Source of the DNA: Sandarakinorhabdus cyanobacteriorum | Lineage (GTDB): Bacteria > Pseudomonadota > Alphaproteobacteria > Sphingomonadales > Sphingomonadaceae | DNA: 57,278 bases | NCBI RefSeq assembly: GCF_002251755.1 | Contig: NZ_NOXT01000123.1 | Span: 1 to 57,278 of the forward strand | Direction: 5' to 3' | Shown: one piece after another, positions 1 to 57,278 of the stretch | Layout: the number at the start of each line of letters is the position of its first letter | How positions within the stretch are numbered: position 1 is the first letter of the stretch | Program-made: the position numbers and the translations under genes | Notes under the pieces: generated by a model | Seen by the model: only the letters and a program-made list of their open reading frames with translations | What the model was told of the DNA's origin: nothing | The model's database searches: none

Positions 1-195
1 CCGGCGCGGTGCTCAGCTGAGTTAATGGAGGTGCCCACCTTCATTTCCGGCTATCTCTATGACGCGCTGGTGGCCGATGGCCATGCCGCATGGGGCTATC
101 TGTCGATGACGGCGGTGAGCGTGGTTGGCCTGGTGCTGGCGATCATGCTCTGGGTGACGCGGGAACGGCCGACAGCGGCGATGGCCGCAGCCTGA
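1..195 (+). CDS. MFS transporter, C-terminal fragment
   Basis: Open from the window edge to a TGA at 193-195, giving 64 residues. The segment ISGYLYDAL followed by SMTAVSVVGLVLAIMLWV reads as the last loop and last membrane helix of a major facilitator superfamily permease, then a short basic and alanine-rich tail. The ISGYL wording is reminiscent of AmpG-type muropeptide permeases, but too little is present to name a substrate. It converges on the Anbu gene with 9 bases between the stop codons. Confidence 0.6.
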   Translation, partial: PARCSAELMEVPTFISGYLYDALVADGHAAWGYLSMTAVSVVGLVLAIMLWVTRERPTAAMAAA

Positions 196-204
196 TCCCG
201 GGCC

Positions 205-969
205 TCAACTGCGCAATTCCTGTTCCGGCTGGCTGGCATATTGCGGCAGCGGGATGGCGGCGGCGGCGGCGCGCAGGGCGTTCGACCAGCGGTTGTTGAG
301 CTCGGAATAATAGGCGTCATCGGCCTCGATGCGGTGGATCAGTTCCAGATCGGACACGCCGGTGCGGATGGTGGCAATGTCGATCGGCAGGCCGACCGCC
401 AGGTTGGAGCGCATGGTGGCGCTGAACGAGATCAGCGCGATCTTCATCGCTTCGGCGATCGGCGTTTCATAGGTGAGCATGCGATCGAGCACCGGCTTGC
501 CATATTTGGTCTCGCCAATCTGCAGGAACGGCGTGTCGGACTGGCATTCGATGAAATTGCCGGCGCCATAGATCAGGAACAGCCGCGGTCGCCGCCCGCC
601 GATGCTGCCAGCCAGCAGCAGCGTGGCATCGGTGTAGACATTGTCATCCTTCACCACCCGCTCAATCTCGGCCTTGGCGTCAGACAGCGCCTGGCCGACC
701 AGCTGGGCGGCGCGGAACACGGTGGGCACATCGGCCAGCGTTTCCTTCTCGCCAGTGTCGGGCATCACCACGCCCAGCGCGACGCGGGACAAGGCGCTTT
801 GCGTGACCGAAAGGGAGCCGGCCGATGCGCACATGATCACCCGGTCGGGCCCATGCTCCATCACCCGCAACTTGCGGTAGCTGCTGATATTGTCGACGCC
901 GGCGTTGGTGCGGGTGTCGGCCATCAAGACCAGCCCTTCGCGCACCAGGATGCCGATGCAATAGGTCAT
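205..969 (-). CDS. Proteasome-like peptidase Anbu (HslV-related)
   Basis: 254 residues starting MTYCIGILV. Thr2, exposed after Met removal, is the expected N-terminal nucleophile of this Ntn-hydrolase family. The block RTNAGVDNISSYRKL is characteristic of Anbu (ancestral beta subunit, predicted proteasome-type protease). The longer open frame upstream was rejected because homologues begin at this Met. It is last in a minus-strand operon behind transglutaminase (61-base gap), alpha-E and ATP-grasp genes, the standard context of Anbu. Family knowledge: Anbu forms helical or ring assemblies; its substrate is unknown. The operon suggests turnover of a peptide or conjugate built by the ATP-grasp protein (inference). 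Confidence 0.93.
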   Translation of the reverse strand: MTYCIGILVREGLVLMADTRTNAGVDNISSYRKLRVMEHGPDRVIMCASAGSLSVTQSALSRVALGVVMPDTGEKETLADVPTVFRAAQLVGQALSDAKAEIERVVKDDNVYTDATLLLAGSIGGRRPRLFLIYGAGNFIECQSDTPFLQIGETKYGKPVLDRMLTYETPIAEAMKIALISFSATMRSNLAVGLPIDIATIRTGVSDLELIHRIEADDAYYSELNNRWSNALRAAAAAIPLPQYASQPEQELRS

Positions 970-1030
970 GTGGAATCCCCCAAAGCGATTTGCCCGAGTT
1001 TGCGCCGGCCGCGCCGGCCCGGCAAGGGGC

Positions 1031-1864
1031 TCAGGCCTGCGACTGCAGCTGGGTCTGGTTCGGCGCGGCCGCCGTGGTGGTGACAGCCACCGCCATGGTT
1101 TCCAGGCCGCCACCGCGCCGGGCGCCGCGCACCGGGGCGGCGTCGCGATAGTCCAGGCCCACGGCGACGCGCAGATAGGCTTCGGTGGCGCACATGCCGT
1201 TGGTGGGATCAAAGGCGACCCAGCCCAGATCGGGGATCAGCGCTTCGGCCCAGGCGTGGGCGGCCGGCTGGGTGATCAGGCCATCGCTGCGCACGAGATG
1301 GCCAGAGACATAGCGGGCCGGGATGCCAAGCGTGCGCACCACGCTGAGGAAGACATGGGCATAATCCTGGCACACCCCGGCCTTCAGTGCGAAGGCATGG
1401 GCGGCATCGCTGTGGCTGTGGGTGACATCGGGATCAAAGCTGAACTGTTCATAAAGCAGGGTGGTGAGCCGGTGGCAGGTGGCCAGCGCATCGCCGGCAT
1501 CGACCTGGCGGGCGAGGGCCTGCAGCGCATCATCGGGCCGGGTGAGATCGGTCTGGCGCAGGAACACCTGGAACGGCAGCGGTTCATAGCCGCCCGACAG
1601 CACGCCATGGCTTTCCACCGTGTCCACCTCCCCCGCAACATGGAGGGACAGGCGCTTTACCGGGCCATCGGGATAGAACATGTAGGTGATGTTGCCGAAC
1701 GCATCCTCGGCGCGCTTCAGATGGCCATCGACATCGGTGTCGATCCGCCAATGGACGATATGCTGCCCCTCGTGCCCCGCCGGCTGCACGCGCAGCAGCT
1801 GCAGCACGTCGCTGGCCGCATGGGCATATTCATAGACAGTGCGGTAATCGACCTTGATGCGCAT
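1031..1864 (-). CDS. Transglutaminase-like cysteine peptidase
   Basis: 277 residues. An N-terminal beta-rich domain (MRIKVDYRTVYEY, about residues 1-100) precedes a transglutaminase-core domain. The catalytic triad is visible: Cys165 in GVCQDYAH, His203 in HAWAEA, Asp219 in FDPTNG. Bacterial members of this family act as peptidases or amidases on amide bonds rather than as cross-linkers. The gene starts 9 bases after the alpha-E stop, so the two are probably translated from one message. The C-terminal 40 residues are alanine and threonine rich and not conserved. No signal peptide is visible, so a cytosolic role with Anbu is likely. Confidence 0.93.
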   Translation of the reverse strand: MRIKVDYRTVYEYAHAASDVLQLLRVQPAGHEGQHIVHWRIDTDVDGHLKRAEDAFGNITYMFYPDGPVKRLSLHVAGEVDTVESHGVLSGGYEPLPFQVFLRQTDLTRPDDALQALARQVDAGDALATCHRLTTLLYEQFSFDPDVTHSHSDAAHAFALKAGVCQDYAHVFLSVVRTLGIPARYVSGHLVRSDGLITQPAAHAWAEALIPDLGWVAFDPTNGMCATEAYLRVAVGLDYRDAAPVRGARRGGGLETMAVAVTTTAAAPNQTQLQSQA

Positions 1865-1873
1865 CTTCGCTCT

Positions 1874-2815
1874 TCAGAACAGATATTGTTCGGCGATGGC
1901 CTCGCCCAGGCGGTTGTTGTCGATGATGAACTGGGTCAGGAACTCGTGCAGGCCCTGGCCAAAGATCGCATCGATGTTGCCGCCGGCCAGCCGGGCATGA
2001 CCGGCACTGGCGAGGCGATGCGCCGGGCCGCGCCGGCCGCTGTGGCTGGCCAAAAGATCAAGGTGGCGCAGGATTTCGTCATAACAGGCGGCGAGGCTGC
2101 GCGGGATCTGCCGGTTGAGAATGAGCAGATCGGCGACCAGCCAGGGCTTCACACTGTCATTGTACACCCAGCGATAGGCCGTCATCGCCGAAACCGTGCG
2201 CAGGATCGTCGTCCACTGGAAATAATCCAGGCTGCCGCCCACCGGCTCGTCGCGCGGCAGCAGCAGATGATATTTCACGTCGAGCAGCCGGGCAGAATTG
2301 TCGGCGCGTTCGATGGCGGCGCCCAGATTGATGAACCAGAAGGCATCGCCGCGCAGCATGGTGCGGTTGGCGGCGCCGTCAAAGGCGGCCACAGCATGCT
2401 TCACATATTCGATCAGCTGCGCCAGCGTTTCACGGCTGGAAAGATGGGTGCCATAACGGCTGACCTCCAGCCAGGCCGTGTTGATCGCCTCCCAGGCTTC
2501 CTCGGTCAGCGCGGTGCGCACCGCCCGGGCGTTGGAGCGCGCGGCTTCGAGGCAGGAGCGGATGGAGGAGGGGTTGCCGGCGTTGAGGGTGAGAAACTCG
2601 GTTACCTCATGCTCGTCGATGGCAAGGCCGGTGGCGGCAAAGGCATCGATCTGGCAGGCGGCAGCCAGCGCCGATTCCCAGGCGTTGGACGCGCCGCCGT
2701 AAGAGGAGGGCAGGGCGGCCAGCCGCTGCGTCGCCTCGATCAAGCGGGCAGAAAAATCGGCCCGCTCCAGATAGCGGCCGATCCAGAACAGGTTTCCGGC
2801 GGTGCGGCTCAGCAT
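1874..2815 (-). CDS. Alpha-E domain protein
   Basis: 313 residues opening MLSRTAGNLFWIGRYLERAD, the hallmark start of the all-helical alpha-E family (DUF403). Further conserved blocks are RGDAFWFINLGAAIERADNS and LLPRDEPVGGS. No catalytic motif is known; the family always accompanies a circularly permuted ATP-grasp protein and is thought to help in the peptide-ligase reaction. It starts 4 bases downstream of the ATP-grasp stop and is followed after 9 bases by the transglutaminase, so this is a tightly coupled operon. Confidence 0.95.
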   Translation of the reverse strand: MLSRTAGNLFWIGRYLERADFSARLIEATQRLAALPSSYGGASNAWESALAAACQIDAFAATGLAIDEHEVTEFLTLNAGNPSSIRSCLEAARSNARAVRTALTEEAWEAINTAWLEVSRYGTHLSSRETLAQLIEYVKHAVAAFDGAANRTMLRGDAFWFINLGAAIERADNSARLLDVKYHLLLPRDEPVGGSLDYFQWTTILRTVSAMTAYRWVYNDSVKPWLVADLLILNRQIPRSLAACYDEILRHLDLLASHSGRRGPAHRLASAGHARLAGGNIDAIFGQGLHEFLTQFIIDNNRLGEAIAEQYLF

Positions 2816-2819
2816 GGCA

Positions 2820-4271
2820 TCAACCGTCTATGATCCAGGTGTCTTTGGTGCCGCCGCCCTGGCTTGAATTCACCACCAGGCTGCCAGCGGTCATCGCCAC
2901 GCGGGTGAGGCCGCCCGGCACGATGCGCACGCCGTCGCTGCCGGTGAGCACGAAGGGCCTGAGATCGACATGGCGGGCGGCGATGCCGCCATCGGTGGCG
3001 GTGGGGCAGGTGGAGAGCGCCAGCGTGGGCTGGGCGATGAATTTTTCCGGATTGGCCTTCAGCTTGGCGGCAAAGGCGGCGATCGTGGTTTTCGATGCGT
3101 GCGGGCCAACCAGCATGCCATAGCCGCCGGAGCCATCCACTTCCTTCACGACCAGTTCGGGCAGGTGATCGAGCACATACATCAGCGCTTCGGGCTCGCG
3201 GCAGCGCCAGGTCGGCACATTGGCCAGAATCGGTTCCTCGCCCGTGTAGAAGCGCACGATATCGGGCATGTAGCTGTAGATCGCCTTGTCGTCGGCGATG
3301 CCGGTGCCGACCGCGTTGGCCAGCGTGACATTGCCGGCGGCATAGGCCGACATCAGGCCCGGCACCCCCAGCATGGAGCCGGGGTTGAACACCAGCGGAT
3401 CGATGAAATCATCATCCAGCCGGCGATAGATCACGTCCACCCGTTGCGGGCCTTCGGTGGTGCGCATGAACACGATATCGTCGCGCACGAACAGGTCGTT
3501 GCCTTCCACCAGTTCGATGCCCAGCTTGTCGGCCAGGAAGCTGTGTTCATAAAAGGCGCTGTTGTATTGGCCCGGCGTGAGCAGCACGCAGGTGGGGTGG
3601 CTGCCGCGCTGCTTGCGGGGGGACACGCTGGCCAGCGTTTCCAATAGCTTTTCCGGATAGGTTTCAACCGGCGCCACCTTCACCTGATCGAACAGGTCGG
3701 GCACCAGTTTCAGCATCACCTCGCGGTTTTCCAGCATGTAGGACACGCCGGACGGGGTGCGGGCATTGTCTTCCAGCACGAAGAATTCATCCGGGCCGGT
3801 GCGCACCAGATCGATGCCGGCGATATGCACCCACACGCCGCCCGGCGGCTGACGGCCAACCATGTGCAGGCAATAGGCCGGGTTCATCAGCACCAGCTCG
3901 GCCGGAACGATGCCAGCCTTCAGAATCTCCTGCGCGCCATAGACATCGGCCAGGAACATGTTGAGCGCTGCCACCCGCTGCTTCAGACCCTTTTCCAGCC
4001 GCTGCCATTCCGGCCGGGTGATGATGCGCGGCACGATATCGAAGGGGATCAGCCGCTCGGTCGCCTGGGCATCGCCATAGACGGCAAAGGTGATGCCGAT
4101 GCGGCGGAAGAACAATTCCGCCTGTGCCCGCCGCGCCGCCATCAGTTCGGCCGGGCTGTCGGCCAGCCATTGCCGGATGGCGCGATAGGCGGCCGTCACG
4201 CCATCGGGCGACTGGCTGTTATAACCTTCGCCGGTGCCGAACATTTCATCAAAGGCTGGCAGCGCCTGCAT
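2820..4271 (-). CDS. Circularly permuted type 2 ATP-grasp protein
   Basis: About 483 residues. Conserved blocks include FFRRIGITFAVYGDAQATER, PFDIVPRIITRPEWQRLEKG, EDNARTPSGVSYMLENRE, NAVGTGIADDKAIYSYMPD and VVNSSQGGGTKDTW, all typical of this ATP-grasp subfamily. Family knowledge: such enzymes are predicted to ligate amino acids to a peptide or small-molecule acceptor. An ATG at 4286 is possible, but the ATG at 4271 has GGAGGGG immediately upstream and is preferred. It is first in the operon ATP-grasp, alpha-E, transglutaminase, Anbu. The natural substrate of the system is unknown. Confidence 0.93.
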   Translation of the reverse strand: MQALPAFDEMFGTGEGYNSQSPDGVTAAYRAIRQWLADSPAELMAARRAQAELFFRRIGITFAVYGDAQATERLIPFDIVPRIITRPEWQRLEKGLKQRVAALNMFLADVYGAQEILKAGIVPAELVLMNPAYCLHMVGRQPPGGVWVHIAGIDLVRTGPDEFFVLEDNARTPSGVSYMLENREVMLKLVPDLFDQVKVAPVETYPEKLLETLASVSPRKQRGSHPTCVLLTPGQYNSAFYEHSFLADKLGIELVEGNDLFVRDDIVFMRTTEGPQRVDVIYRRLDDDFIDPLVFNPGSMLGVPGLMSAYAAGNVTLANAVGTGIADDKAIYSYMPDIVRFYTGEEPILANVPTWRCREPEALMYVLDHLPELVVKEVDGSGGYGMLVGPHASKTTIAAFAAKLKANPEKFIAQPTLALSTCPTATDGGIAARHVDLRPFVLTGSDGVRIVPGGLTRVAMTAGSLVVNSSQGGGTKDTWIIDG

Positions 4272-4362
4272 TGCCCCTCCCGCCATGGTCTCGCCACTTT
4301 AGTGCGAAGATGAAGGCCGCAACGCAAGGATATTATTGCGTATGGTTCAGATAGCAGCTGGC

Positions 4363-5046
4363 TCAGATCAGGCCGGCCGCGCGCATCGAACTGTGGCCGG
4401 ATGCGCCGATGATGACATGATCATGGACGGCGAGGCCCAGATGCCGCCCGGCCTCGATGATGGCGCGTGTCATCTGGATATCGTCCCGGCTGGGCTGCGG
4501 ATCGCCCGATGGATGGTTGTGCACCAGCACCATGGCGGCAGCGCCCAGATCGAGCGCGCGCTTGACGATCTCACGCGGATAGACGGGGGCGGCGTTCACG
4601 GTGCCATCGTTCATCACCTCGTCGCGGATCATGATGTTGCGGTTGTTGAGGAAAATCACCCGGAATTGCTCGGTGGGCCGCTGCGCCAGGCTGGCATGGA
4701 GATAATCGAGCAGCGCCTGCCAGCCGCTGAGCACCGGTCGGTCGAGCGCCCTTGTCTTCAGTGCCCGCAGCATGACCGCCTCGACAAACTTGATCGCCGC
4801 CGCCGCGCCGTCCCCCAGGCCGTCCACCCGCTTCAGCTCTTCGGGTGTGGCGGCGATCAGCGCGGCCAGGCTGCCGAATTCATCGATCAACCGCTTGGCC
4901 AGCGGCTTGGTGTCCTGCCGCGGGATGGCGAGGGCGAGCAGATATTCCAGCAGCTCATAATCATGAAACCCATCGCCGCCGGCAGTCAGCAGGCGCTGGC
5001 GCAACCGCTCACGATGGCCGGCGGCGGAGGGGGCGTCGCTGGCCAT
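4363..5046 (-). CDS. radC: RadC family JAB/MPN-domain protein
   Basis: 227 residues. An N-terminal helix-hairpin-helix-like region (VDGLGDGAAAAIKF) is followed by a JAB1/MPN metalloprotease-fold domain. The JAMM signature is seen as H176-N-H178-P-S-G-D with a downstream acidic residue in PSRDD. Annotated historically as a DNA repair protein, but its real activity is unresolved. The gene starts 3 bases after the stop of the exported protein upstream, so the two share a transcript. Confidence 0.95.
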   Translation of the reverse strand: MASDAPSAAGHRERLRQRLLTAGGDGFHDYELLEYLLALAIPRQDTKPLAKRLIDEFGSLAALIAATPEELKRVDGLGDGAAAAIKFVEAVMLRALKTRALDRPVLSGWQALLDYLHASLAQRPTEQFRVIFLNNRNIMIRDEVMNDGTVNAAPVYPREIVKRALDLGAAAMVLVHNHPSGDPQPSRDDIQMTRAIIEAGRHLGLAVHDHVIIGASGHSSMRAAGLI

Positions 5047-5049
5047 GGC

Positions 5050-5553
5050 TCAGGGCGTCGCGGCTGCCGGCATCAGATCTTCGGCCAGCACCGCATCCAC
5101 CAGGGCGCCGGCCTTCAACCGGGCATTGTTGCCACGGGCAAACGGCCCCCAGGGCGTGAGCGCGGCCGTGGCCAGAACGATCTGCAGCGAACCATCGCGG
5201 CCCTTGTCAGCCAGAGCATCGGGCTTCGCCGGCGCGATCCTGATCGGCCGGCCATCCACTTCGATGTGCAGCAGCCGGGTTTCCAGCTTGCCGGCCTTGC
5301 CACCCATGCCGCTGCCGCTGGCACTCACCACCTCGCCCCAGGCCTGGGCACCGCGTGGGATCACCACGGCCTCGCCTGCCACAACCGCAGTTTCAAGGCG
5401 CAACAGGAACCGGTCACCGGGCTTTGCCGTCCGTGTGCTCACCTCGTTCCACACCATGAGTTTCAAAGGCGTGCCGGTGGTGGCCAACGGGGCAGGCTGG
5501 GCGCTGGCCATGCCGGCCATCAGGGCGAGGCCTGGAACAATGAAGAATCGCAT
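5050..5553 (-). CDS. Exported protein of unknown function
   Basis: 167 residues from the ATG at 5553. MRFFIVPGLALMAGMASAQ is a clear signal peptide, so the longer upstream frame is not used. The mature part has a beta-rich pattern (KPGDRFLLRLETAVVAGEAVVIPRGAQAWGEVV) resembling the small TrbI-like or surface-layer beta barrels that describe resistance to change in temperature or acidity, but no family is certain. It lies directly upstream of radC with a 3-base gap. Confidence 0.75.
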   Translation of the reverse strand: MRFFIVPGLALMAGMASAQPAPLATTGTPLKLMVWNEVSTRTAKPGDRFLLRLETAVVAGEAVVIPRGAQAWGEVVSASGSGMGGKAGKLETRLLHIEVDGRPIRIAPAKPDALADKGRDGSLQIVLATAALTPWGPFARGNNARLKAGALVDAVLAEDLMPAAATP

Positions 5554-5624
5554 GACGAAATATTGCCCCAAGCCGGCGAAGCTGTCAGCAATTCCCTGCC
5601 GCATTGGCCAAACAGGAGAACAAC

Positions 5625-6035
5625 ATGGGATCGCATATTCGTGCCGCCCTGGCTGCAATCGCTGTCGTGATTGCTGCACCGGTGGTTGCCAAGGCACCGG
5701 CCAAGAACTTCGTGGTGGTGAATGAAACCGTTGGCGTGCCCGTGTTTCCGGGCGATTTCACCGATCGTCCCTATGATGTGATCGGCGAAGTCCAGGCCGG
5801 GGTGCGCAAGGCCACCATCTTCAGCAAGGAAGCCAGCCAGGAAAAAATCTACAAGGAGCTGTGGGAACGCGCCGAAAAGCTGGGCGCCGATGCAGTGATC
5901 AAGGCCCAATATGGCAATTCGCACGTGACGGCGATGAGCTGGGGCAAGACCAACGCCACCGGCGTTGCCATCAAATTCAAGCCTGCTCCGGCGACGCCGG
6001 CCACCCCGGCCACCCCGGCCACGCCAAACCCCTGA
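5625..6035 (+). CDS. Exported YbjQ/RcsF-like small protein
   Basis: 136 residues from the ATG at 5625, which has AGGAGA upstream; the earlier in-frame ATG lacks this. Residues 1-28 form a signal peptide ending near VVAKA. The core VIGEVQAGVRKATIFSK and LWERAEKLGADAVIKAQYG resembles the YbjQ/RcsF fold, in which a small domain handles metal or envelope signals (inference by pattern). It ends in a proline/alanine/threonine tail with four tandem PAT units, encoded by near-identical GCCACCCCG-type repeats. The 3' end overlaps a convergent membrane-protein frame. Confidence 0.75.
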   Translation: MGSHIRAALAAIAVVIAAPVVAKAPAKNFVVVNETVGVPVFPGDFTDRPYDVIGEVQAGVRKATIFSKEASQEKIYKELWERAEKLGADAVIKAQYGNSHVTAMSWGKTNATGVAIKFKPAPATPATPATPATPNP

Positions 6036-6367
6036 CCTGTGCCGGCGGCGATGGCGGCGCCGCACAGGGCGCCCACCAGCACGCCGCCCGGCCCGGTGAT
6101 GAAGATGCCCAGCAGCGGGCCCAGATTGCCGCCATCAAACAGCATCGGGCCGATATAGCCGCCCAGAAAGCCGATCAGGCCGCACCAGCCGGCGCCCAGC
6201 ACCGCACCGCGCACGATCGGGTGCCGGCTGCCGCTGCCCAGCCAGGTCACGGCGGCCAACCCGGCGGCTGCCGCGCTGCCGACCGAGGGGCCGAGCACGA
6301 TGTTGAACGCCACAAATCCGGCCAGCGCAGCCAGCAGGGAAAGGGCAAAGCGTCCAAAGCCGTGCAT
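5849..6367 (-). CDS. Small multi-spanning membrane protein
   Basis: 172 residues. Four hydrophobic, glycine-rich segments (ALSLLAALAGFVAFNIVL, GSAAAAGLAAVTWLG, VLGAGWCGLIGFLGGYIG, LLGIFITGPGGVLVGALCGAAIAA) look like membrane helices. No family was recognised. The last third runs antisense across the PAT repeat of the convergent exported protein, where it reads as AGV repeats, so the true end could be earlier in evolution or the C-terminus may be non-conserved. No convincing ribosome binding site precedes the ATG at 6367. The membrane part looks real; exact limits are uncertain. Confidence 0.45.
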   Translation of the reverse strand: MHGFGRFALSLLAALAGFVAFNIVLGPSVGSAAAAGLAAVTWLGSGSRHPIVRGAVLGAGWCGLIGFLGGYIGPMLFDGGNLGPLLGIFITGPGGVLVGALCGAAIAAGTGQGFGVAGVAGVAGVAGAGLNLMATPVALVLPQLIAVTCELPYWALITASAPSFSARSHSSL

Positions 6368-6460
6368 CGGTGCAGCATAACCGCAACGGCCGGCCGGGCC
6401 AATGCTTGCCGTCGGGAATGATCAATGCCAGTCTTGCCCGCCCGGAAAAGGAGAGCCGCC

Positions 6461-7237
6461 ATGCACAAGGTGGACCGCGTGTTTGGGGAGAAGTTCCTCA
6501 CCGCGATTGATGATTTCTATCGCTATGGCGTGCATCTGCTGTTCAACGAATGGTGGGAACAGGCGCCACAAGACGCCATCGACAAATATGTGGCGGCGAT
6601 TGTCGATCATCCCGAGCAGGGCCCGCTGGCGGCGGCCGGCTGGATGGCGCCGGATTTCAGCCTCGCCATGGTTGCCGATTGCGCGCCGGGCACGCTGGGG
6701 GCGGCCTGGCATGAGCATATGATGGTGAACGGCCTGGCCGAGAAACTCGCCGCCGGCTATGCCGGGCTCATCGCCGATTTCGAAGCCAGCGGCAAGCTCA
6801 ATCGGTTGCCGCCCGTGCTGAAATACAAGGTGCTGCGTGGGTATCAGACGCACGATCTTCACCATGTCCTCACCGGCTATACCACCCAGCCGCTGAACGA
6901 ACTGGCGCTTCAGGCCTTTGGTCTCGCCCAATCCGATTATCCCTATGCCGCCATGACCCTGTCGGTGATCATGGGCCACGCCACGCTGGTCGATCCCTGG
7001 CTGATCCAGCCGGCGATGGATGCCATCACCGATGGCTGGGCGCTGGGCCGCCGGGCGCGCTCCATCCAGTTCGTCGATTTCGAAAACCAGATCCATCGCC
7101 CGCTGGCCGACATCCGCGCCGAATATGGCCTCACCCGCGATGCGCCGTTCGTGCCGCTGATGCCACGCGTGTCGGAACTGGTCGCGGGCGAGCTGGAGGT
7201 GCAGGAACGGATGCGCGCGGCGGCCAGCGCGGCCTGA
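6461..7237 (+). CDS. Coq4 family ubiquinone biosynthesis protein
   Basis: 258 residues from the ATG at 6461, which has AAGGAG nine bases upstream. The family's metal-binding signature HDxxH-x11-E is exact: HDLHH, eleven residues, then Glu in PLNE. Family knowledge: Coq4 supports C1 modification of the ubiquinone head group and organises the biosynthetic complex at the membrane. YRYGVHLLFNEWWEQAP and LYGLARDAPF-type blocks also fit. Its stop is directly adjacent to the stop of the convergent hydrolase gene. Confidence 0.85.
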   Translation: MHKVDRVFGEKFLTAIDDFYRYGVHLLFNEWWEQAPQDAIDKYVAAIVDHPEQGPLAAAGWMAPDFSLAMVADCAPGTLGAAWHEHMMVNGLAEKLAAGYAGLIADFEASGKLNRLPPVLKYKVLRGYQTHDLHHVLTGYTTQPLNELALQAFGLAQSDYPYAAMTLSVIMGHATLVDPWLIQPAMDAITDGWALGRRARSIQFVDFENQIHRPLADIRAEYGLTRDAPFVPLMPRVSELVAGELEVQERMRAAASAA

Positions 7238-8242
7238 TCAGGCCGGCGGCACCTTTTTCAGCAGCCGGCACGCGCCCCCTTTCCGCAACGGCCCGGCCTT
7301 CAGCATCTCAACAACATAAGGCGCCATGCCGCCATTGTCGTGCGCCACATCGGGCACCAGCACGCAGCTCCAGCCAAAGCTGACCTTCGCGTCGGCGGCA
7401 GCGCTCGGCGCGGCGGCGAAAAACGCCATGCCGCGGGCCAGCCGGTGCGGGCCCTGGGCCATGGCTTCGGGCTGGCGCGGCAGGCTGCTGTGGTTGGGAT
7501 CATTGTCGGCCGTGCCCTGCATCAGCAGCATCGGCGCCGACAGCGCCCTGGCCGGTTGCCACAGGCCATCGGGCAGGCCGGCAACGCCAAACGGCCAGCG
7601 GCCAGGGCCGGTTGGCAAGGTGTAGCTGCCGGAATTGGCCGAAATCGCGCGGCTCATCTTGGCGCCGACGCCCAGCAGCACAAAGCGGTGCACGAACTGC
7701 GCGCCAGCCGAATGGCCAAGCAGCACATAGGATTTGGCCGCCAGTGCCTCGCGCGCCACCACCCGGTCAAAGATGATGTCGATCGCCGAATAGCTCCACC
7801 GCTCACGCGGACGCAGTTTGCCCTGCTCATCGAACACGGCGCCAAAATTATAATTCAGCGTGTCGGGAAAGGCGGCGCGGGTGAACTCCGGCACCACGAT
7901 CACGATGCCGGCGCGGGCCGCAATCTCCACCCATTCGGCGATGTAGCGATCGGCATCGCGGCCGATACCATGCATCACGAACATCACCGGGGCATCGGCC
8001 TTCGCGCCGGCCGGGCGCAGCAGCCACACCGGAATGGCGGCGCCGCCCCAATCATCCACCACAAACCGCTGCACCCCCGCTCTCGCCAGCGCCGCCGGCA
8101 CCGCCGCAATGCCGCTATCAGGCACCCGCCGGGCCGCCGGCACCTTCTCGAAATCCTGCAGCAAGGCCTTGATATCGGCCGGTTCCGCCATGGCAGGCGC
8201 AGCAGTGAGCAACAGGGACAACATCAACAGGCGGCGCATCAT
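7238..8242 (-). CDS. Exported alpha/beta hydrolase
   Basis: 334 residues. MMRRLLMLSLLLTAAPAMA is a signal peptide. The alpha/beta-hydrolase elements are present: oxyanion region MHGIGRD, nucleophile elbow GHSAG, an acid in QGTADND and His in VAHDN. The ATG overlaps the TGA of the upstream M14 peptidase by four bases, so translation is coupled. Probably a periplasmic esterase or peptidase working with the receptor/peptidase cluster upstream (inference). The frame is intact, in contrast to the two genes before it. Confidence 0.88.
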   Translation of the reverse strand: MMRRLLMLSLLLTAAPAMAEPADIKALLQDFEKVPAARRVPDSGIAAVPAALARAGVQRFVVDDWGGAAIPVWLLRPAGAKADAPVMFVMHGIGRDADRYIAEWVEIAARAGIVIVVPEFTRAAFPDTLNYNFGAVFDEQGKLRPRERWSYSAIDIIFDRVVAREALAAKSYVLLGHSAGAQFVHRFVLLGVGAKMSRAISANSGSYTLPTGPGRWPFGVAGLPDGLWQPARALSAPMLLMQGTADNDPNHSSLPRQPEAMAQGPHRLARGMAFFAAAPSAAADAKVSFGWSCVLVPDVAHDNGGMAPYVVEMLKAGPLRKGGACRLLKKVPPA

Positions 8243-9423
8243 CTCATTGTCCTTTCCGAACGGGCGCTGGCCATCAGGGCCAGGGCGGCGGCTTCGGCCA
8301 GCCGCCGGGTCCGTTCCGCAGGGCTGTCATCCCCCACTTCCCAGGTCAGCGCGCCAACCCCAAACCGGTCGCGCGCCGAGCTTTTCAGCACGCCATTGCC
8401 GGGATTGTGGGCCCGGTCGATGCGGATGCTGGCCCCATCCAGATCACTTGCGATGGCCTGCAGCATCGCCTCGCCCAGATCGGGCCCGCTGGGCCGTGGC
8501 GGCGCATAGACGACATCGCGCTGGGTCGAATGAAAATCGATCACCGCCAGGATCGGTGCCACCCCGGCGGCGCGCACCATCGCCTCACCCAGCGCCCGCG
8601 TTTCCGGCTGGGTGAACGGGCCCCAATCGCGGTTCAGGTCCACGCCGCCCAGATTGTGGCGCCAATGCCCCAGCACAAAACCATCGGGATTGGCCAGCGG
8701 CACGATCATCAGGGCATGGTTGGCCCGAAACGCCCGCGCCGCCACGCTGTCGCCCAGGATGAGATCGGTGAAATGGGCAAAGGCCTGGGGGCCGGTGGTT
8801 TCCGGCGGATGCTGGCGGGTGATCAGCACGATGGTGCCGCGCGCGGCCGGCGGGCGGTGCCAATAGCTGGCAATCGGCCGGCGCGCGAGGCTGTGGCCCA
8901 CATCCACGCGCTGCAACTGCCCGGCGCGCACCCGCGCCTCGAACGGGGCGAGCACGTCGTCCAAGCTTTCCGGTGGCTGCGCGATGAGCAATTGCACTGG
9001 CGCTGCGGGCAGGCGGATCGTGGCGGCTTGGCCGTCGGGTGCCAGCGTCACCTGATCGGGTGCCAGACGCTGCACCGGGCTGCCCGGCTGGGCCTGCCAC
9101 GGCGCATAGCGATGGCGGCCACCGTCATAATGCAGCGTCACCCGCGTTTCGCCGCCGGCGCTGTTGGCCACCACCAGGCCATATCAGGGGCTGGGGTTGA
9201 TCGGGCGATTTTCGGGCCGGATCGTCACCTCGACATGGCCATCGGCACCGATCCGGCATTCGGCCAGACCGGCCCGTTCAAAGCCGGCATGCACGGCCCG
9301 GCCCTGGCCTTCACAGGCTGGCCGGCCGGCAGTGGCAGCGGCAAACCAGCTGTCGGGCAAGGGCTGGGCCGCCGTTGGCAGCGCCAGCCCCAGTGCCAGC
9401 AGCAAGGCCGCCACCCGCCGCAT
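8239..9423 (-). pseudogene. Exported M14 zinc carboxypeptidase interrupted by an in-frame TGA
   Basis: The ATG at 9423 starts a signal peptide (MRRVAALLLALGLALPTAAQ) followed by a beta-rich prodomain ending ENRPINPSP. An in-frame TGA at 9184-9186 then stops translation, and the same frame continues YGLVVANSAGG into a complete M14 domain: zinc ligands in RQHPPE, NPDG, LNRDWG, the third zinc ligand in DFHST and catalytic Glu in TWEVGD. Homologues have Trp at the stop position (INPSPWY-type), so one TGG to TGA change explains it. The downstream half could only be made from a GTG at 9174 without export. ATG overlaps the restored stop of the TonB receptor upstream. A sequencing error cannot be excluded. 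Confidence 0.85.
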
Positions 9424-12400
9424 CAGAAGGTGCCGCGCAGCTGCACGTGGAATTCGCGGCCCCCATCTGGTGGAAATCGGGGCGATAGCCCAGCGATTCA
9501 TCCACCAGCGGCGGCGGCGCATCCAGCACATTGTTCACGCCCACGCGCAGGCGCAGAACCTGGCCCTTCTTGATCACCATCTTCACATCGCCAAACAGGT
9601 TCACCCGCCAATCCTCGCGCACCTGCCAGAACTGGGTGGCGCCATTGACCAGGATATCGGCATTGGTGTCGGTGAAGCCATCAATATAGCGCACCGAGCC
9701 GCCCAGGCCGAAAATGCCCTTGTTCCAGCTGAAGGTGGCGCTGCCGCGCCAGCGCTGGTTGCCATCCAGCCGCACGCGATCCACCTGCAGAATCGTGAAA
9801 TCATTGCCAAAGGCGCCGGTCGGGTTGGTGGCCAGCGAATTCAGCAGCTCGTTGCGCTGCACATCAAGGGTCATCAGATAGGTGGCTTCGACATTCAGGC
9901 GGAAATTGCCCAGCTTGCCGGCGTTGAAGCTGGTGTTCAGGCTGAAATCAAAGCCGTCTGCGACCTGCTTGTCGAGATTGATATAGGGATCGCGGATGAA
10001 CAGCACGGCGCCGGCCACGGTGCGCTGATCATTGGGGTTGGCCGCGTTCCAGGCGGCAAAGGCGGCAATGTCATCGGCGGTGGGATCGGCGCGCACGACA
10101 TTGGGGTTGTTGCGGCCCTGCTTGCGTTCCAGGAAGTCCAGCGCCAGCGCCTCGCGGTCACCAAAGGCGCCCACCAGGCCGGTCTGTTCAAAGCGCCAGT
10201 AATCCACGCTGAAGGTGAAGCGCTTCACGCTGGGGCTGTCGAAGACCTTGGCCAGATCCAGCACGCCGCCGACCACGATGGTCTTGGTATCCTCATTGCG
10301 CAGATTGGGGTTGGACTGGCGCACCGACGGCAGATAGGCATCCCCGGTCGACCCCGGATCGCGCGTTACGTCCGACCGCCAATAATCCTCCACGCCCAGG
10401 TTCAGGCGGGAGATGTCGCCCCGGTTCAGCTGCACCATGTTGGGCACGCGGAAGCCTTCCGAATAGGCGGCGCGCAGATTGAAGGCGCGCACCGGGAACC
10501 AGCTCAGCGCCACCTTTGGCTTGACCGCGCTTGCCTTCAGATCATCGAAATGCTCGGCGCGCACCGCCATCTGCAGGTTGAGCTTGTTGTAGAACCAGCC
10601 GTCATTGCCCTCGATCAGCGGCACCAGCGCTTCGGCAAAGGCGGCATAGGCATTGCGGCTGGCCGAGCTGTCGTTGGTGGGCGAAACCCCCACCACGTCG
10701 GATCGGCCGGACACATTGGCGGTGTTGAAGATGATGGTGCCATCCAGGCGCGGGTCGCGATCCTCCAGATAGGATTCGCGCCGCCATTCGACACCGGCGG
10801 CGATGCCCACCGGCCCGGCCCACAATTCAAAGGCATTGTTGTTCGAAATGCGGAAATCGCCGGTGGTCAGCGTGGTGCGGCCGCGGTTCAGGCTGGAAAT
10901 CCGCACCCGGTCCCACTGCGCCTGGCTGTTGGCGTTGGGCCCGCCAAACGGATTGATGGCATCAGGCGTGGACTTGGCCAGTTCGGCCTGCAGCAACGTC
11001 TTGGAAATGCAGTTACTTTCCTCGTCCGTCGTCAGGTTCGAGCTGTTGGCGATGGCGCCTTCCCATTCCCAGCTGCCGAAATTGCCGCGCAGGCCGGCCA
11101 TCACGCGATAGGTTTCGGTGAAGGTGGAAATGAAGCGCGGGCCAAGCTCGGTCGGCCGCCAGTTCTGCAGCAGCACATTGACGCCGCCGGTTGGCACATC
11201 GGTGGTGTTCAGGCCGGGCAGCCGGTTCGGGCTGGTGGTGGCGCCAAACGGGTTCCAATAGTTGGAGGCCGGCACGATCAGGAAGGCGAGGCCCGAATCC
11301 AGCGGCTGGGTGGCGCGGTTGGAATTGGTGGTGGCGCGATAATAAAGGCCTTCGGCAAAGAACTGCAGATTGCTCGAGAATTCATGTTCGAACTGGCTGT
11401 AGACGTTGATGCGCTCCGCATCGGAAATCAGCTAGCGGCCGCGTGCCGAAACCGCGTCATTCTGGATGCGCACCCCTTCGTTCAGGGCGTTGTTGGGCTG
11501 GTTGGCGTTGAAGTCATAACGCAGCGCGGTGTCCAGCGAGCCATCGTCAATGCCCATGCAGCCTTCTGGCCGGCTGCCCAGTTCCGCCAGCGTGCCGGCA
11601 AAGCCGCAGGGCTGGATGTGGAACACGCCCGTCGTGCTCGTCAGGTTGCGGGTGCCTTGGCGGATGCGCCGGCCGACGAACACGCCCTGGGCGTTGACCG
11701 CGCCGGCCTGATACTGGCCAAACGGCGAGGAGGTGGAGGTGTTGCGGCAATCGGTGGTGGTGGTGGCAAACGGGCTGTCACCCAGCACGCCGCGTTTGTC
11801 GACCGTGTTGAACTGGCCATCCAGTTCCTGGGCATAAAGCCCGTTGCGGCGGAAATAGCCGCCGGTGAACATCAGCCGGGTCTTGCCCTGGTTGCACTTG
11901 AAGCCAAAGGCAACATCGGCCTGCAGTTCGTCGCTCCCGGTGCCTTCCACACCCGAATAGCGGATGGTGGCGCGCAGCTTGTCGAACTTGGCATCCAGAA
12001 TGGTGTTCACCACACCGGCCGTGGCATCCGAACCATAAAGCGCCGAGGCGCCGTCGCGCAGCACTTCCACCCGGTCGATCCCGGCGGCGGGAAAGGCGTT
12101 GACGTTGGTGATCTGGCGCGGCGTGGAGCCGATATCCTGGTTGACCGCGTGGGCGGCGATGCGGCGGCCGTTCAACAGCACCAGCGTGTTGCCGGTGCCC
12201 AGCCCGCGCAGGTTGATGGTGGCGACATCGCCGCGCGCATCATTGGGGCCATCGGCCGCGCCATTGATTTCGGCCGCGCCGGCCTGGGCAATATTTTCAA
12301 AGATTTCGCCAGTGCTGTCACGCCAAAGGCGGCCAACTGATCGGCATCCAGAACCGTCACCGCAATCGCGCCGCTGTCGGTGGCGCCACGGATGTTGGAC

Positions 12401-12546
12401 CCGGTGACGATGATCATCTCGCTTTCCTTGGCCTCCACCACGGCGGTGGCGGCCGGCGCGGGGGCTGGCGCGGTTTGGGCCAGGGCTGGCCCGGCCCACA
12501 GCGCCACGGCAAGGGCGGAAAGGCTGGTGCTGGAATTGATGCGCAT
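9423..12546 (-). pseudogene. TonB-dependent receptor with two frameshifts and an amber stop
   Basis: The start MRINSSTSLSALAVALWAG at 12546 gives a signal peptide, a TonB box (EMIIVTGSNIRG) and the beginning of the plug. A one-base loss near 12319 changes frame; the correct frame resumes at DSTGEIFENIAQAGAAEING and runs through LRGLGTGNTLVLLNGRRI. An in-frame TAG at 11432-11434 interrupts the barrel, which continues unbroken as LISDAERINVYSQFEHEF. A second one-base loss in a G5 run (plus-strand C5 at 9460-9464) removes the terminal beta strand, restored in the other frame as REFHVQLRGTF then TGA at 9423-9425. With both bases restored the length would be about 1041 codons. Probably imported peptides or a similar ligand together with the M14 peptidase (inference). 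Confidence 0.88.
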
Positions 12547-12581
12547 CGTTGGTCTCCCCATTGGTGTCGGGCCGGCTGGCC

Positions 12582-13985
12582 TCAATCCGGATCGGCTTCG
12601 GGGCCCGGCGTGGTGCCATCGGGCCCGAACTGGTGGTTGGTGAACACGGCGGCAAAGCGCGCCTCGTCGATGCCACGCTCCCAGCGCGACACGACGATGG
12701 TGGCAACCGCATTGCCGATGAAGTTGGTCAGGGCGCGGCACTCGCTCATGAACCGGTCGATGCCCAGGATCAGTGCCATGCCGGCAATCGGCACGCTGGG
12801 CACGATCGACAGGGTGGCCGCCAGCGTGATGAAGCCCGCGCCGGTCACCCCGGCGGCGCCCTTGGAGCTCAGCATGGCCACCCCGAGCAGCAGGAGCTGG
12901 TCAGCGAGGCTCAATTCGATGCCGGTGGCCTGCGCGATGAACAGCGCGGCCAATGTCATGTAGATGTTGGTGCCATCCAGGTTGAAGCTGTAGCCGGTGG
13001 GTACCACCAGCCCGACAATCGGGCGCGGGCAGCCGGCGCGCTCCATCTTGTCCATCAGGCTGGGCAGGGCCGATTCGGAACTCGAGGTGCCCAGCACCAG
13101 CAGCAGCTCCGCCTTCAGATAGCGGATCAGCGTGAAGATGGAAAAGCCGGCGCCGCGTGCCACCAGCCCCAGCACCACCACCACAAACAGGATGGAGGTG
13201 AGGTAGAAAGTGGCGACCAGCGCGGCGAGATTGGCAATGGAATCAATGCCATATTTCCCGATGGTGAAGGCGAACGCCCCCAGTGCGCCAATCGGTGCCG
13301 CCCGCATGAAGATGGCCACCAGTGTGAACATGGCGGCGCCCACCGCCTCCAGCAATTTCACCACCGGTTGCGCCGCGGCACCGCCCATCGCCAGCGCAAT
13401 GCCGAAGCTGATGGCGATGAACAGCACCTGCAGCAGATTGCCGTCGACAAAGGCGCCCAGCATGGTTTCCGGGATGATGCCCATCAGGAAGGCCGTGATG
13501 GTCTGGTCCTTCGCCTTGCTGACATAGTCATTGACCGCACCCGTCTCCAGGCTGGCCGGATCGATGTTCATGCCGTGGCCGGGCTGCACTAGATTGGCCA
13601 CGATCAGGCCGACCACCAGCGCCAGGCTGGAAAAGCACAGGAAATAGGCAAAGGCCTTGCCGGCCACGCGGCCCACCGATCCCAGATCGCGCATCCCGGC
13701 AATGCCGGTGACGATGGTGAGAAAGATCACCGGCGCAATGATCATCTTCACCAGCCGGATGAAGGCATCGCCCAGCGGCTTCATTGCCACGCCGGTTTCG
13801 GGCGCGAAATGGCCGATCAGGCCGCCCACCGTGATGGCAAGCAGCACCTGGGCATAAAGCTGGGCATAGACCGGCTTGGTGCGTGCCGGGCTGCCCGTCG
13901 AGGCCGACGGCGTGATGATGATTTGCTCCCCGTGACCAGCCCACCCCCAGCGCCGGTCATCCCCCTCAATCGCGCGAGCAGCCAT
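12582..13985 (-). CDS. dctA: C4-dicarboxylate/cation symporter, DctA type
   Basis: The product has the full DctA/DAACS arrangement: [44 protein letters not shown], serine-rich hairpin [15 protein letters not shown], substrate motif [13 protein letters not shown] and C-terminal [18 protein letters not shown]. It imports succinate, fumarate or malate across the inner membrane. The start is a problem: the ATG at 13985 adds 21 untypical residues and has no well-spaced ribosome site, whereas GGGGAG-CAA precedes an ATC at 13920-13922, exactly where DctA proteins normally begin. No ATG, GTG or TTG lies between. Regulated, by position, by the divergent DctB/DctD system. Confidence 0.9.
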
Positions 13986-14058
13986 CCCCTGCAACCGGCC
14001 GGTCGCATCCGCCAAACCGGCCCAAATCAGGCAGTTGCGCCACCACAGCCTGCAATTA

Positions 14059-14076
14059 TGTGCGGAAATCCGCACA
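14059..14076. promoter_or_regulatory. DctD-type palindromic upstream site 1
   Basis: TGTGCGGAAATCCGCACA, two 8-base arms that are exact reverse complements around AA. It resembles the upstream activator sites known for DctD in front of dctA genes. It lies between dctA and dctB, about 75-135 bases upstream of the possible dctA starts. Confidence 0.75.
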
Positions 14077-14090
14077 AATGACGCAATTCC

Positions 14091-14108
14091 TGTGCGGAAA
14101 TCCGCACA
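14091..14108. promoter_or_regulatory. DctD-type palindromic upstream site 2
   Basis: An identical 18-base copy of site 1, TGTGCGGAAATCCGCACA. Centre-to-centre distance is 32 bases, close to three helical turns, which suits cooperative binding of two dimers on one DNA face. It ends 40 bases before the dctB start, so occupancy could also affect dctBD expression. Confidence 0.75.
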
Positions 14109-14148
14109 TTTTGCTTGCGCGCCGGCGGCCGCCTGCCATGCTGCCGCC

Positions 14149-15861
14149 ATGTCGCCGTCGTCCGGTTTTCCGGCTCTCACCCCCGCCCGGCGCTGGTTGC
14201 TGCTGGCCATCCTGGTTGGCCTGGCGGCCAGCTGGGCCGCTGCCATCCTTGCCACCGGCCGCGAGGATGCGGCCCTGCGCCGGGAAGCAAGCGTGGCCGC
14301 CAATCTGTTCGAGGCGGTGCTGGGCAACGAGCTGGAACGCTATCGCGCCCTGCCGCTGGTGCTGGCCGGCGATGCCGCGGTCGATGCCGCGCTGCGCGAT
14401 CCGGCGGCCCGTCCCGCGCTCAATGCCCGGCTGGCCAGCCTGGCGGCCCGCACCCGCGCCGCGGCCATCTATGTCATCGCCGCCAACGGCCGCACCATCG
14501 CGGCCTCCAACGCCGGCCAGCCGCTCAGCTTTGTCGGCCGCGATTTCACCTATCGCGACTATTTTGCCCGCGCCATGGCCAGCGGGCGCGGCGAACAATT
14601 CGCGTTGGGCACCACCACCAACCAGCCAGGCCTCTATCTCTCGGCTCGGGTCGATGCCGGCGGGCGCCCGCTGGGCGTGGTGGTGACCAAGATCGATTTT
14701 TCCGAAGTGGAACGCCAGTGGCGCCAATCGGCCACCCCGGTGTTCGTCACCGATCGGGCCGGCATCGTCATCATCACCGGCGTGGAGGCCTGGCGCTTCC
14801 GCCAGGAGGCATCGCTGGGCCTGGCGGCCAATTCCAGCCATCCTGCCCATGTGGATGCCCGCCTGCCGGGCGTCGGCGAGGCGGAATATGTGCGGGTGCG
14901 GGTGCCCACCGGCATGGCGGGCTGGACGCTCAACCTGTTGCAGCCGGCCGGCCCGGCGGTGGCGGCGGCGGCCACGGCGGCCAGCACCCTCACGCTCATC
15001 ATCGCCAGCCTGATCATCGCGGCCGGCTGGTGGATCAACCGCCGCCGCACCCGTGATGCCCGGGCCGCTGCGGCCCGCGCCGCCGCCCAGGCCCAGCTGG
15101 AAGCGATGGTGGCTGATCGCACCGCCAAGCTGACCGCCGAGATGGACGAACGCCGCCGCGCCGAAGCCGCGCTGTTGCAGCTGCACCTGGAACTGGAACA
15201 GGCCAACCGGCTGACCACGCTGGGCCAGATCGCCGCCGGCGTCACCCACGAGATCAACCAGCCGGTGGCGGCCATCGCCACCTGGGCCCACACCGCCACC
15301 AGCCACCTGGCGCGCGGCCAGCCCGATCAGGCCGGAAAGGCCCTGGCCACCATCCAGCAGTTGACGGAGCGTATCGGCCATATCACCGGCGAGCTGCGCG
15401 ATTTCGCCCGCAAATCCGATGGGCCGCCGGTGCGCGTGGTGCTGGCCGATGCCATTGCCGGCGCCCGTCTGCTGGTGCCCGACGGCAAGGGCCGCAACCG
15501 GCCCCGCATCGACAGCAGCGCCGTGCCCGCCGATCTGGCCGTGCTGGCCGATCGCATCCGGCTGGAACAGGTGCTGGTCAACCTGTTGCGCAATGCCCAG
15601 GAAGCCGGCGCCCAGCAGATCCGCGTTGCGGCCAGTGCCGCGGCCGGCGCGGTGGCCATCACGGTTGCCGATGATGGCCCCGGCCTGCCATCGGCCATTG
15701 CCGCCAGCCTGTTCACCCCGTTCCAGACCAGCAAGCCGCGCGGGCTGGGCCTCGGCCTCGTCATCTCCCGCGATATCTGTCGCGCCATGGCGGGCGATCT
15801 GGTGCTCGCGCCCACCGCCACCGGCACCAGCTTCTGCATTACCCTGCCAGAGGCGGCATGA
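14149..15861 (+). CDS. dctB: DctB-like sensor histidine kinase
   Basis: 570 residues. First membrane helix at about 14-36, a periplasmic double-PAS sensor (about 38-275, with [12 protein letters not shown] and GLYLSARV blocks typical of dicarboxylate sensors), a second helix at about 278-296, a coiled coil, then HisKA with phospho-accepting His367 in GVTHEINQP and an HATPase domain ([26 protein letters not shown]). It should autophosphorylate in response to C4-dicarboxylates and pass phosphate to the regulator that overlaps its stop codon. Divergent from dctA. Confidence 0.9.
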
Positions 15862-17177
15862 CCAGCACTGCCCCCAATCCCGGCCTTGGCCCCATCATGC
15901 TGGTCGATGATGATCCCGATCTGTCCGCCGCGCTGGCCGCGAGCCTGGAATTGGCCGGCCACCAAGTGATCGCGCATCAGGATGCGGCGGCCGCGCTGGC
16001 CGGGCTGGATCGCCGCTTTCCCGGTGTCATCATCTCCGATCTCAGGATGCCGGGGCTCGATGGCTGGCAGTTCTTTGCCGCCGTGCAGGCGCTGGACGCC
16101 GATCTGCCCATCATCTTCATCACCGGCCATGGCAATATCGATGAGGCGGTGAGCGCGCTGAAGACCGGCGCCTATGATTTCCTGGCCAAGCCCTTTGATC
16201 CGGATCGCCTGCTGGCCAGCGTGGCGCGCGCGCTGGAAAAGCGCCGCCTGGTGCTCGACAATCGCCGGCTGGCCGCCATCGCCGCCAACGCGGCGCCGGA
16301 TCCGCTGGCGCATCTGCTGGCGCTGGCCGGCGATGATCCCGCCATGCTGGCGCTGCGCGATCGGCTGACGGCGCTGGGCGATGCCGATATCGATCTGCTG
16401 ATCCTGGCCGAACCGGGCTGTGGCCGAGATCGCGTGGCGCGCGCCGTGCATGATCGCAGCCGCCGCCGCGCCCGCGCCTTTGTCGCGGTCAATTGCGCCG
16501 CGATTCCCGCAGAAGCGCAGGGCCTTGAGCTGTTTGGCCAACCCGGCCCGCGCGGGGCACGCGGCCGGCTGGCCCAGGCCGAAGCAGGCAGCCTGTTTCT
16601 CGACAATGTCGATGCGCTGGCCCCAGCGGTGCAACTGCGGCTGGTGGCAGCGCTCGACACGGCTGATGTGCGCCTGATCGCCGCCGCCACCGCCTGGCCC
16701 GACCAGTTGCAGCCTGATCTCCAGATCCGGCTGGGCGGCGTGCGCCTCGCCATCCCGCCGCTGCGCCAGCGCCGCGACGATGTGCTGATGTTGTTCGGGC
16801 AACAGGCGGCGCAGGCTGCCCAGCGGTTGGGCCAGCCACTGCCGCCAATCAGCGCCAGTGTGCGCGCCCATCTCATTGCCCATGATTGGCCGGGCAACCT
16901 GGCCGAGCTTGACAATTATGCCCGGCGCTTCGTGCTCGGGCTGGCCGATGATGGCCCCGATCTGGCCGAGGCGCCGGGCACAAGCCTGGCCGAACGGCTC
17001 GCCCGCATCGAAGCCGGCCTGCTGCGCGAGGCGCTGGAGCGGCACGGCGGCCGCATCGAGGCGGTGACGGCCGCCCTGTCACTCCCGCGCAAGACGCTGT
17101 ACGACAAGCTGGCCCGCCACGGCATCGATCCGCGCCGTTATCGCCGGCCGGGCACGTCCCGCCCCCCGCTGCCTTGA
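15858..17177 (+). CDS. dctD: DctD-like NtrC-family response regulator with degenerate AAA+ domain
   Basis: 439 residues, start overlapping the dctB stop (ATGA). The receiver is intact: acidic residues 17-19, phospho-acceptor Asp61, Thr89, Lys111. The AAA+ domain (about 150-365) is recognisable but altered: Walker A reads AEPGCGRD with Arg190 for Lys; Walker B reads LFLDNV with Asn250 for Glu; the GAFTGA loop after ELFG is replaced by QPGPRGARGR; and sensor II reads WPGNLAEL with Ala349 for Arg. The Fis-type helix-turn-helix (LERHGGRIEAVTAALSLPRKTLYDKL) is intact. It should still bind DNA but is unlikely to hydrolyse ATP or remodel sigma-54 polymerase in the usual way. Its 3' end overlaps the convergent greA-like gene by 40 bases. 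Confidence 0.88.
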   Translation: MTSTAPNPGLGPIMLVDDDPDLSAALAASLELAGHQVIAHQDAAAALAGLDRRFPGVIISDLRMPGLDGWQFFAAVQALDADLPIIFITGHGNIDEAVSALKTGAYDFLAKPFDPDRLLASVARALEKRRLVLDNRRLAAIAANAAPDPLAHLLALAGDDPAMLALRDRLTALGDADIDLLILAEPGCGRDRVARAVHDRSRRRARAFVAVNCAAIPAEAQGLELFGQPGPRGARGRLAQAEAGSLFLDNVDALAPAVQLRLVAALDTADVRLIAAATAWPDQLQPDLQIRLGGVRLAIPPLRQRRDDVLMLFGQQAAQAAQRLGQPLPPISASVRAHLIAHDWPGNLAELDNYARRFVLGLADDGPDLAEAPGTSLAERLARIEAGLLREALERHGGRIEAVTAALSLPRKTLYDKLARHGIDPRRYRRPGTSRPPLP

Positions 17178-17692
17178 TCGCCGGACTGACTTCCGTCCTT
17201 TAGTGTCTCAGGCCAGCGCATCGACACGATCTCCACCTCCTGCCCGGCCAGCATCACCACATCGCCCACCTGCCGCCCGCCCACCGCGCGGGCAAAGGGG
17301 GAGACGTGGGAGACGCTGCCCTGCGCCGGGTCGGCTTCGTCATCGCCAACGATGGCATAGGTCTGGCGCCGGCCGTCGGCGCGCTCGATCCCAACTTCGG
17401 CGCCAAAACCGATCGTGCCATCCGTCGGCCGGCGATCAACCAACTGCGCCGTCGCCCGCCGCGCCGACCAATAGCGCAGGTCGCGGGTGGCCCGCGCCAT
17501 GGCCGTGCGGTCGCTGCTGATCGCGTCGCTGGCCTGCGCCGCGGCATAATCCGCCTTGGCCGCTGCCAGCGCCGCCTCGATCCGGGCGAGGCCGGCGGCT
17601 GTCACCAGATTGGCATGGGTCGGGATCGGCCGGTCCGGCAGATCGGCCGCCACCGCCTCGGCATCATTTTCCTTGGTGAAGGCAACGCTCAT
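17138..17692 (-). CDS. GreA/GreB-family transcription elongation factor
   Basis: 184 residues from the ATG at 17692 (MSVAFTKENDAEAVAADLP). An N-terminal coiled-coil hairpin (LARIEAALAAAKADYAAAQ to RDLRYWSARRATAQL) is followed by a C-terminal FKBP-like domain (IGFGAEVGIERADGRRQTYAIVGDDEAD, SPFARAVGGRQVGDVV). Such proteins bind in the RNA polymerase secondary channel; this subfamily is shorter and less studied than GreA itself. The longer upstream frame is rejected as it lacks family similarity. The last 13 codons overlap dctD antisense. Confidence 0.85.
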   Translation of the reverse strand: MSVAFTKENDAEAVAADLPDRPIPTHANLVTAAGLARIEAALAAAKADYAAAQASDAISSDRTAMARATRDLRYWSARRATAQLVDRRPTDGTIGFGAEVGIERADGRRQTYAIVGDDEADPAQGSVSHVSPFARAVGGRQVGDVVMLAGQEVEIVSMRWPETLKDGSQSGDQGSGGRDVPGRR

Positions 17693-17771
17693 CCCAAATC
17701 CATTAGACCCGATTGCGCCGTGCTGGAATCCCAAGCTCGGCATGAGCGGTTCAATCAAACAGCAACCAAGT

Positions 17772-18812
17772 CTAGGGCAGCAACAGGCTGCCGTCGCCAT
17801 AGCTGTAAAAACGATATTCCTTTTCAATGGCATGCGCGTAGGTCTTGCGCATCACGTCCAGCCCCATCAGCGCGCTGACCAGCATGAACAGGGTCGATCG
17901 CGGCAGGTGGAAATTGGTGATCAGGCCATCAATTGCCTTCAGCCGGTACCCCGGATAGATGAAGATGCTGGTGTCGCCGGTGAATTCGCGGATTTCGCCC
18001 GTCTCGCTCACACAGGATTCAAGCAGCCGGAGCGAGGTGGTGCCCACCGAGATGATGCGCCCGCCGGCGGCGCGGGCGGAGTTCAGCCGGGCGGCGGTGG
18101 CGGCGTCGATGCTGCCCCATTCGGCGTGCATCTTGTGGTCCTCAACCTTGTCCGCCTTCACCGGCAGGAAGGTGCCGGCTCCCACATGCAGCGTCACCGT
18201 CTCGCGGGTGATGCCGGCCGCCGCCAGCGCTTCCCACAGCCGGGGCGTGAAGTGCAGGCCGGCGGTGGGGGCGGCGACGGCGCCATCCTTGGCGGCATGC
18301 AGCGTCTGGTAATCGGCGGCATCCTGGGCATCGGTGCCGCGCCGCCGGGCGATATAGGGCGGCAGCGGCATCTGCCCCACCCGCTCCAGCGCCTGCTCCA
18401 GCGTCTCGCCGGGCAGTGCCGAAAACCGCCACAGCACGCCGCCTTCATCGGCCTTGTCCAGCACTTCGCCCGCAAGGCCGGGGCCAAATTCCACCCGGTC
18501 TCCCGGCTTCAGGCGGCGGGCATTCTTCACGAAACTCCACCACTGGTCGGCCGTTTCGCGCTTGTGCAGGGTCACGCCGATATGGGCCTGGCCCTTCAGC
18601 GCATGCAATTGGGCCGGGATCACCCGTGTGTCGTTCACCACCAGCACGTCGCCGCGCCGCAGCCGGCCGGGCAGATCCAAGAAGCTGAAATCACCGAGCG
18701 TGCCGACATCACGGCCGGTCACCGTCAACAGCCGGGCGCTGTCACGCGGATTGGCGGGGCGCAGCGCGATGCGCTCTTCAGGCAAATGGAAATCGAAATC
18801 ATCAACCAGCAT
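17772..18812 (-). CDS. queA: S-adenosylmethionine:tRNA ribosyltransferase-isomerase
   Basis: 346 residues, the normal length for QueA, opening [19 protein letters not shown]. Conserved blocks are [39 protein letters not shown] and [16 protein letters not shown]. It transfers the ribosyl moiety of AdoMet to preQ1 in tRNA to give epoxyqueuosine. It is the last gene of the run xseB, ispA, coaD, ppi, queA and starts 44 bases after the cyclophilin stop. Confidence 0.97.
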
Positions 18813-18856
18813 CGGGGGAACAGCCCTTGTTGGCGTGGCAGGGAAGGGGGCAGCGA

Positions 18857-19576
18857 TTATTTGGGCGGGATTGGCCCCGCTGCCGGCGGCGGCAGGTTCA
18901 GCGCGCCGGCCGGAATCGGCGTGGCGGCGGGCTTGATCGCGGCGAAATCAGGCGCGGGCACCTTGTCGGCCGCGATGCTGGCCTTGATGATCTTGCTGGG
19001 GTTGTCAGGCGGCTCGCCCTTTTCGATGGCGTCGACATATTTCATGCCCTCCACCACCCGGCCCCACACGGTGTAGGTACGGTCCAGCCGCAGCACCGGC
19101 ATCAGCACCACATAAAATTGGCTGTTGGCGCTGTCGTCGCTCTGCGAGCGGGCCATGGCCACGGCGCCGCGCACATGCGGCAGATCGTTGAACTCGGCCT
19201 TCAGGTCGGGCAGCTTGGATCCACCCTGGCCGGTCGCCGTCGGATCACCGCCCTGGGCCATGAAGCCATCGATCACGCGGTGAAACACGGTGCCGTCGTA
19301 AAAGCCTTCGCGCACCAGCGTCTTGATCCGCTCGACATGCTTGGGCGCCACATCCGGGCGCATCACGATCTTCACCCTCCCGCCGGTCGACAGATCGAGC
19401 AGCAGGATATTCTCGTCATTCACCTGCGCGAGCGTGCCCGCCAGATTGGAAGGGCCGGCCATTTCCGGCAGCTTGGGCGGCGCCTTCAGATCCTTGGGGT
19501 CGATGCGCTGCTGCTGCGCCAGCGCCGGCGCGGCCATCAACATTGCAGCGGCAATCAGGGTGGAAAATCGCATCAT
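18857..19576 (-). CDS. Exported cyclophilin-type peptidyl-prolyl isomerase
   Basis: 239 residues. A signal peptide ([21 protein letters not shown]) precedes a cyclophilin domain with the active-site block [30 protein letters not shown] and the later [11 protein letters not shown]. It catalyses cis-trans proline isomerisation in periplasmic proteins. The C-terminus is proline and alanine rich. The start overlaps the coaD stop by four bases. A second exported cyclophilin lies at 56.5 kb. Confidence 0.95.
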
Positions 19577-20073
19577 TGGCCCTTCAATCCATTCGCCTTC
19601 ACCCGTGCCACCACCTCATCGGCGATGTCCGGTGTCACGAACTTGCGGATGTCGCCACCATAAACAGCGATTTCCTTGACCAGACGTGAAGCAATCGGCT
19701 GCAAGGCCACATCGGCCATCAGGAACACCTGCTCGATGTCATCATTCAGGGCCCGGTTCATGCCGGTCATCTGGAACTCATATTCGAAATCGCCGGCCCC
19801 GCGCAGGCCGCGCACGATGATCGTGGCGCCCAGCCGCTCGGCAAACGACATCAACAGCTCGTCAAACTCCGTCACTTCCACATTGGGAATGTCGGCGGTT
19901 TCGCGCACGATCTGGGCCTTGCGCTCGGCCAAAGTGAACATCGGCGATTTCGATGGATTGGTCGCCACCCCGATCACCAGCCGGTCCACCAGCCGCGCAC
20001 CGCGGCGGATGATGTCCAAATGCCCCAGCGTCATCGGATCGAAGGTGCCGGGGTAAACGCCGATGCGGGTCAT
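19573..20073 (-). CDS. coaD: Phosphopantetheine adenylyltransferase
   Basis: 166 residues from the ATG at 20073 (MTRIGVYPGTFDPMTLGH), which has AGGGGA upstream; a TTG five codons earlier is unlikely. The nucleotidyltransferase TLGH motif, GVATNPSK, and IVRGLRGAGDFEYEFQM match CoaD. It makes dephospho-CoA from 4'-phosphopantetheine and ATP. It starts 11 bases after the ispA stop and overlaps the next gene. Confidence 0.97.
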   Translation of the reverse strand: MTRIGVYPGTFDPMTLGHLDIIRRGARLVDRLVIGVATNPSKSPMFTLAERKAQIVRETADIPNVEVTEFDELLMSFAERLGATIIVRGLRGAGDFEYEFQMTGMNRALNDDIEQVFLMADVALQPIASRLVKEIAVYGGDIRKFVTPDIADEVVARVKANGLKGQ

Positions 20074-20084
20074 GGGCTTTCCCC

Positions 20085-20984
20085 TCAATTGTCGCGTTCA
20101 ACCGCGAACCGGGCAATGGCGCGCAGCAGATCGGCTTCCGGCCCGTGGCCGGAAAGATGGCCGATCGCCTGATCAATCAGGGCATTGGCCTGCGCCCGCG
20201 CCCGCTCCAAGCCCAGCAGCGACACAAAGGTCGCCTTGCCGGCGGCGGCGTCCTTCTGCACGGCCTTGCCTGTCTTGGCCGATGTGCCTTCCACATCCAG
20301 CAGGTCATCGGCAATCTGGAACGCCAGGCCCAGATCGCGGGCATAGGCGCGCAGCGCCTTGCGCTGGCCTTCCGAAGCCCGGCCCATGATGGCGCCGGCC
20401 TCCAGGCACCACTGGATCAGCGCACCCGTTTTCAACTGCTGCAGCCGGGTGATGCCGGCCAGATCATAGGTGACGTCGCCGGCCACCAGATCCATCATCT
20501 GGCCACCGGCCATGCCGGCCGGGCCCGATTGCACCGCCAGTTCGGTCACCAGCTCCAGCCGGGCGAACGGGTCTTCGTGGGTGGCGGGATCGGCCAGAAT
20601 CTCGAAGGCGATATCGTGCAGGCAGTCGCCGGCCAGCACGGCGGTCGCCTCGTCAAAGGCCTTGTGCACCGTGGGCTTGCCGCGCCGCATGTCGTCATCG
20701 TCCATGCACGGCAGATCATCGTGGATCAGGCTGTAACAATGGATGCACTCGATGGCGAGCGCGACGCGCAGCGCCCGGTCACGCTCGACATGGAACAGGT
20801 CGCAGGCCGCCACCACCAGCAGCGGCCGCATGCGCTTGCCGCCGCCGATCACGGCATGGCGCATCGCTTCATACAGGCGGGCGCGGCTGTCGTCCGGCAC
20901 CGCCAGCAGCTTGTCGAACCGCTGGTCGATGGCCTTGCCGATGGCGTCCAGCGCCGGCTTCAGCATCACGGGAGAGGGAACCAT
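20085..20984 (-). CDS. ispA: Farnesyl diphosphate synthase (polyprenyl synthetase)
   Basis: 299 residues from the ATG at 20984, placed 10 bases after the xseB stop; the earlier in-frame ATG lies inside xseB. Both aspartate-rich motifs are present: DDLPCMDDDD and DDLLD, plus GGKRMRP near the N-terminus and KTGALIQWC. It condenses IPP with DMAPP and GPP to give farnesyl diphosphate for ubiquinone and bactoprenol synthesis. Coupling to xseB is common in proteobacteria. Confidence 0.95.
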   Translation of the reverse strand: MVPSPVMLKPALDAIGKAIDQRFDKLLAVPDDSRARLYEAMRHAVIGGGKRMRPLLVVAACDLFHVERDRALRVALAIECIHCYSLIHDDLPCMDDDDMRRGKPTVHKAFDEATAVLAGDCLHDIAFEILADPATHEDPFARLELVTELAVQSGPAGMAGGQMMDLVAGDVTYDLAGITRLQQLKTGALIQWCLEAGAIMGRASEGQRKALRAYARDLGLAFQIADDLLDVEGTSAKTGKAVQKDAAAGKATFVSLLGLERARAQANALIDQAIGHLSGHGPEADLLRAIARFAVERDN

Positions 20985-20994
20985 TGGCCTGGCC

Positions 20995-21237
20995 TTATTG
21001 CGCGTCGAGAGGGCGGGTGGCAACAGGCTCGCCGGCGGCATTCTGCTGGATCAGCTCGATGCGCTGGCGGGCATCGGCCAGCCGCGCCTCGCACAGCGAT
21101 TTCAGCCGCTGCCCTTCCTCATACAGGTTGATCGATTCATCCAGGCTGCGTTCGCCCGTTTCCAGGGCGCGCACGATTTCCTCAAGGCGCTTCAACGCCT
21201 CTTCAAAGCTCAGCTCGGTGGCAGGATCTGTGGTCAT
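20995..21237 (-). CDS. xseB: Exodeoxyribonuclease VII small subunit
   Basis: 80 residues: SFEEALKRLEEIVRALETGERSLDESINLYEEG is the complete XseB signature (LE.IV..LE.G...LeesL.lyE.G). It pairs with XseA to degrade single-stranded DNA; xseA is not in the window. First gene of the xseB-ispA-coaD-ppi-queA run. Confidence 0.95.
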   Translation of the reverse strand: MTTDPATELSFEEALKRLEEIVRALETGERSLDESINLYEEGQRLKSLCEARLADARQRIELIQQNAAGEPVATRPLDAQ

Positions 21238-21418
21238 CGGCGCCGTAATTGGACGGGCCGCGACACTTGGTCAAGCGCCTGCCGCAGACCCTACCCGGCC
21301 AGCCGCCACCGCTCATGCCATTTCAGCGACTTGGCACCCCGTCGCCCTGCCAAATCATGGCGGTTGCGTTGCCCTGCGCCGGGGCCGACACTGCGACGCA
21401 AAACAGGGGACCATCGCC

Positions 21419-22531
21419 ATGCCGATCACCACCACCGCCGCGATTCTGCGGGCCCGCGGCGCCCCCTTCAGCCTCGAAACCGTCACGCTGGCCGATCCGG
21501 GGCCGGGGCAGTTGCTGGTCAAGCTGGCGGCCTGCGGCATCTGTTTCACCGATGTCGGCGTGCAGCGTTATGAACAGGGAACGCCGCTGCCGCACGTGCT
21601 CGGCCACGAAGGCGCCGGCACGGTGATGGCGGTGGGGGCCGGCGTGGAACATGTCGCCCCCGGTGACCGGGTGGTCTTGAGCTATGCCAGCTGCGGCCAC
21701 TGCCCCAATTGCGCCTCACACCACCCGCAATATTGCGCCAGCTTCATGGCTCTAAATTATGGCGGCGTGCTGCCCGATGGCGCGGTGCCGATGCACCAGG
21801 GCGATGCGCCCGTCTATGGCGGCTTCTTCGGCCAATCCAGCTTTGCCGGCCACGCCATCGCCTATGCCCGCAACACGGTGAAGCTGGCCGATGATGTGCC
21901 GTTCGAACTCGCCGCGCCGTTCGGCTGCGGCCTGCAGACCGGCGCCGGCACCGCCTACAACACGCTCGACGTGCAATCGGCGCACAGCTTTGCCGTGATC
22001 GGCGCCGGCAGTGTCGGCCTCGCCGCCATGTTGGCCGCGGTCGACCGCGATTGCCACACCATCGTGGCGGTGGACCGGGTGGCGGACCGGCTCGATCTGG
22101 CCCGCCGCATGGGGGCGACCCACGCCATCAACAGCAATGGCATGGCTGCCGCCGATCTGGCGCTGGCCCTGCGGGCCATCGTGCCCACCGGCATCGACCG
22201 GATTGTCGATACCACCGGCGTCTCGGCCGTGGTGCGCGGCGGGTTGGAGGGGCTGGCGGCGCGCGGCCAGATGGCCCTGCTCGCCGTCACCGCGCCCGGC
22301 ACCGAAATCACCATCAACCCCAACACGCTGCTCGGCGGCCGCCGCCTTGTTGGCGCGGTTGAAGGCGATGCTGATCCGCAAAGCTTCATCCCCTGGCTGT
22401 TGGGCCGCCACCGTGCCGGCCGCTTCAACCACGCGCCGCTGGTGCAAACCTATGCGTTCGCGCAGATCAACGAGGCGGTGGCCGACATGGCCGCCGGCCG
22501 GGCAGTCAAGCCCGTGCTGCTGATGGACTGA
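21419..22531 (+). CDS. Zinc-dependent alcohol dehydrogenase (aryl-alcohol type)
   Basis: 370 residues from the ATG at 21419, preceded by AGGGGA. Catalytic zinc ligands are in CGICFTDVGVQ and GHEGAGTV, structural zinc ligands in CGHCPNCASHHPQYC, and the NAD-binding Rossmann motif is GAGSVGLAAM. The pattern is close to AreB/XylB-like benzyl alcohol dehydrogenases of class III type MDR enzymes. It oxidises an alcohol to an aldehyde with NAD+; the substrate cannot be told from sequence alone. Confidence 0.92.
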   Translation: MPITTTAAILRARGAPFSLETVTLADPGPGQLLVKLAACGICFTDVGVQRYEQGTPLPHVLGHEGAGTVMAVGAGVEHVAPGDRVVLSYASCGHCPNCASHHPQYCASFMALNYGGVLPDGAVPMHQGDAPVYGGFFGQSSFAGHAIAYARNTVKLADDVPFELAAPFGCGLQTGAGTAYNTLDVQSAHSFAVIGAGSVGLAAMLAAVDRDCHTIVAVDRVADRLDLARRMGATHAINSNGMAAADLALALRAIVPTGIDRIVDTTGVSAVVRGGLEGLAARGQMALLAVTAPGTEITINPNTLLGGRRLVGAVEGDADPQSFIPWLLGRHRAGRFNHAPLVQTYAFAQINEAVADMAAGRAVKPVLLMD

Positions 22532-22544
22532 AGCGCAAACCAGA

Positions 22545-22593
22545 TCCTCCCCCGCTGGGGGAGGTTGCAGCCGCAGGCTGACGGAGGGGGCAG
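22545..22593. repeat. Sphingomonad-type intergenic repeat, copy 1
   Basis: An 8-base stem CCTCCCCC/GGGGGAGG with loop GCT (22546-22564), then a G-rich tail ending ACGGAGGGGGCAGC. A diverged copy lies at 42734-42783. It sits between converging genes and could end transcription. Confidence 0.7.
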
Positions 22594-22607
22594 CGCGTTC
22601 CCGGCCC

Positions 22608-23408
22608 TTATTTGCCGGTGAACTGCGCCGGCCGCTTCTGCAGGAAGGCACTCACCCCCTCGACGAAGTCGGCGGTGCGCCCGGCCTGCAGCTGGTTGCG
22701 CCGCTCCACCATCAGGCCTTCGGAAAGCGGCTTGTCCAGGCACTCGCGGATGCCCTGGCGGATCAGCGCGTAGGACCGGGTCGGCCCCTTGGCCAGCTTT
22801 TCGGCGACAGCGCGGGTGGCGGCGGCCAGCTCGGCATCATCGACCACCTTGTACACCATGCCCCAATCCAGCGCCGTCTCGGCCGGGATACGCTCGCCCA
22901 GCATCATCATCGCCTGCGCCCGCGCCCGCCCGGCCAGCCGCGGCAGCAGCCAGGTGGAGCCCACATCCGGCACCAGCCCGATGTTGACAAAGGCCTGCAG
23001 GAAATAGGCGGATTTGGCCGCGATCACGATGTCACCGGCCAGCGCATAGGAACAGCCGGCCCCCGCCGCCGGCCCGTTGACCGAGGTGATGAACGGCACC
23101 GGCAGCGCGAACAGCCGCTCCAAGAGCGGGTTGAAATGACTTTCCAGCACGGCGCCGGCATCGGGCGGACCAGAGCGGCGCGCACCGCCCCCAGCCCCGC
23201 CGCCGGCCAGATCAGCGCCCGAGCAGAAGGCACGGCCGGCACCCGTCAGCACCAGCACCCGCGCCGTGCCCTCGTCACGCACCCGGTCCACCGCGTCGAT
23301 CATCTCGGCAATCACGCCGATGTGCAGCGCGTTCAGCGCCTGCGGCCGGTTGATGGTGATGGTCGCGATGCCATCGGCTTCGTCAAACAGGATATGCTCA
23401 TAGGCCAT
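22608..23408 (-). CDS. Enoyl-CoA hydratase/isomerase family protein
   Basis: 266 residues from the ATG at 23408, which has AGGAGACCGACC upstream. Crotonase-fold signatures: ITINRPQALNAL, oxyanion-hole residues around FCSGADL and NGPAAGAGCSYALAGD, and GLVPDVGSTWLLPR. The last motif, with Asp where classic hydratases have catalytic Glu, is typical of PaaG-like epoxyphenylacetyl-CoA isomerases. Exact substrate unknown. A glycine-rich insertion (AGGGAGGGARR) follows the first oxyanion motif. Confidence 0.9.
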   Translation of the reverse strand: MAYEHILFDEADGIATITINRPQALNALHIGVIAEMIDAVDRVRDEGTARVLVLTGAGRAFCSGADLAGGGAGGGARRSGPPDAGAVLESHFNPLLERLFALPVPFITSVNGPAAGAGCSYALAGDIVIAAKSAYFLQAFVNIGLVPDVGSTWLLPRLAGRARAQAMMMLGERIPAETALDWGMVYKVVDDAELAAATRAVAEKLAKGPTRSYALIRQGIRECLDKPLSEGLMVERRNQLQAGRTADFVEGVSAFLQKRPAQFTGK

Positions 23409-23467
23409 GGTCGGTCTCCTCTTGGCGGCCACGATATGGGGGTGCCCGTGGCCCGTCACCCCATCAT

Positions 23468-24601
23468 TCAGCCAAGGTCGGGCAACGTCTCCAAGATGGC
23501 CGCCAGGCAATCCCGGCCCAGCTGCATGGAGCGCGCCGGCGACCAGCCGAAGCGGGGGCAGGGCAGGTCATCATTGTCCTTGAACGGCATTTCCAGCGTC
23601 ATGGCCAAGCAGCCAAAGCGCTCGGCCAGCTGGTTGGTGCTCATGGCCAGATTGGCGGTGCCCGGCCGCGCCACCGGATAGCCCTTGGCGGTCTGGAAAT
23701 CCGGGCTGATCCGCGCCAGCCGCGCCTTGTAATCGTGCAGCGCCTGCAATTGCCGCTCGGTGATCGACGGGATGCCTTCGAACCCGGCGATGAACACCTG
23801 CGGGATGGCCTCGTCGCCATGCACATCCATGGCAAGGTCGCAGCCGGCCTTGTCCATCGCGGCCAGCACGCACAGCACCTCGGGCGATTTCTCTGCCGAC
23901 GGCGCATGCCATTCCCGGTTCAGGTTCACACCCGCCGCATTGGTGCGCAGATGCCCGCGAACACTGCCATCCGGGTTCATGTTGGGCACGATGTGGAAGG
24001 TCGCTTGTCGGCGCAATGTCCGCGCCACCGGATCGGCCGGATCGGTCAACCGTTCAGCCACGCCCTCCATCCACCATTCCGCCATGCTCTCGCCCGGATG
24101 CTGGCGGGCATAGAGCCAAACCGTCTTCGGCCCATCACCCAGCACCAACCGGTCAATCGGCCGGCCATCCAGGCTGTGGCCCAGCACGTCCGCCGTCACG
24201 CCGGGCCGGGCGGCGATGCGGGCCACCAGATCATGGTGCCGCTCCAGGCTGTAGGGCGCGAAATAGGCCAGCCACAGCTGGTCCACCTCCGGCGTGACGA
24301 TGATCGTCAACGTGCCGTTGGCCTGGGTCTTGTCAAAGCTGGTCTCGGCCCGGGTCCAGGTCTGCCGGTCAGCCGAGACACAGGCGCGATAGCCTGGCCA
24401 GCCATCGGGATAGGCCGAAAAATTCAGATCGATGATGCGGATGATGCAGCGCTGGCCCCGTCCGCCGGACAGGCGGAAATGGAACCATTGGTAAAATTCG
24501 CTGTGGGCATCGCGGTTGATCGACAGCACGATCTCGTGCGGTCCGGCGATGCGTTCCACCTTGATATTGCCGGAATCAAAGCCGGCATCGATGCGGATCA
24601 C
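23468..24601 (-). CDS. Cytosolic-type M14 zinc carboxypeptidase
   Basis: 377 residues. An N-terminal beta-sandwich domain (INRDAHSEFYQWFHFRLSG) is followed by an M14 catalytic domain: zinc ligands in ARQHPGES, NMNPDGSVRGH, GVNLNREW, third zinc ligand in MDVHGDE and catalytic Glu in LEMPFKD. The two-domain layout matches the cytosolic carboxypeptidase/AGBL-like bacterial subfamily. No signal peptide. Unlike the exported M14 gene at 8.2-9.4 kb, this frame is intact. Confidence 0.93.
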   Translation of the reverse strand: MIRIDAGFDSGNIKVERIAGPHEIVLSINRDAHSEFYQWFHFRLSGGRGQRCIIRIIDLNFSAYPDGWPGYRACVSADRQTWTRAETSFDKTQANGTLTIIVTPEVDQLWLAYFAPYSLERHHDLVARIAARPGVTADVLGHSLDGRPIDRLVLGDGPKTVWLYARQHPGESMAEWWMEGVAERLTDPADPVARTLRRQATFHIVPNMNPDGSVRGHLRTNAAGVNLNREWHAPSAEKSPEVLCVLAAMDKAGCDLAMDVHGDEAIPQVFIAGFEGIPSITERQLQALHDYKARLARISPDFQTAKGYPVARPGTANLAMSTNQLAERFGCLAMTLEMPFKDNDDLPCPRFGWSPARSMQLGRDCLAAILETLPDLG

Positions 24602-24662
24602 TGGTCATGCTCCCCGAAAACTGCGGCCCCGTTGCTGGCAGAGCCGCCGCGATCAGGCAAGC

Positions 24663-25058
24663 TCAGGCAACGGCGGTGGCCTCAAGCTCGATCATCACCA
24701 GCGGATCGAACAGCCGGGCCACCCCCAGCAGCGTGCACACCGGCTGCACCCCATCGGCTGCAAAGATCGGCACAATCTGTTCGGCCCGCAGCATGAACTG
24801 GTCCACATCCGTGGTATAGATGTTCAGCCGCACCACATCGCCGGGCACCATGTCGGCCCCGGCCAGCGCATCCTTCACATTGGCCCAGGCGGTGGCGAAC
24901 TGTGCCACCAAATCGTCTGGATGCAGGGTGCTGCCGTCCGCGGCTGTCGATGTCTGCCCTGAAAGATAGAGCGTGCGGCTGCCGCCCTTCACCTCGATGG
25001 CGTGATTCATGTTGTAGTGGGTCAGCCAGGGGGTCGGATTGATGGCACGGCGTTCCAT
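24663..25058 (-). CDS. RidA family protein
   Basis: 131 residues. RidA features: [31 protein letters not shown], and [18 protein letters not shown] at the C-terminus. RidA proteins deaminate reactive enamine/imine intermediates, though this copy differs from archetypal RidA around the Arg loop (ARLFDP) and may belong to a divergent subgroup. Upstream is the rpmJ promoter region in the opposite direction. Confidence 0.88.
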
Positions 25059-25136
25059 GGCGGCGCTTCCCTTGTTGCCTTTGATCCGGCACAGCGTTCC
25101 ACAGCGACAAGGGCTTGGCAATTGCCGCCCGCGCGG

Positions 25137-25165
25137 TTGACAAAGCGCCCGCCCTCCCTTAGCTC
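25137..25165 (+). promoter_or_regulatory. Candidate promoter of rpmJ
   Basis: TTGACA at 25137-25142 and TTAGCT at 25159-25164, 16 bases apart, about 40 bases before the rpmJ start. The -35 is perfect, the -10 weak, as is usual in alphaproteobacteria. Confidence 0.45.
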
Positions 25166-25205
25166 GCGGCCTTCGAAACGCCACCGATTCACACCGGAAC
25201 CGACC

Positions 25206-25331
25206 ATGAAGATCCGCAACAGCCTCAAGAGCCTCAAGGGCCGTCACCGCGATTGCCAGGTGGTGCGCCGCCATGGCCGCACCTATGTGATCAACAAGAC
25301 CAACCGTCGCTTCAAGGCCCGCCAGGGCTGA
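25206..25331 (+). CDS. rpmJ: 50S ribosomal protein L36
   Basis: 41 residues, [20 protein letters not shown], the alphaproteobacterial type of L36 that keeps only part of the zinc-binding set (Cys17; [19 protein letters not shown] follows). Very basic, as expected for an rRNA-binding protein. Monocistronic, with a promoter-like sequence upstream and two hairpins after it. Confidence 0.97.
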
Positions 25332-25340
25332 TTGCGGGCA

Positions 25341-25396
25341 GACCGGCGATCGCGCCGGTCGCTGTGGTGAGACCCCTGCCAGCCGGCGGGGGTTTT
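25341..25396 (+). terminator. Terminator after rpmJ
   Basis: A perfect 8-base inverted repeat GACCGGCG/CGCCGGTC (25341-25360) is followed by a second stem, CCCCTGCC with GGCGGGGG around AGCC (25373-25392, one G-T pair), and then TTTT at 25393-25396. The second is a standard Rho-independent terminator. Confidence 0.8.
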
Positions 25397-25415
25397 GCTG
25401 TTTGGGGAAACGCCG

Positions 25416-26021
25416 ATGGTCCGTGCGGTCGTCTTCGATGTCGGCAATGTGCTGGTCGATTGGAATGTCCGCGCCTTCTATGCGCCGCAAATCCCCGATC
25501 CCGCCCGTCTGGATTGGTTCCTTGGCCATGTCGTGACGCCGGCCTGGCATTTCCAGCATGATGCCGGCCGGCCCTTTGCCGAAACCAGCGCCGAGCTCAT
25601 TGCCCGCTTTCCAGCCGAAGCCGATCTCATCCGCCAGTTCGGCCCGCGCTTCAACGAAACCATCACCGGGCCGATCGCCGGCATGCCCGAACTCGTCGCC
25701 CGGCTCGCCGCCGCCGATGTGCCGATCTATGGCATCACCAACTTCTCCCACGAATTCTGGCCGCCGTTCCGGGCACAATGGCCGCTGTTCCATCATTTCC
25801 GCGACATCATCGTGTCGGGCGAAGAACGGCTGACCAAGCCCGACCCGGCCATCTACCAGCTCGCGCTGTCCCGCTTCGGCCTGGCGCCGGGGGAGGGGTT
25901 TTTCATCGACGACCGCGCCGACAATGTGGAGGCTGCCGCCGCCAACGGCTTTGTCGCCCACCAGTTCCGCGATGCACCAACCCTGGTCGCCGAACTGCAC
26001 CGGCTCGGCCTGCTGGGCTGA
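25416..26021 (+). CDS. HAD-family hydrolase
   Basis: 201 residues from the ATG at 25416 (GGGGA upstream). Motif I is VVFDVGNVLVDW, motif II ITNFS, motif III KPDPAIY, and motif IV FIDDRADNVEAA, as in YihX-like sugar-phosphatases and haloacid-dehalogenase relatives. The catalytic Asp is the first one in FDVG; the usual second Asp is Gly, normal for this subgroup. Substrate unknown. Confidence 0.9.
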   Translation: MVRAVVFDVGNVLVDWNVRAFYAPQIPDPARLDWFLGHVVTPAWHFQHDAGRPFAETSAELIARFPAEADLIRQFGPRFNETITGPIAGMPELVARLAAADVPIYGITNFSHEFWPPFRAQWPLFHHFRDIIVSGEERLTKPDPAIYQLALSRFGLAPGEGFFIDDRADNVEAAAANGFVAHQFRDAPTLVAELHRLGLLG

Positions 26022-26047
26022 CGCCAGCCTTCCCCGAACAGATTCTC

Positions 26048-26145
26048 GTCATGCTGAACTTGTTTCTGCATCCATGGGATCACGCCCCAAAGGGCGCGAA
26101 TGTCGGGGCGCACGGCCATGGATGCTGAAACAAGTTCAGCATGAC
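26048..26145. repeat. Large inverted repeat between converging genes
   Basis: Two 30-base arms, 26048-26077 and 26116-26145, match as reverse complements at 29 of 30 positions; each contains the TGAACTTGTTTC core. The 38-base loop is GC rich. This family of elements is widespread between genes in sphingomonads and their relatives. It lies between the ends of the HAD gene and pyk, so a bidirectional terminator role is plausible. Confidence 0.85.
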
Positions 26146-26159
26146 AGCGTGTTACCAGT

Positions 26160-27611
26160 TCAATAATTCTTCAGCTCATCCCCGGTCAGCCGCACGACAT
26201 GCACCACATTGGTGGTGCCCGGCGTGGAAAACGGCACCCCGGCGATCAGCACCAGTGGGTCGCCGCCCTTGGCGAGATGGGCCCGCAGCGCCATGCGCTT
26301 GGATTTGGCCACCATCTCTTCAAAGCTGCCGACATCGCGGGTGACAACGGCATGCACGCCCCACACCAGCCCCATGCGCCGTGCCGTCGCCAGCGCCGGC
26401 GTCAGGCACAATACCGGCACCGCCGCGCGTTCCCGCGCGGCCCGGCCGGCGGTGGAACCGGAAATGGTGAAGCACACGATGGCCCGCGCGCCGATGGTGC
26501 GGCTGATGTCCGCCGCGGCGGCCGTGATGGCCGACGCCGTCGAACGCCCCGTGGCGATTTCGGTGTAATGCACCCGGCCCTGGTAACCGGGATCGGCCTC
26601 CACCTCGGCCGCAATCGCGTCCATCATGGCGACGGCCTCCACCGGGAACTGGCCGGCGGCACTTTCGGCGGACAGCATCACCGCATCAGCCCCGTCATAG
26701 ATGGCGGTCGCCACGTCCGACACTTCGGCGCGGGTCGGGGTGGGGGCGGTGATCATCGATTCCAGCATCTGGGTCGCCACCACCACCGGCTTGCCCATCA
26801 TGCGGGCGGTGGCGACGATGCGCTTCTGCGCCGGCGGCACCGCCTGCGGCGGCAGTTCCACGCCCAGATCGCCGCGCGCCACCATCACCGCGTCGGCCAG
26901 TTCCAATATCTCGTCCAGTCGCTCCAGCGCCGCCGGCTTCTCGATCTTGGCCAGCAGCGCAGCGCGGCCACCGATCAGCCGTCGCGCCTCGGCCACATCC
27001 TCGGGCCGCTGCACGAAGCTCAGGGCGATCCAGTCCACCCCGCAATCCAGCGCAAAGGCCAGATCGGCGCGGTCCTTCACTGTCAGCGCCGGCAGCGGCA
27101 CCACCACATCGGGCACATTCACGCCCTTGTTGTCCTTGATGGTGCCCGGCACCTCGACCACGCAGTCAATCGCATCGGCCGAAACGCTCTGCGCCCGCAG
27201 CACGATCTTGCCATCATCCACCAGCAGGCGGGCGCCGGGGCGCAGGGCGGCGAAAATCTCCTTGTGCGGCAGGCAGGCGCGCGTCGCATCCCCCGGTGCC
27301 GTCTGCCGATCCAGCCGGAAGGCGGCGCCCTTCACCAGTTCGGCACTGCCGCCGGCAATGCGGCCGACGCGCAGCTTGGGCCCCTGCAGGTCGGCCAGAA
27401 TCGCAATCGGCCGGCCATTGGCCTTTTCAACGCTGCGCACCGCCTGGATCAGCGCGGCCTGGCCTTCGTGGCTGCCGTGGCTCATGTTCACGCGAAAGGC
27501 ATCGGCCCCGGCCTCGTGCAGGCGGGCGATCATCGCCTCGCTGGCCGAAGCCGGACCCAGCGTGGCAAGAACCTTGACCCGGCGACCACGGGGCTCAAGA
27601 TGACGCGACAT
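26160..27611 (-). CDS. pyk: Pyruvate kinase
   Basis: 483 residues from the ATG at 27611. Catalytic blocks: KVLATLGPAS, FRVNMSHGSHE, ADLQGPKLRVG, substrate-binding signature AKIEKPAALERLDEILE with ADAVMVARGDLGVEL, ATQMLESMITAPTPTRAEVSD and MLSAESAAGQFP. The C-terminal allosteric domain (IVCFTISGSTAGRAARER) is present. It converts PEP and ADP to pyruvate and ATP. Divergent from the DUF1244 gene across 93 bases. Confidence 0.97.
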   Translation of the reverse strand: MSRHLEPRGRRVKVLATLGPASASEAMIARLHEAGADAFRVNMSHGSHEGQAALIQAVRSVEKANGRPIAILADLQGPKLRVGRIAGGSAELVKGAAFRLDRQTAPGDATRACLPHKEIFAALRPGARLLVDDGKIVLRAQSVSADAIDCVVEVPGTIKDNKGVNVPDVVVPLPALTVKDRADLAFALDCGVDWIALSFVQRPEDVAEARRLIGGRAALLAKIEKPAALERLDEILELADAVMVARGDLGVELPPQAVPPAQKRIVATARMMGKPVVVATQMLESMITAPTPTRAEVSDVATAIYDGADAVMLSAESAAGQFPVEAVAMMDAIAAEVEADPGYQGRVHYTEIATGRSTASAITAAAADISRTIGARAIVCFTISGSTAGRAARERAAVPVLCLTPALATARRMGLVWGVHAVVTRDVGSFEEMVAKSKRMALRAHLAKGGDPLVLIAGVPFSTPGTTNVVHVVRLTGDELKNY

Positions 27612-27704
27612 GAAAATGGCCTCTGTATGGCTGCGACTGGGAACGTTCGTTTTGCGGTTGATAGCCTGACATGCGGCGCATTGCCACAGGAGAGCGACGG
27701 AAAC

Positions 27705-28025
27705 ATGACGATTTTGGCCGATGACAATGTGCGCGAACAGCTTGAAGCGGCGGCCTTTCGCCGGCTGATGCTGCATCTGCGCCAGCGCAGCGACGTGCAG
27801 AACATCGATCTGATGGGTTGGAGCGGTTTCTGCCGCAACTGCCTGGGCGACTGGCTGCACGAGGAAGCCGAACAGCGCGGCCTCGCCCTGTCGAAAGACG
27901 AAGGCCGCACCCATGTCTATGGCATGAGCCAGGCCGAATGGAAGGCGCTGCATCAGCAGCCGGCCACCCAGGAACAGCTGGATCGCATGGCCGAATCGCT
28001 GGCGAAGAATGACGCTGTCCGGTAA
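27705..28025 (+). CDS. DUF1244 family protein
   Basis: 106 residues. The block [37 protein letters not shown] is the defining DUF1244 sequence, a small helical protein found throughout alphaproteobacteria, with conserved Cys pair in FCRNC. Function unknown. Preceded by AGGAGAG; 37 bases upstream of gapR. Confidence 0.93.
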
Positions 28026-28062
28026 CCCGCAGCCTCACGCCTCCAGACTTTCAGGGACACAC

Positions 28063-28302
28063 ATGAGCGACGAAAATGTCTCCGCCAGCCAGTTGCGCCT
28101 GTTCATCGAGCGCATCGAAACGCTGGAAGAGGAAAAGAAGGGCATCGCCGACGACATCAAGGATGTCTATGCCGAAGCCAAGGCCACCGGTTTTGACATC
28201 AAGACGATGAAAACGCTGGTGCGTCTGCGCAAAATGGAAACCCAGGCCCGGCAGGAAGCCGAGGCGCTGCTCGAAACCTACAAGGCCGCCATTGGCCTCT
28301 GA
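28063..28302 (+). CDS. gapR: GapR-type nucleoid-associated protein (DUF2312)
   Basis: 79 residues: [40 protein letters not shown]-type coiled coil and [17 protein letters not shown] match GapR/UPF0335. In Caulobacter this protein clamps overtwisted DNA ahead of polymerases and stimulates topoisomerases. The family is essentially alphaproteobacterial, which supports the lineage call. Confidence 0.93.
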
Positions 28303-28318
28303 TCGGGGAACGAACCAC

Positions 28319-28963
28319 ATGATCCTGTACGGCGGCAAACTCTCTCCCTTCGTGATGCGCCCGCTGCTGGTCAGCCGCGCCAAGGGGGCCGAAGTGGCCC
28401 TCGCCAGCTTTGAAGGCGGCATCAAGTCGCCGGAATATCTGGCGCTCTGCCCCACCGGCAAGATGCCGCTGCTGGTCGATGGCGATCTGGCGCTGCCGGA
28501 AAGCCAGGTGATCGCCGATTATCTGGATCAGGTGCTGCCCGGCCCGGCGATGGTGCCGGCCGATGCGCGCGGCGCCGCCATGGTGCGGCTGCTCACGCGC
28601 CTGGTTGATACCTATATGGTGCCCAGCCTGGGCGGCCTGTTCCGCGGCCGTGAAAACCCGGCCGGTGTTCCGGCCGCCATGCAGGGCATGGGCGACGCGC
28701 TTGGCTATATCGAGCATTATCGCCAAGCCGGTGATGAATATGCCTTTGGCAACAGCTTCACCATGGCCGACGCCGCGATGATCCCGGTGTTCTTCTTCCT
28801 CGATGCGCTGGATGGCCCGATGCCGACCAAGGCGCTGGTGGCTGCCCGCCCGGGCCTCGCCGGCTGGTGGGATCGCGCCAAGGCCAGCCCGCTGGGCGCC
28901 CAGGCCGTGGCCGAACAGGCCGAAGGGCTGAAAGCGATGATGGCGGCGCGCGCGCAAGGCTGA
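28319..28963 (+). CDS. Glutathione S-transferase family protein
   Basis: 214 residues from the ATG at 28319. N-terminal thioredoxin-like domain ([20 protein letters not shown], with [14 protein letters not shown] and [11 protein letters not shown] for glutathione binding) and an all-alpha C-terminal domain ([19 protein letters not shown]). Ser9 in KLSPF is the likely thiol-activating residue. Probably a detoxification or maleylacetoacetate-isomerase-like role, unassigned. Confidence 0.9.
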
Positions 28964-28992
28964 TAGGCTGGCCGCAAGACAGGGGAGACGCC

Positions 28993-29469
28993 ATGCAGAT
29001 CAAGCTGAGCATCAACGGCCAGGCCCATGATGTCGATGTGCCCGCCGCCAGCCTGCTGGTGGAGGTGCTGCGCGACACGCTGGCCCTGACTGGCACCCAT
29101 ATCGGCTGCGACACCAGCCAGTGCGGTGCCTGCAATGTGCTGGTCGATGGCGTGGCGGTCAAAAGCTGCACCATGCTGGCCGCCCAGGCCGAAGGCGCCG
29201 CCATCACCACCATCGAAGGGCTGGGCAGCCCGGAGGCGCTGCACCCGATGCAGCAGGCCTTCCGCGAGGCCCACGGCCTGCAGTGCGGCTTCTGCACGCC
29301 GGGCATGGTGATGGCCGGGCTTGAAATCGTGCGCAAGCATGGCACCCGCCTCACCCCCGAACTCGTCACCCACGAGCTGGAGGGCAATCTCTGCCGCTGC
29401 ACCGGCTATCTCAACATCGTGAAGGCGATCGTGGCCGGCGCTGCCGGGATGGAGGCCGCCAATGCGTGA
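28993..29469 (+). CDS. [2Fe-2S] subunit of a molybdenum hydroxylase (CoxS-like)
   Basis: 158 residues. Plant-ferredoxin-type cluster ligands in [16 protein letters not shown] and KSC, and the second all-helical cluster in CGFCTPGM and [12 protein letters not shown]. It transfers electrons from the molybdenum centre to FAD in xanthine-dehydrogenase/CO-dehydrogenase-type enzymes. The stop overlaps the start of the FAD subunit by 8 bases. The large molybdopterin subunit is not in the window. Confidence 0.95.
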
Positions 29470-30229
29470 TTTCGCTCTCGTCCGCCCCGCCAGCCTGGCC
29501 GATGCCGCAGCCGCCTTCTCGGGTGGCGGTGAAGCCGCCTATCTCGCCGGCGGCCACACGCTGATTCCGGCGATGAAATCGCGCCTGCGCATGCCCGATG
29601 CCCTGGTTGACCTGTCGGGCCTTGGCCTGTCGGGCATCACCCGCGACGGCAACCGCCTGTGGATCGGCGCGATGACCCGCCATGCCGATGTCGCCACCGG
29701 CGCCACCGCCATTCCGGGCCTTGCCGCGCTGGCCAGTGGCATCGGCGATGCCCAGGTGCGCAACCGCGGCACCCTGGGCGGCAGCGTGGCCAACAATGAT
29801 CCGGCGGCCGATTATCCCGCCGCCTGCCTCGCGCTGGACGCCCTCATCGAAACCGATCGCGGCAGCCACACGGCCGATGATTTCTTCCAGGGCATGTTCA
29901 CCACGGCGCTGGCTGATGGTGAGATCATCACCCGCATCGGCTTTTCGATCCCGGCCAGATCGGCCTATGCCAAGTTCCGCCACCCGGCCTCGCGCTATGC
30001 GGTGGTGGGTGTCTATGTCGCCGATCATGGCGGCCAATGGCGGGTCGCCGTCACCGGTGCCGGCCCCGGCGTCTTCCGCTGGGCCGAGGCCGAAGCCGCC
30101 ATCGCTGCCGGTGGCGCCCTGCCGGCGATGCCGGCCGATGATCTCAACAGCGACATCCACGCCGGGCCCGATTATCGCGCCCATCTGTGCGGCGTGATGC
30201 TGAAACAGGCGCTGGCCTGTCTCGCCTGA
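29462..30229 (+). CDS. FAD-binding subunit of a molybdenum hydroxylase (CoxM-like)
   Basis: 255 residues. AYLAGGHTLIPAMKSRLRMPD is the first FAD pyrophosphate loop and IGDAQVRNRGTLGGSVANNDPAADYPAA the second, characteristic of CoxM. The C-terminal domain (HPASRYAVVGVYV) is present. It takes electrons from CoxS and passes them on to the respiratory chain or NAD. The next gene is yebC, so the large subunit must come from elsewhere or the enzyme is incomplete. Confidence 0.94.
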   Translation: MRDFALVRPASLADAAAAFSGGGEAAYLAGGHTLIPAMKSRLRMPDALVDLSGLGLSGITRDGNRLWIGAMTRHADVATGATAIPGLAALASGIGDAQVRNRGTLGGSVANNDPAADYPAACLALDALIETDRGSHTADDFFQGMFTTALADGEIITRIGFSIPARSAYAKFRHPASRYAVVGVYVADHGGQWRVAVTGAGPGVFRWAEAEAAIAAGGALPAMPADDLNSDIHAGPDYRAHLCGVMLKQALACLA

Positions 30230-30291
30230 TTGCCGTGCCGGCCGGCCGTTGCTAAGGCCGCTGCCATCAACCCTGCAGCGAACGAAGCACC

Positions 30292-31032
30292 ATGGCCGGC
30301 CACAGCAAATTCAAGAACATCATGCACAGGAAGGGCGCGCAGGACAAAAAGCGCAGCGCCCTCTTCTCCAAATTGTCCCGCGAAATCACCGTCGCGGCCA
30401 AGATGGGCATGCCCGATCCCGCCAACAATCCGCGCCTGCGCGCCGCCATCCTGGCCGCCCGCGCCGAAGGCATGCCGAAAGACAATATCCAGCGCGCCGT
30501 CGACAAATCGCAGGGCGGCGACACGGCAAACTATGAGGAGGTGCGCTACGAAGGCTTCGGCCCCGGCGGCGTCAGCCTCATCATCGAAACCCTCACCGAC
30601 AATCGCAACCGCACCGCCACCAACGTGCGCACCATCATGGCCAAGAACGGCGGCAACCTCGGCGCCTCCGGCAGCGTCTCCCACGCCTTCGAACGGCTGG
30701 GCCTGATCAGCTACAAGGCCGCGGCCGGCAGCGCCGATGCCGTGTTCGAAGCCGCGCTGGAGGCCGGCGCCGACGATGTGCAATCCAGCGACGACGGCCA
30801 CGAGATCTGGACCAGCATCGAAAATCTCCACGAAGTCGCCCGCGCGCTGGAACCGGTGCTGGGTGAGGCTGAAGGCACCAAGCTGGCCTGGAAGCCGGGC
30901 ACCATGGTCACCGTTGGCGCCGACGATGCCGCCCAGCTGATGCAGCTGATCGACAAGCTGGACGATGATGACGATGTGGCATCGGTGTGGGGCAATTATG
31001 ACGTGCCCGACGACGTGATGGCCAGTTTGTGA
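30292..31032 (+). CDS. yebC: YebC/PmpR family transcriptional/translational regulator
   Basis: 246 residues. [44 protein letters not shown] and [14 protein letters not shown] are the full family signature. Members bind DNA as regulators and more recently are linked to helping ribosomes through polyproline stretches (TACO1 relation). It stands at the head of a run leading to ruvCAB, a usual location. Confidence 0.97.
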
Positions 31033-31475
31033 AACCGGGCCTGGCAGCACTGCTGATGATCATGGCTACACCCGCCGCGGCCGATCCGGTGGCCGAGATC
31101 AAGGCGGCCCGCGCCGCCTACAATGCTGCCATTGCCGCCCGCGATGTGGCGGGCGTGCGCGCCGCCTTCGGCGATGGCTATGTCGGCATTGCCGGCACCA
31201 CCGGCGAAGCCATCATCGGTGCCGATGCCATGACCGATTATTTCGCCCGCGCCTTCAAGACGAGCGGCTTTCTCGGCTTTGTCCGCACGCCGGCAACCGT
31301 CACCGTCGCTGATCCGCCGGCCCGCGCGGTGGAATATGGCCACTGGTCGGGCGGCAGCACCAATGGCGTGCTCAGCGGCGACTATTTCGCCGTCTGGGTG
31401 CCCACGCCGCAGGGCTGGAAACTGCGCAGCGAAACCTTCGTCACCCTGGCCAACGGCGCGCGCCCCCGGCCATGA
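31029..31475 (+). CDS. Exported SnoaL-like/DUF4440 protein
   Basis: 148 residues from a GTG at 31029 that overlaps the yebC stop. A short signal peptide ([17 protein letters not shown]) precedes a cone-shaped SnoaL/NTF2-like domain ([64 protein letters not shown]). Such domains bind small ligands or act as isomerases; no role known. Its stop overlaps ruvC by four bases. Confidence 0.85.
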
Positions 31476-31966
31476 GCCGCACCATCATCGGCCTTGATCC
31501 CGGCCTGGCCGCCACCGGCTGGGGCGTGATCGTGGCCGACGGCAACCGCCTCAAGCATGTTGCCCATGGCACGATCAAGACGAAGGTCACCGATGCGATT
31601 ACCGATCGGCTCAAGGCCTTGCACGATGATCTGATGGCCGTGATTGCCGCCCACCAGCCCGGCGAGGCGGCGGTCGAGGAGGTGTTCGTCAACACCAACC
31701 CGCAAACCACCATCAAGCTGGTGCAGGCGCGCGGTGTCGCGCTGCTGTGCCTTGGCCGCGCCCGGCTGATGGTTGCCGAACACGCCACCCGTGCCGTCAA
31801 GAAAGCCCTCACCGGCACCGGCGCCGCCGAGAAGCCCCAGGTGCAGGCCATGGTGGAACGGCTGTTGCCCGGCGTGACAATCAATGGCAGCGATGCGGCA
31901 GACGCGCTGGCAGTGGCAATCGCCCACGCGCATCTGGTGCGGAGCATGCGTGAGGTGATGATATGA
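31472..31966 (+). CDS. ruvC: Holliday junction endonuclease RuvC
   Basis: 164 residues. [19 protein letters not shown] contains the first catalytic Asp; EEVFVNTNPQTTIKL supplies the next acidic residue and DAADALAVAIAHAH the last ones. It cuts Holliday junctions symmetrically. Overlaps of four bases (ATGA) link it to the genes on both sides. Confidence 0.97.
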   Translation: MSRTIIGLDPGLAATGWGVIVADGNRLKHVAHGTIKTKVTDAITDRLKALHDDLMAVIAAHQPGEAAVEEVFVNTNPQTTIKLVQARGVALLCLGRARLMVAEHATRAVKKALTGTGAAEKPQVQAMVERLLPGVTINGSDAADALAVAIAHAHLVRSMREVMI

Positions 31967-32562
31967 TCGCCCGCCTGAAGGGCCTGGTGGACAGCGTGTC
32001 GGCAGACAGCCTGGTGGTTGACGTCAATGGCGTCGGCTATCTGGTGCAGGCCTCCACCCGCACCCTCTCCAACCTGTCGGTGGGGCAGGGGCTGGCGCTC
32101 CACATCGAAACCCAGGTGCGCGAAGACGCCATCACCCTGTTCGGCTTTGCTGCCGAGGGCGAACTGGCCGCCTTTCGCGCGCTCACCACGGTGCAGGGCG
32201 TCGGCGGCCGGGTGGCCTTGAACATCCTGTCGGTCCTCACGCCGGATCAGATCGCCCATGCCGTCGCCGCCGGCGATGCCGCCAGCCTGGCCCGCGCCAA
32301 CGGCGTCGGCCCCAAGCTTGCCGCCCGCATCGCCAACGAACTGAAGGGCAAGTTGGGCGCCGTCGCGCTTTCGGCCGGGGCGCCGCTGCCGATCAAGGCC
32401 GGCGCCCGCGTGGCCGACGATGCCATCGCGGCCTTGGCCGCCCTGGGCTTCCGCCCGATGGACGCCAGCCGCGCCGTCTCCGAAGCGCTGGCCGATCTGG
32501 GTGAGGGCGCGGCGCTGAATGATGTGGTGCGGGTGGCTTTAAAAAGGAGTGCAAAGCAATGA
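31963..32562 (+). CDS. ruvA: Holliday junction helicase subunit RuvA
   Basis: 199 residues. OB-fold start MIARLKGLVDSV, the acidic pin region, two helix-hairpin-helix motifs (VQGVGGRVALNIL and ANGVGPKLAARIANELK) and the C-terminal RuvB-binding domain (DDAIAALAALGFRPMDASRAV). The last codons (32540-32562) are AT rich and carry AAAAAGGAG, the ribosome site for the inserted gene that follows. Confidence 0.97.
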   Translation: MIARLKGLVDSVSADSLVVDVNGVGYLVQASTRTLSNLSVGQGLALHIETQVREDAITLFGFAAEGELAAFRALTTVQGVGGRVALNILSVLTPDQIAHAVAAGDAASLARANGVGPKLAARIANELKGKLGAVALSAGAPLPIKAGARVADDAIAALAALGFRPMDASRAVSEALADLGEGAALNDVVRVALKRSAKQ

Positions 32563-33149
32563 CCACGGAAACTGATTGGATTTCTGTAGTTCTTTCTGGC
32601 TCCTCTCTGGCCGTCTCTATTTGGGCGGCTATCTATGCTTCGAAGTCAGACCAAAAATCAACAGCGCTCACTGAACGGCAGAATGAATTGTCAGAAATGC
32701 AAACCAAGCTCAGTAAGATATCTTGGTCTGATGAATATTTTTGCGAGTTAAATCAATGGGCGTCGCAAGTCGCGTTTCTTATTTCAGAGGCGATACATGC
32801 TGCGGAAGACCCTGGCGCACAAACCGAAAAGATAAGAGAAGTTCGATCTAAACTTAGTGCATCTATCGATACAGGTCGATTCTATTTTCCAAATAAATAT
32901 GAAGAAGAATATGGAAAGGAAAAACCGTTTGCGTACCGCGGGTTTCGTCAGGATGTAATTGACTACATAGTTTTTGCATACGATGAAATTAGTAAAAAAG
33001 ATGGGAAAATAGATCGAGATCAATTGGTTCAATATCAAAGGCTTTTTGTGAGCGAGGTTCAAAAACGTTTGGATCCGAAATCTAGAGAAGCAAAGATCCT
33101 TGAGGTGTTAAAGGAGTTTTCTAGCGTTGCCATTGGCAATAAGAAATGA
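32559..33149 (+). CDS. AT-rich membrane-anchored protein of unknown function inserted between ruvA and ruvB
   Basis: 196 residues. One N-terminal membrane helix ([21 protein letters not shown], about 7-27), a polar coiled-coil stretch (about 28-55), then a charged, Lys/Glu-rich cytoplasmic domain ([35 protein letters not shown]). Base composition is unlike its neighbours: bases 32881-32940 contain 21 G+C of 60, against clearly more than 60 percent nearby. The start overlaps the ruvA stop and the stop overlaps the ruvB start, both as ATGA, and the 7-base sequence AATGACC occurs at both edges (32558-32564 and 33145-33151). No family was recognised. The layout and codon use point to recent acquisition. 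Confidence 0.85.
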
Positions 33150-34159
33150 CCGCCGATCTCTCCCCCCAGCGCCGTCCGGACGATATTGACGCCGCCCTGC
33201 GCCCCAAGGGGCTGGATGAGTTCATCGGCCAGGCCGCCCTGCGCGACAATCTCGGCATCTTCATCGCCGCCGCGCGCAGCCGGGGCGAGGCGATGGACCA
33301 TGTGCTGCTGCACGGCCCGCCCGGCCTCGGCAAGACCACGCTGGCCCAGATCGTCGCCCGCGAACTGGGTGTCGGCTTTCGCGCCACCTCCGGCCCGGTG
33401 ATTGCCAAGGCCGGCGATCTCGCTGCCATCCTCACCAATCTCGAACCGCATGATGTGCTGTTCATCGACGAGATTCACCGCCTCGCGCCCGCCGTCGAGG
33501 AAATCCTCTATCCGGCGATGGAAGACCGGGTGCTCGACATCATGATCGGCGAAGGCCCGTCGGCGCGCAGCGTGCGCATCGATCTGCCGGCCTTCACACT
33601 CGTTGGTGCCACCACCCGCGCCGGCCTGCTCACCACCCCGCTGCGCGACCGCTTCGGTATCCCGCTCAGGCTCAATTTCTACACGGTGGACGAGCTGGAA
33701 CAGGTCGTCACCCGTGCCGCCCGGCTGCTCGACCTGCCGCTCACCCCCGATGGCGCCCGCGAGATTGCCGCCCGCGCCCGTGGCACCCCGCGCATTGCCG
33801 GCCGGCTGCTGAGGCGGGTGCGCGATTTTGCCGGCGGCAAGCCGGTGGACGCGAAACTCGCCGATGCCTCATTGAGCCGGCTGGAGGTGGACCGGCTCGG
33901 CCTTGACGCCATGGACCGCCGCTACCTGATGATGATCGCCGATATCTATCGCGGCGGCCCGGTCGGCATCGAAACGCTCGCCGCCGGCCTGTCCGAAGCG
34001 CGCGACACGCTGGAAGATGTGATCGAGCCCTTTCTGATCCAGCAGGGCCTCATTGCCCGCACCGCCCGCGGCCGCATGCTGAACGGCCCGGCCTGGAAGC
34101 ATCTGGGCCTGGTTGCGCCGGCCGAACAAACCATATTGCCGTTGCTTGACGAGGAATGA
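33146..34159 (+). CDS. ruvB: Holliday junction helicase motor RuvB
   Basis: 337 residues. Walker [14 protein letters not shown], Walker [10 protein letters not shown], sensor 1 [20 protein letters not shown] with the Arg finger, and the winged-helix C-terminus ([21 protein letters not shown]). It drives branch migration with RuvA. Its ribosome site is weak (AATAAGAA) because the upstream DNA is now the end of the inserted gene, so translation may depend on coupling. Confidence 0.97.
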
Positions 34160-34197
34160 CGCGTAACCTTTCCCGACCCTGATGCGGAGGACCCGAT

Positions 34198-34746
34198 ATG
34201 CGCACCTTCCTCACCCCGCTCGTCCTTCTCGTCGCCAGCCTGGCCGCCCCAGCCCTGGCCATTCCCGCTGTCGGCGAAAAGGCCCCGGCGGTTGCCGGCA
34301 AGGATATCAGCGGCAAGACCCGCACGCTGAAGCAGCTTGCCGGCCGCAAGGGCACGGTGCTGATGTTCTTTCGGTCGGCCTCCTGGTGCCCGTTCTGCAA
34401 GGCACAGTTGATCGCCATGAACGACAAGGCCGCAACTGCCCTCGCGTCCAGGGGCTATGCGCTGGTTGGTCTGTCCTATGACGCGCCCGATGTGCTCGCC
34501 AGGTTCGCGGCAGAGCGCAACGTGGCCTGGCCGCTGCTGTCTGACCCGCAATCACAGGTGATTGATGGTTGGCAGTTGCGCGATCCCGCCTATCCGGCCG
34601 GCAACCGCGCCTATGGTGTGCCCCGCCCCGCCGTTTATGTGATCGATCGGAAGGGCATCATCCGCGCCCGATTGATGGAAGAAAATTACCGCGTGCGCCC
34701 GCAACCCGAAGCGGTGCTTGCCGCCGTCGACGCGCTGGGCCAGTAA
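34198..34746 (+). CDS. Exported peroxiredoxin/thioredoxin-fold protein
   Basis: 182 residues with GGAGG upstream. Signal peptide MRTFLTPLVLLVASLAAPALA; AhpC/TSA-like domain with redox motif SASWCPFCKAQL (CPFC) and YGVPRPAVYVIDRKGIIRAR. Probably a periplasmic thiol reductase or peroxidase. Confidence 0.88.
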   Translation: MRTFLTPLVLLVASLAAPALAIPAVGEKAPAVAGKDISGKTRTLKQLAGRKGTVLMFFRSASWCPFCKAQLIAMNDKAATALASRGYALVGLSYDAPDVLARFAAERNVAWPLLSDPQSQVIDGWQLRDPAYPAGNRAYGVPRPAVYVIDRKGIIRARLMEENYRVRPQPEAVLAAVDALGQ

Positions 34747-34773
34747 CGACCCCGCAACCAGCGGGGAACCAGC

Positions 34774-36024
34774 ATGATCCTGCCGATCGATACCGTACGC
34801 GCCGCCTTTCCGGCGCTGGCCCTTTGCGACGATGGCGTGCCCCGCCATTATTTCGATGCGCCGGCCGGCAGCCAGGTTGCCGGCCGGGTGATCAGTGCGA
34901 TGACCGATGTGATGATCGGCGTCTGCGCCAATGATGGCGGCCTGTTTCGCACCAGTGTTGCCACCAGTGCGATTTTCGATGCCGCGCTGGCCACGGCGGC
35001 AAGCTTCTTCAACTGCGGCGATGATGAAGTGATCTTCGGGCTGAACACCACCAGCCTGTTTTTCCAGATGGCACCGCTGATCGCGCATGATTGGCGGGCT
35101 GGGGACAATATCCTTGTCACCCGAATGGACCATGATGCCAATGTCTCCCCCTGGTTGCAGGCCGCCGCCGCGCGCGGGGTGGAGGTGCGCTTCCTGGCGT
35201 GGGACCGCGAGACCTTCGCGCTAAAGCTCGAGACCCTGCCCGATCTCATCGATGCCCGCACCCGCGCCGTCGCCGTGGGCCATGCCAGCAACATGCTGGG
35301 CACCATCAACGATGTTGCCGCCGTCTGCGCCGCCGCCCGTGCCGTTGGTGCGACCAGCATTGTCGATGCCGTGCAGTCCGCCCCGCATCTGGCGCTCGAT
35401 GTGGCGGCCATCGGCTGCGACCTCATGTCGGCATCGGCCTATAAATTCTTCGGGCCGCATGCGGCGATCATGTGTGTTTCAAAGGCCCTGCAGGTGCGCA
35501 TCCCGCCGCTCAAGGTGCGCCCGTCGGTGGATGCCATGCCCACCCGCCTGTCCCCGGGCACACCCAGTTTCGAGGCGATGGCCGGCACCGCCGCCGCCAT
35601 TGATCATCTGGCCTGGCTGGGCGAGGTGGCCGGCACGGTGACGGCTGACCAGCCGCTGCGCACAAGGCTGGAGGCCGGCTTTGCCGCCGCCCAGGCGCAC
35701 GAATTGGAGCTGGCGCGGCAGTTCCTCGCCGGGCTGGGCAGCATCAAGGGCGTGACGCTGCACGGCATCGCCAACCCCAACCGGCTGCACGAGCGGGTGG
35801 CGACCTTCACCTTCGAAATCGCCGGCCACAGCGCCGATGCCATCGCCGCCGATCTGGCCGCGCGCAACATGTTCGTCTGGAACGGTTATTACTACGCCTG
35901 GGAACCTGCCGGCGTGCTTGGCCTCAAGGAACGCGGCGCGGTGCGGGTGGGCTTCACCCATTACAACAGCGCCGCCGAGGTGGAGGCGCTGATTGCCGCG
36001 CTGTCCGCCATCGCCGCCGCCTGA
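34774..36024 (+). CDS. Cysteine desulfurase-like PLP enzyme
   Basis: 416 residues, class V aminotransferase fold. PLP Lys is in [23 protein letters not shown] at the start, [10 protein letters not shown] for cofactor stacking and [13 protein letters not shown]. The pattern is that of the cysteine-desulfurase-like subfamily that lacks the usual catalytic Cys loop, so sulfur-transfer activity is doubtful. Starts 27 bases after the peroxiredoxin-like gene. Confidence 0.85.
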
Positions 36025-36073
36025 CCATTTTGCCGCTGGATTTTGCCGCCCCGGCTTGGCAAAGCCTGCCGCC

Positions 36074-37504
36074 ATGACCAGCAGCCCGCGCACCCTCTAT
36101 CAGAAAATCTGGGACGATCATGTCGTCAAGACGCTTGATGACGGCACCGCGCTGATCTTCATCGATCGCCACCTGATCCACGAAGTGACGACGCCGCAGG
36201 CATTCGAAGCGCTGCGCCTCGCCGGCCGCAAGCTGCGCCGCCCCGATCTCACGCTGGCCGTGCCCGATCACAATGTGCCCACCACCGCCAGAGTCCTCAA
36301 TGGTGTCCGACTGCCGATCGTTGATCCGATGTCAAAGGCACAGCTGGAAGCGCTGGTGACCAATTGCGCCGAATTCGGGGTGGAACTCTACAGCATCGAT
36401 GCGCCGGAACAGGGCATCGTCCACGTGATCGGTCCGGAACAGGGTTTCACCCTGCCGGGCGTCACCATGGTCTGCGGCGACAGCCACACCGCCACGCACG
36501 GTGCCTTTGGTGCCTTGGCCTTCGGCATCGGCACGTCGGAGGTGGAGCATGTGTTTGCCACGCAAACCCTGCTGCTGCGCCAGTCAAAGGCGATGGAAGT
36601 CCGTGTCACCGGCACGCTCGGTTTCTCGGTTTCGGCCAAGGATGTGGCACTGGCCGTGTGCGGCGCGCTCGGTTCGGGCGGCGGCGCTGGCTATGTGATT
36701 GAATATACAGGCCCGGTCATCGAAGCCCTGTCAATGGAAGGCCGGATGACCCTGTGCAACATGGCCATCGAAGCCGGCGCCCGTGCCGGCCTGGTCGCGC
36801 CGGATCAGAAGACCTTCGATTATGTGCAGGGCCGCCCGCGCGCGCCCAAGGGCGATGCGTGGGACAAGGCATTGGCCTGGTGGCAGACGCTGAAGACCGA
36901 TGCCGGCGCGGTGTATGACCGGGTGATCGAAATTGATGGCAGTGCCATCGCCCCGCTCGTCACCTGGGGCACCAGCCCGGAAGATGTCGTGCCGATCACC
37001 GGCACGGTGCCCGATCCGATGAGCTTTGCCGATCCGTCCAAGCAGGCTGCCGCGGCCAAGAGCCTTGATTACATGGGCCTCACCCCCGGCACCCGCATGG
37101 CGGATGTGAGCGTCGAGAATATCTTCATCGGCAGTTGCACCAACAGCCGCATCGAGGATCTGCGCGTTGCCGCTGCCGTGGTGCAGGGCCGCAAGCTCGC
37201 CGGCAATGTGCGCCAGGCGCTGGTGGTGCCGGGCTCCGGCCTCGTCAAGCGCCAGGCCGAGGCCGAGGGGCTGGACCGCATCTTCATCGAAGCCGGCTTT
37301 GAGTGGCGGGAGCCGGGCTGTTCCATGTGCCTGGGCATGAACCCCGATCAGGTGCCGGCCGGCGAACGCTGCGCCAGCACCTCCAACCGCAATTTCGTTG
37401 GCCGCCAGGGCCCGGGGTCGCGCACACACCTCCTGTCCCCGGCCATGGCTGCCGCTGCAGCTGTCACTGGCCGCCTGGCCGATGTCCGCGAACTCATGGG
37501 GTGA
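36074..37504 (+). CDS. leuC: 3-isopropylmalate dehydratase large subunit
   Basis: 476 residues. Aconitase-superfamily 4Fe-4S ligands lie in [14 protein letters not shown] and [13 protein letters not shown]; other blocks are [41 protein letters not shown] and [20 protein letters not shown]. It isomerises 2- to 3-isopropylmalate in leucine synthesis. The small subunit leuD normally follows closely but is absent from the window. Confidence 0.96.
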
Positions 37505-37532
37505 AGCGTCGGCCTTCAACGCTCAACCACTT

Positions 37533-37544
37533 GTCAATATTGAC
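37533..37544. promoter_or_regulatory. 12-base palindrome upstream of the GGDEF-EAL gene
   Basis: GTCAATATTGAC is a perfect palindrome in the 180-base gap between leuC and the GGDEF-EAL gene. It could be an operator or chance; the surrounding 37505-37684 region is otherwise AT richer than coding DNA, as promoters are, with no clear -35/-10 pair. Confidence 0.25.
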
Positions 37545-37684
37545 TGCCAATTTGAAACGAATGGGGCCGGATTGGCAATTGCATAACGAATCCTAAAGCA
37601 ATTTGTGCCAGACCGACGCTTGCGAGGGTCAAACGTCGGAGCCAGTTGGGGGTGAATCACCGCCTTGGTCATTTTCTGCGCGTG

Positions 37685-40096
37685 ATGAAGGCGCCGGTGA
37701 CTGGCCGGCGGCTGCTGGCCTTGCTTGCGCTTCTGTTTTCGATGATCACCCTGTTGGCTCCGCCAGCGGCCGCAGCCACGCACCGCCTGCCATTCCACAC
37801 CATGAACTGCCAGGTGGAGACCTGCCCGGCCACGCCGCCGGGCCGCTGGACCTGGTTCGCCGTCGACATGACCAACGCCGGTGATCTGGAGCCTGATTGG
37901 CAATTGCTGGTCGACAACACCCGCTTCAGCAGCATCGATGTCAGGGTCCAGCACACGGGCGGCACACTCTTGTTCCAGCGTGACCAGTTCAACCTCGATG
38001 AAAACTGGTCGTTGGGCAACAATCTGCGCTTCGCGGTGCCCATTGCCGGCAAATCGATCACCGCCGTTCGTGTGGGTTTCAAGGATATTGATGCACCCAG
38101 CATGGTCCGCACCGTGAAGGCCATGGACAAGATAGACCATGCGCTGTTCGTTCAGGACTGGACGGTGCTGATCGCCATCGTGATGGGCGTGCTGTTTGCC
38201 GCCTTCACCTACAATGTCTTCCTGCTGTCTTGGCTGCACATCCCGTTCCAGCGCTGGTATGTCGTGTGGGTTGCAGCCGCGCTCACCTATCTGCTGATCT
38301 GGTCGGGCAAGATCCTGCAATTCTTCCCGTTTCTGGCCGGCCCGGCATCGGCGCGCACGTCGTTTCTGCTGGTCGGGTTGCTGGTGGTGTCGGGCGCATC
38401 CTTCTTCTTCACGCTGATTGAAAAGGGCAAGCTGCCCCAGCGGCTGATCGACATCGGGCAGGTTGCCGGCATCCTTGTTGCTGTCACCAGTGTTGTTGCG
38501 TCCTTCGATACGGTGTTTGCCGCGGCCTACACCGATCGCATGTTCAACCTGGCGATGATCATCGTCACCGGCCTGCTGGCAGTGGGCAGCGTCTATGCCG
38601 TGGTGCGGCGCAGCCGGGCGGTGTGGTTCTATCTGATCGGCTGGCTGCCGGCGCTGGCGCTGCTGGTGGCGCGCATCCTGCGCAATTTCGGGTTCCTGCC
38701 CCAGGATGATGGCGTCGATCAGGCCGGTTTTGCCGCCATCGCCTGGGAAGCGCTGCTGCTCAGCCTCGCCATCGCCGATCGGTTCCGCCAACTGCGGCTG
38801 GAAGCCGACGCCACCGACAAGGAGCGCCGGGTCCTGCTCAAGGCCGCCACCACCGATCCTCTGACCGGGCTTGGCAACCGGGCGCTGTTCCAAAGCCTGC
38901 TGGAACGCACCGCAGGCCGCAGCAGCGGGGTTGATATTGTTGCGGTTGATATCGATTTCCTGAAACAGACCAACGATATGGCCGGCCATGATGCTGGCGA
39001 TGCCCTGATCATCGCGGTGTCGGAACGGCTTGCCGCCGCCGCCGGTCCGCACGCCACCATTGCCCGCATTGGCGGGGATGAATTCGTGATCGTGCTGGAA
39101 GGGGAAGCGCGCGCCCGGCTGCCGGCGCTCCGCCAGATGATCGCCCTTTCGGCCGGGGTGCCGCTGCGCCACGCCGGCTATGATCTCACCATTTCCATCT
39201 GCGCCGGCCATGCCAGTGATGATGGCAGTTCCAGCCTGCAGGCGGTGCACAAGCTGGCCGACATGGCGCTCTATCGCGCCAAGGCCGCCGGCCGGGGGTG
39301 CTGGCGCAGCTTCGATGCCAACATGGCCGACGAGGCAGTGGCCCGCAGCCGCATGGTGAGCGAGGCGCGCAGCGGTCTGCCCGCTGGCCAGTTCCTGCTG
39401 CATTATCAGCCCATTGCCAATGCCAACGGCCAGCTGGTCGCCTATGAAGCGCTGCTGCGCTGGCAGCATCCGGAACTGGGCCTGCTGCTGCCGGACCAGT
39501 TTGGCGAGGTGATGCGCGAAGCCAGCCTTGCCTTGCTGTTGAACCAATGGGCGCTGGAACAGGCCATCACCCAGGCTGTGGCCCTGCGCCGTGAACATCC
39601 CAACGTGGCGGTGGCGGTCAACTGCATCACCAGCCAGTTGCAGGGCCCCAGTGCCGCCATCGCCATCCTGGATGAGCTGGCCCGCCAGGGCCTGCCGGCC
39701 ACGGCGCTCATCATCGAGATCACCGAAGCGGTTGCCACCGGCGGCCTCGGCAGTGCCCTGTTCGAATGCCTGGAATGCCTGCGCGATTCGGGTGTGCGGG
39801 TGGCGCTGGATGATTTCGGCACCGGCAATGCCAGCCTGATCAGCCTGCGCGATGTGCCCAGCGATCTCATCAAGATGGATGCCAGCTTCATTTCCAGCCT
39901 CACGGCCAGCACCGGCAGCCAGCAGGTGGTGCGCGCCATCATCGATCTGGCCCACAGCCTGGGCAAGCGGGTGGTGGCACAGGGTGTGGACGGCGAACCG
40001 CAGCGCCGCGTGCCAGTCGAAATGGGCTGTGATTGCGGCCAGGGTGAGGTGTTTGGCACCCCGATTGCCATCCCGCTGCAGTCGGCTGCCGCCTGA
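37685..40096 (+). CDS. 7TM receptor with GGDEF and EAL domains
   Basis: 803 residues from the ATG at 37685 (a GTG at 37652 is possible). Signal peptide, a periplasmic beta-sandwich domain (7TMR-DISM extracellular type, about 30-150), then seven hydrophobic helices (about 155-370), GGDEF and EAL domains. GGDEF (463-467) is intact but no RxxD inhibitory site is seen five residues before it. EAL has EALLRW, NCITSQL, EITEA, DDFGTGNASL, IKMDASF and GCDCGQGEVFGTP, but the conserved Glu of AEGVE is Gln766 (VAQGVDGE), which would weaken the phosphodiesterase. Probably turns an envelope signal into c-di-GMP synthesis. Its stop abuts that of nadB. Confidence 0.92.
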   Translation: MKAPVTGRRLLALLALLFSMITLLAPPAAAATHRLPFHTMNCQVETCPATPPGRWTWFAVDMTNAGDLEPDWQLLVDNTRFSSIDVRVQHTGGTLLFQRDQFNLDENWSLGNNLRFAVPIAGKSITAVRVGFKDIDAPSMVRTVKAMDKIDHALFVQDWTVLIAIVMGVLFAAFTYNVFLLSWLHIPFQRWYVVWVAAALTYLLIWSGKILQFFPFLAGPASARTSFLLVGLLVVSGASFFFTLIEKGKLPQRLIDIGQVAGILVAVTSVVASFDTVFAAAYTDRMFNLAMIIVTGLLAVGSVYAVVRRSRAVWFYLIGWLPALALLVARILRNFGFLPQDDGVDQAGFAAIAWEALLLSLAIADRFRQLRLEADATDKERRVLLKAATTDPLTGLGNRALFQSLLERTAGRSSGVDIVAVDIDFLKQTNDMAGHDAGDALIIAVSERLAAAAGPHATIARIGGDEFVIVLEGEARARLPALRQMIALSAGVPLRHAGYDLTISICAGHASDDGSSSLQAVHKLADMALYRAKAAGRGCWRSFDANMADEAVARSRMVSEARSGLPAGQFLLHYQPIANANGQLVAYEALLRWQHPELGLLLPDQFGEVMREASLALLLNQWALEQAITQAVALRREHPNVAVAVNCITSQLQGPSAAIAILDELARQGLPATALIIEITEAVATGGLGSALFECLECLRDSGVRVALDDFGTGNASLISLRDVPSDLIKMDASFISSLTASTGSQQVVRAIIDLAHSLGKRVVAQGVDGEPQRRVPVEMGCDCGQGEVFGTPIAIPLQSAAA

Positions 40097-41722
40097 TCAG
40101 CCTTCCCGGCCCTGCACCGGGTCCAGCACCGTATCAACCGCCGCATCAGCGAGCCCGGGATAATCCGTGCTGAAATGCAAGCCGCGGCTTTCCTTGCGCC
40201 GCCGGGCGGACCGCACGATCAGATCGGCCACGGTCACCAGGTTGCGCAGCTCGATCAGATCGGCGGTCACACGGAAATTGCCGTAATAATCCTGCACTTC
40301 CTTGCGCAGATTCTTCACCCGGTGCGCCGCCCGCTCCAGCCGCTTGTCGGTGCGCACGATGCCCACATAATCCCACATCGTCCGCCGCAACTCGTCCCAA
40401 TTGTGGGCGATCACCACTTCCTCGTCGCTGTCGGTCACCCGGCTTTCGTCCCACGGCTTCACCTCGGGAACCGGCGCATCGCTGCGGCTGGCGGCGATAT
40501 CGTCGGCCGCAGCCTGGCCAAACACCAGGCATTCCAGCAGGCTGTTCGATGCCAGCCGGTTGGCGCCGTGCAGGCCGCTCTGCGTCACTTCCCCAACCGC
40601 CCACAGGCCATTCAGATCGGTGCGCCCGGCCAGATCCACCATCACCCCGCCGCAACTGTAATGCGCCGCCGGCACCACCGGGATGGGCTGTTGCGTGCAG
40701 TCAATGTCCAGCTCCAGCAGCCGGGCATGGATGGTCGGAAAATGGCCGCGCACGAAATCGGCATTGAGGTGCGACAGGTCAAGCAGCACATGCTCCAGGC
40801 CCAGCCGCTTCATCTCGGCGTCGATGGCCCGCGCCACCACATCGCGCGGCGCCAGCTCCAGCCGCTCATCATAGCGCGCCATGAACCGGCTGCCATCGGG
40901 CAGCTTCAGATGCCCGCCCTCGCCGCGCGCCGCTTCGGTGATCAGGAAATTGCGCACCTGCGGATGATAAAGGCAGGTCGGGTGGAACTGGTTGAATTCC
41001 ATGTTGGAAACCCGGCAGCCCGCCCGCCAGGCCATGGCAATGCCATCACCCGTCGCGCCATCGGGGTTGGTGGAATAAAGATACACGCGGCTGGCCCCGC
41101 CGGTCGCCAGCACGGTCGCCGGCGCCACAAAACGCACCACATGGCGCGTCGCCACATCCAGCGCATACACGCCATGGCAGCGCCGCTGCGGAAACCGCTC
41201 CCCCAGCACATGGCGGTGGGTGATCAGGTCCACCGCCGCCATGCCCGGCACCAAGGTGATGTTGGGATGCGCCGCCGCCGCCTTGATCAGCGCGCTCGAA
41301 ACCGCCCAGCCGGTGGCATCATCCACATGCACGATGCGGCGGTGGCTGTGCCCGCCCTCGCGCGTCAGGTGCCAGCGTTCCGAAACCGTTTCGCCCGGAT
41401 TGAACGGCACGCCCAACGCCGCCAGCCGGTCAATCGCGGCGCTGGCATTGCTCGCCACAAACTCCACTGTCGCCCGGTGGTTCAGCCCGGCGCCCGCCAC
41501 CATCGTGTCGTCCACATGCGCGTCCACCGTGTCGCCGGCGTCCAGAACGGCGGCGATGCCACCCTGCGCCCAGGCGGTCGATCCATCGGCCAGCCCGCCC
41601 TTTGCCAGCACGGCCACGCGGCCATGCTCGGCCAGGTTCAACGCCGCGGTCAGCCCCGCCGCGCCCGATCCGATCACGATGGCATCGAAATGGCGCGCCT
41701 CAGGCGGCGACGGTCTTGCCAC
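40097..41722 (-). CDS. nadB: L-aspartate oxidase
   Basis: 541 residues from a GTG at 41722 that overlaps the ABC ATPase gene by 23 bases. FAD-binding IVIGSGAAGLTAAL, active-site blocks STAWAQGGIAA, GGHSHRRIVH, FNQFHPTCLYHP and EAARGEGGHL, and GLHGANRLASNSLLE. It oxidises aspartate to iminoaspartate, the first step of NAD synthesis. nadA and nadC are not in the window. Confidence 0.95.
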   Translation of the reverse strand: MARPSPPEARHFDAIVIGSGAAGLTAALNLAEHGRVAVLAKGGLADGSTAWAQGGIAAVLDAGDTVDAHVDDTMVAGAGLNHRATVEFVASNASAAIDRLAALGVPFNPGETVSERWHLTREGGHSHRRIVHVDDATGWAVSSALIKAAAAHPNITLVPGMAAVDLITHRHVLGERFPQRRCHGVYALDVATRHVVRFVAPATVLATGGASRVYLYSTNPDGATGDGIAMAWRAGCRVSNMEFNQFHPTCLYHPQVRNFLITEAARGEGGHLKLPDGSRFMARYDERLELAPRDVVARAIDAEMKRLGLEHVLLDLSHLNADFVRGHFPTIHARLLELDIDCTQQPIPVVPAAHYSCGGVMVDLAGRTDLNGLWAVGEVTQSGLHGANRLASNSLLECLVFGQAAADDIAASRSDAPVPEVKPWDESRVTDSDEEVVIAHNWDELRRTMWDYVGIVRTDKRLERAAHRVKNLRKEVQDYYGNFRVTADLIELRNLVTVADLIVRSARRRKESRGLHFSTDYPGLADAAVDTVLDPVQGREG

Positions 41723-42632
41723 TGGTCAGCTCCAGGAACACATCTTCCAGATCGGCCTCGCGCGTGGAAACCTCCACCACGCCCAGGCCCGCCGCCGCCA
41801 CCATCGCCAGCACGGCACCGGCATTGTTGCTGCGCTTGTCATAGGTGATGACCAGCGTGCGCGCGCCCTTCAGTTCCACGCCCTTGCAGCCTTCCAGCGC
41901 CGCCGGCACGCCCGCCAGGTCGCGGTCCACCATCACCTCCAGCACCTTGTCGCCGGTGGTGCCGAGCAGCTTTGCCGTCTCGTCATTGGCCACCACCTGG
42001 CCATGGTTGATGATGGCGATGCGGTCACACAGGCTTTCGGCCTCTTCCAGATAATGGGTGGTCAGCACGATGGTGGTGCCGCGCGCATGAAGCTCGCGCA
42101 CATAATCCCACAGCAATTGCCGCAATTCGATGTCCACGCCCGCTGTCGGCTCGTCCAGCACCAGCACCGGCGGCGCATGCACCAGTGCCTTTGCCACCAG
42201 CAACCGCCGCTTCATCCCGCCCGACAGGGTGCGGGAATAAACATGCGCCTTGTCGTCCAGCCGCACCGCCTTCAGCAATTCCATCGTCCGGCGCTCTGAT
42301 TTGGGCACGCCAAACAGCCCGGCCTGCAGTTCCAGCGTCTCGAACGGCGTGAAAAACGCATCGAACACCAGCTCCTGCGGCACGATGCCGATGCTGGCCT
42401 TGGCGTTGCGCGGGTGCTCGTCGATGTCAAAGCCCCAGATGCGCGCCGTGCCGCCGGTCTTGTTCACCAGGCCGGCGAGGATGTTGATCGTGGTCGATTT
42501 GCCAGCGCCGTTGGGCCCGAGCAGGCCAAAGATGCTGCCGCGCGGGATATCCAGATCAATCCCCTTCAGCGCCTGCTTGCCGCCGGCATAGGTCTTGGTG
42601 AGGCCACGGAGGCTGATCGCGGATTCCGACAT
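41700..42632 (-). CDS. ABC transporter ATP-binding protein
   Basis: 310 residues. Walker A LLGPNGAGKST (39-47), Q-loop VPQELVFD, signature LSGGMKRR (136-140), Walker B LVLDEPTAGVD, H-loop THYLEEAE. The sequence fits ABC-2 type drug/polysaccharide exporters (CcmA/NodI-like). No permease gene is adjacent: nadB follows and a repeat region precedes. The membrane partner must be encoded elsewhere. Confidence 0.93.
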   Translation of the reverse strand: MSESAISLRGLTKTYAGGKQALKGIDLDIPRGSIFGLLGPNGAGKSTTINILAGLVNKTGGTARIWGFDIDEHPRNAKASIGIVPQELVFDAFFTPFETLELQAGLFGVPKSERRTMELLKAVRLDDKAHVYSRTLSGGMKRRLLVAKALVHAPPVLVLDEPTAGVDIELRQLLWDYVRELHARGTTIVLTTHYLEEAESLCDRIAIINHGQVVANDETAKLLGTTGDKVLEVMVDRDLAGVPAALEGCKGVELKGARTLVITYDKRSNNAGAVLAMVAAAGLGVVEVSTREADLEDVFLELTSGKTVAA

Positions 42633-42733
42633 GGCGCAAGGGATAGACCTGCGCAGGGGAGGGAGCAAGGCAATCTCGCCCAGATCCTCCCTACTGGCAA
42701 AGGCTGCACGCGCATTGTCGGGCGACAAAATCA

Positions 42734-42783
42734 GTCCTCGCCCTCTGGGGGAGGTGCCGACCGCAGGGAGGCGGAGGGGGCAG
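42734..42783. repeat. Sphingomonad-type intergenic repeat, copy 2
   Basis: CCTCGCCCTCTGGGGGAGG followed by GGAGGCGGAGGGGGC, related to the element at 22545-22593 with several substitutions. Confidence 0.6.
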
Positions 42784-42863
42784 GCGCTTGCCGTTCGCCA
42801 CAAAGAGACGCAACAAGCAGCAGGCAGCGCGTGGCAGAGCCACGCCATCGAACGACACAAGCA

Positions 42864-42889
42864 AAGGGCGGCCTGTTGTGGCCGCCCTT
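42864..42889 (-). terminator. Hairpin terminator downstream of the TonB receptor
   Basis: AAGGGCGGCC and GGCCGCCCTT are perfect 10-base arms around TGTTGT. On the minus strand the stem is followed by TTGCTTGT, modestly T rich. Located 63 bases after the receptor stop. Confidence 0.6.
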
Positions 42890-42951
42890 GCCTGGTCGCC
42901 GGCCGATCTTGCCGGGCTCGGCGCGCGGCGCGCGCGCTCGCCCGGCGGCGA

Positions 42952-45267
42952 TCAAAACCGCACCACCGCCTCCACCCCGAACAGCCGCGGCAAACCGCGA
43001 ATGAAGGTCGGGATGCCAAACGCCCCGCCGGTGTTGCCGGCATCCAGCAGATAGCGTTCGTTGAACAGATTGCTGGCAAAGCCGATCACTTCCCACTTGC
43101 CTTCGGGATGGCGCACCCCGGCGCGCAGATTGACCAGCGTGACGGGGCCTTGGGCGGTCACCGGATTGTTGGGCAGTTCGAAGAACAGGCTGGAGCGGTG
43201 GGTGACATTGGGGTTGGCAAACAATTCCAGCTTGGCGGTCAACGGCACCCGGATATTGGCGCCGGCTGCGCCCTGCCATTCCGGCTGCAGACGGAAGCGG
43301 TCGCCCGAAAAATTGCCAAAGCGGGGATCATCATTCAGCCGGGCGTCGATATAGCTGCCGTTGGCATAGAGCGTGATCATCTCGGTCACCGCCGCGTTGA
43401 TCTCCGCCTCGATGCCCTTGTTGGTGGCATCGGCGTTGACGATCAGCGCCGGCGCTCCCTGCTGCGGCACCGAAATCTGGAAATCCTTGTATTTCATGAT
43501 GTAGGCGGCAAGGCTGAAGTTGACCTTGCCGATATTGCCCTTCACGCCCACTTCGTAATTGGTCAGCAGCTCCGCCGGGAAATTGCGCACGCCGGGCACC
43601 ACCTGGCCGGCCACGCGCGCCGCGCTCACCTGCACCACTGGCGAGCGCCGGCCGCGCGACCAGGTGGCATAGACGTTCACATTGTCGGTGACGCGATACA
43701 GGATGTTGGCGCGCGGCAGGAAGGCATCGAAATTGCCTTCGCCGGTCAACACCGCGCCGCCGGTGCTGATGCCGCCGGGGATCAGGCTGGCGCCCGTGAT
43801 GCGCGTGTTGGGGATGTTGCTGGAAAACCCGCTGAAGCGATTTTCGGTCAGCCAGCGGCCGCCAATGTTGAGTTCCAGCCCGTCAACCGGGATCACGGTC
43901 ACATCGGCAAACAGGCTGAACGTGTCGATGGTGGCCGAATTGCGGAATTGTTCCGAGGCATAGGGCAGGCGGGTGAAGGCGCCGCGCGTCAGGATGGCCG
44001 TGGCTTGGGCGGCCTCCACCACGCCCGTTGCATTGTTGATGCAGGCCAGCCCCGGCACCAGCCGCGCCGCGCACTGCAGGAAAATCCCTTCTTCCGAAAC
44101 GAACGGCACGCGCTGGAAGCCGGTTTCCCAGAAATAATTGGCCCCGGCAAAGGCGCGCACCTTGTCGCTGGTGAAGTTCACGCGGCCTTCAAAGCTCAGC
44201 TGCTCGCCGCGCGCGTCTTCGGCGAATTCCAGATAATGCGCCTGGGTCCCGTCGGCGTCGAACACCTCCAGGCTGTCGAAATTGCGATAGCCGGCAATGG
44301 CCGTGAAGCTGAACTGGTCATCAACCTTGTAGCTGCCGGTCAGGTTCAGGTCATAGACATTGCGCTTCAGCCCCGGCTGGTCGAGGCCCAGCGTCGCCAG
44401 GCTGTCCGGCGCGCCGGCCACTTCCTTGAAGCTGTAGGGGCTGGTGGTGCCGCCGGTGGGGGCAAAGGTGCCGCTGGAAAAGGCGGTGCCCGGCGCGCGC
44501 TGCCCGTCATAGGTGCCAACCAGATCAAGGGTGAGGTCAGCCGACGGCGTGTAGCGCAGCGACACGCGCGCGCCATATTGGCCCTGGCCGTTCAGATCAT
44601 CGATGCGCGGGCCATTCGGCGTCTGTGATCCCGGCCGCCCGGCGATATTGGGCACCACGCCGTCGCGCAGCTTGATGGCGCCCGCCACCCGCAGTGCCAG
44701 CGTGTCGTTGCCGATATTGACGAAGCCATCGATGCGGCGCTGGTCATAATTGCCATAGCCCACGCGCAGCTCGCCCGATGTGCCGGCCCTGGGCTTGGCG
44801 GTGATCACGCTCACCACACCCACGGCGGCGGCGGTGCCGAACAGCGTGGATTGCGGGCCCTTCACCACCTCCACCCGCTCCAGATCATACAGGTCAAAAT
44901 AGGATCCGCGCGACCGGCTGACGTCGATCCCGTTCAGATAGACGGTGACCGCCGGCGACCCTTGCGATGATCCGGTGTCCGACGTGATGCCGCGCACGAC
45001 AAAGCCCGGGTTGTTGGGCGATTGTTCCTGCACGTTGAGGCCGGGGACATAGGCCGAAAGCTGGTCAAACTGCGTCACGCCAATCTCGCGCAAACTGCGC
45101 CCGGTATAGGCCGTGATGGTGATCGGCACATCGACCAGCTTCTGCTCGCGCTTCTGCGCAGTCACCACAATCTCCTCGCCAATCGATTCGGCGATCTGCT
45201 CGTCCGCCGCAAAGGCGGGCAGGGCGGGCAGCAGGCTGGCGGTGGCAAGCAGGATCAGACGGCGCAT
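42952..45267 (-). CDS. TonB-dependent receptor
   Basis: 771 residues, intact. Signal peptide MRRLILLATASLLPALPAFA; TonB box EEIVVTAQKREQKLVDVPI; plug with GLNVQEQSPNNPGFVVRGI and LERVEVVKGPQSTLFGTAA; 22-strand barrel ending FGVEAVVRF with terminal Phe as needed for outer-membrane insertion. Sequence style is FecA-/sugar-receptor-like of sphingomonads; substrate unknown. No regulator or partner genes next to it. Confidence 0.94.
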   Translation of the reverse strand: MRRLILLATASLLPALPAFAADEQIAESIGEEIVVTAQKREQKLVDVPITITAYTGRSLREIGVTQFDQLSAYVPGLNVQEQSPNNPGFVVRGITSDTGSSQGSPAVTVYLNGIDVSRSRGSYFDLYDLERVEVVKGPQSTLFGTAAAVGVVSVITAKPRAGTSGELRVGYGNYDQRRIDGFVNIGNDTLALRVAGAIKLRDGVVPNIAGRPGSQTPNGPRIDDLNGQGQYGARVSLRYTPSADLTLDLVGTYDGQRAPGTAFSSGTFAPTGGTTSPYSFKEVAGAPDSLATLGLDQPGLKRNVYDLNLTGSYKVDDQFSFTAIAGYRNFDSLEVFDADGTQAHYLEFAEDARGEQLSFEGRVNFTSDKVRAFAGANYFWETGFQRVPFVSEEGIFLQCAARLVPGLACINNATGVVEAAQATAILTRGAFTRLPYASEQFRNSATIDTFSLFADVTVIPVDGLELNIGGRWLTENRFSGFSSNIPNTRITGASLIPGGISTGGAVLTGEGNFDAFLPRANILYRVTDNVNVYATWSRGRRSPVVQVSAARVAGQVVPGVRNFPAELLTNYEVGVKGNIGKVNFSLAAYIMKYKDFQISVPQQGAPALIVNADATNKGIEAEINAAVTEMITLYANGSYIDARLNDDPRFGNFSGDRFRLQPEWQGAAGANIRVPLTAKLELFANPNVTHRSSLFFELPNNPVTAQGPVTLVNLRAGVRHPEGKWEVIGFASNLFNERYLLDAGNTGGAFGIPTFIRGLPRLFGVEAVVRF

Positions 45268-45409
45268 GATGAAGTCCCCGGTTGGTGATGGTCACTGGCC
45301 GGGGCCCACTGCCCGCCGTTGGTTGCATCGGCATGGCAACGGCGTGACAAACGCGTTGCAGCCGCTGCGGCATAGTGACTTTGGCCCGGCAGCCTGATAA
45401 TCCAACGCC

Positions 45410-45610
45410 ATGACAGCCCCGCGCGCCCTGGCGATTCCCGCCCCCGAAACCTATGTCACCGATACCGCCCGCGTGTTTTGCGACGGCGACGAACAGGGAG
45501 GCGATGGCCACCCGCGCGTGTGGATCCAGATCGACGCATCAGGCTTTGCCGATTGTTCCTATTGCGACCGCCGCTTCATCCTGGCCGGTGGCCCGGCCGA
45601 CCGGCGATGA
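45410..45610 (+). CDS. CHCC-type zinc-finger protein
   Basis: 66 residues: ARVFCDGDEQGGDGHPRVWIQ followed by DCSYCDRRFIL gives the Cys-His-Cys-Cys ligand set of the zf-CHCC family, related to the complex I accessory subunit NDUFS6. Typical small alphaproteobacterial protein. Its stop overlaps the next start by four bases. Confidence 0.9.
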   Translation: MTAPRALAIPAPETYVTDTARVFCDGDEQGGDGHPRVWIQIDASGFADCSYCDRRFILAGGPADRR

Positions 45611-46554
45611 GGGCGCTCGCCGCCGGTCTGGTGCTGGCGCTGCTTCCCGGCGCCGCCCATGCCGCCAAGCCCAAGGCGCCGGCCGCGCTCACCCTGAAGA
45701 TCAGCGACAACGGCAATCCCTACATGCCGGTTGTCGTCAAGAACGCCACGCTCAACACCCGCATCGCCCTCAGCTATGATCAGGGCCTGCTCTTGAACCC
45801 CTCCGCAGTGGCAAGGGCTGGGGTGAAGCCCTTTCCGATCATCGGCAAGTTCAGCCTGAACAACACGCCCTTTGCCAGCGGCAAGACGGTGATCCGCTTC
45901 ACCATCAGCACCGCCGCCCCGCAGGGCCTGGCCGGCCGCAAGGTGCCCATGGCCTGGCTGGAAACCCCCACCGCCGCCGATGCCGACGCGATTCTGCCGG
46001 TCGGGTCGCTGGCTGCAGACCGCATCGATTTCGTGCGCGGCGAAACGCCCGCCGGCAGCCAGACCTATATCATCCCCAAGAAGGGCAAGGGCGAGGCCAT
46101 GATCCGCACCCGCATCGGCGGGGAAGAGGTGAACATCAGCCTCGAGCTCAACATCCCGACGACGGTGATGAGCGCCCGCGCCGGGGAAGCGCTGATCCAG
46201 GCCGGGCTGGCCAGCCGCATCGCCGAAATCGGCTATTGGCGGCCGTTCCCGGCGGTTTCGTTGCCGATGCAGGGTTTGGCTGGCAAGCCTGGCCTCACCA
46301 TCGCCGGCCTGCCGATGCGGCGCATGTCGGTGCGCGTCTCGGAATCCGAGGCCCGTGCGATCGATGCCCGCGCCAAGGGCACCTCCACCGAAGAGGATGA
46401 TGAAGACACGATCACCGTTTCGGCCGACCGCACCCGCAAGAAGCGCGGGCGCGATCCCTGGATCCTGATCGGCCGCGACGTGCTGGATGATTGCAGCCGC
46501 ATCAGCTTCGACCGGCCGGGCGAGCGCTGGGTGCTGACCTGCAAGTTCAGTTGA
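45607..46554 (+). CDS. Exported protein of unknown function
   Basis: 315 residues from the ATG at 45607. Signal peptide MRALAAGLVLALLPGAAHAA. The mature part is beta-rich (LTLKISDNGNPYMPVVVKNATLNTRIALSYDQG), faintly like retropepsin-type aspartic protease relatives but with no DTG motif. A highly charged insert (STEEDDEDTITVSADRTRKKRGRD) precedes IGRDVLDDCSRISFDRPGERWVL. Translationally coupled to the zinc-finger gene. Confidence 0.7.
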   Translation: MRALAAGLVLALLPGAAHAAKPKAPAALTLKISDNGNPYMPVVVKNATLNTRIALSYDQGLLLNPSAVARAGVKPFPIIGKFSLNNTPFASGKTVIRFTISTAAPQGLAGRKVPMAWLETPTAADADAILPVGSLAADRIDFVRGETPAGSQTYIIPKKGKGEAMIRTRIGGEEVNISLELNIPTTVMSARAGEALIQAGLASRIAEIGYWRPFPAVSLPMQGLAGKPGLTIAGLPMRRMSVRVSESEARAIDARAKGTSTEEDDEDTITVSADRTRKKRGRDPWILIGRDVLDDCSRISFDRPGERWVLTCKFS

Positions 46555-46611
46555 GCGGACGCGAGCGCGCACCCCTTTCGCTTTTTCGGCACATGGCCCA
46601 TATCGGTCACC

Positions 46612-48042
46612 ATGAGCCAATTTGATGCCACCAAACTCTTCTATTCCGACACCGGGCTGGACCCTGCCGCCACCGAGCGCCAGGTTGCGGCCGCACTTTC
46701 GGGCTGTGACGACGGTGAGCTTTATCTGCAATATGTCGTCTCCGAGAGTTTCAGTTTCGACGACGGCCGGCTGAAGGCCGCCAGTTTCGACACGCAAAAG
46801 GGCTTCGGCCTGCGCGGTGTTGCGGGCGAGATGACCGCCTTTGCCCATGCCACCGAACTCTCCTCGGCCGCCATTGCCCGCGCCGCCGACACGGTGCGTC
46901 TGGTGAAGGATGGCCATTCCGGCACCATGGCGCTGGCGCCGATGCCTACCAACGCCCGCCGGTATAGTGACGACAACCCGTTGGCCGGGATCGATTTTTC
47001 CGCCAAGGTCGCCCTGATGCAGAAGATCGACGCCGCCGCCCGCGCTCGCGATCCGCGCGTGGTGCAGGTATCGGCCAGCCTGCTTGGCAGCTGGAGCGTG
47101 GTGGAAATCCTGCGCGGCGACGGCACCCGGGTGCGCGACATCCGCCCGCTGGTGCGCCTGAACGTCCAGATCGTCACCGAAAAGAACGGCCGCCGCGAAA
47201 CCGGCTTCCACGGCCTTGGCGGCCGCACCATGTATGATCGCCTGTTCGAGGATGCGACCTGGGAACGCGCCATTGATATCGCCTTGAATCAGTCACTTAC
47301 CAACCTCGACGCCGTCGATGCCCCGGCCGGGGAGATGACCGTGGTGCTCGGCCCCGGCTGGCCCGGCGTGCTGCTGCACGAAGCCGTTGGCCACGGCCTT
47401 GAAGGCGATTTCAACCGCAAGGGCACCAGCGCCTTTTCCGGCCGCATCGGTGAGCGCGTTGCCGCCCCCGGCGTCACCGTCGTCGATGATGGCAGCCTCG
47501 ACCAGCGCCGCGGCAGCCTGACGGTTGACGATGAAGGCACCCCCACTGGCCGCACCGTGCTGATCGAGGATGGTATCCTCAAGGGCTATATGCAGGATCG
47601 TCTCAACGCCCGGCTGATGGGCGTGGTGGCCACCGGCAACGGCCGGCGCGAATCCTATGCCCACGCGCCGATGCCGCGCATGACCAACACCTTCATGCTG
47701 GGCGGCAACGAAGACCCCGGCAACATCCTGGCCAGTGTGAAAAAGGGCATTTTCGCCAAGAGCTTCGGCGGCGGCCAGGTGGACATCACCAGCGGCAAGT
47801 TCGTGTTTTCCTGCACCGAAGCCTATGAGATCGAGAATGGCCGTCTCGGCCGCCCGCTGAAGGGCGCCACGCTGATCGGCAATGGCCCCGATGTGCTGAC
47901 CCGGGTGAAGGCCATCGGCAATGATCTGGAGCTGGATGAAGGCGTCGGCATCTGCGGCAAGGCCGGGCAGAGCGTGCCGGCCGGCGTCGGCCAGCCCACC
48001 TTGCTGGTCGAAGGCTTGACCGTGGGCGGGACAGCGGCCTGA
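46612..48042 (+). CDS. tldD: Metalloprotease TldD
   Basis: 476 residues. The metal-binding motif HEAVGH is present in VLLHEAVGHGLEGDF, with SGKFVFSCTEAYEIENGRLGRPLKGATL and FAKSFGGGQVD downstream. TldD works with TldE (PmbA) to trim modified peptides such as microcins and CcdA antitoxin. tldE is not in the window. Confidence 0.95.
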   Translation: MSQFDATKLFYSDTGLDPAATERQVAAALSGCDDGELYLQYVVSESFSFDDGRLKAASFDTQKGFGLRGVAGEMTAFAHATELSSAAIARAADTVRLVKDGHSGTMALAPMPTNARRYSDDNPLAGIDFSAKVALMQKIDAAARARDPRVVQVSASLLGSWSVVEILRGDGTRVRDIRPLVRLNVQIVTEKNGRRETGFHGLGGRTMYDRLFEDATWERAIDIALNQSLTNLDAVDAPAGEMTVVLGPGWPGVLLHEAVGHGLEGDFNRKGTSAFSGRIGERVAAPGVTVVDDGSLDQRRGSLTVDDEGTPTGRTVLIEDGILKGYMQDRLNARLMGVVATGNGRRESYAHAPMPRMTNTFMLGGNEDPGNILASVKKGIFAKSFGGGQVDITSGKFVFSCTEAYEIENGRLGRPLKGATLIGNGPDVLTRVKAIGNDLELDEGVGICGKAGQSVPAGVGQPTLLVEGLTVGGTAA

Positions 48043-48057
48043 ACCAGGGAGGCGGGA

Positions 48058-48615
48058 ATGTCGGAGTTCTTTGACCATATCACGGAAAAACAAGCCGAAT
48101 TCATCGCCCGCCAGCCGGTCTTCTTCGTCGCCACCGCCGCCGCCGATGCGCGCATCAACCTGTCCCCCAAGGGCATGGACAGTTTCCGCCTGCTCGATGG
48201 CGGCCGGGCCTGCGCCTATCTCGATTACGGTGGCAGCGGCAACGAAACCCATGCCCATCTCGCCGCCGATGGCCGCATCACCATCATGTTCTGCGCCTTT
48301 GATCAGCCGCCGCTGATCTATCGCATTTATGGCCATGGCCGCGCCGTCCTGCCCCAGGAAGCGGAATTCGCCGCGCTGGCCAGCCATTTCACCATCGAAC
48401 GCGGCGTGCGCCAGATCTTCCGGATCAGTGTTGAATCCACCCAGGAAAGCTGCGTCTGGGCGGTGCCCAAAATGGCCATGGTCGAAGAACGCCAGACCCT
48501 GCGCAAATATCACGCCCAGGAAGATCCGGCGGTACGCCTCGCCAAATATCAGGATCGCAACCGCTCCATCGATGGCCTGCCGGTCACCCCGCCCTCGGTG
48601 CTGCCCTACAGCTGA
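48058..48615 (+). CDS. Pyridoxamine 5'-phosphate oxidase-like flavoprotein
   Basis: 185 residues, split-barrel flavin-binding fold: FFVATAAADARINLSPKG, LDYGGSGNETHAHLAADG and ITIMFCAFDQPPLIYRIYG. The NLSPKG-type block is common in this general oxidoreductase subfamily. FMN or F420 use undetermined. Starts 15 bases after tldD and shares TGATG with the next gene. Confidence 0.9.
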   Translation: MSEFFDHITEKQAEFIARQPVFFVATAAADARINLSPKGMDSFRLLDGGRACAYLDYGGSGNETHAHLAADGRITIMFCAFDQPPLIYRIYGHGRAVLPQEAEFAALASHFTIERGVRQIFRISVESTQESCVWAVPKMAMVEERQTLRKYHAQEDPAVRLAKYQDRNRSIDGLPVTPPSVLPYS

Positions 48616-48818
48616 TGGCGCTCGTCTGCGTTGAAACCCTGTTTTCGCCGGTGGAGGCGGAAATTGCCCGCACCCGGCTGGAAGCCGCCGGCATCGATGC
48701 CCTTTTGTTCGACGCCGGCATCGCGAGCCTGATCGGGCCCGGCGTCTCGGGCATCCGTCTGATGGTCCTGGCCGAAGACGAAGCCAGCGCCCGCCGTCTG
48801 CTGGCCGATCCCGCCTGA
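48615..48818 (+). CDS. DUF2007 small signal-transducing protein
   Basis: 67 residues: VCVETLFSPVEAEIARTRLEAAGIDALLFD and IRLMVLAEDEASARRLL fit the DUF2007 ferredoxin-like family, proposed as a signal transducing domain. Start overlaps the stop of the flavoprotein gene. Followed by a PII gene after 85 bases. Confidence 0.85.
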   Translation: MALVCVETLFSPVEAEIARTRLEAAGIDALLFDAGIASLIGPGVSGIRLMVLAEDEASARRLLADPA

Positions 48819-48903
48819 ACCGCGCACCGTCAAACGCCTTATGTCTCGGGGCCCTGCCGTGCGGCAGGTTGCAGGCCTTGCACCATCGACAGGGAGGGCA
48901 GGC

Positions 48904-49242
48904 ATGAAGCTTATCACGGCCATCATCAAGCCATTCCGGCTGGACGAGGTGCGACAGGCGCTGTCTGGCGGCGGCGTGCAAGGCCTGACCGTTACCGAAG
49001 TGCGCGGCTTTGGCCGCCAGAAGGGCCACAGCGAGGCGTATCGCGGCGCCGAGTATAATTTCAACCTCGTCCCCAAGCTGAAGATCGAAGCGGTCGTGGA
49101 GGATGATGACGCCTTTCGCCTTGCCGATCTGATCGCCCGGGCCGCCCACACCGGCAACATCGGCGATGGCAAGATTTTCGTTTCCCACATCGAAAACGCG
49201 GTGCGGATCCGCACCGGAGAGCTTGACGAAACCGCGCTCTAA
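48904..49242 (+). CDS. glnK: PII nitrogen-regulatory protein
   Basis: 112 residues. MKLITAIIKPFRLDEVRQAL, T-loop GFGRQKGHSEAYRGAEYNFNL with the uridylylated Tyr in GAEYN, and the nucleotide-binding B/C loops HTGNIGDGKIF and RIRTGELDE. It senses 2-oxoglutarate and ATP/ADP. AGGGAGGG is upstream. Neither amtB nor glnA is next to it, so glnB and glnK cannot be told apart on context; a small hairpin CTGCCG/CGGCAG (48854-48867) lies in the leader. Confidence 0.92.
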   Translation: MKLITAIIKPFRLDEVRQALSGGGVQGLTVTEVRGFGRQKGHSEAYRGAEYNFNLVPKLKIEAVVEDDDAFRLADLIARAAHTGNIGDGKIFVSHIENAVRIRTGELDETAL

Positions 49243-49298
49243 CCGGGCGCTGCTGAAAGGGGCTGGCAACCGGCTGCGGGCCTGCTAAACCGCCGGCC

Positions 49299-49976
49299 AT
49301 GCCCACGCTCGTTCTCCTCCGTCACGGCCAAAGCCAGTGGAACCTTGAAAACCGCTTCACCGGTTGGTGGGATGTCGGCCTCACCGATCAGGGCACGGCC
49401 GAGGCGCTGGATGCCGGCCGGCGGATGGCTGAAGCTGGGCTGGATTTCGATATCGGCTTCACCTCCGTCCAGAGCCGGGCGATCAAGACGCTCAACCTGG
49501 CGCTGGCCGCGATGGACCGGGTGTGGATCCCGGTCATCAAGAACTGGCACCTCAATGAACGCCACTATGGCGGCCTCACCGGCCTGAACAAGGCCGACAC
49601 GGCCGCAAAATATGGCGAAGAGCAGGTCAAGCTGTGGCGCCGCAGCTTTGATGTGCCGCCACCGCCGATGGAGCCCGGCTCGCCCTTCGATCTTTCGACC
49701 GATCGCCGTTACGAAGGCGTGGCCGTGCCCGCCACCGAAAGCCTGAAAGACACCATCGCCCGCGTCCTCCCCTATTTCGAGGCCGAAATCGCCCCGCAGT
49801 TGAAGGCCGGCAAGCGCGTCATCATCGCCGCCCACGGCAACAGCCTGCGCGCCCTCGTCAAACATCTCTCCGGCCTGTCAGACGAGGCGATCATCCACGA
49901 GGAAATCCCCACCGGCCAACCCATGGTCTATGATCTGGCCGACGACCTCAGCGCCATCGCCCGCCGCTATATCTGA
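49299..49976 (+). CDS. gpmA: 2,3-bisphosphoglycerate-dependent phosphoglycerate mutase
   Basis: 225 residues. Phosphohistidine motif [37 protein letters not shown] and second His in [10 protein letters not shown]. Interconverts 3- and 2-phosphoglycerate. Starts 56 bases after the PII gene. Confidence 0.96.
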
Positions 49977-50369
49977 CGACGCAGCCCACGCCGCCGGCCC
50001 GTTCATGCGACACACGTGACACATCGAGCCCGATGTCACGCCGACCACCACTGCCCCTGAGCGCCATTTGTCACTTTTGACGATTCTGCCGGGAATCGGA
50101 AAAATTCGTGCGTGATTTCAAGGGCCGCCAAAGCTTGTGACCATAGCGCAGACCAGGCCTGTAGGACAGAGGCAGACCGCCAGCGCCGCCAGATCGCCGG
50201 GCACGCCGGCTTGACGCGGGCAGGATCGCGGCTGGAGGGACGTGCGGACAGGACGGGGTGAAGAGGGGGGGCTCCGCCCCGGATCACGTCCGGGTGACAT
50301 GGGCAGGGGCGCGGCGGGCGTGATCGCACCCGTTTACTGTATCACCCTCTTCAGTTATAGATCGTTTTA
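49977..50369. other. Non-coding gap before the toxin-antitoxin island
   Basis: 393 bases without a supported gene. A short G/C hairpin (GGGGGGCTCCGCCCC region near 50265-50280) and a candidate promoter near the end are the only structures seen. Confidence 0.55.
50333..50361 (+). promoter_or_regulatory. Candidate promoter of the toxin-antitoxin operon
   Basis: TTTACT (50333-50338) and TATAGA (50356-50361) are 17 bases apart. A transcript from here would begin about 50368, almost at the ATG at 50370, so a leaderless message is possible. Confidence 0.35.
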
Positions 50370-50630
50370 ATGACGGGACGGCGAGTCGAGTATAGCCGGC
50401 AGGCGGCCAAAACTTTGATGCGGATCGACGCCGCAACCTCAGCGCGCATCCGGTTGAAGATCAGGCAGCTGGCGGGCGATCCCGCTGCCCAAGCCAACAA
50501 TATACTGCCCATGAAGGGCTGCGAGGGACTGTTTCGGCTTCGGGTGGGTGACTGGCGGGTGGTCTACACCGAAACGCTGGTGATCGTGTCGGTGATCCGG
50601 ATCGGCCCACGCGGAGACGTCTATGACTAG
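50370..50630 (+). CDS. RelE/ParE-family toxin
   Basis: 86 residues: VEYSRQAAKTLMRIDAATSARIRLKI, ILPMKGCEGLFRLRVGDWRVVY and IRIGPRGDVYD are the classic RelE-fold pattern, with basic and aromatic residues at the end for mRNA binding. It precedes its antitoxin by 9 bases. RelE-type toxins cut mRNA on the ribosome; ParE relatives poison gyrase. Confidence 0.9.
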   Translation: MTGRRVEYSRQAAKTLMRIDAATSARIRLKIRQLAGDPAAQANNILPMKGCEGLFRLRVGDWRVVYTETLVIVSVIRIGPRGDVYD

Positions 50631-50639
50631 GAGGCGGAC

Positions 50640-51026
50640 ATGAACATTGAGGTGCAGCGTTTCCGGACGCCGGAAGGCACTGAAATGGTGGTGCTGCCGG
50701 CAAAGGACTATGACCGGTTGGCCGCGCTGGCAGCGGACGGCGAAGACCTTGCGGACGCCCGCGCCACGCTGGCGCGGATTGATGCCGGCGAAGGCACGAT
50801 GCCGGGCGAAGTGCTCGGCGCCATCCTCGACGACGGCCTCCACCCCATCGCCGCCTGGCGTCGTTATCGTGGCCTGTCCCAGGCCGAACTCGCCCGCCGC
50901 ACCGGCCTCAGCCAGGTCTGGCTGAGCCGGATCGAAAATGGCGGCGGCACCGGTTCGGCGGCGACGCGGCGCAAGCTGGCAGAGGCGCTGGAGGCGCCGG
51001 TGTGGGCGTTGGATGGAGGGGAATGA
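50640..51026 (+). CDS. HTH-type antitoxin
   Basis: 128 residues. N-terminal half MNIEVQRFRTPEGTEMVVLPAKDYDRLAAL resembles toxin-binding arms, and the C-terminal XRE-type helix-turn-helix is RYRGLSQAELARRTGLSQVWLSRIENG. It should bind the RelE-like product and repress the operon. GGAGG-type ribosome site (GGAGGCGGAC) upstream. Confidence 0.9.
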   Translation: MNIEVQRFRTPEGTEMVVLPAKDYDRLAALAADGEDLADARATLARIDAGEGTMPGEVLGAILDDGLHPIAAWRRYRGLSQAELARRTGLSQVWLSRIENGGGTGSAATRRKLAEALEAPVWALDGGE

Positions 51027-51074
51027 GTATAATATTCCCGGAACTTGGAACAGGTGTCAGTTAAAGGCTCGCAC

Positions 51075-51632
51075 ATGAGTGACTCCTTCCTTCCAGGTTT
51101 CCCACCTATTATAGCCCTTAAGGGGGAGCCAATTATGGTTGCGCCAGAGTTTGGCTTAGCCTTGGCTGCCATTGTGATTGAATGGTCGCGAGTCGAAATC
51201 GGATTTGACATGGACTTGAACAGCCTGCGCCAGTTTCCAGGCATTGCCGAATTGTCCCCTGAAATGCCGAGAAGCTTCAATAAGAAGGTAAAGCTTTGGC
51301 GGCGCTCTGTAAAAACCATAGCACCCGCTATCGAGGCATATCAGGCCTATGCAGATCATATTCGGGATAGCGCCTTAAAGCTTGCGCTAATTCGCAATCT
51401 GCTCGTTCATGGGCTGTGGCGGATTGACGGCCCAGAGCCTGATGGTAAATGGCCCGTTCAAAGCCAAAAACAAACAGCAGATGGCTTTCAATTGATAAAG
51501 GCCGCCCCAAATGCGGCAGATCTTGAAGAAACCTTGGCAGATATCATGAAATTAGCCGGTGACATCAATGGCTTTCATCTTTCTCGCATGCTTCATCAAC
51601 AGCGTGGAATATTGACGGTAAATAGGGGATAG
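51075..51632 (+). CDS. Lower-GC protein with HEPN-like R-x4-H motif
   Basis: 185 residues from the ATG at 51075 (a TTG at 51045 is possible). Helical throughout. LKLALIRNLLVHGLWRID contains R107-N-x3-H112, the arrangement of the HEPN ribonuclease signature. Base composition is lower in GC than the surroundings (51061-51120: 28 G+C of 60). TATAAT occurs at 51028-51033 without a -35 at normal spacing. No family was recognised with certainty. Position after a toxin-antitoxin pair suggests a defence or toxin role (inference). Confidence 0.6.
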   Translation: MSDSFLPGFPPIIALKGEPIMVAPEFGLALAAIVIEWSRVEIGFDMDLNSLRQFPGIAELSPEMPRSFNKKVKLWRRSVKTIAPAIEAYQAYADHIRDSALKLALIRNLLVHGLWRIDGPEPDGKWPVQSQKQTADGFQLIKAAPNAADLEETLADIMKLAGDINGFHLSRMLHQQRGILTVNRG

Positions 51633-51778
51633 AAACTCGATGAGTTCGATAAGAATTTCAGGGGAATGCTGGAGATAGTTTACGCAAATTCCAGCACCTA
51701 CCACGCGGCGTGCGGCCCGATATGCCCAGCCCCGTGTCGAGCACTGGACGACGGTGGGCGCTGCAGGGCTGCCCCAAC

Positions 51779-51827
51779 GAAAGTGGGTGCAGGGGCTCAG
51801 CCCCTGCCCGCCGGAGGCCCCACTTTC
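51779..51827. repeat. Nested inverted repeat downstream of thiC
   Basis: Outer arms GAAAGTGGG (51779-51787) and CCCACTTTC (51819-51827) enclose an inner stem GCAGGGGC/GCCCCTGC (51789-51807). Likely terminator between the HEPN-like gene and the convergent thiC; no long T run. Confidence 0.65.
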
Positions 51828-51849
51828 TGTTGGCTTGGTTCGCGGCGCC

Positions 51850-55496
<3,647 letters not shown>

Positions 55497-55546
55497 TGCC
55501 TGTTCACATCGGGCAGGTAAGACATGGAAGCAAAGGAGAAACGCTG

Positions 55547-56449
55547 TTGCCGATCGTGACCTGCGCTGCTCTGGCCCTGGCCCTGGCCAGTCCGGCCACA
55601 AGCGGCAATTTCACCCTGACCGAGGATTGCGTGGCCGGCCGCAGCGCCTCTGGCGAGGCCCAGCCGGCGCTGCTGGTGTCGGCGCGTTTTGCCGAACCGG
55701 TGGTGGTGGAGGCAACCGGGCGGCGTGTGGAAGGGTTGGTGGTGGAAAATGCCGGCAACTTTACATGGATTGGCGGGCAGATCGTGGCGCCGGGAGGCCG
55801 GCCGGGCCGGGATGCCGCGGGGCGCCAATATTATGCGGTGCTGGTTGCCGGTTCCGACATGGTGACGCTGGACGGCGTGCACGTGACCGATGCCCGAAAG
55901 GCGGTGGCGGTGCGGCAATCCAGCGGCGTCACGCTGCGCAATTCGCGCTGTGACGGGCTGGTGGAAGATTGCATGATCGTTGCCAACAGCCAGCTGATCC
56001 GGTTTCTCGACAATCAGATCGGGCCGTTCAGCCGTTATCTGCCGCTGTGTGACCGCGCCGGGGTGACCAGCGAGGGCGTTGGCCGCAAGCTGTGCGAAGC
56101 CAATGCCGGTCGCTGGACCGATGGCTGGCACAGCGACGCCTTGCAACTGCGCAACGGCGTGATGGATGTGCTGGCCAGTGGCAATCGCATCAACTCCACC
56201 GGCCAGGGCCTTACCCAGATGGACGCGCCGGGTGATCGGCCGCTGGCCAATGTGCGGTTTGAAAACAATGTGATCGCCAGCGGCCGCAACGGCATCACCC
56301 TGACCGAATGTGATGGCTGCCGGATCAGCGGCAACCGGCTGACGTCGTCGGTGCCGGGTTGGAAAAGCGTGGTCAGGCCCGGCAAGGCGATGGCGTGCGG
56401 CAACGATGTGCCCGATGGCGGTCCGGGGCGGGACAAGTGCCCGGTTTGA
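55547..56449 (+). CDS. Exported right-handed beta-helix protein
   Basis: 300 residues from a TTG at 55547, six bases after AAGGAGAA; no ATG is in frame nearby. Signal peptide PIVTCAALALALASPATSG. Parallel beta-helix repeats are visible (GVHVTDARKAVAVRQSSGVTLRNS, LASGNRINSTGQGLTQMD, FENNVIASGRNGITLTECDGCRISGN). Such proteins bind or cleave polysaccharides; no catalytic set is certain. Divergent from the papain-like gene. Confidence 0.8.
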   Translation: MPIVTCAALALALASPATSGNFTLTEDCVAGRSASGEAQPALLVSARFAEPVVVEATGRRVEGLVVENAGNFTWIGGQIVAPGGRPGRDAAGRQYYAVLVAGSDMVTLDGVHVTDARKAVAVRQSSGVTLRNSRCDGLVEDCMIVANSQLIRFLDNQIGPFSRYLPLCDRAGVTSEGVGRKLCEANAGRWTDGWHSDALQLRNGVMDVLASGNRINSTGQGLTQMDAPGDRPLANVRFENNVIASGRNGITLTECDGCRISGNRLTSSVPGWKSVVRPGKAMACGNDVPDGGPGRDKCPV

Positions 56450-56509
56450 GGCCATGGCTGCGCTGAACTGCGCCTTTGTGGAAGCGCGCTGGCCGCATAG
56501 GGTGGTGGC

Positions 56510-57211
56510 ATGATTCGTCGCCATCTGCTCGCCGCCGCCCTGATGCTGGCCCTGCCTGTTGCTGCCCAGGAGGTGGCACCCGCCGCACCGCCGCCGGCCC
56601 CGGAAAAGCCGGCGCCGGCCACCGTGGCCATCGTGGTGACCACCGAACTGGGGCCGATCACCATCGCGCTGGAAACCGAACGCGCGCCGATCACGGCGAA
56701 TTATATCCTTCGCCACGTTGACGAGGCGCGGCTGGATGGCGCGGCCTTTTACCGGGCGATGAAGCTGACGCCGGATGGCAATTATGGCCTGGTGCAGGGC
56801 GGCATCCAGGATGGCCGCAAGCTGTTGCCGCCGGTGGCACATGAACCGACGAGCGTGACCGGCCTGACCCACAATGAAGGCGCCGTGAGCCTGGCGCGCG
56901 GCGCACCGGGCACGGCGCAGGCGCAGTTCTTCATCATCCTGGGCGATCTTTCCAGCCTGGATGCCAAGCCGGGTGGACCCGGTGACAATCTTGGCTATGC
57001 CGTGTTCGGCCGGGTGACGGACGGCATGGACGTGGTGAAGAAAATCCAGAACGCGCCCGTCTCGGCCACCAAGGGCGAGGGCGCCATGAAGGGCCAGATG
57101 ATCGAGACGCCGGTGAAGATCATCAGCGTGAAGCGGGTGATCCCGTTGCCGGTCAAGCCCAAGCCGGCGGTGCGCCCGGTCGCGAAGAAGCTGCTGCCGA
57201 AAAAGCGCTGA
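56510..57211 (+). CDS. Exported cyclophilin-type peptidyl-prolyl isomerase
   Basis: 233 residues. Signal peptide MIRRHLLAAALMLALPVAAQ, a proline/alanine linker, then a cyclophilin-like domain (ELGPITIALETERAPITANYILR, FYRAMKL, AQAQFFIILGD, YAVFGRVTDGMDVV) and a very basic tail (KPKPAVRPVAKKLLPKKR). It differs from the 18.9-kb copy in having FYRAM for FHRV, so catalytic efficiency may differ. Confidence 0.93.
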   Translation: MIRRHLLAAALMLALPVAAQEVAPAAPPPAPEKPAPATVAIVVTTELGPITIALETERAPITANYILRHVDEARLDGAAFYRAMKLTPDGNYGLVQGGIQDGRKLLPPVAHEPTSVTGLTHNEGAVSLARGAPGTAQAQFFIILGDLSSLDAKPGGPGDNLGYAVFGRVTDGMDVVKKIQNAPVSATKGEGAMKGQMIETPVKIISVKRVIPLPVKPKPAVRPVAKKLLPKKR

Positions 57212-57278
57212 TCAATTATAGGGTGGCGCGAACCAGCCCTTGGGGCTCTGCGTGAAGATCTCGCAGCCGGCCTCGTTA
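57212..57278 (-). CDS. C-terminal fragment of a minus-strand gene
   Basis: Open from the window edge to TGA at 57212-57214, giving 21 residues, NEAGCEIFTQSPKGWFAPPYN. The stop is directly adjacent to that of the convergent cyclophilin. EIFTQSPKGW is faintly like endonuclease IV, but the location of a stop right after it makes that identification unsafe. Unidentified. Confidence 0.4.
   Translation of the reverse strand, partial: NEAGCEIFTQSPKGWFAPPYN

Follow-up and report, generated by a model that had tools for sequence, protein, structure and literature searches.

The end of ruvA appears to be a docking site for accessory genes in the Sphingomonadaceae, the family of Sandarakinorhabdus cyanobacteriorum, and an AT-rich open reading frame that we call gene X is one of the cargo genes. 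We put the probability of this reading at about 70%. As read from the genomes, ruvA and ruvB lie next to each other in near relatives and in the genomes of other families that we examined, and they are split by various genes in most of the family's genomes that we examined.

We analyzed a stretch of 57,278 nucleotides (the window; all of positions 1 to 57,278 of contig NZ_NOXT01000123.1). The features that matter here are listed in Table 1.

Table 1. Features of the ruvC-ruvA-X-ruvB region, in window coordinates.
Feature	Position	Strand	Basis or remark
ruvC	31472..31966	+	open frame; named by similarity and position
ruvA	31963..32562	+	Pfam RuvA_N, HHH_5, RuvA_C
last eight ruvA codons	32536..32559	+	AT-rich, rare codons; GC3 0.25
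AAAAAGGAG, probable ribosome-binding site of X inside ruvA	32541..32549	+	read directly
ATGA overlap, ruvA stop and X start	32559..32562	+	read directly
gene X	32559..33149	+	open frame, 196 aa, between ruvA and ruvB
predicted membrane helix, X residues 7-25	32577..32633	+	top 19-residue hydropathy, 1.73
ten-residue motif, X residues 103-112	32865..32894	+	six residues invariant in 32 sequences
ATGA overlap, X stop and ruvB start	33146..33149	+	read directly
ruvB	33146..34159	+	Pfam RuvB_N, AAA_lid_4, RuvB_C

The initial annotation had described a 196-codon AT-rich frame with ATGA at both ends, a ribosome-binding site, and low G+C content, and we read all of these features in the same way. The G+C content of X is 40.6%, versus 65.6% for the whole window, and falls to 21/60 in 32881-32940. 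At third codon positions (GC3), X has 0.36, versus 0.80-0.89 in eight window genes. Judging from the sequence, X has both marks of translational coupling, namely a stop-start overlap and an upstream ribosome-binding site, which ends 9 nt before the ATG of X. No other frame accompanies X between ruvA and ruvB, which does not fit a toxin-antitoxin system with two small coupled partners. The insert contains no transposase gene and no non-coding DNA. There is no attC site after X, as X ends inside the ruvB start and leaves no non-coding room. The ruvC frame is 61% identical to the frames found beside ruvA in Sphingopyxis and in genome G891, which also bears X (see below).

Apart from X, G+C drops below 52% in just one stretch of the window, 51001-51700 (300-nt stretches in steps of 100). 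It holds a second AT-rich frame (51045-51632, 195 aa, 49% G+C), which comes after two frames that we named by eye as RelE-like and HTH (50370-51026). Because it adjoins this toxin-antitoxin pair, the second frame may be further cargo.

We also looked for regulatory signals. The exact sequence GTTCN7GTTC, which we take to be a box for damage-induced expression, is present somewhere in 31 of 282 loci and nowhere in the window, so damage-induced expression of the cargo is unsupported. A promoter and terminator scan of 30100-34300 gave nothing above chance. When we folded the RNA of three junction stretches, neither of the two from the window was outstanding (z of 0.33 and -0.64); the stretch from the relative at locus L003 had a z of -1.86.

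A single-sequence search found X in its own genome only (n=98); it was absent from the 97 other relatives, of which 23 belong to the same genus. This sporadic presence agrees with the earlier description of an AT-rich cargo gene in an unbroken housekeeping operon. In the nearest relative by RuvB (G009, locus L003; 97% identity), ruvA and ruvB are joined directly by one ATGA, and they are coupled in G014 (locus L007; 94-95%) as well. Both junctions read CCATGACCGCCGATCTT, with ATGACC present once; in more context they are ...AAGCC-ATGACCGCC... or nearly so. The initial annotation had predicted that removing the insert would give an ordinary ATGA-coupled ruvA-ruvB, and this is the arrangement in these two relatives.

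The check that it had proposed, an alignment of the ruvA-ruvB junctions of relatives, also revealed a gap that varies within the genus. For instance, the second-nearest relative by RuvB (L004, 96%) has a 145-nt spacer and no gene at the junction. Both genes are on the locus in 17 same-genus relatives. Their junctions are coupled or overlapping in 5 cases (L003, L007, L012, L016, and L018); 6 have 15-18 nt between the genes, one has 70, one has 145, and four have 1.2-1.4 kb. The empty coupled sites and this spread indicate that the insertion is real and that the junction is variable even inside the genus.

The variability extends to other genera. Sphingopyxis genomes usually carry ruvC, ruvA, a GFA-like gene, and ruvB in this order. 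We searched 80 Sphingopyxis genomes, of which 77 had a RuvB match, and read 74 junctions (all but those of G798, G810, and G819). The GFA-like gene is adjacent to ruvA in 38 of the 74, at least 300 nt away in 23, and 30-300 nt away in 1. The other 12 junctions lack it; 5 of these are compact, and another 5 span 291-924 nt. Where the GFA-like gene adjoins ruvA, more than 150 extra nt lie between that gene and ruvB in 15 of 38 cases. Among the 23 junctions with at least 300 nt, the first called gene overlaps the ruvA stop in 16, and the extra DNA between ruvA and the GFA-like gene consists mostly of genes other than X. Among the cargo in Sphingopyxis are a ParA-like protein, seen in 5 genomes, and AT-rich proteins without a name for which a membrane segment is predicted. 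By eye, we also assigned a GIY-YIG-like protein and a HicBA-like pair; one protein of the pair has a match to a hypothetical protein whose structure is known. Gene calls at L121, L140, L151, L152, L158, L161, and L169 are unsure.

For the family's other genera, we took 29 of 35 genomes plus G891 (one locus, L258, has no ruvA in its stretch). The ruvA-ruvB gap exceeds 250 nt in 20 of 29, and a ParE-like toxin was confirmed in one of these gaps. There was no convincing forward gene in the gaps of L243, L249, and L272, nor in those of L189 and L192 from the window's genus. In G891's genus, the gap of genome G045 (L254) is filled not by X but by a ParDE-like pair together with an AT-rich frame of 153 aa; its ruvC and ruvA are also about 1.1 kb apart. 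Cargo families that were found at the ruvA site in more than one genus include X, the HicBA-like pair, the ParDE-like pair, two unnamed families, and others.

Outside the family, the gap is at most 14 nt in all nine genomes that we hand-picked from 39, and none of the nine exceeds 250 nt. As a control junction, we used the start of murG: in 30 of 30 Sphingopyxis genomes, the preceding gene (taken as ftsW) ends -4 to +10 nt from it. This is a single control junction, the genomes of one genus are not independent, and one genome per species was compared. Taken together, the Sphingopyxis, family, other-family, and murG counts indicate that ruvA-ruvB is a variable site in a repair operon, with cargo that is mostly stop-start coupled. 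The site has what one would look for in a hotspot: it is empty in close relatives (L003 and L007), it holds different cargo in different genomes, and it is more variable than comparable junctions, as judged against one control and nine other-family genomes.

How did X arrive? The initial annotation had noted a 7-bp direct repeat, AATGACC, which is indeed present at 32558-32564 and 33145-33151, and had taken it as a mark of insertion. Under this explanation, X would have been brought in by a transposon-like element, and the repeat would be the target-site duplication that it left behind, which would fit a repeat at both ends of X and a single ATGACC in the empty site (6 of the 7 bases stand there once, and the seventh, an A, is a C). 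However, the insert has neither a transposase nor non-coding DNA, and ATGA is functional as a coupling signal. Also, murG starts read ATGACC without any insertion in 22 of 30 Sphingopyxis (these are related genomes). Furthermore, 12 Sphingopyxis insertions are coupled at both ends. Counted from the second base of the start codon, nine of them share no more than TGA between their two ends, one shares five bases, and two share six; X shares five (TGACC). The repeat is therefore poor evidence for a duplicating insertion, and insertion of X by a transposon-like element seems most improbable to us. From the sequence, the repeat looks to be largely the coupled start codon and not a clear duplication scar.

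The insertion is not a singular event: the gap contains differing extra genes across the family, and members of the X subfamily come right after ruvA in two further genera. Sphingopyxis sp. L1A2A has an X of 43% identity whose start lies in the ruvA stop (ATGA overlap); the GFA-like gene and then ruvB come next. In G891, X lies directly 3' of ruvA (TGATG overlap), and about 70 nt separate it from ruvB. When we searched 397 family genomes with a profile, we obtained 8 matches in 7 genomes. The best three were those of the window, Sphingopyxis sp. L1A2A, and G891; for the other 5, ruvA and ruvB were absent within the stretches examined. The three ruvA-linked X proteins form a clade (support 97/95) in a tree from which the long-branch rows L066, L071, L073, and L077 and six extra rows of the first tree had been removed. 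X had been described as recently acquired. Its base composition would fit a recent acquisition, but the three copies share just 39-45% identity. More precisely, the identities are 43, 39, and 45%, versus 50, 51, and 62% for RuvA.

The X copies diverge roughly as RuvA does, and X might already have belonged to the ruv operon of the family's ancestor, with later loss almost everywhere. The clade and the similar ranking of the X and RuvA identities would fit. On the other hand, X would have had to be lost from all 23 relatives of the same genus, from this place in 79 of 80 Sphingopyxis genomes, and from 2 of 3 in the genus of G891, and the composition of X is still far from that of the host. We view such old vertical inheritance as improbable. 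The placement common to three genera, along with other X kin that follow mutS, could instead mean that X works together with RuvA or RuvB as a partner rather than being cargo. However, almost all genomes that have these ruv genes lack X, other, unrelated genes occupy its place, and X is predicted to be in the membrane; we consider this role very improbable.

A further alternative concerns the end of ruvA itself. The last eight ruvA codons in the window are GCT TTA AAA AGG AGT GCA AAG CAA, versus GCC TTG AAG AAG AGC GCA AAG CC- in G009. The codon score of this tail is below that of all 2845 eight-codon stretches from eight window genes, and just 5 of the 2845 have a GC3 as low. X might have arrived joined to the ruvA end of an AT-rich donor, by recombination at the ruv locus, so that the last 24 nt of ruvA are foreign. 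The AT-rich tail, with codons rarer than in any host eight-codon stretch, points this way, as do the sister X copies that likewise follow ruvA in two other genera. However, the tail's peptide fits the genus (ALKRSAKQ versus ALKKSAKP), and our searches of genomes of the order, phylum, and family turned up no ruvA-X in an AT-rich donor. Selection in place explains the tail equally well, because the differences between the window and G009 are mostly silent and strengthen the ribosome-binding site: they create AAAAAGGAG. The tail either was adapted to X or arrived with X, and we see the foreign tail as a serious minority possibility.

Whichever way X arrived, a docking site at the end of ruvA remains our preferred reading, and its mechanism might be simple. 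The lysine codons of the ruvA tail would carry a ribosome-binding stretch; in Sphingopyxis, the ruvA tails contain AAGG in 49 of 74 cases and AAAG in 22 of 74. The ruvA stop often already contains a start codon (in AAATGA or AAGTGA, the preceding A or G gives ATGA or GTGA). Given these two parts, a frame that begins in the ruvA stop would be translated from the ruv transcript. If the stop of the cargo overlaps the next start, then the downstream gene would still be translated, and such insertions would be the ones tolerated. Cargo may then spread among strains via recombination in the conserved flanks.

What kind of protein is X? A structure model (mean pLDDT 92.6, pTM 0.72) is all helical, with a helix at residues 3-83. 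X is predicted to have one membrane helix, a long helix, and a helical domain; this agrees with the shape proposed in the initial annotation (one membrane helix, a coiled coil, and a charged domain). The single membrane helix and the acidic N-terminus suggest that X is anchored in the inner membrane with its helical domain in the cytoplasm. In an alignment of 32 sequences, I103, D104, G106, R107, P111, and N112 (an ID-GR--PN pattern) are invariant, although this conservation is biased upward, as the kin were gathered with a peptide pattern over the same stretch.

The initial annotation recognized no family for X, and no library that we used names one. X itself has no match in Pfam, NCBIfam, or PADLOC, no match by sequence in the PDB, and one weak match in PHROGs (E = 0.11). 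Fold searches gave nothing at E ≤ 0.001 (best E values of 0.24 against the PDB and 0.062 against a viral library). When the 32 family members were compared to model libraries, no model was matched by more than one of them; single members matched retron Ec48 2TM (E = 0.016) and SLATT (E = 0.04). PADLOC found nothing in the X of the window, the X of G891, or nine other cargo proteins. Phages, plasmids, and viral contigs contained no relative of the queries that we used (the X of the window, plus L052 for phages and L049 for plasmids).

X does have kin, though. Whole-genome searches found kin of X in 4 of 346 genomes of the order and 8 of 398 genomes of the phylum (its own included in both). A peptide-pattern scan of species genomes found 31 loci in nine phyla, many of them in metagenome-assembled genomes; as a single pattern was used, this undercounts the family. 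The X family is seen in several phyla and is unnamed by Pfam, NCBIfam, and PADLOC. A profile search also placed a remote member at another locus of G009 (L198; E = 3.2e-7), the nearest relative. A distant member was seen elsewhere in G263 (L200), a Sphingopyxis genome bearing ruvA-X.

Most of the kin sit at places other than ruv. To examine their neighbors, we scanned 70 of 115 frames with Pfam and PADLOC, and the families given here are among the matches listed. The other 45 frames (verrucomicrobial, mutS-linked, and some others) were left out, and ten proteins, partly from these, were scanned separately. In six alphaproteobacterial metagenome-assembled genomes, the X kin lie between mutS and glnD (L062, L063, L064, L067, L070, and L072). 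These mutS-linked kin form a clade, and a similar GFA-like gene lies near five of the six (L062 and, by tblastn, four others; not L070). One X kin has csb2 of a type I-G CRISPR-Cas system a short way upstream and a YejK-like gene downstream. The X kin of Azospirillum sp. B506 (L075, 715-7190) is flanked by a BPTD_3080-type (type III-like) restriction gene and a large gene for a Mod-like methyltransferase. In a Hyphomonadaceae metagenome-assembled genome (L077, 4213-7498), ilvB, the X kin, an unnamed 182-aa frame, and a 117-aa frame follow in succession, and the last three are coupled by ATGA. So the contexts are mixed, and just 2 of the 31 loci suggest defence, among the matches listed. A role of X in stress or defence is a guess, and we think it rather unlikely.

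Accessory-gene hotspots are usually described between transcription units. In E. coli, the part of PMC10121019 that we drew on describes defence islands as hotspots of accessory and defence genes between conserved genes. The ruvA site resembles these in its conserved flanks and its variable, sporadic cargo, which includes toxin-antitoxin pairs. It differs in that one to a few genes lie inside a transcription unit and are mostly stop-start coupled, and in that no integrase was seen in the X insert. Foreign or orphan genes reportedly join native operons to give mosaic operons, as Omelchenko (2003) and Price (2006) are said to have described. Mosaic operons are also treated in the sections of PMC2259305 that we drew on. 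As in those operons, the acquired gene joins a native operon and, judging from sequence, would share its expression; unlike them, one ruvA junction takes different genes across the family, and one cargo subfamily recurs in three genera. Other repair genes also receive acquired DNA: according to excerpts of two papers, the element SpyCI is found at mutL in a repair operon (PMC4129442), and integron-like elements are found in rulB (PMC4542609). These share with the ruvA site a DNA-repair gene as a favored place for acquired DNA, but they integrate into the gene, whereas X is a single inserted frame that leaves ruvA and ruvB intact. In the portions of the open literature on insertions or hotspots at ruvA-ruvB or in operons that our search covered, we found no account of a ruvA-ruvB docking site.

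Small membrane-anchored helical effector proteins exist, and X is like them in being small, helical, and sporadic, with one membrane segment. Unlike them, X has no significant sequence or fold match. We can sketch a fuller picture: the 3' end of ruvA would act as a translation socket; a cargo pool of X, toxin-antitoxin pairs, and small membrane proteins would have circulated between genera; and X would represent a new membrane-anchored stress or anti-phage family. This combination is speculative, and we hold it only tentatively.

If it is true, then an upstream gene would lend its ribosome-binding site and start codon to newcomers, and new genes would gain expression without a promoter. The ruvA junction would then be a place to look for cargo families that are as yet unknown. 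X itself represents a protein family that occurs in several phyla, is unnamed in the libraries that we used, and has a strongly predicted fold.
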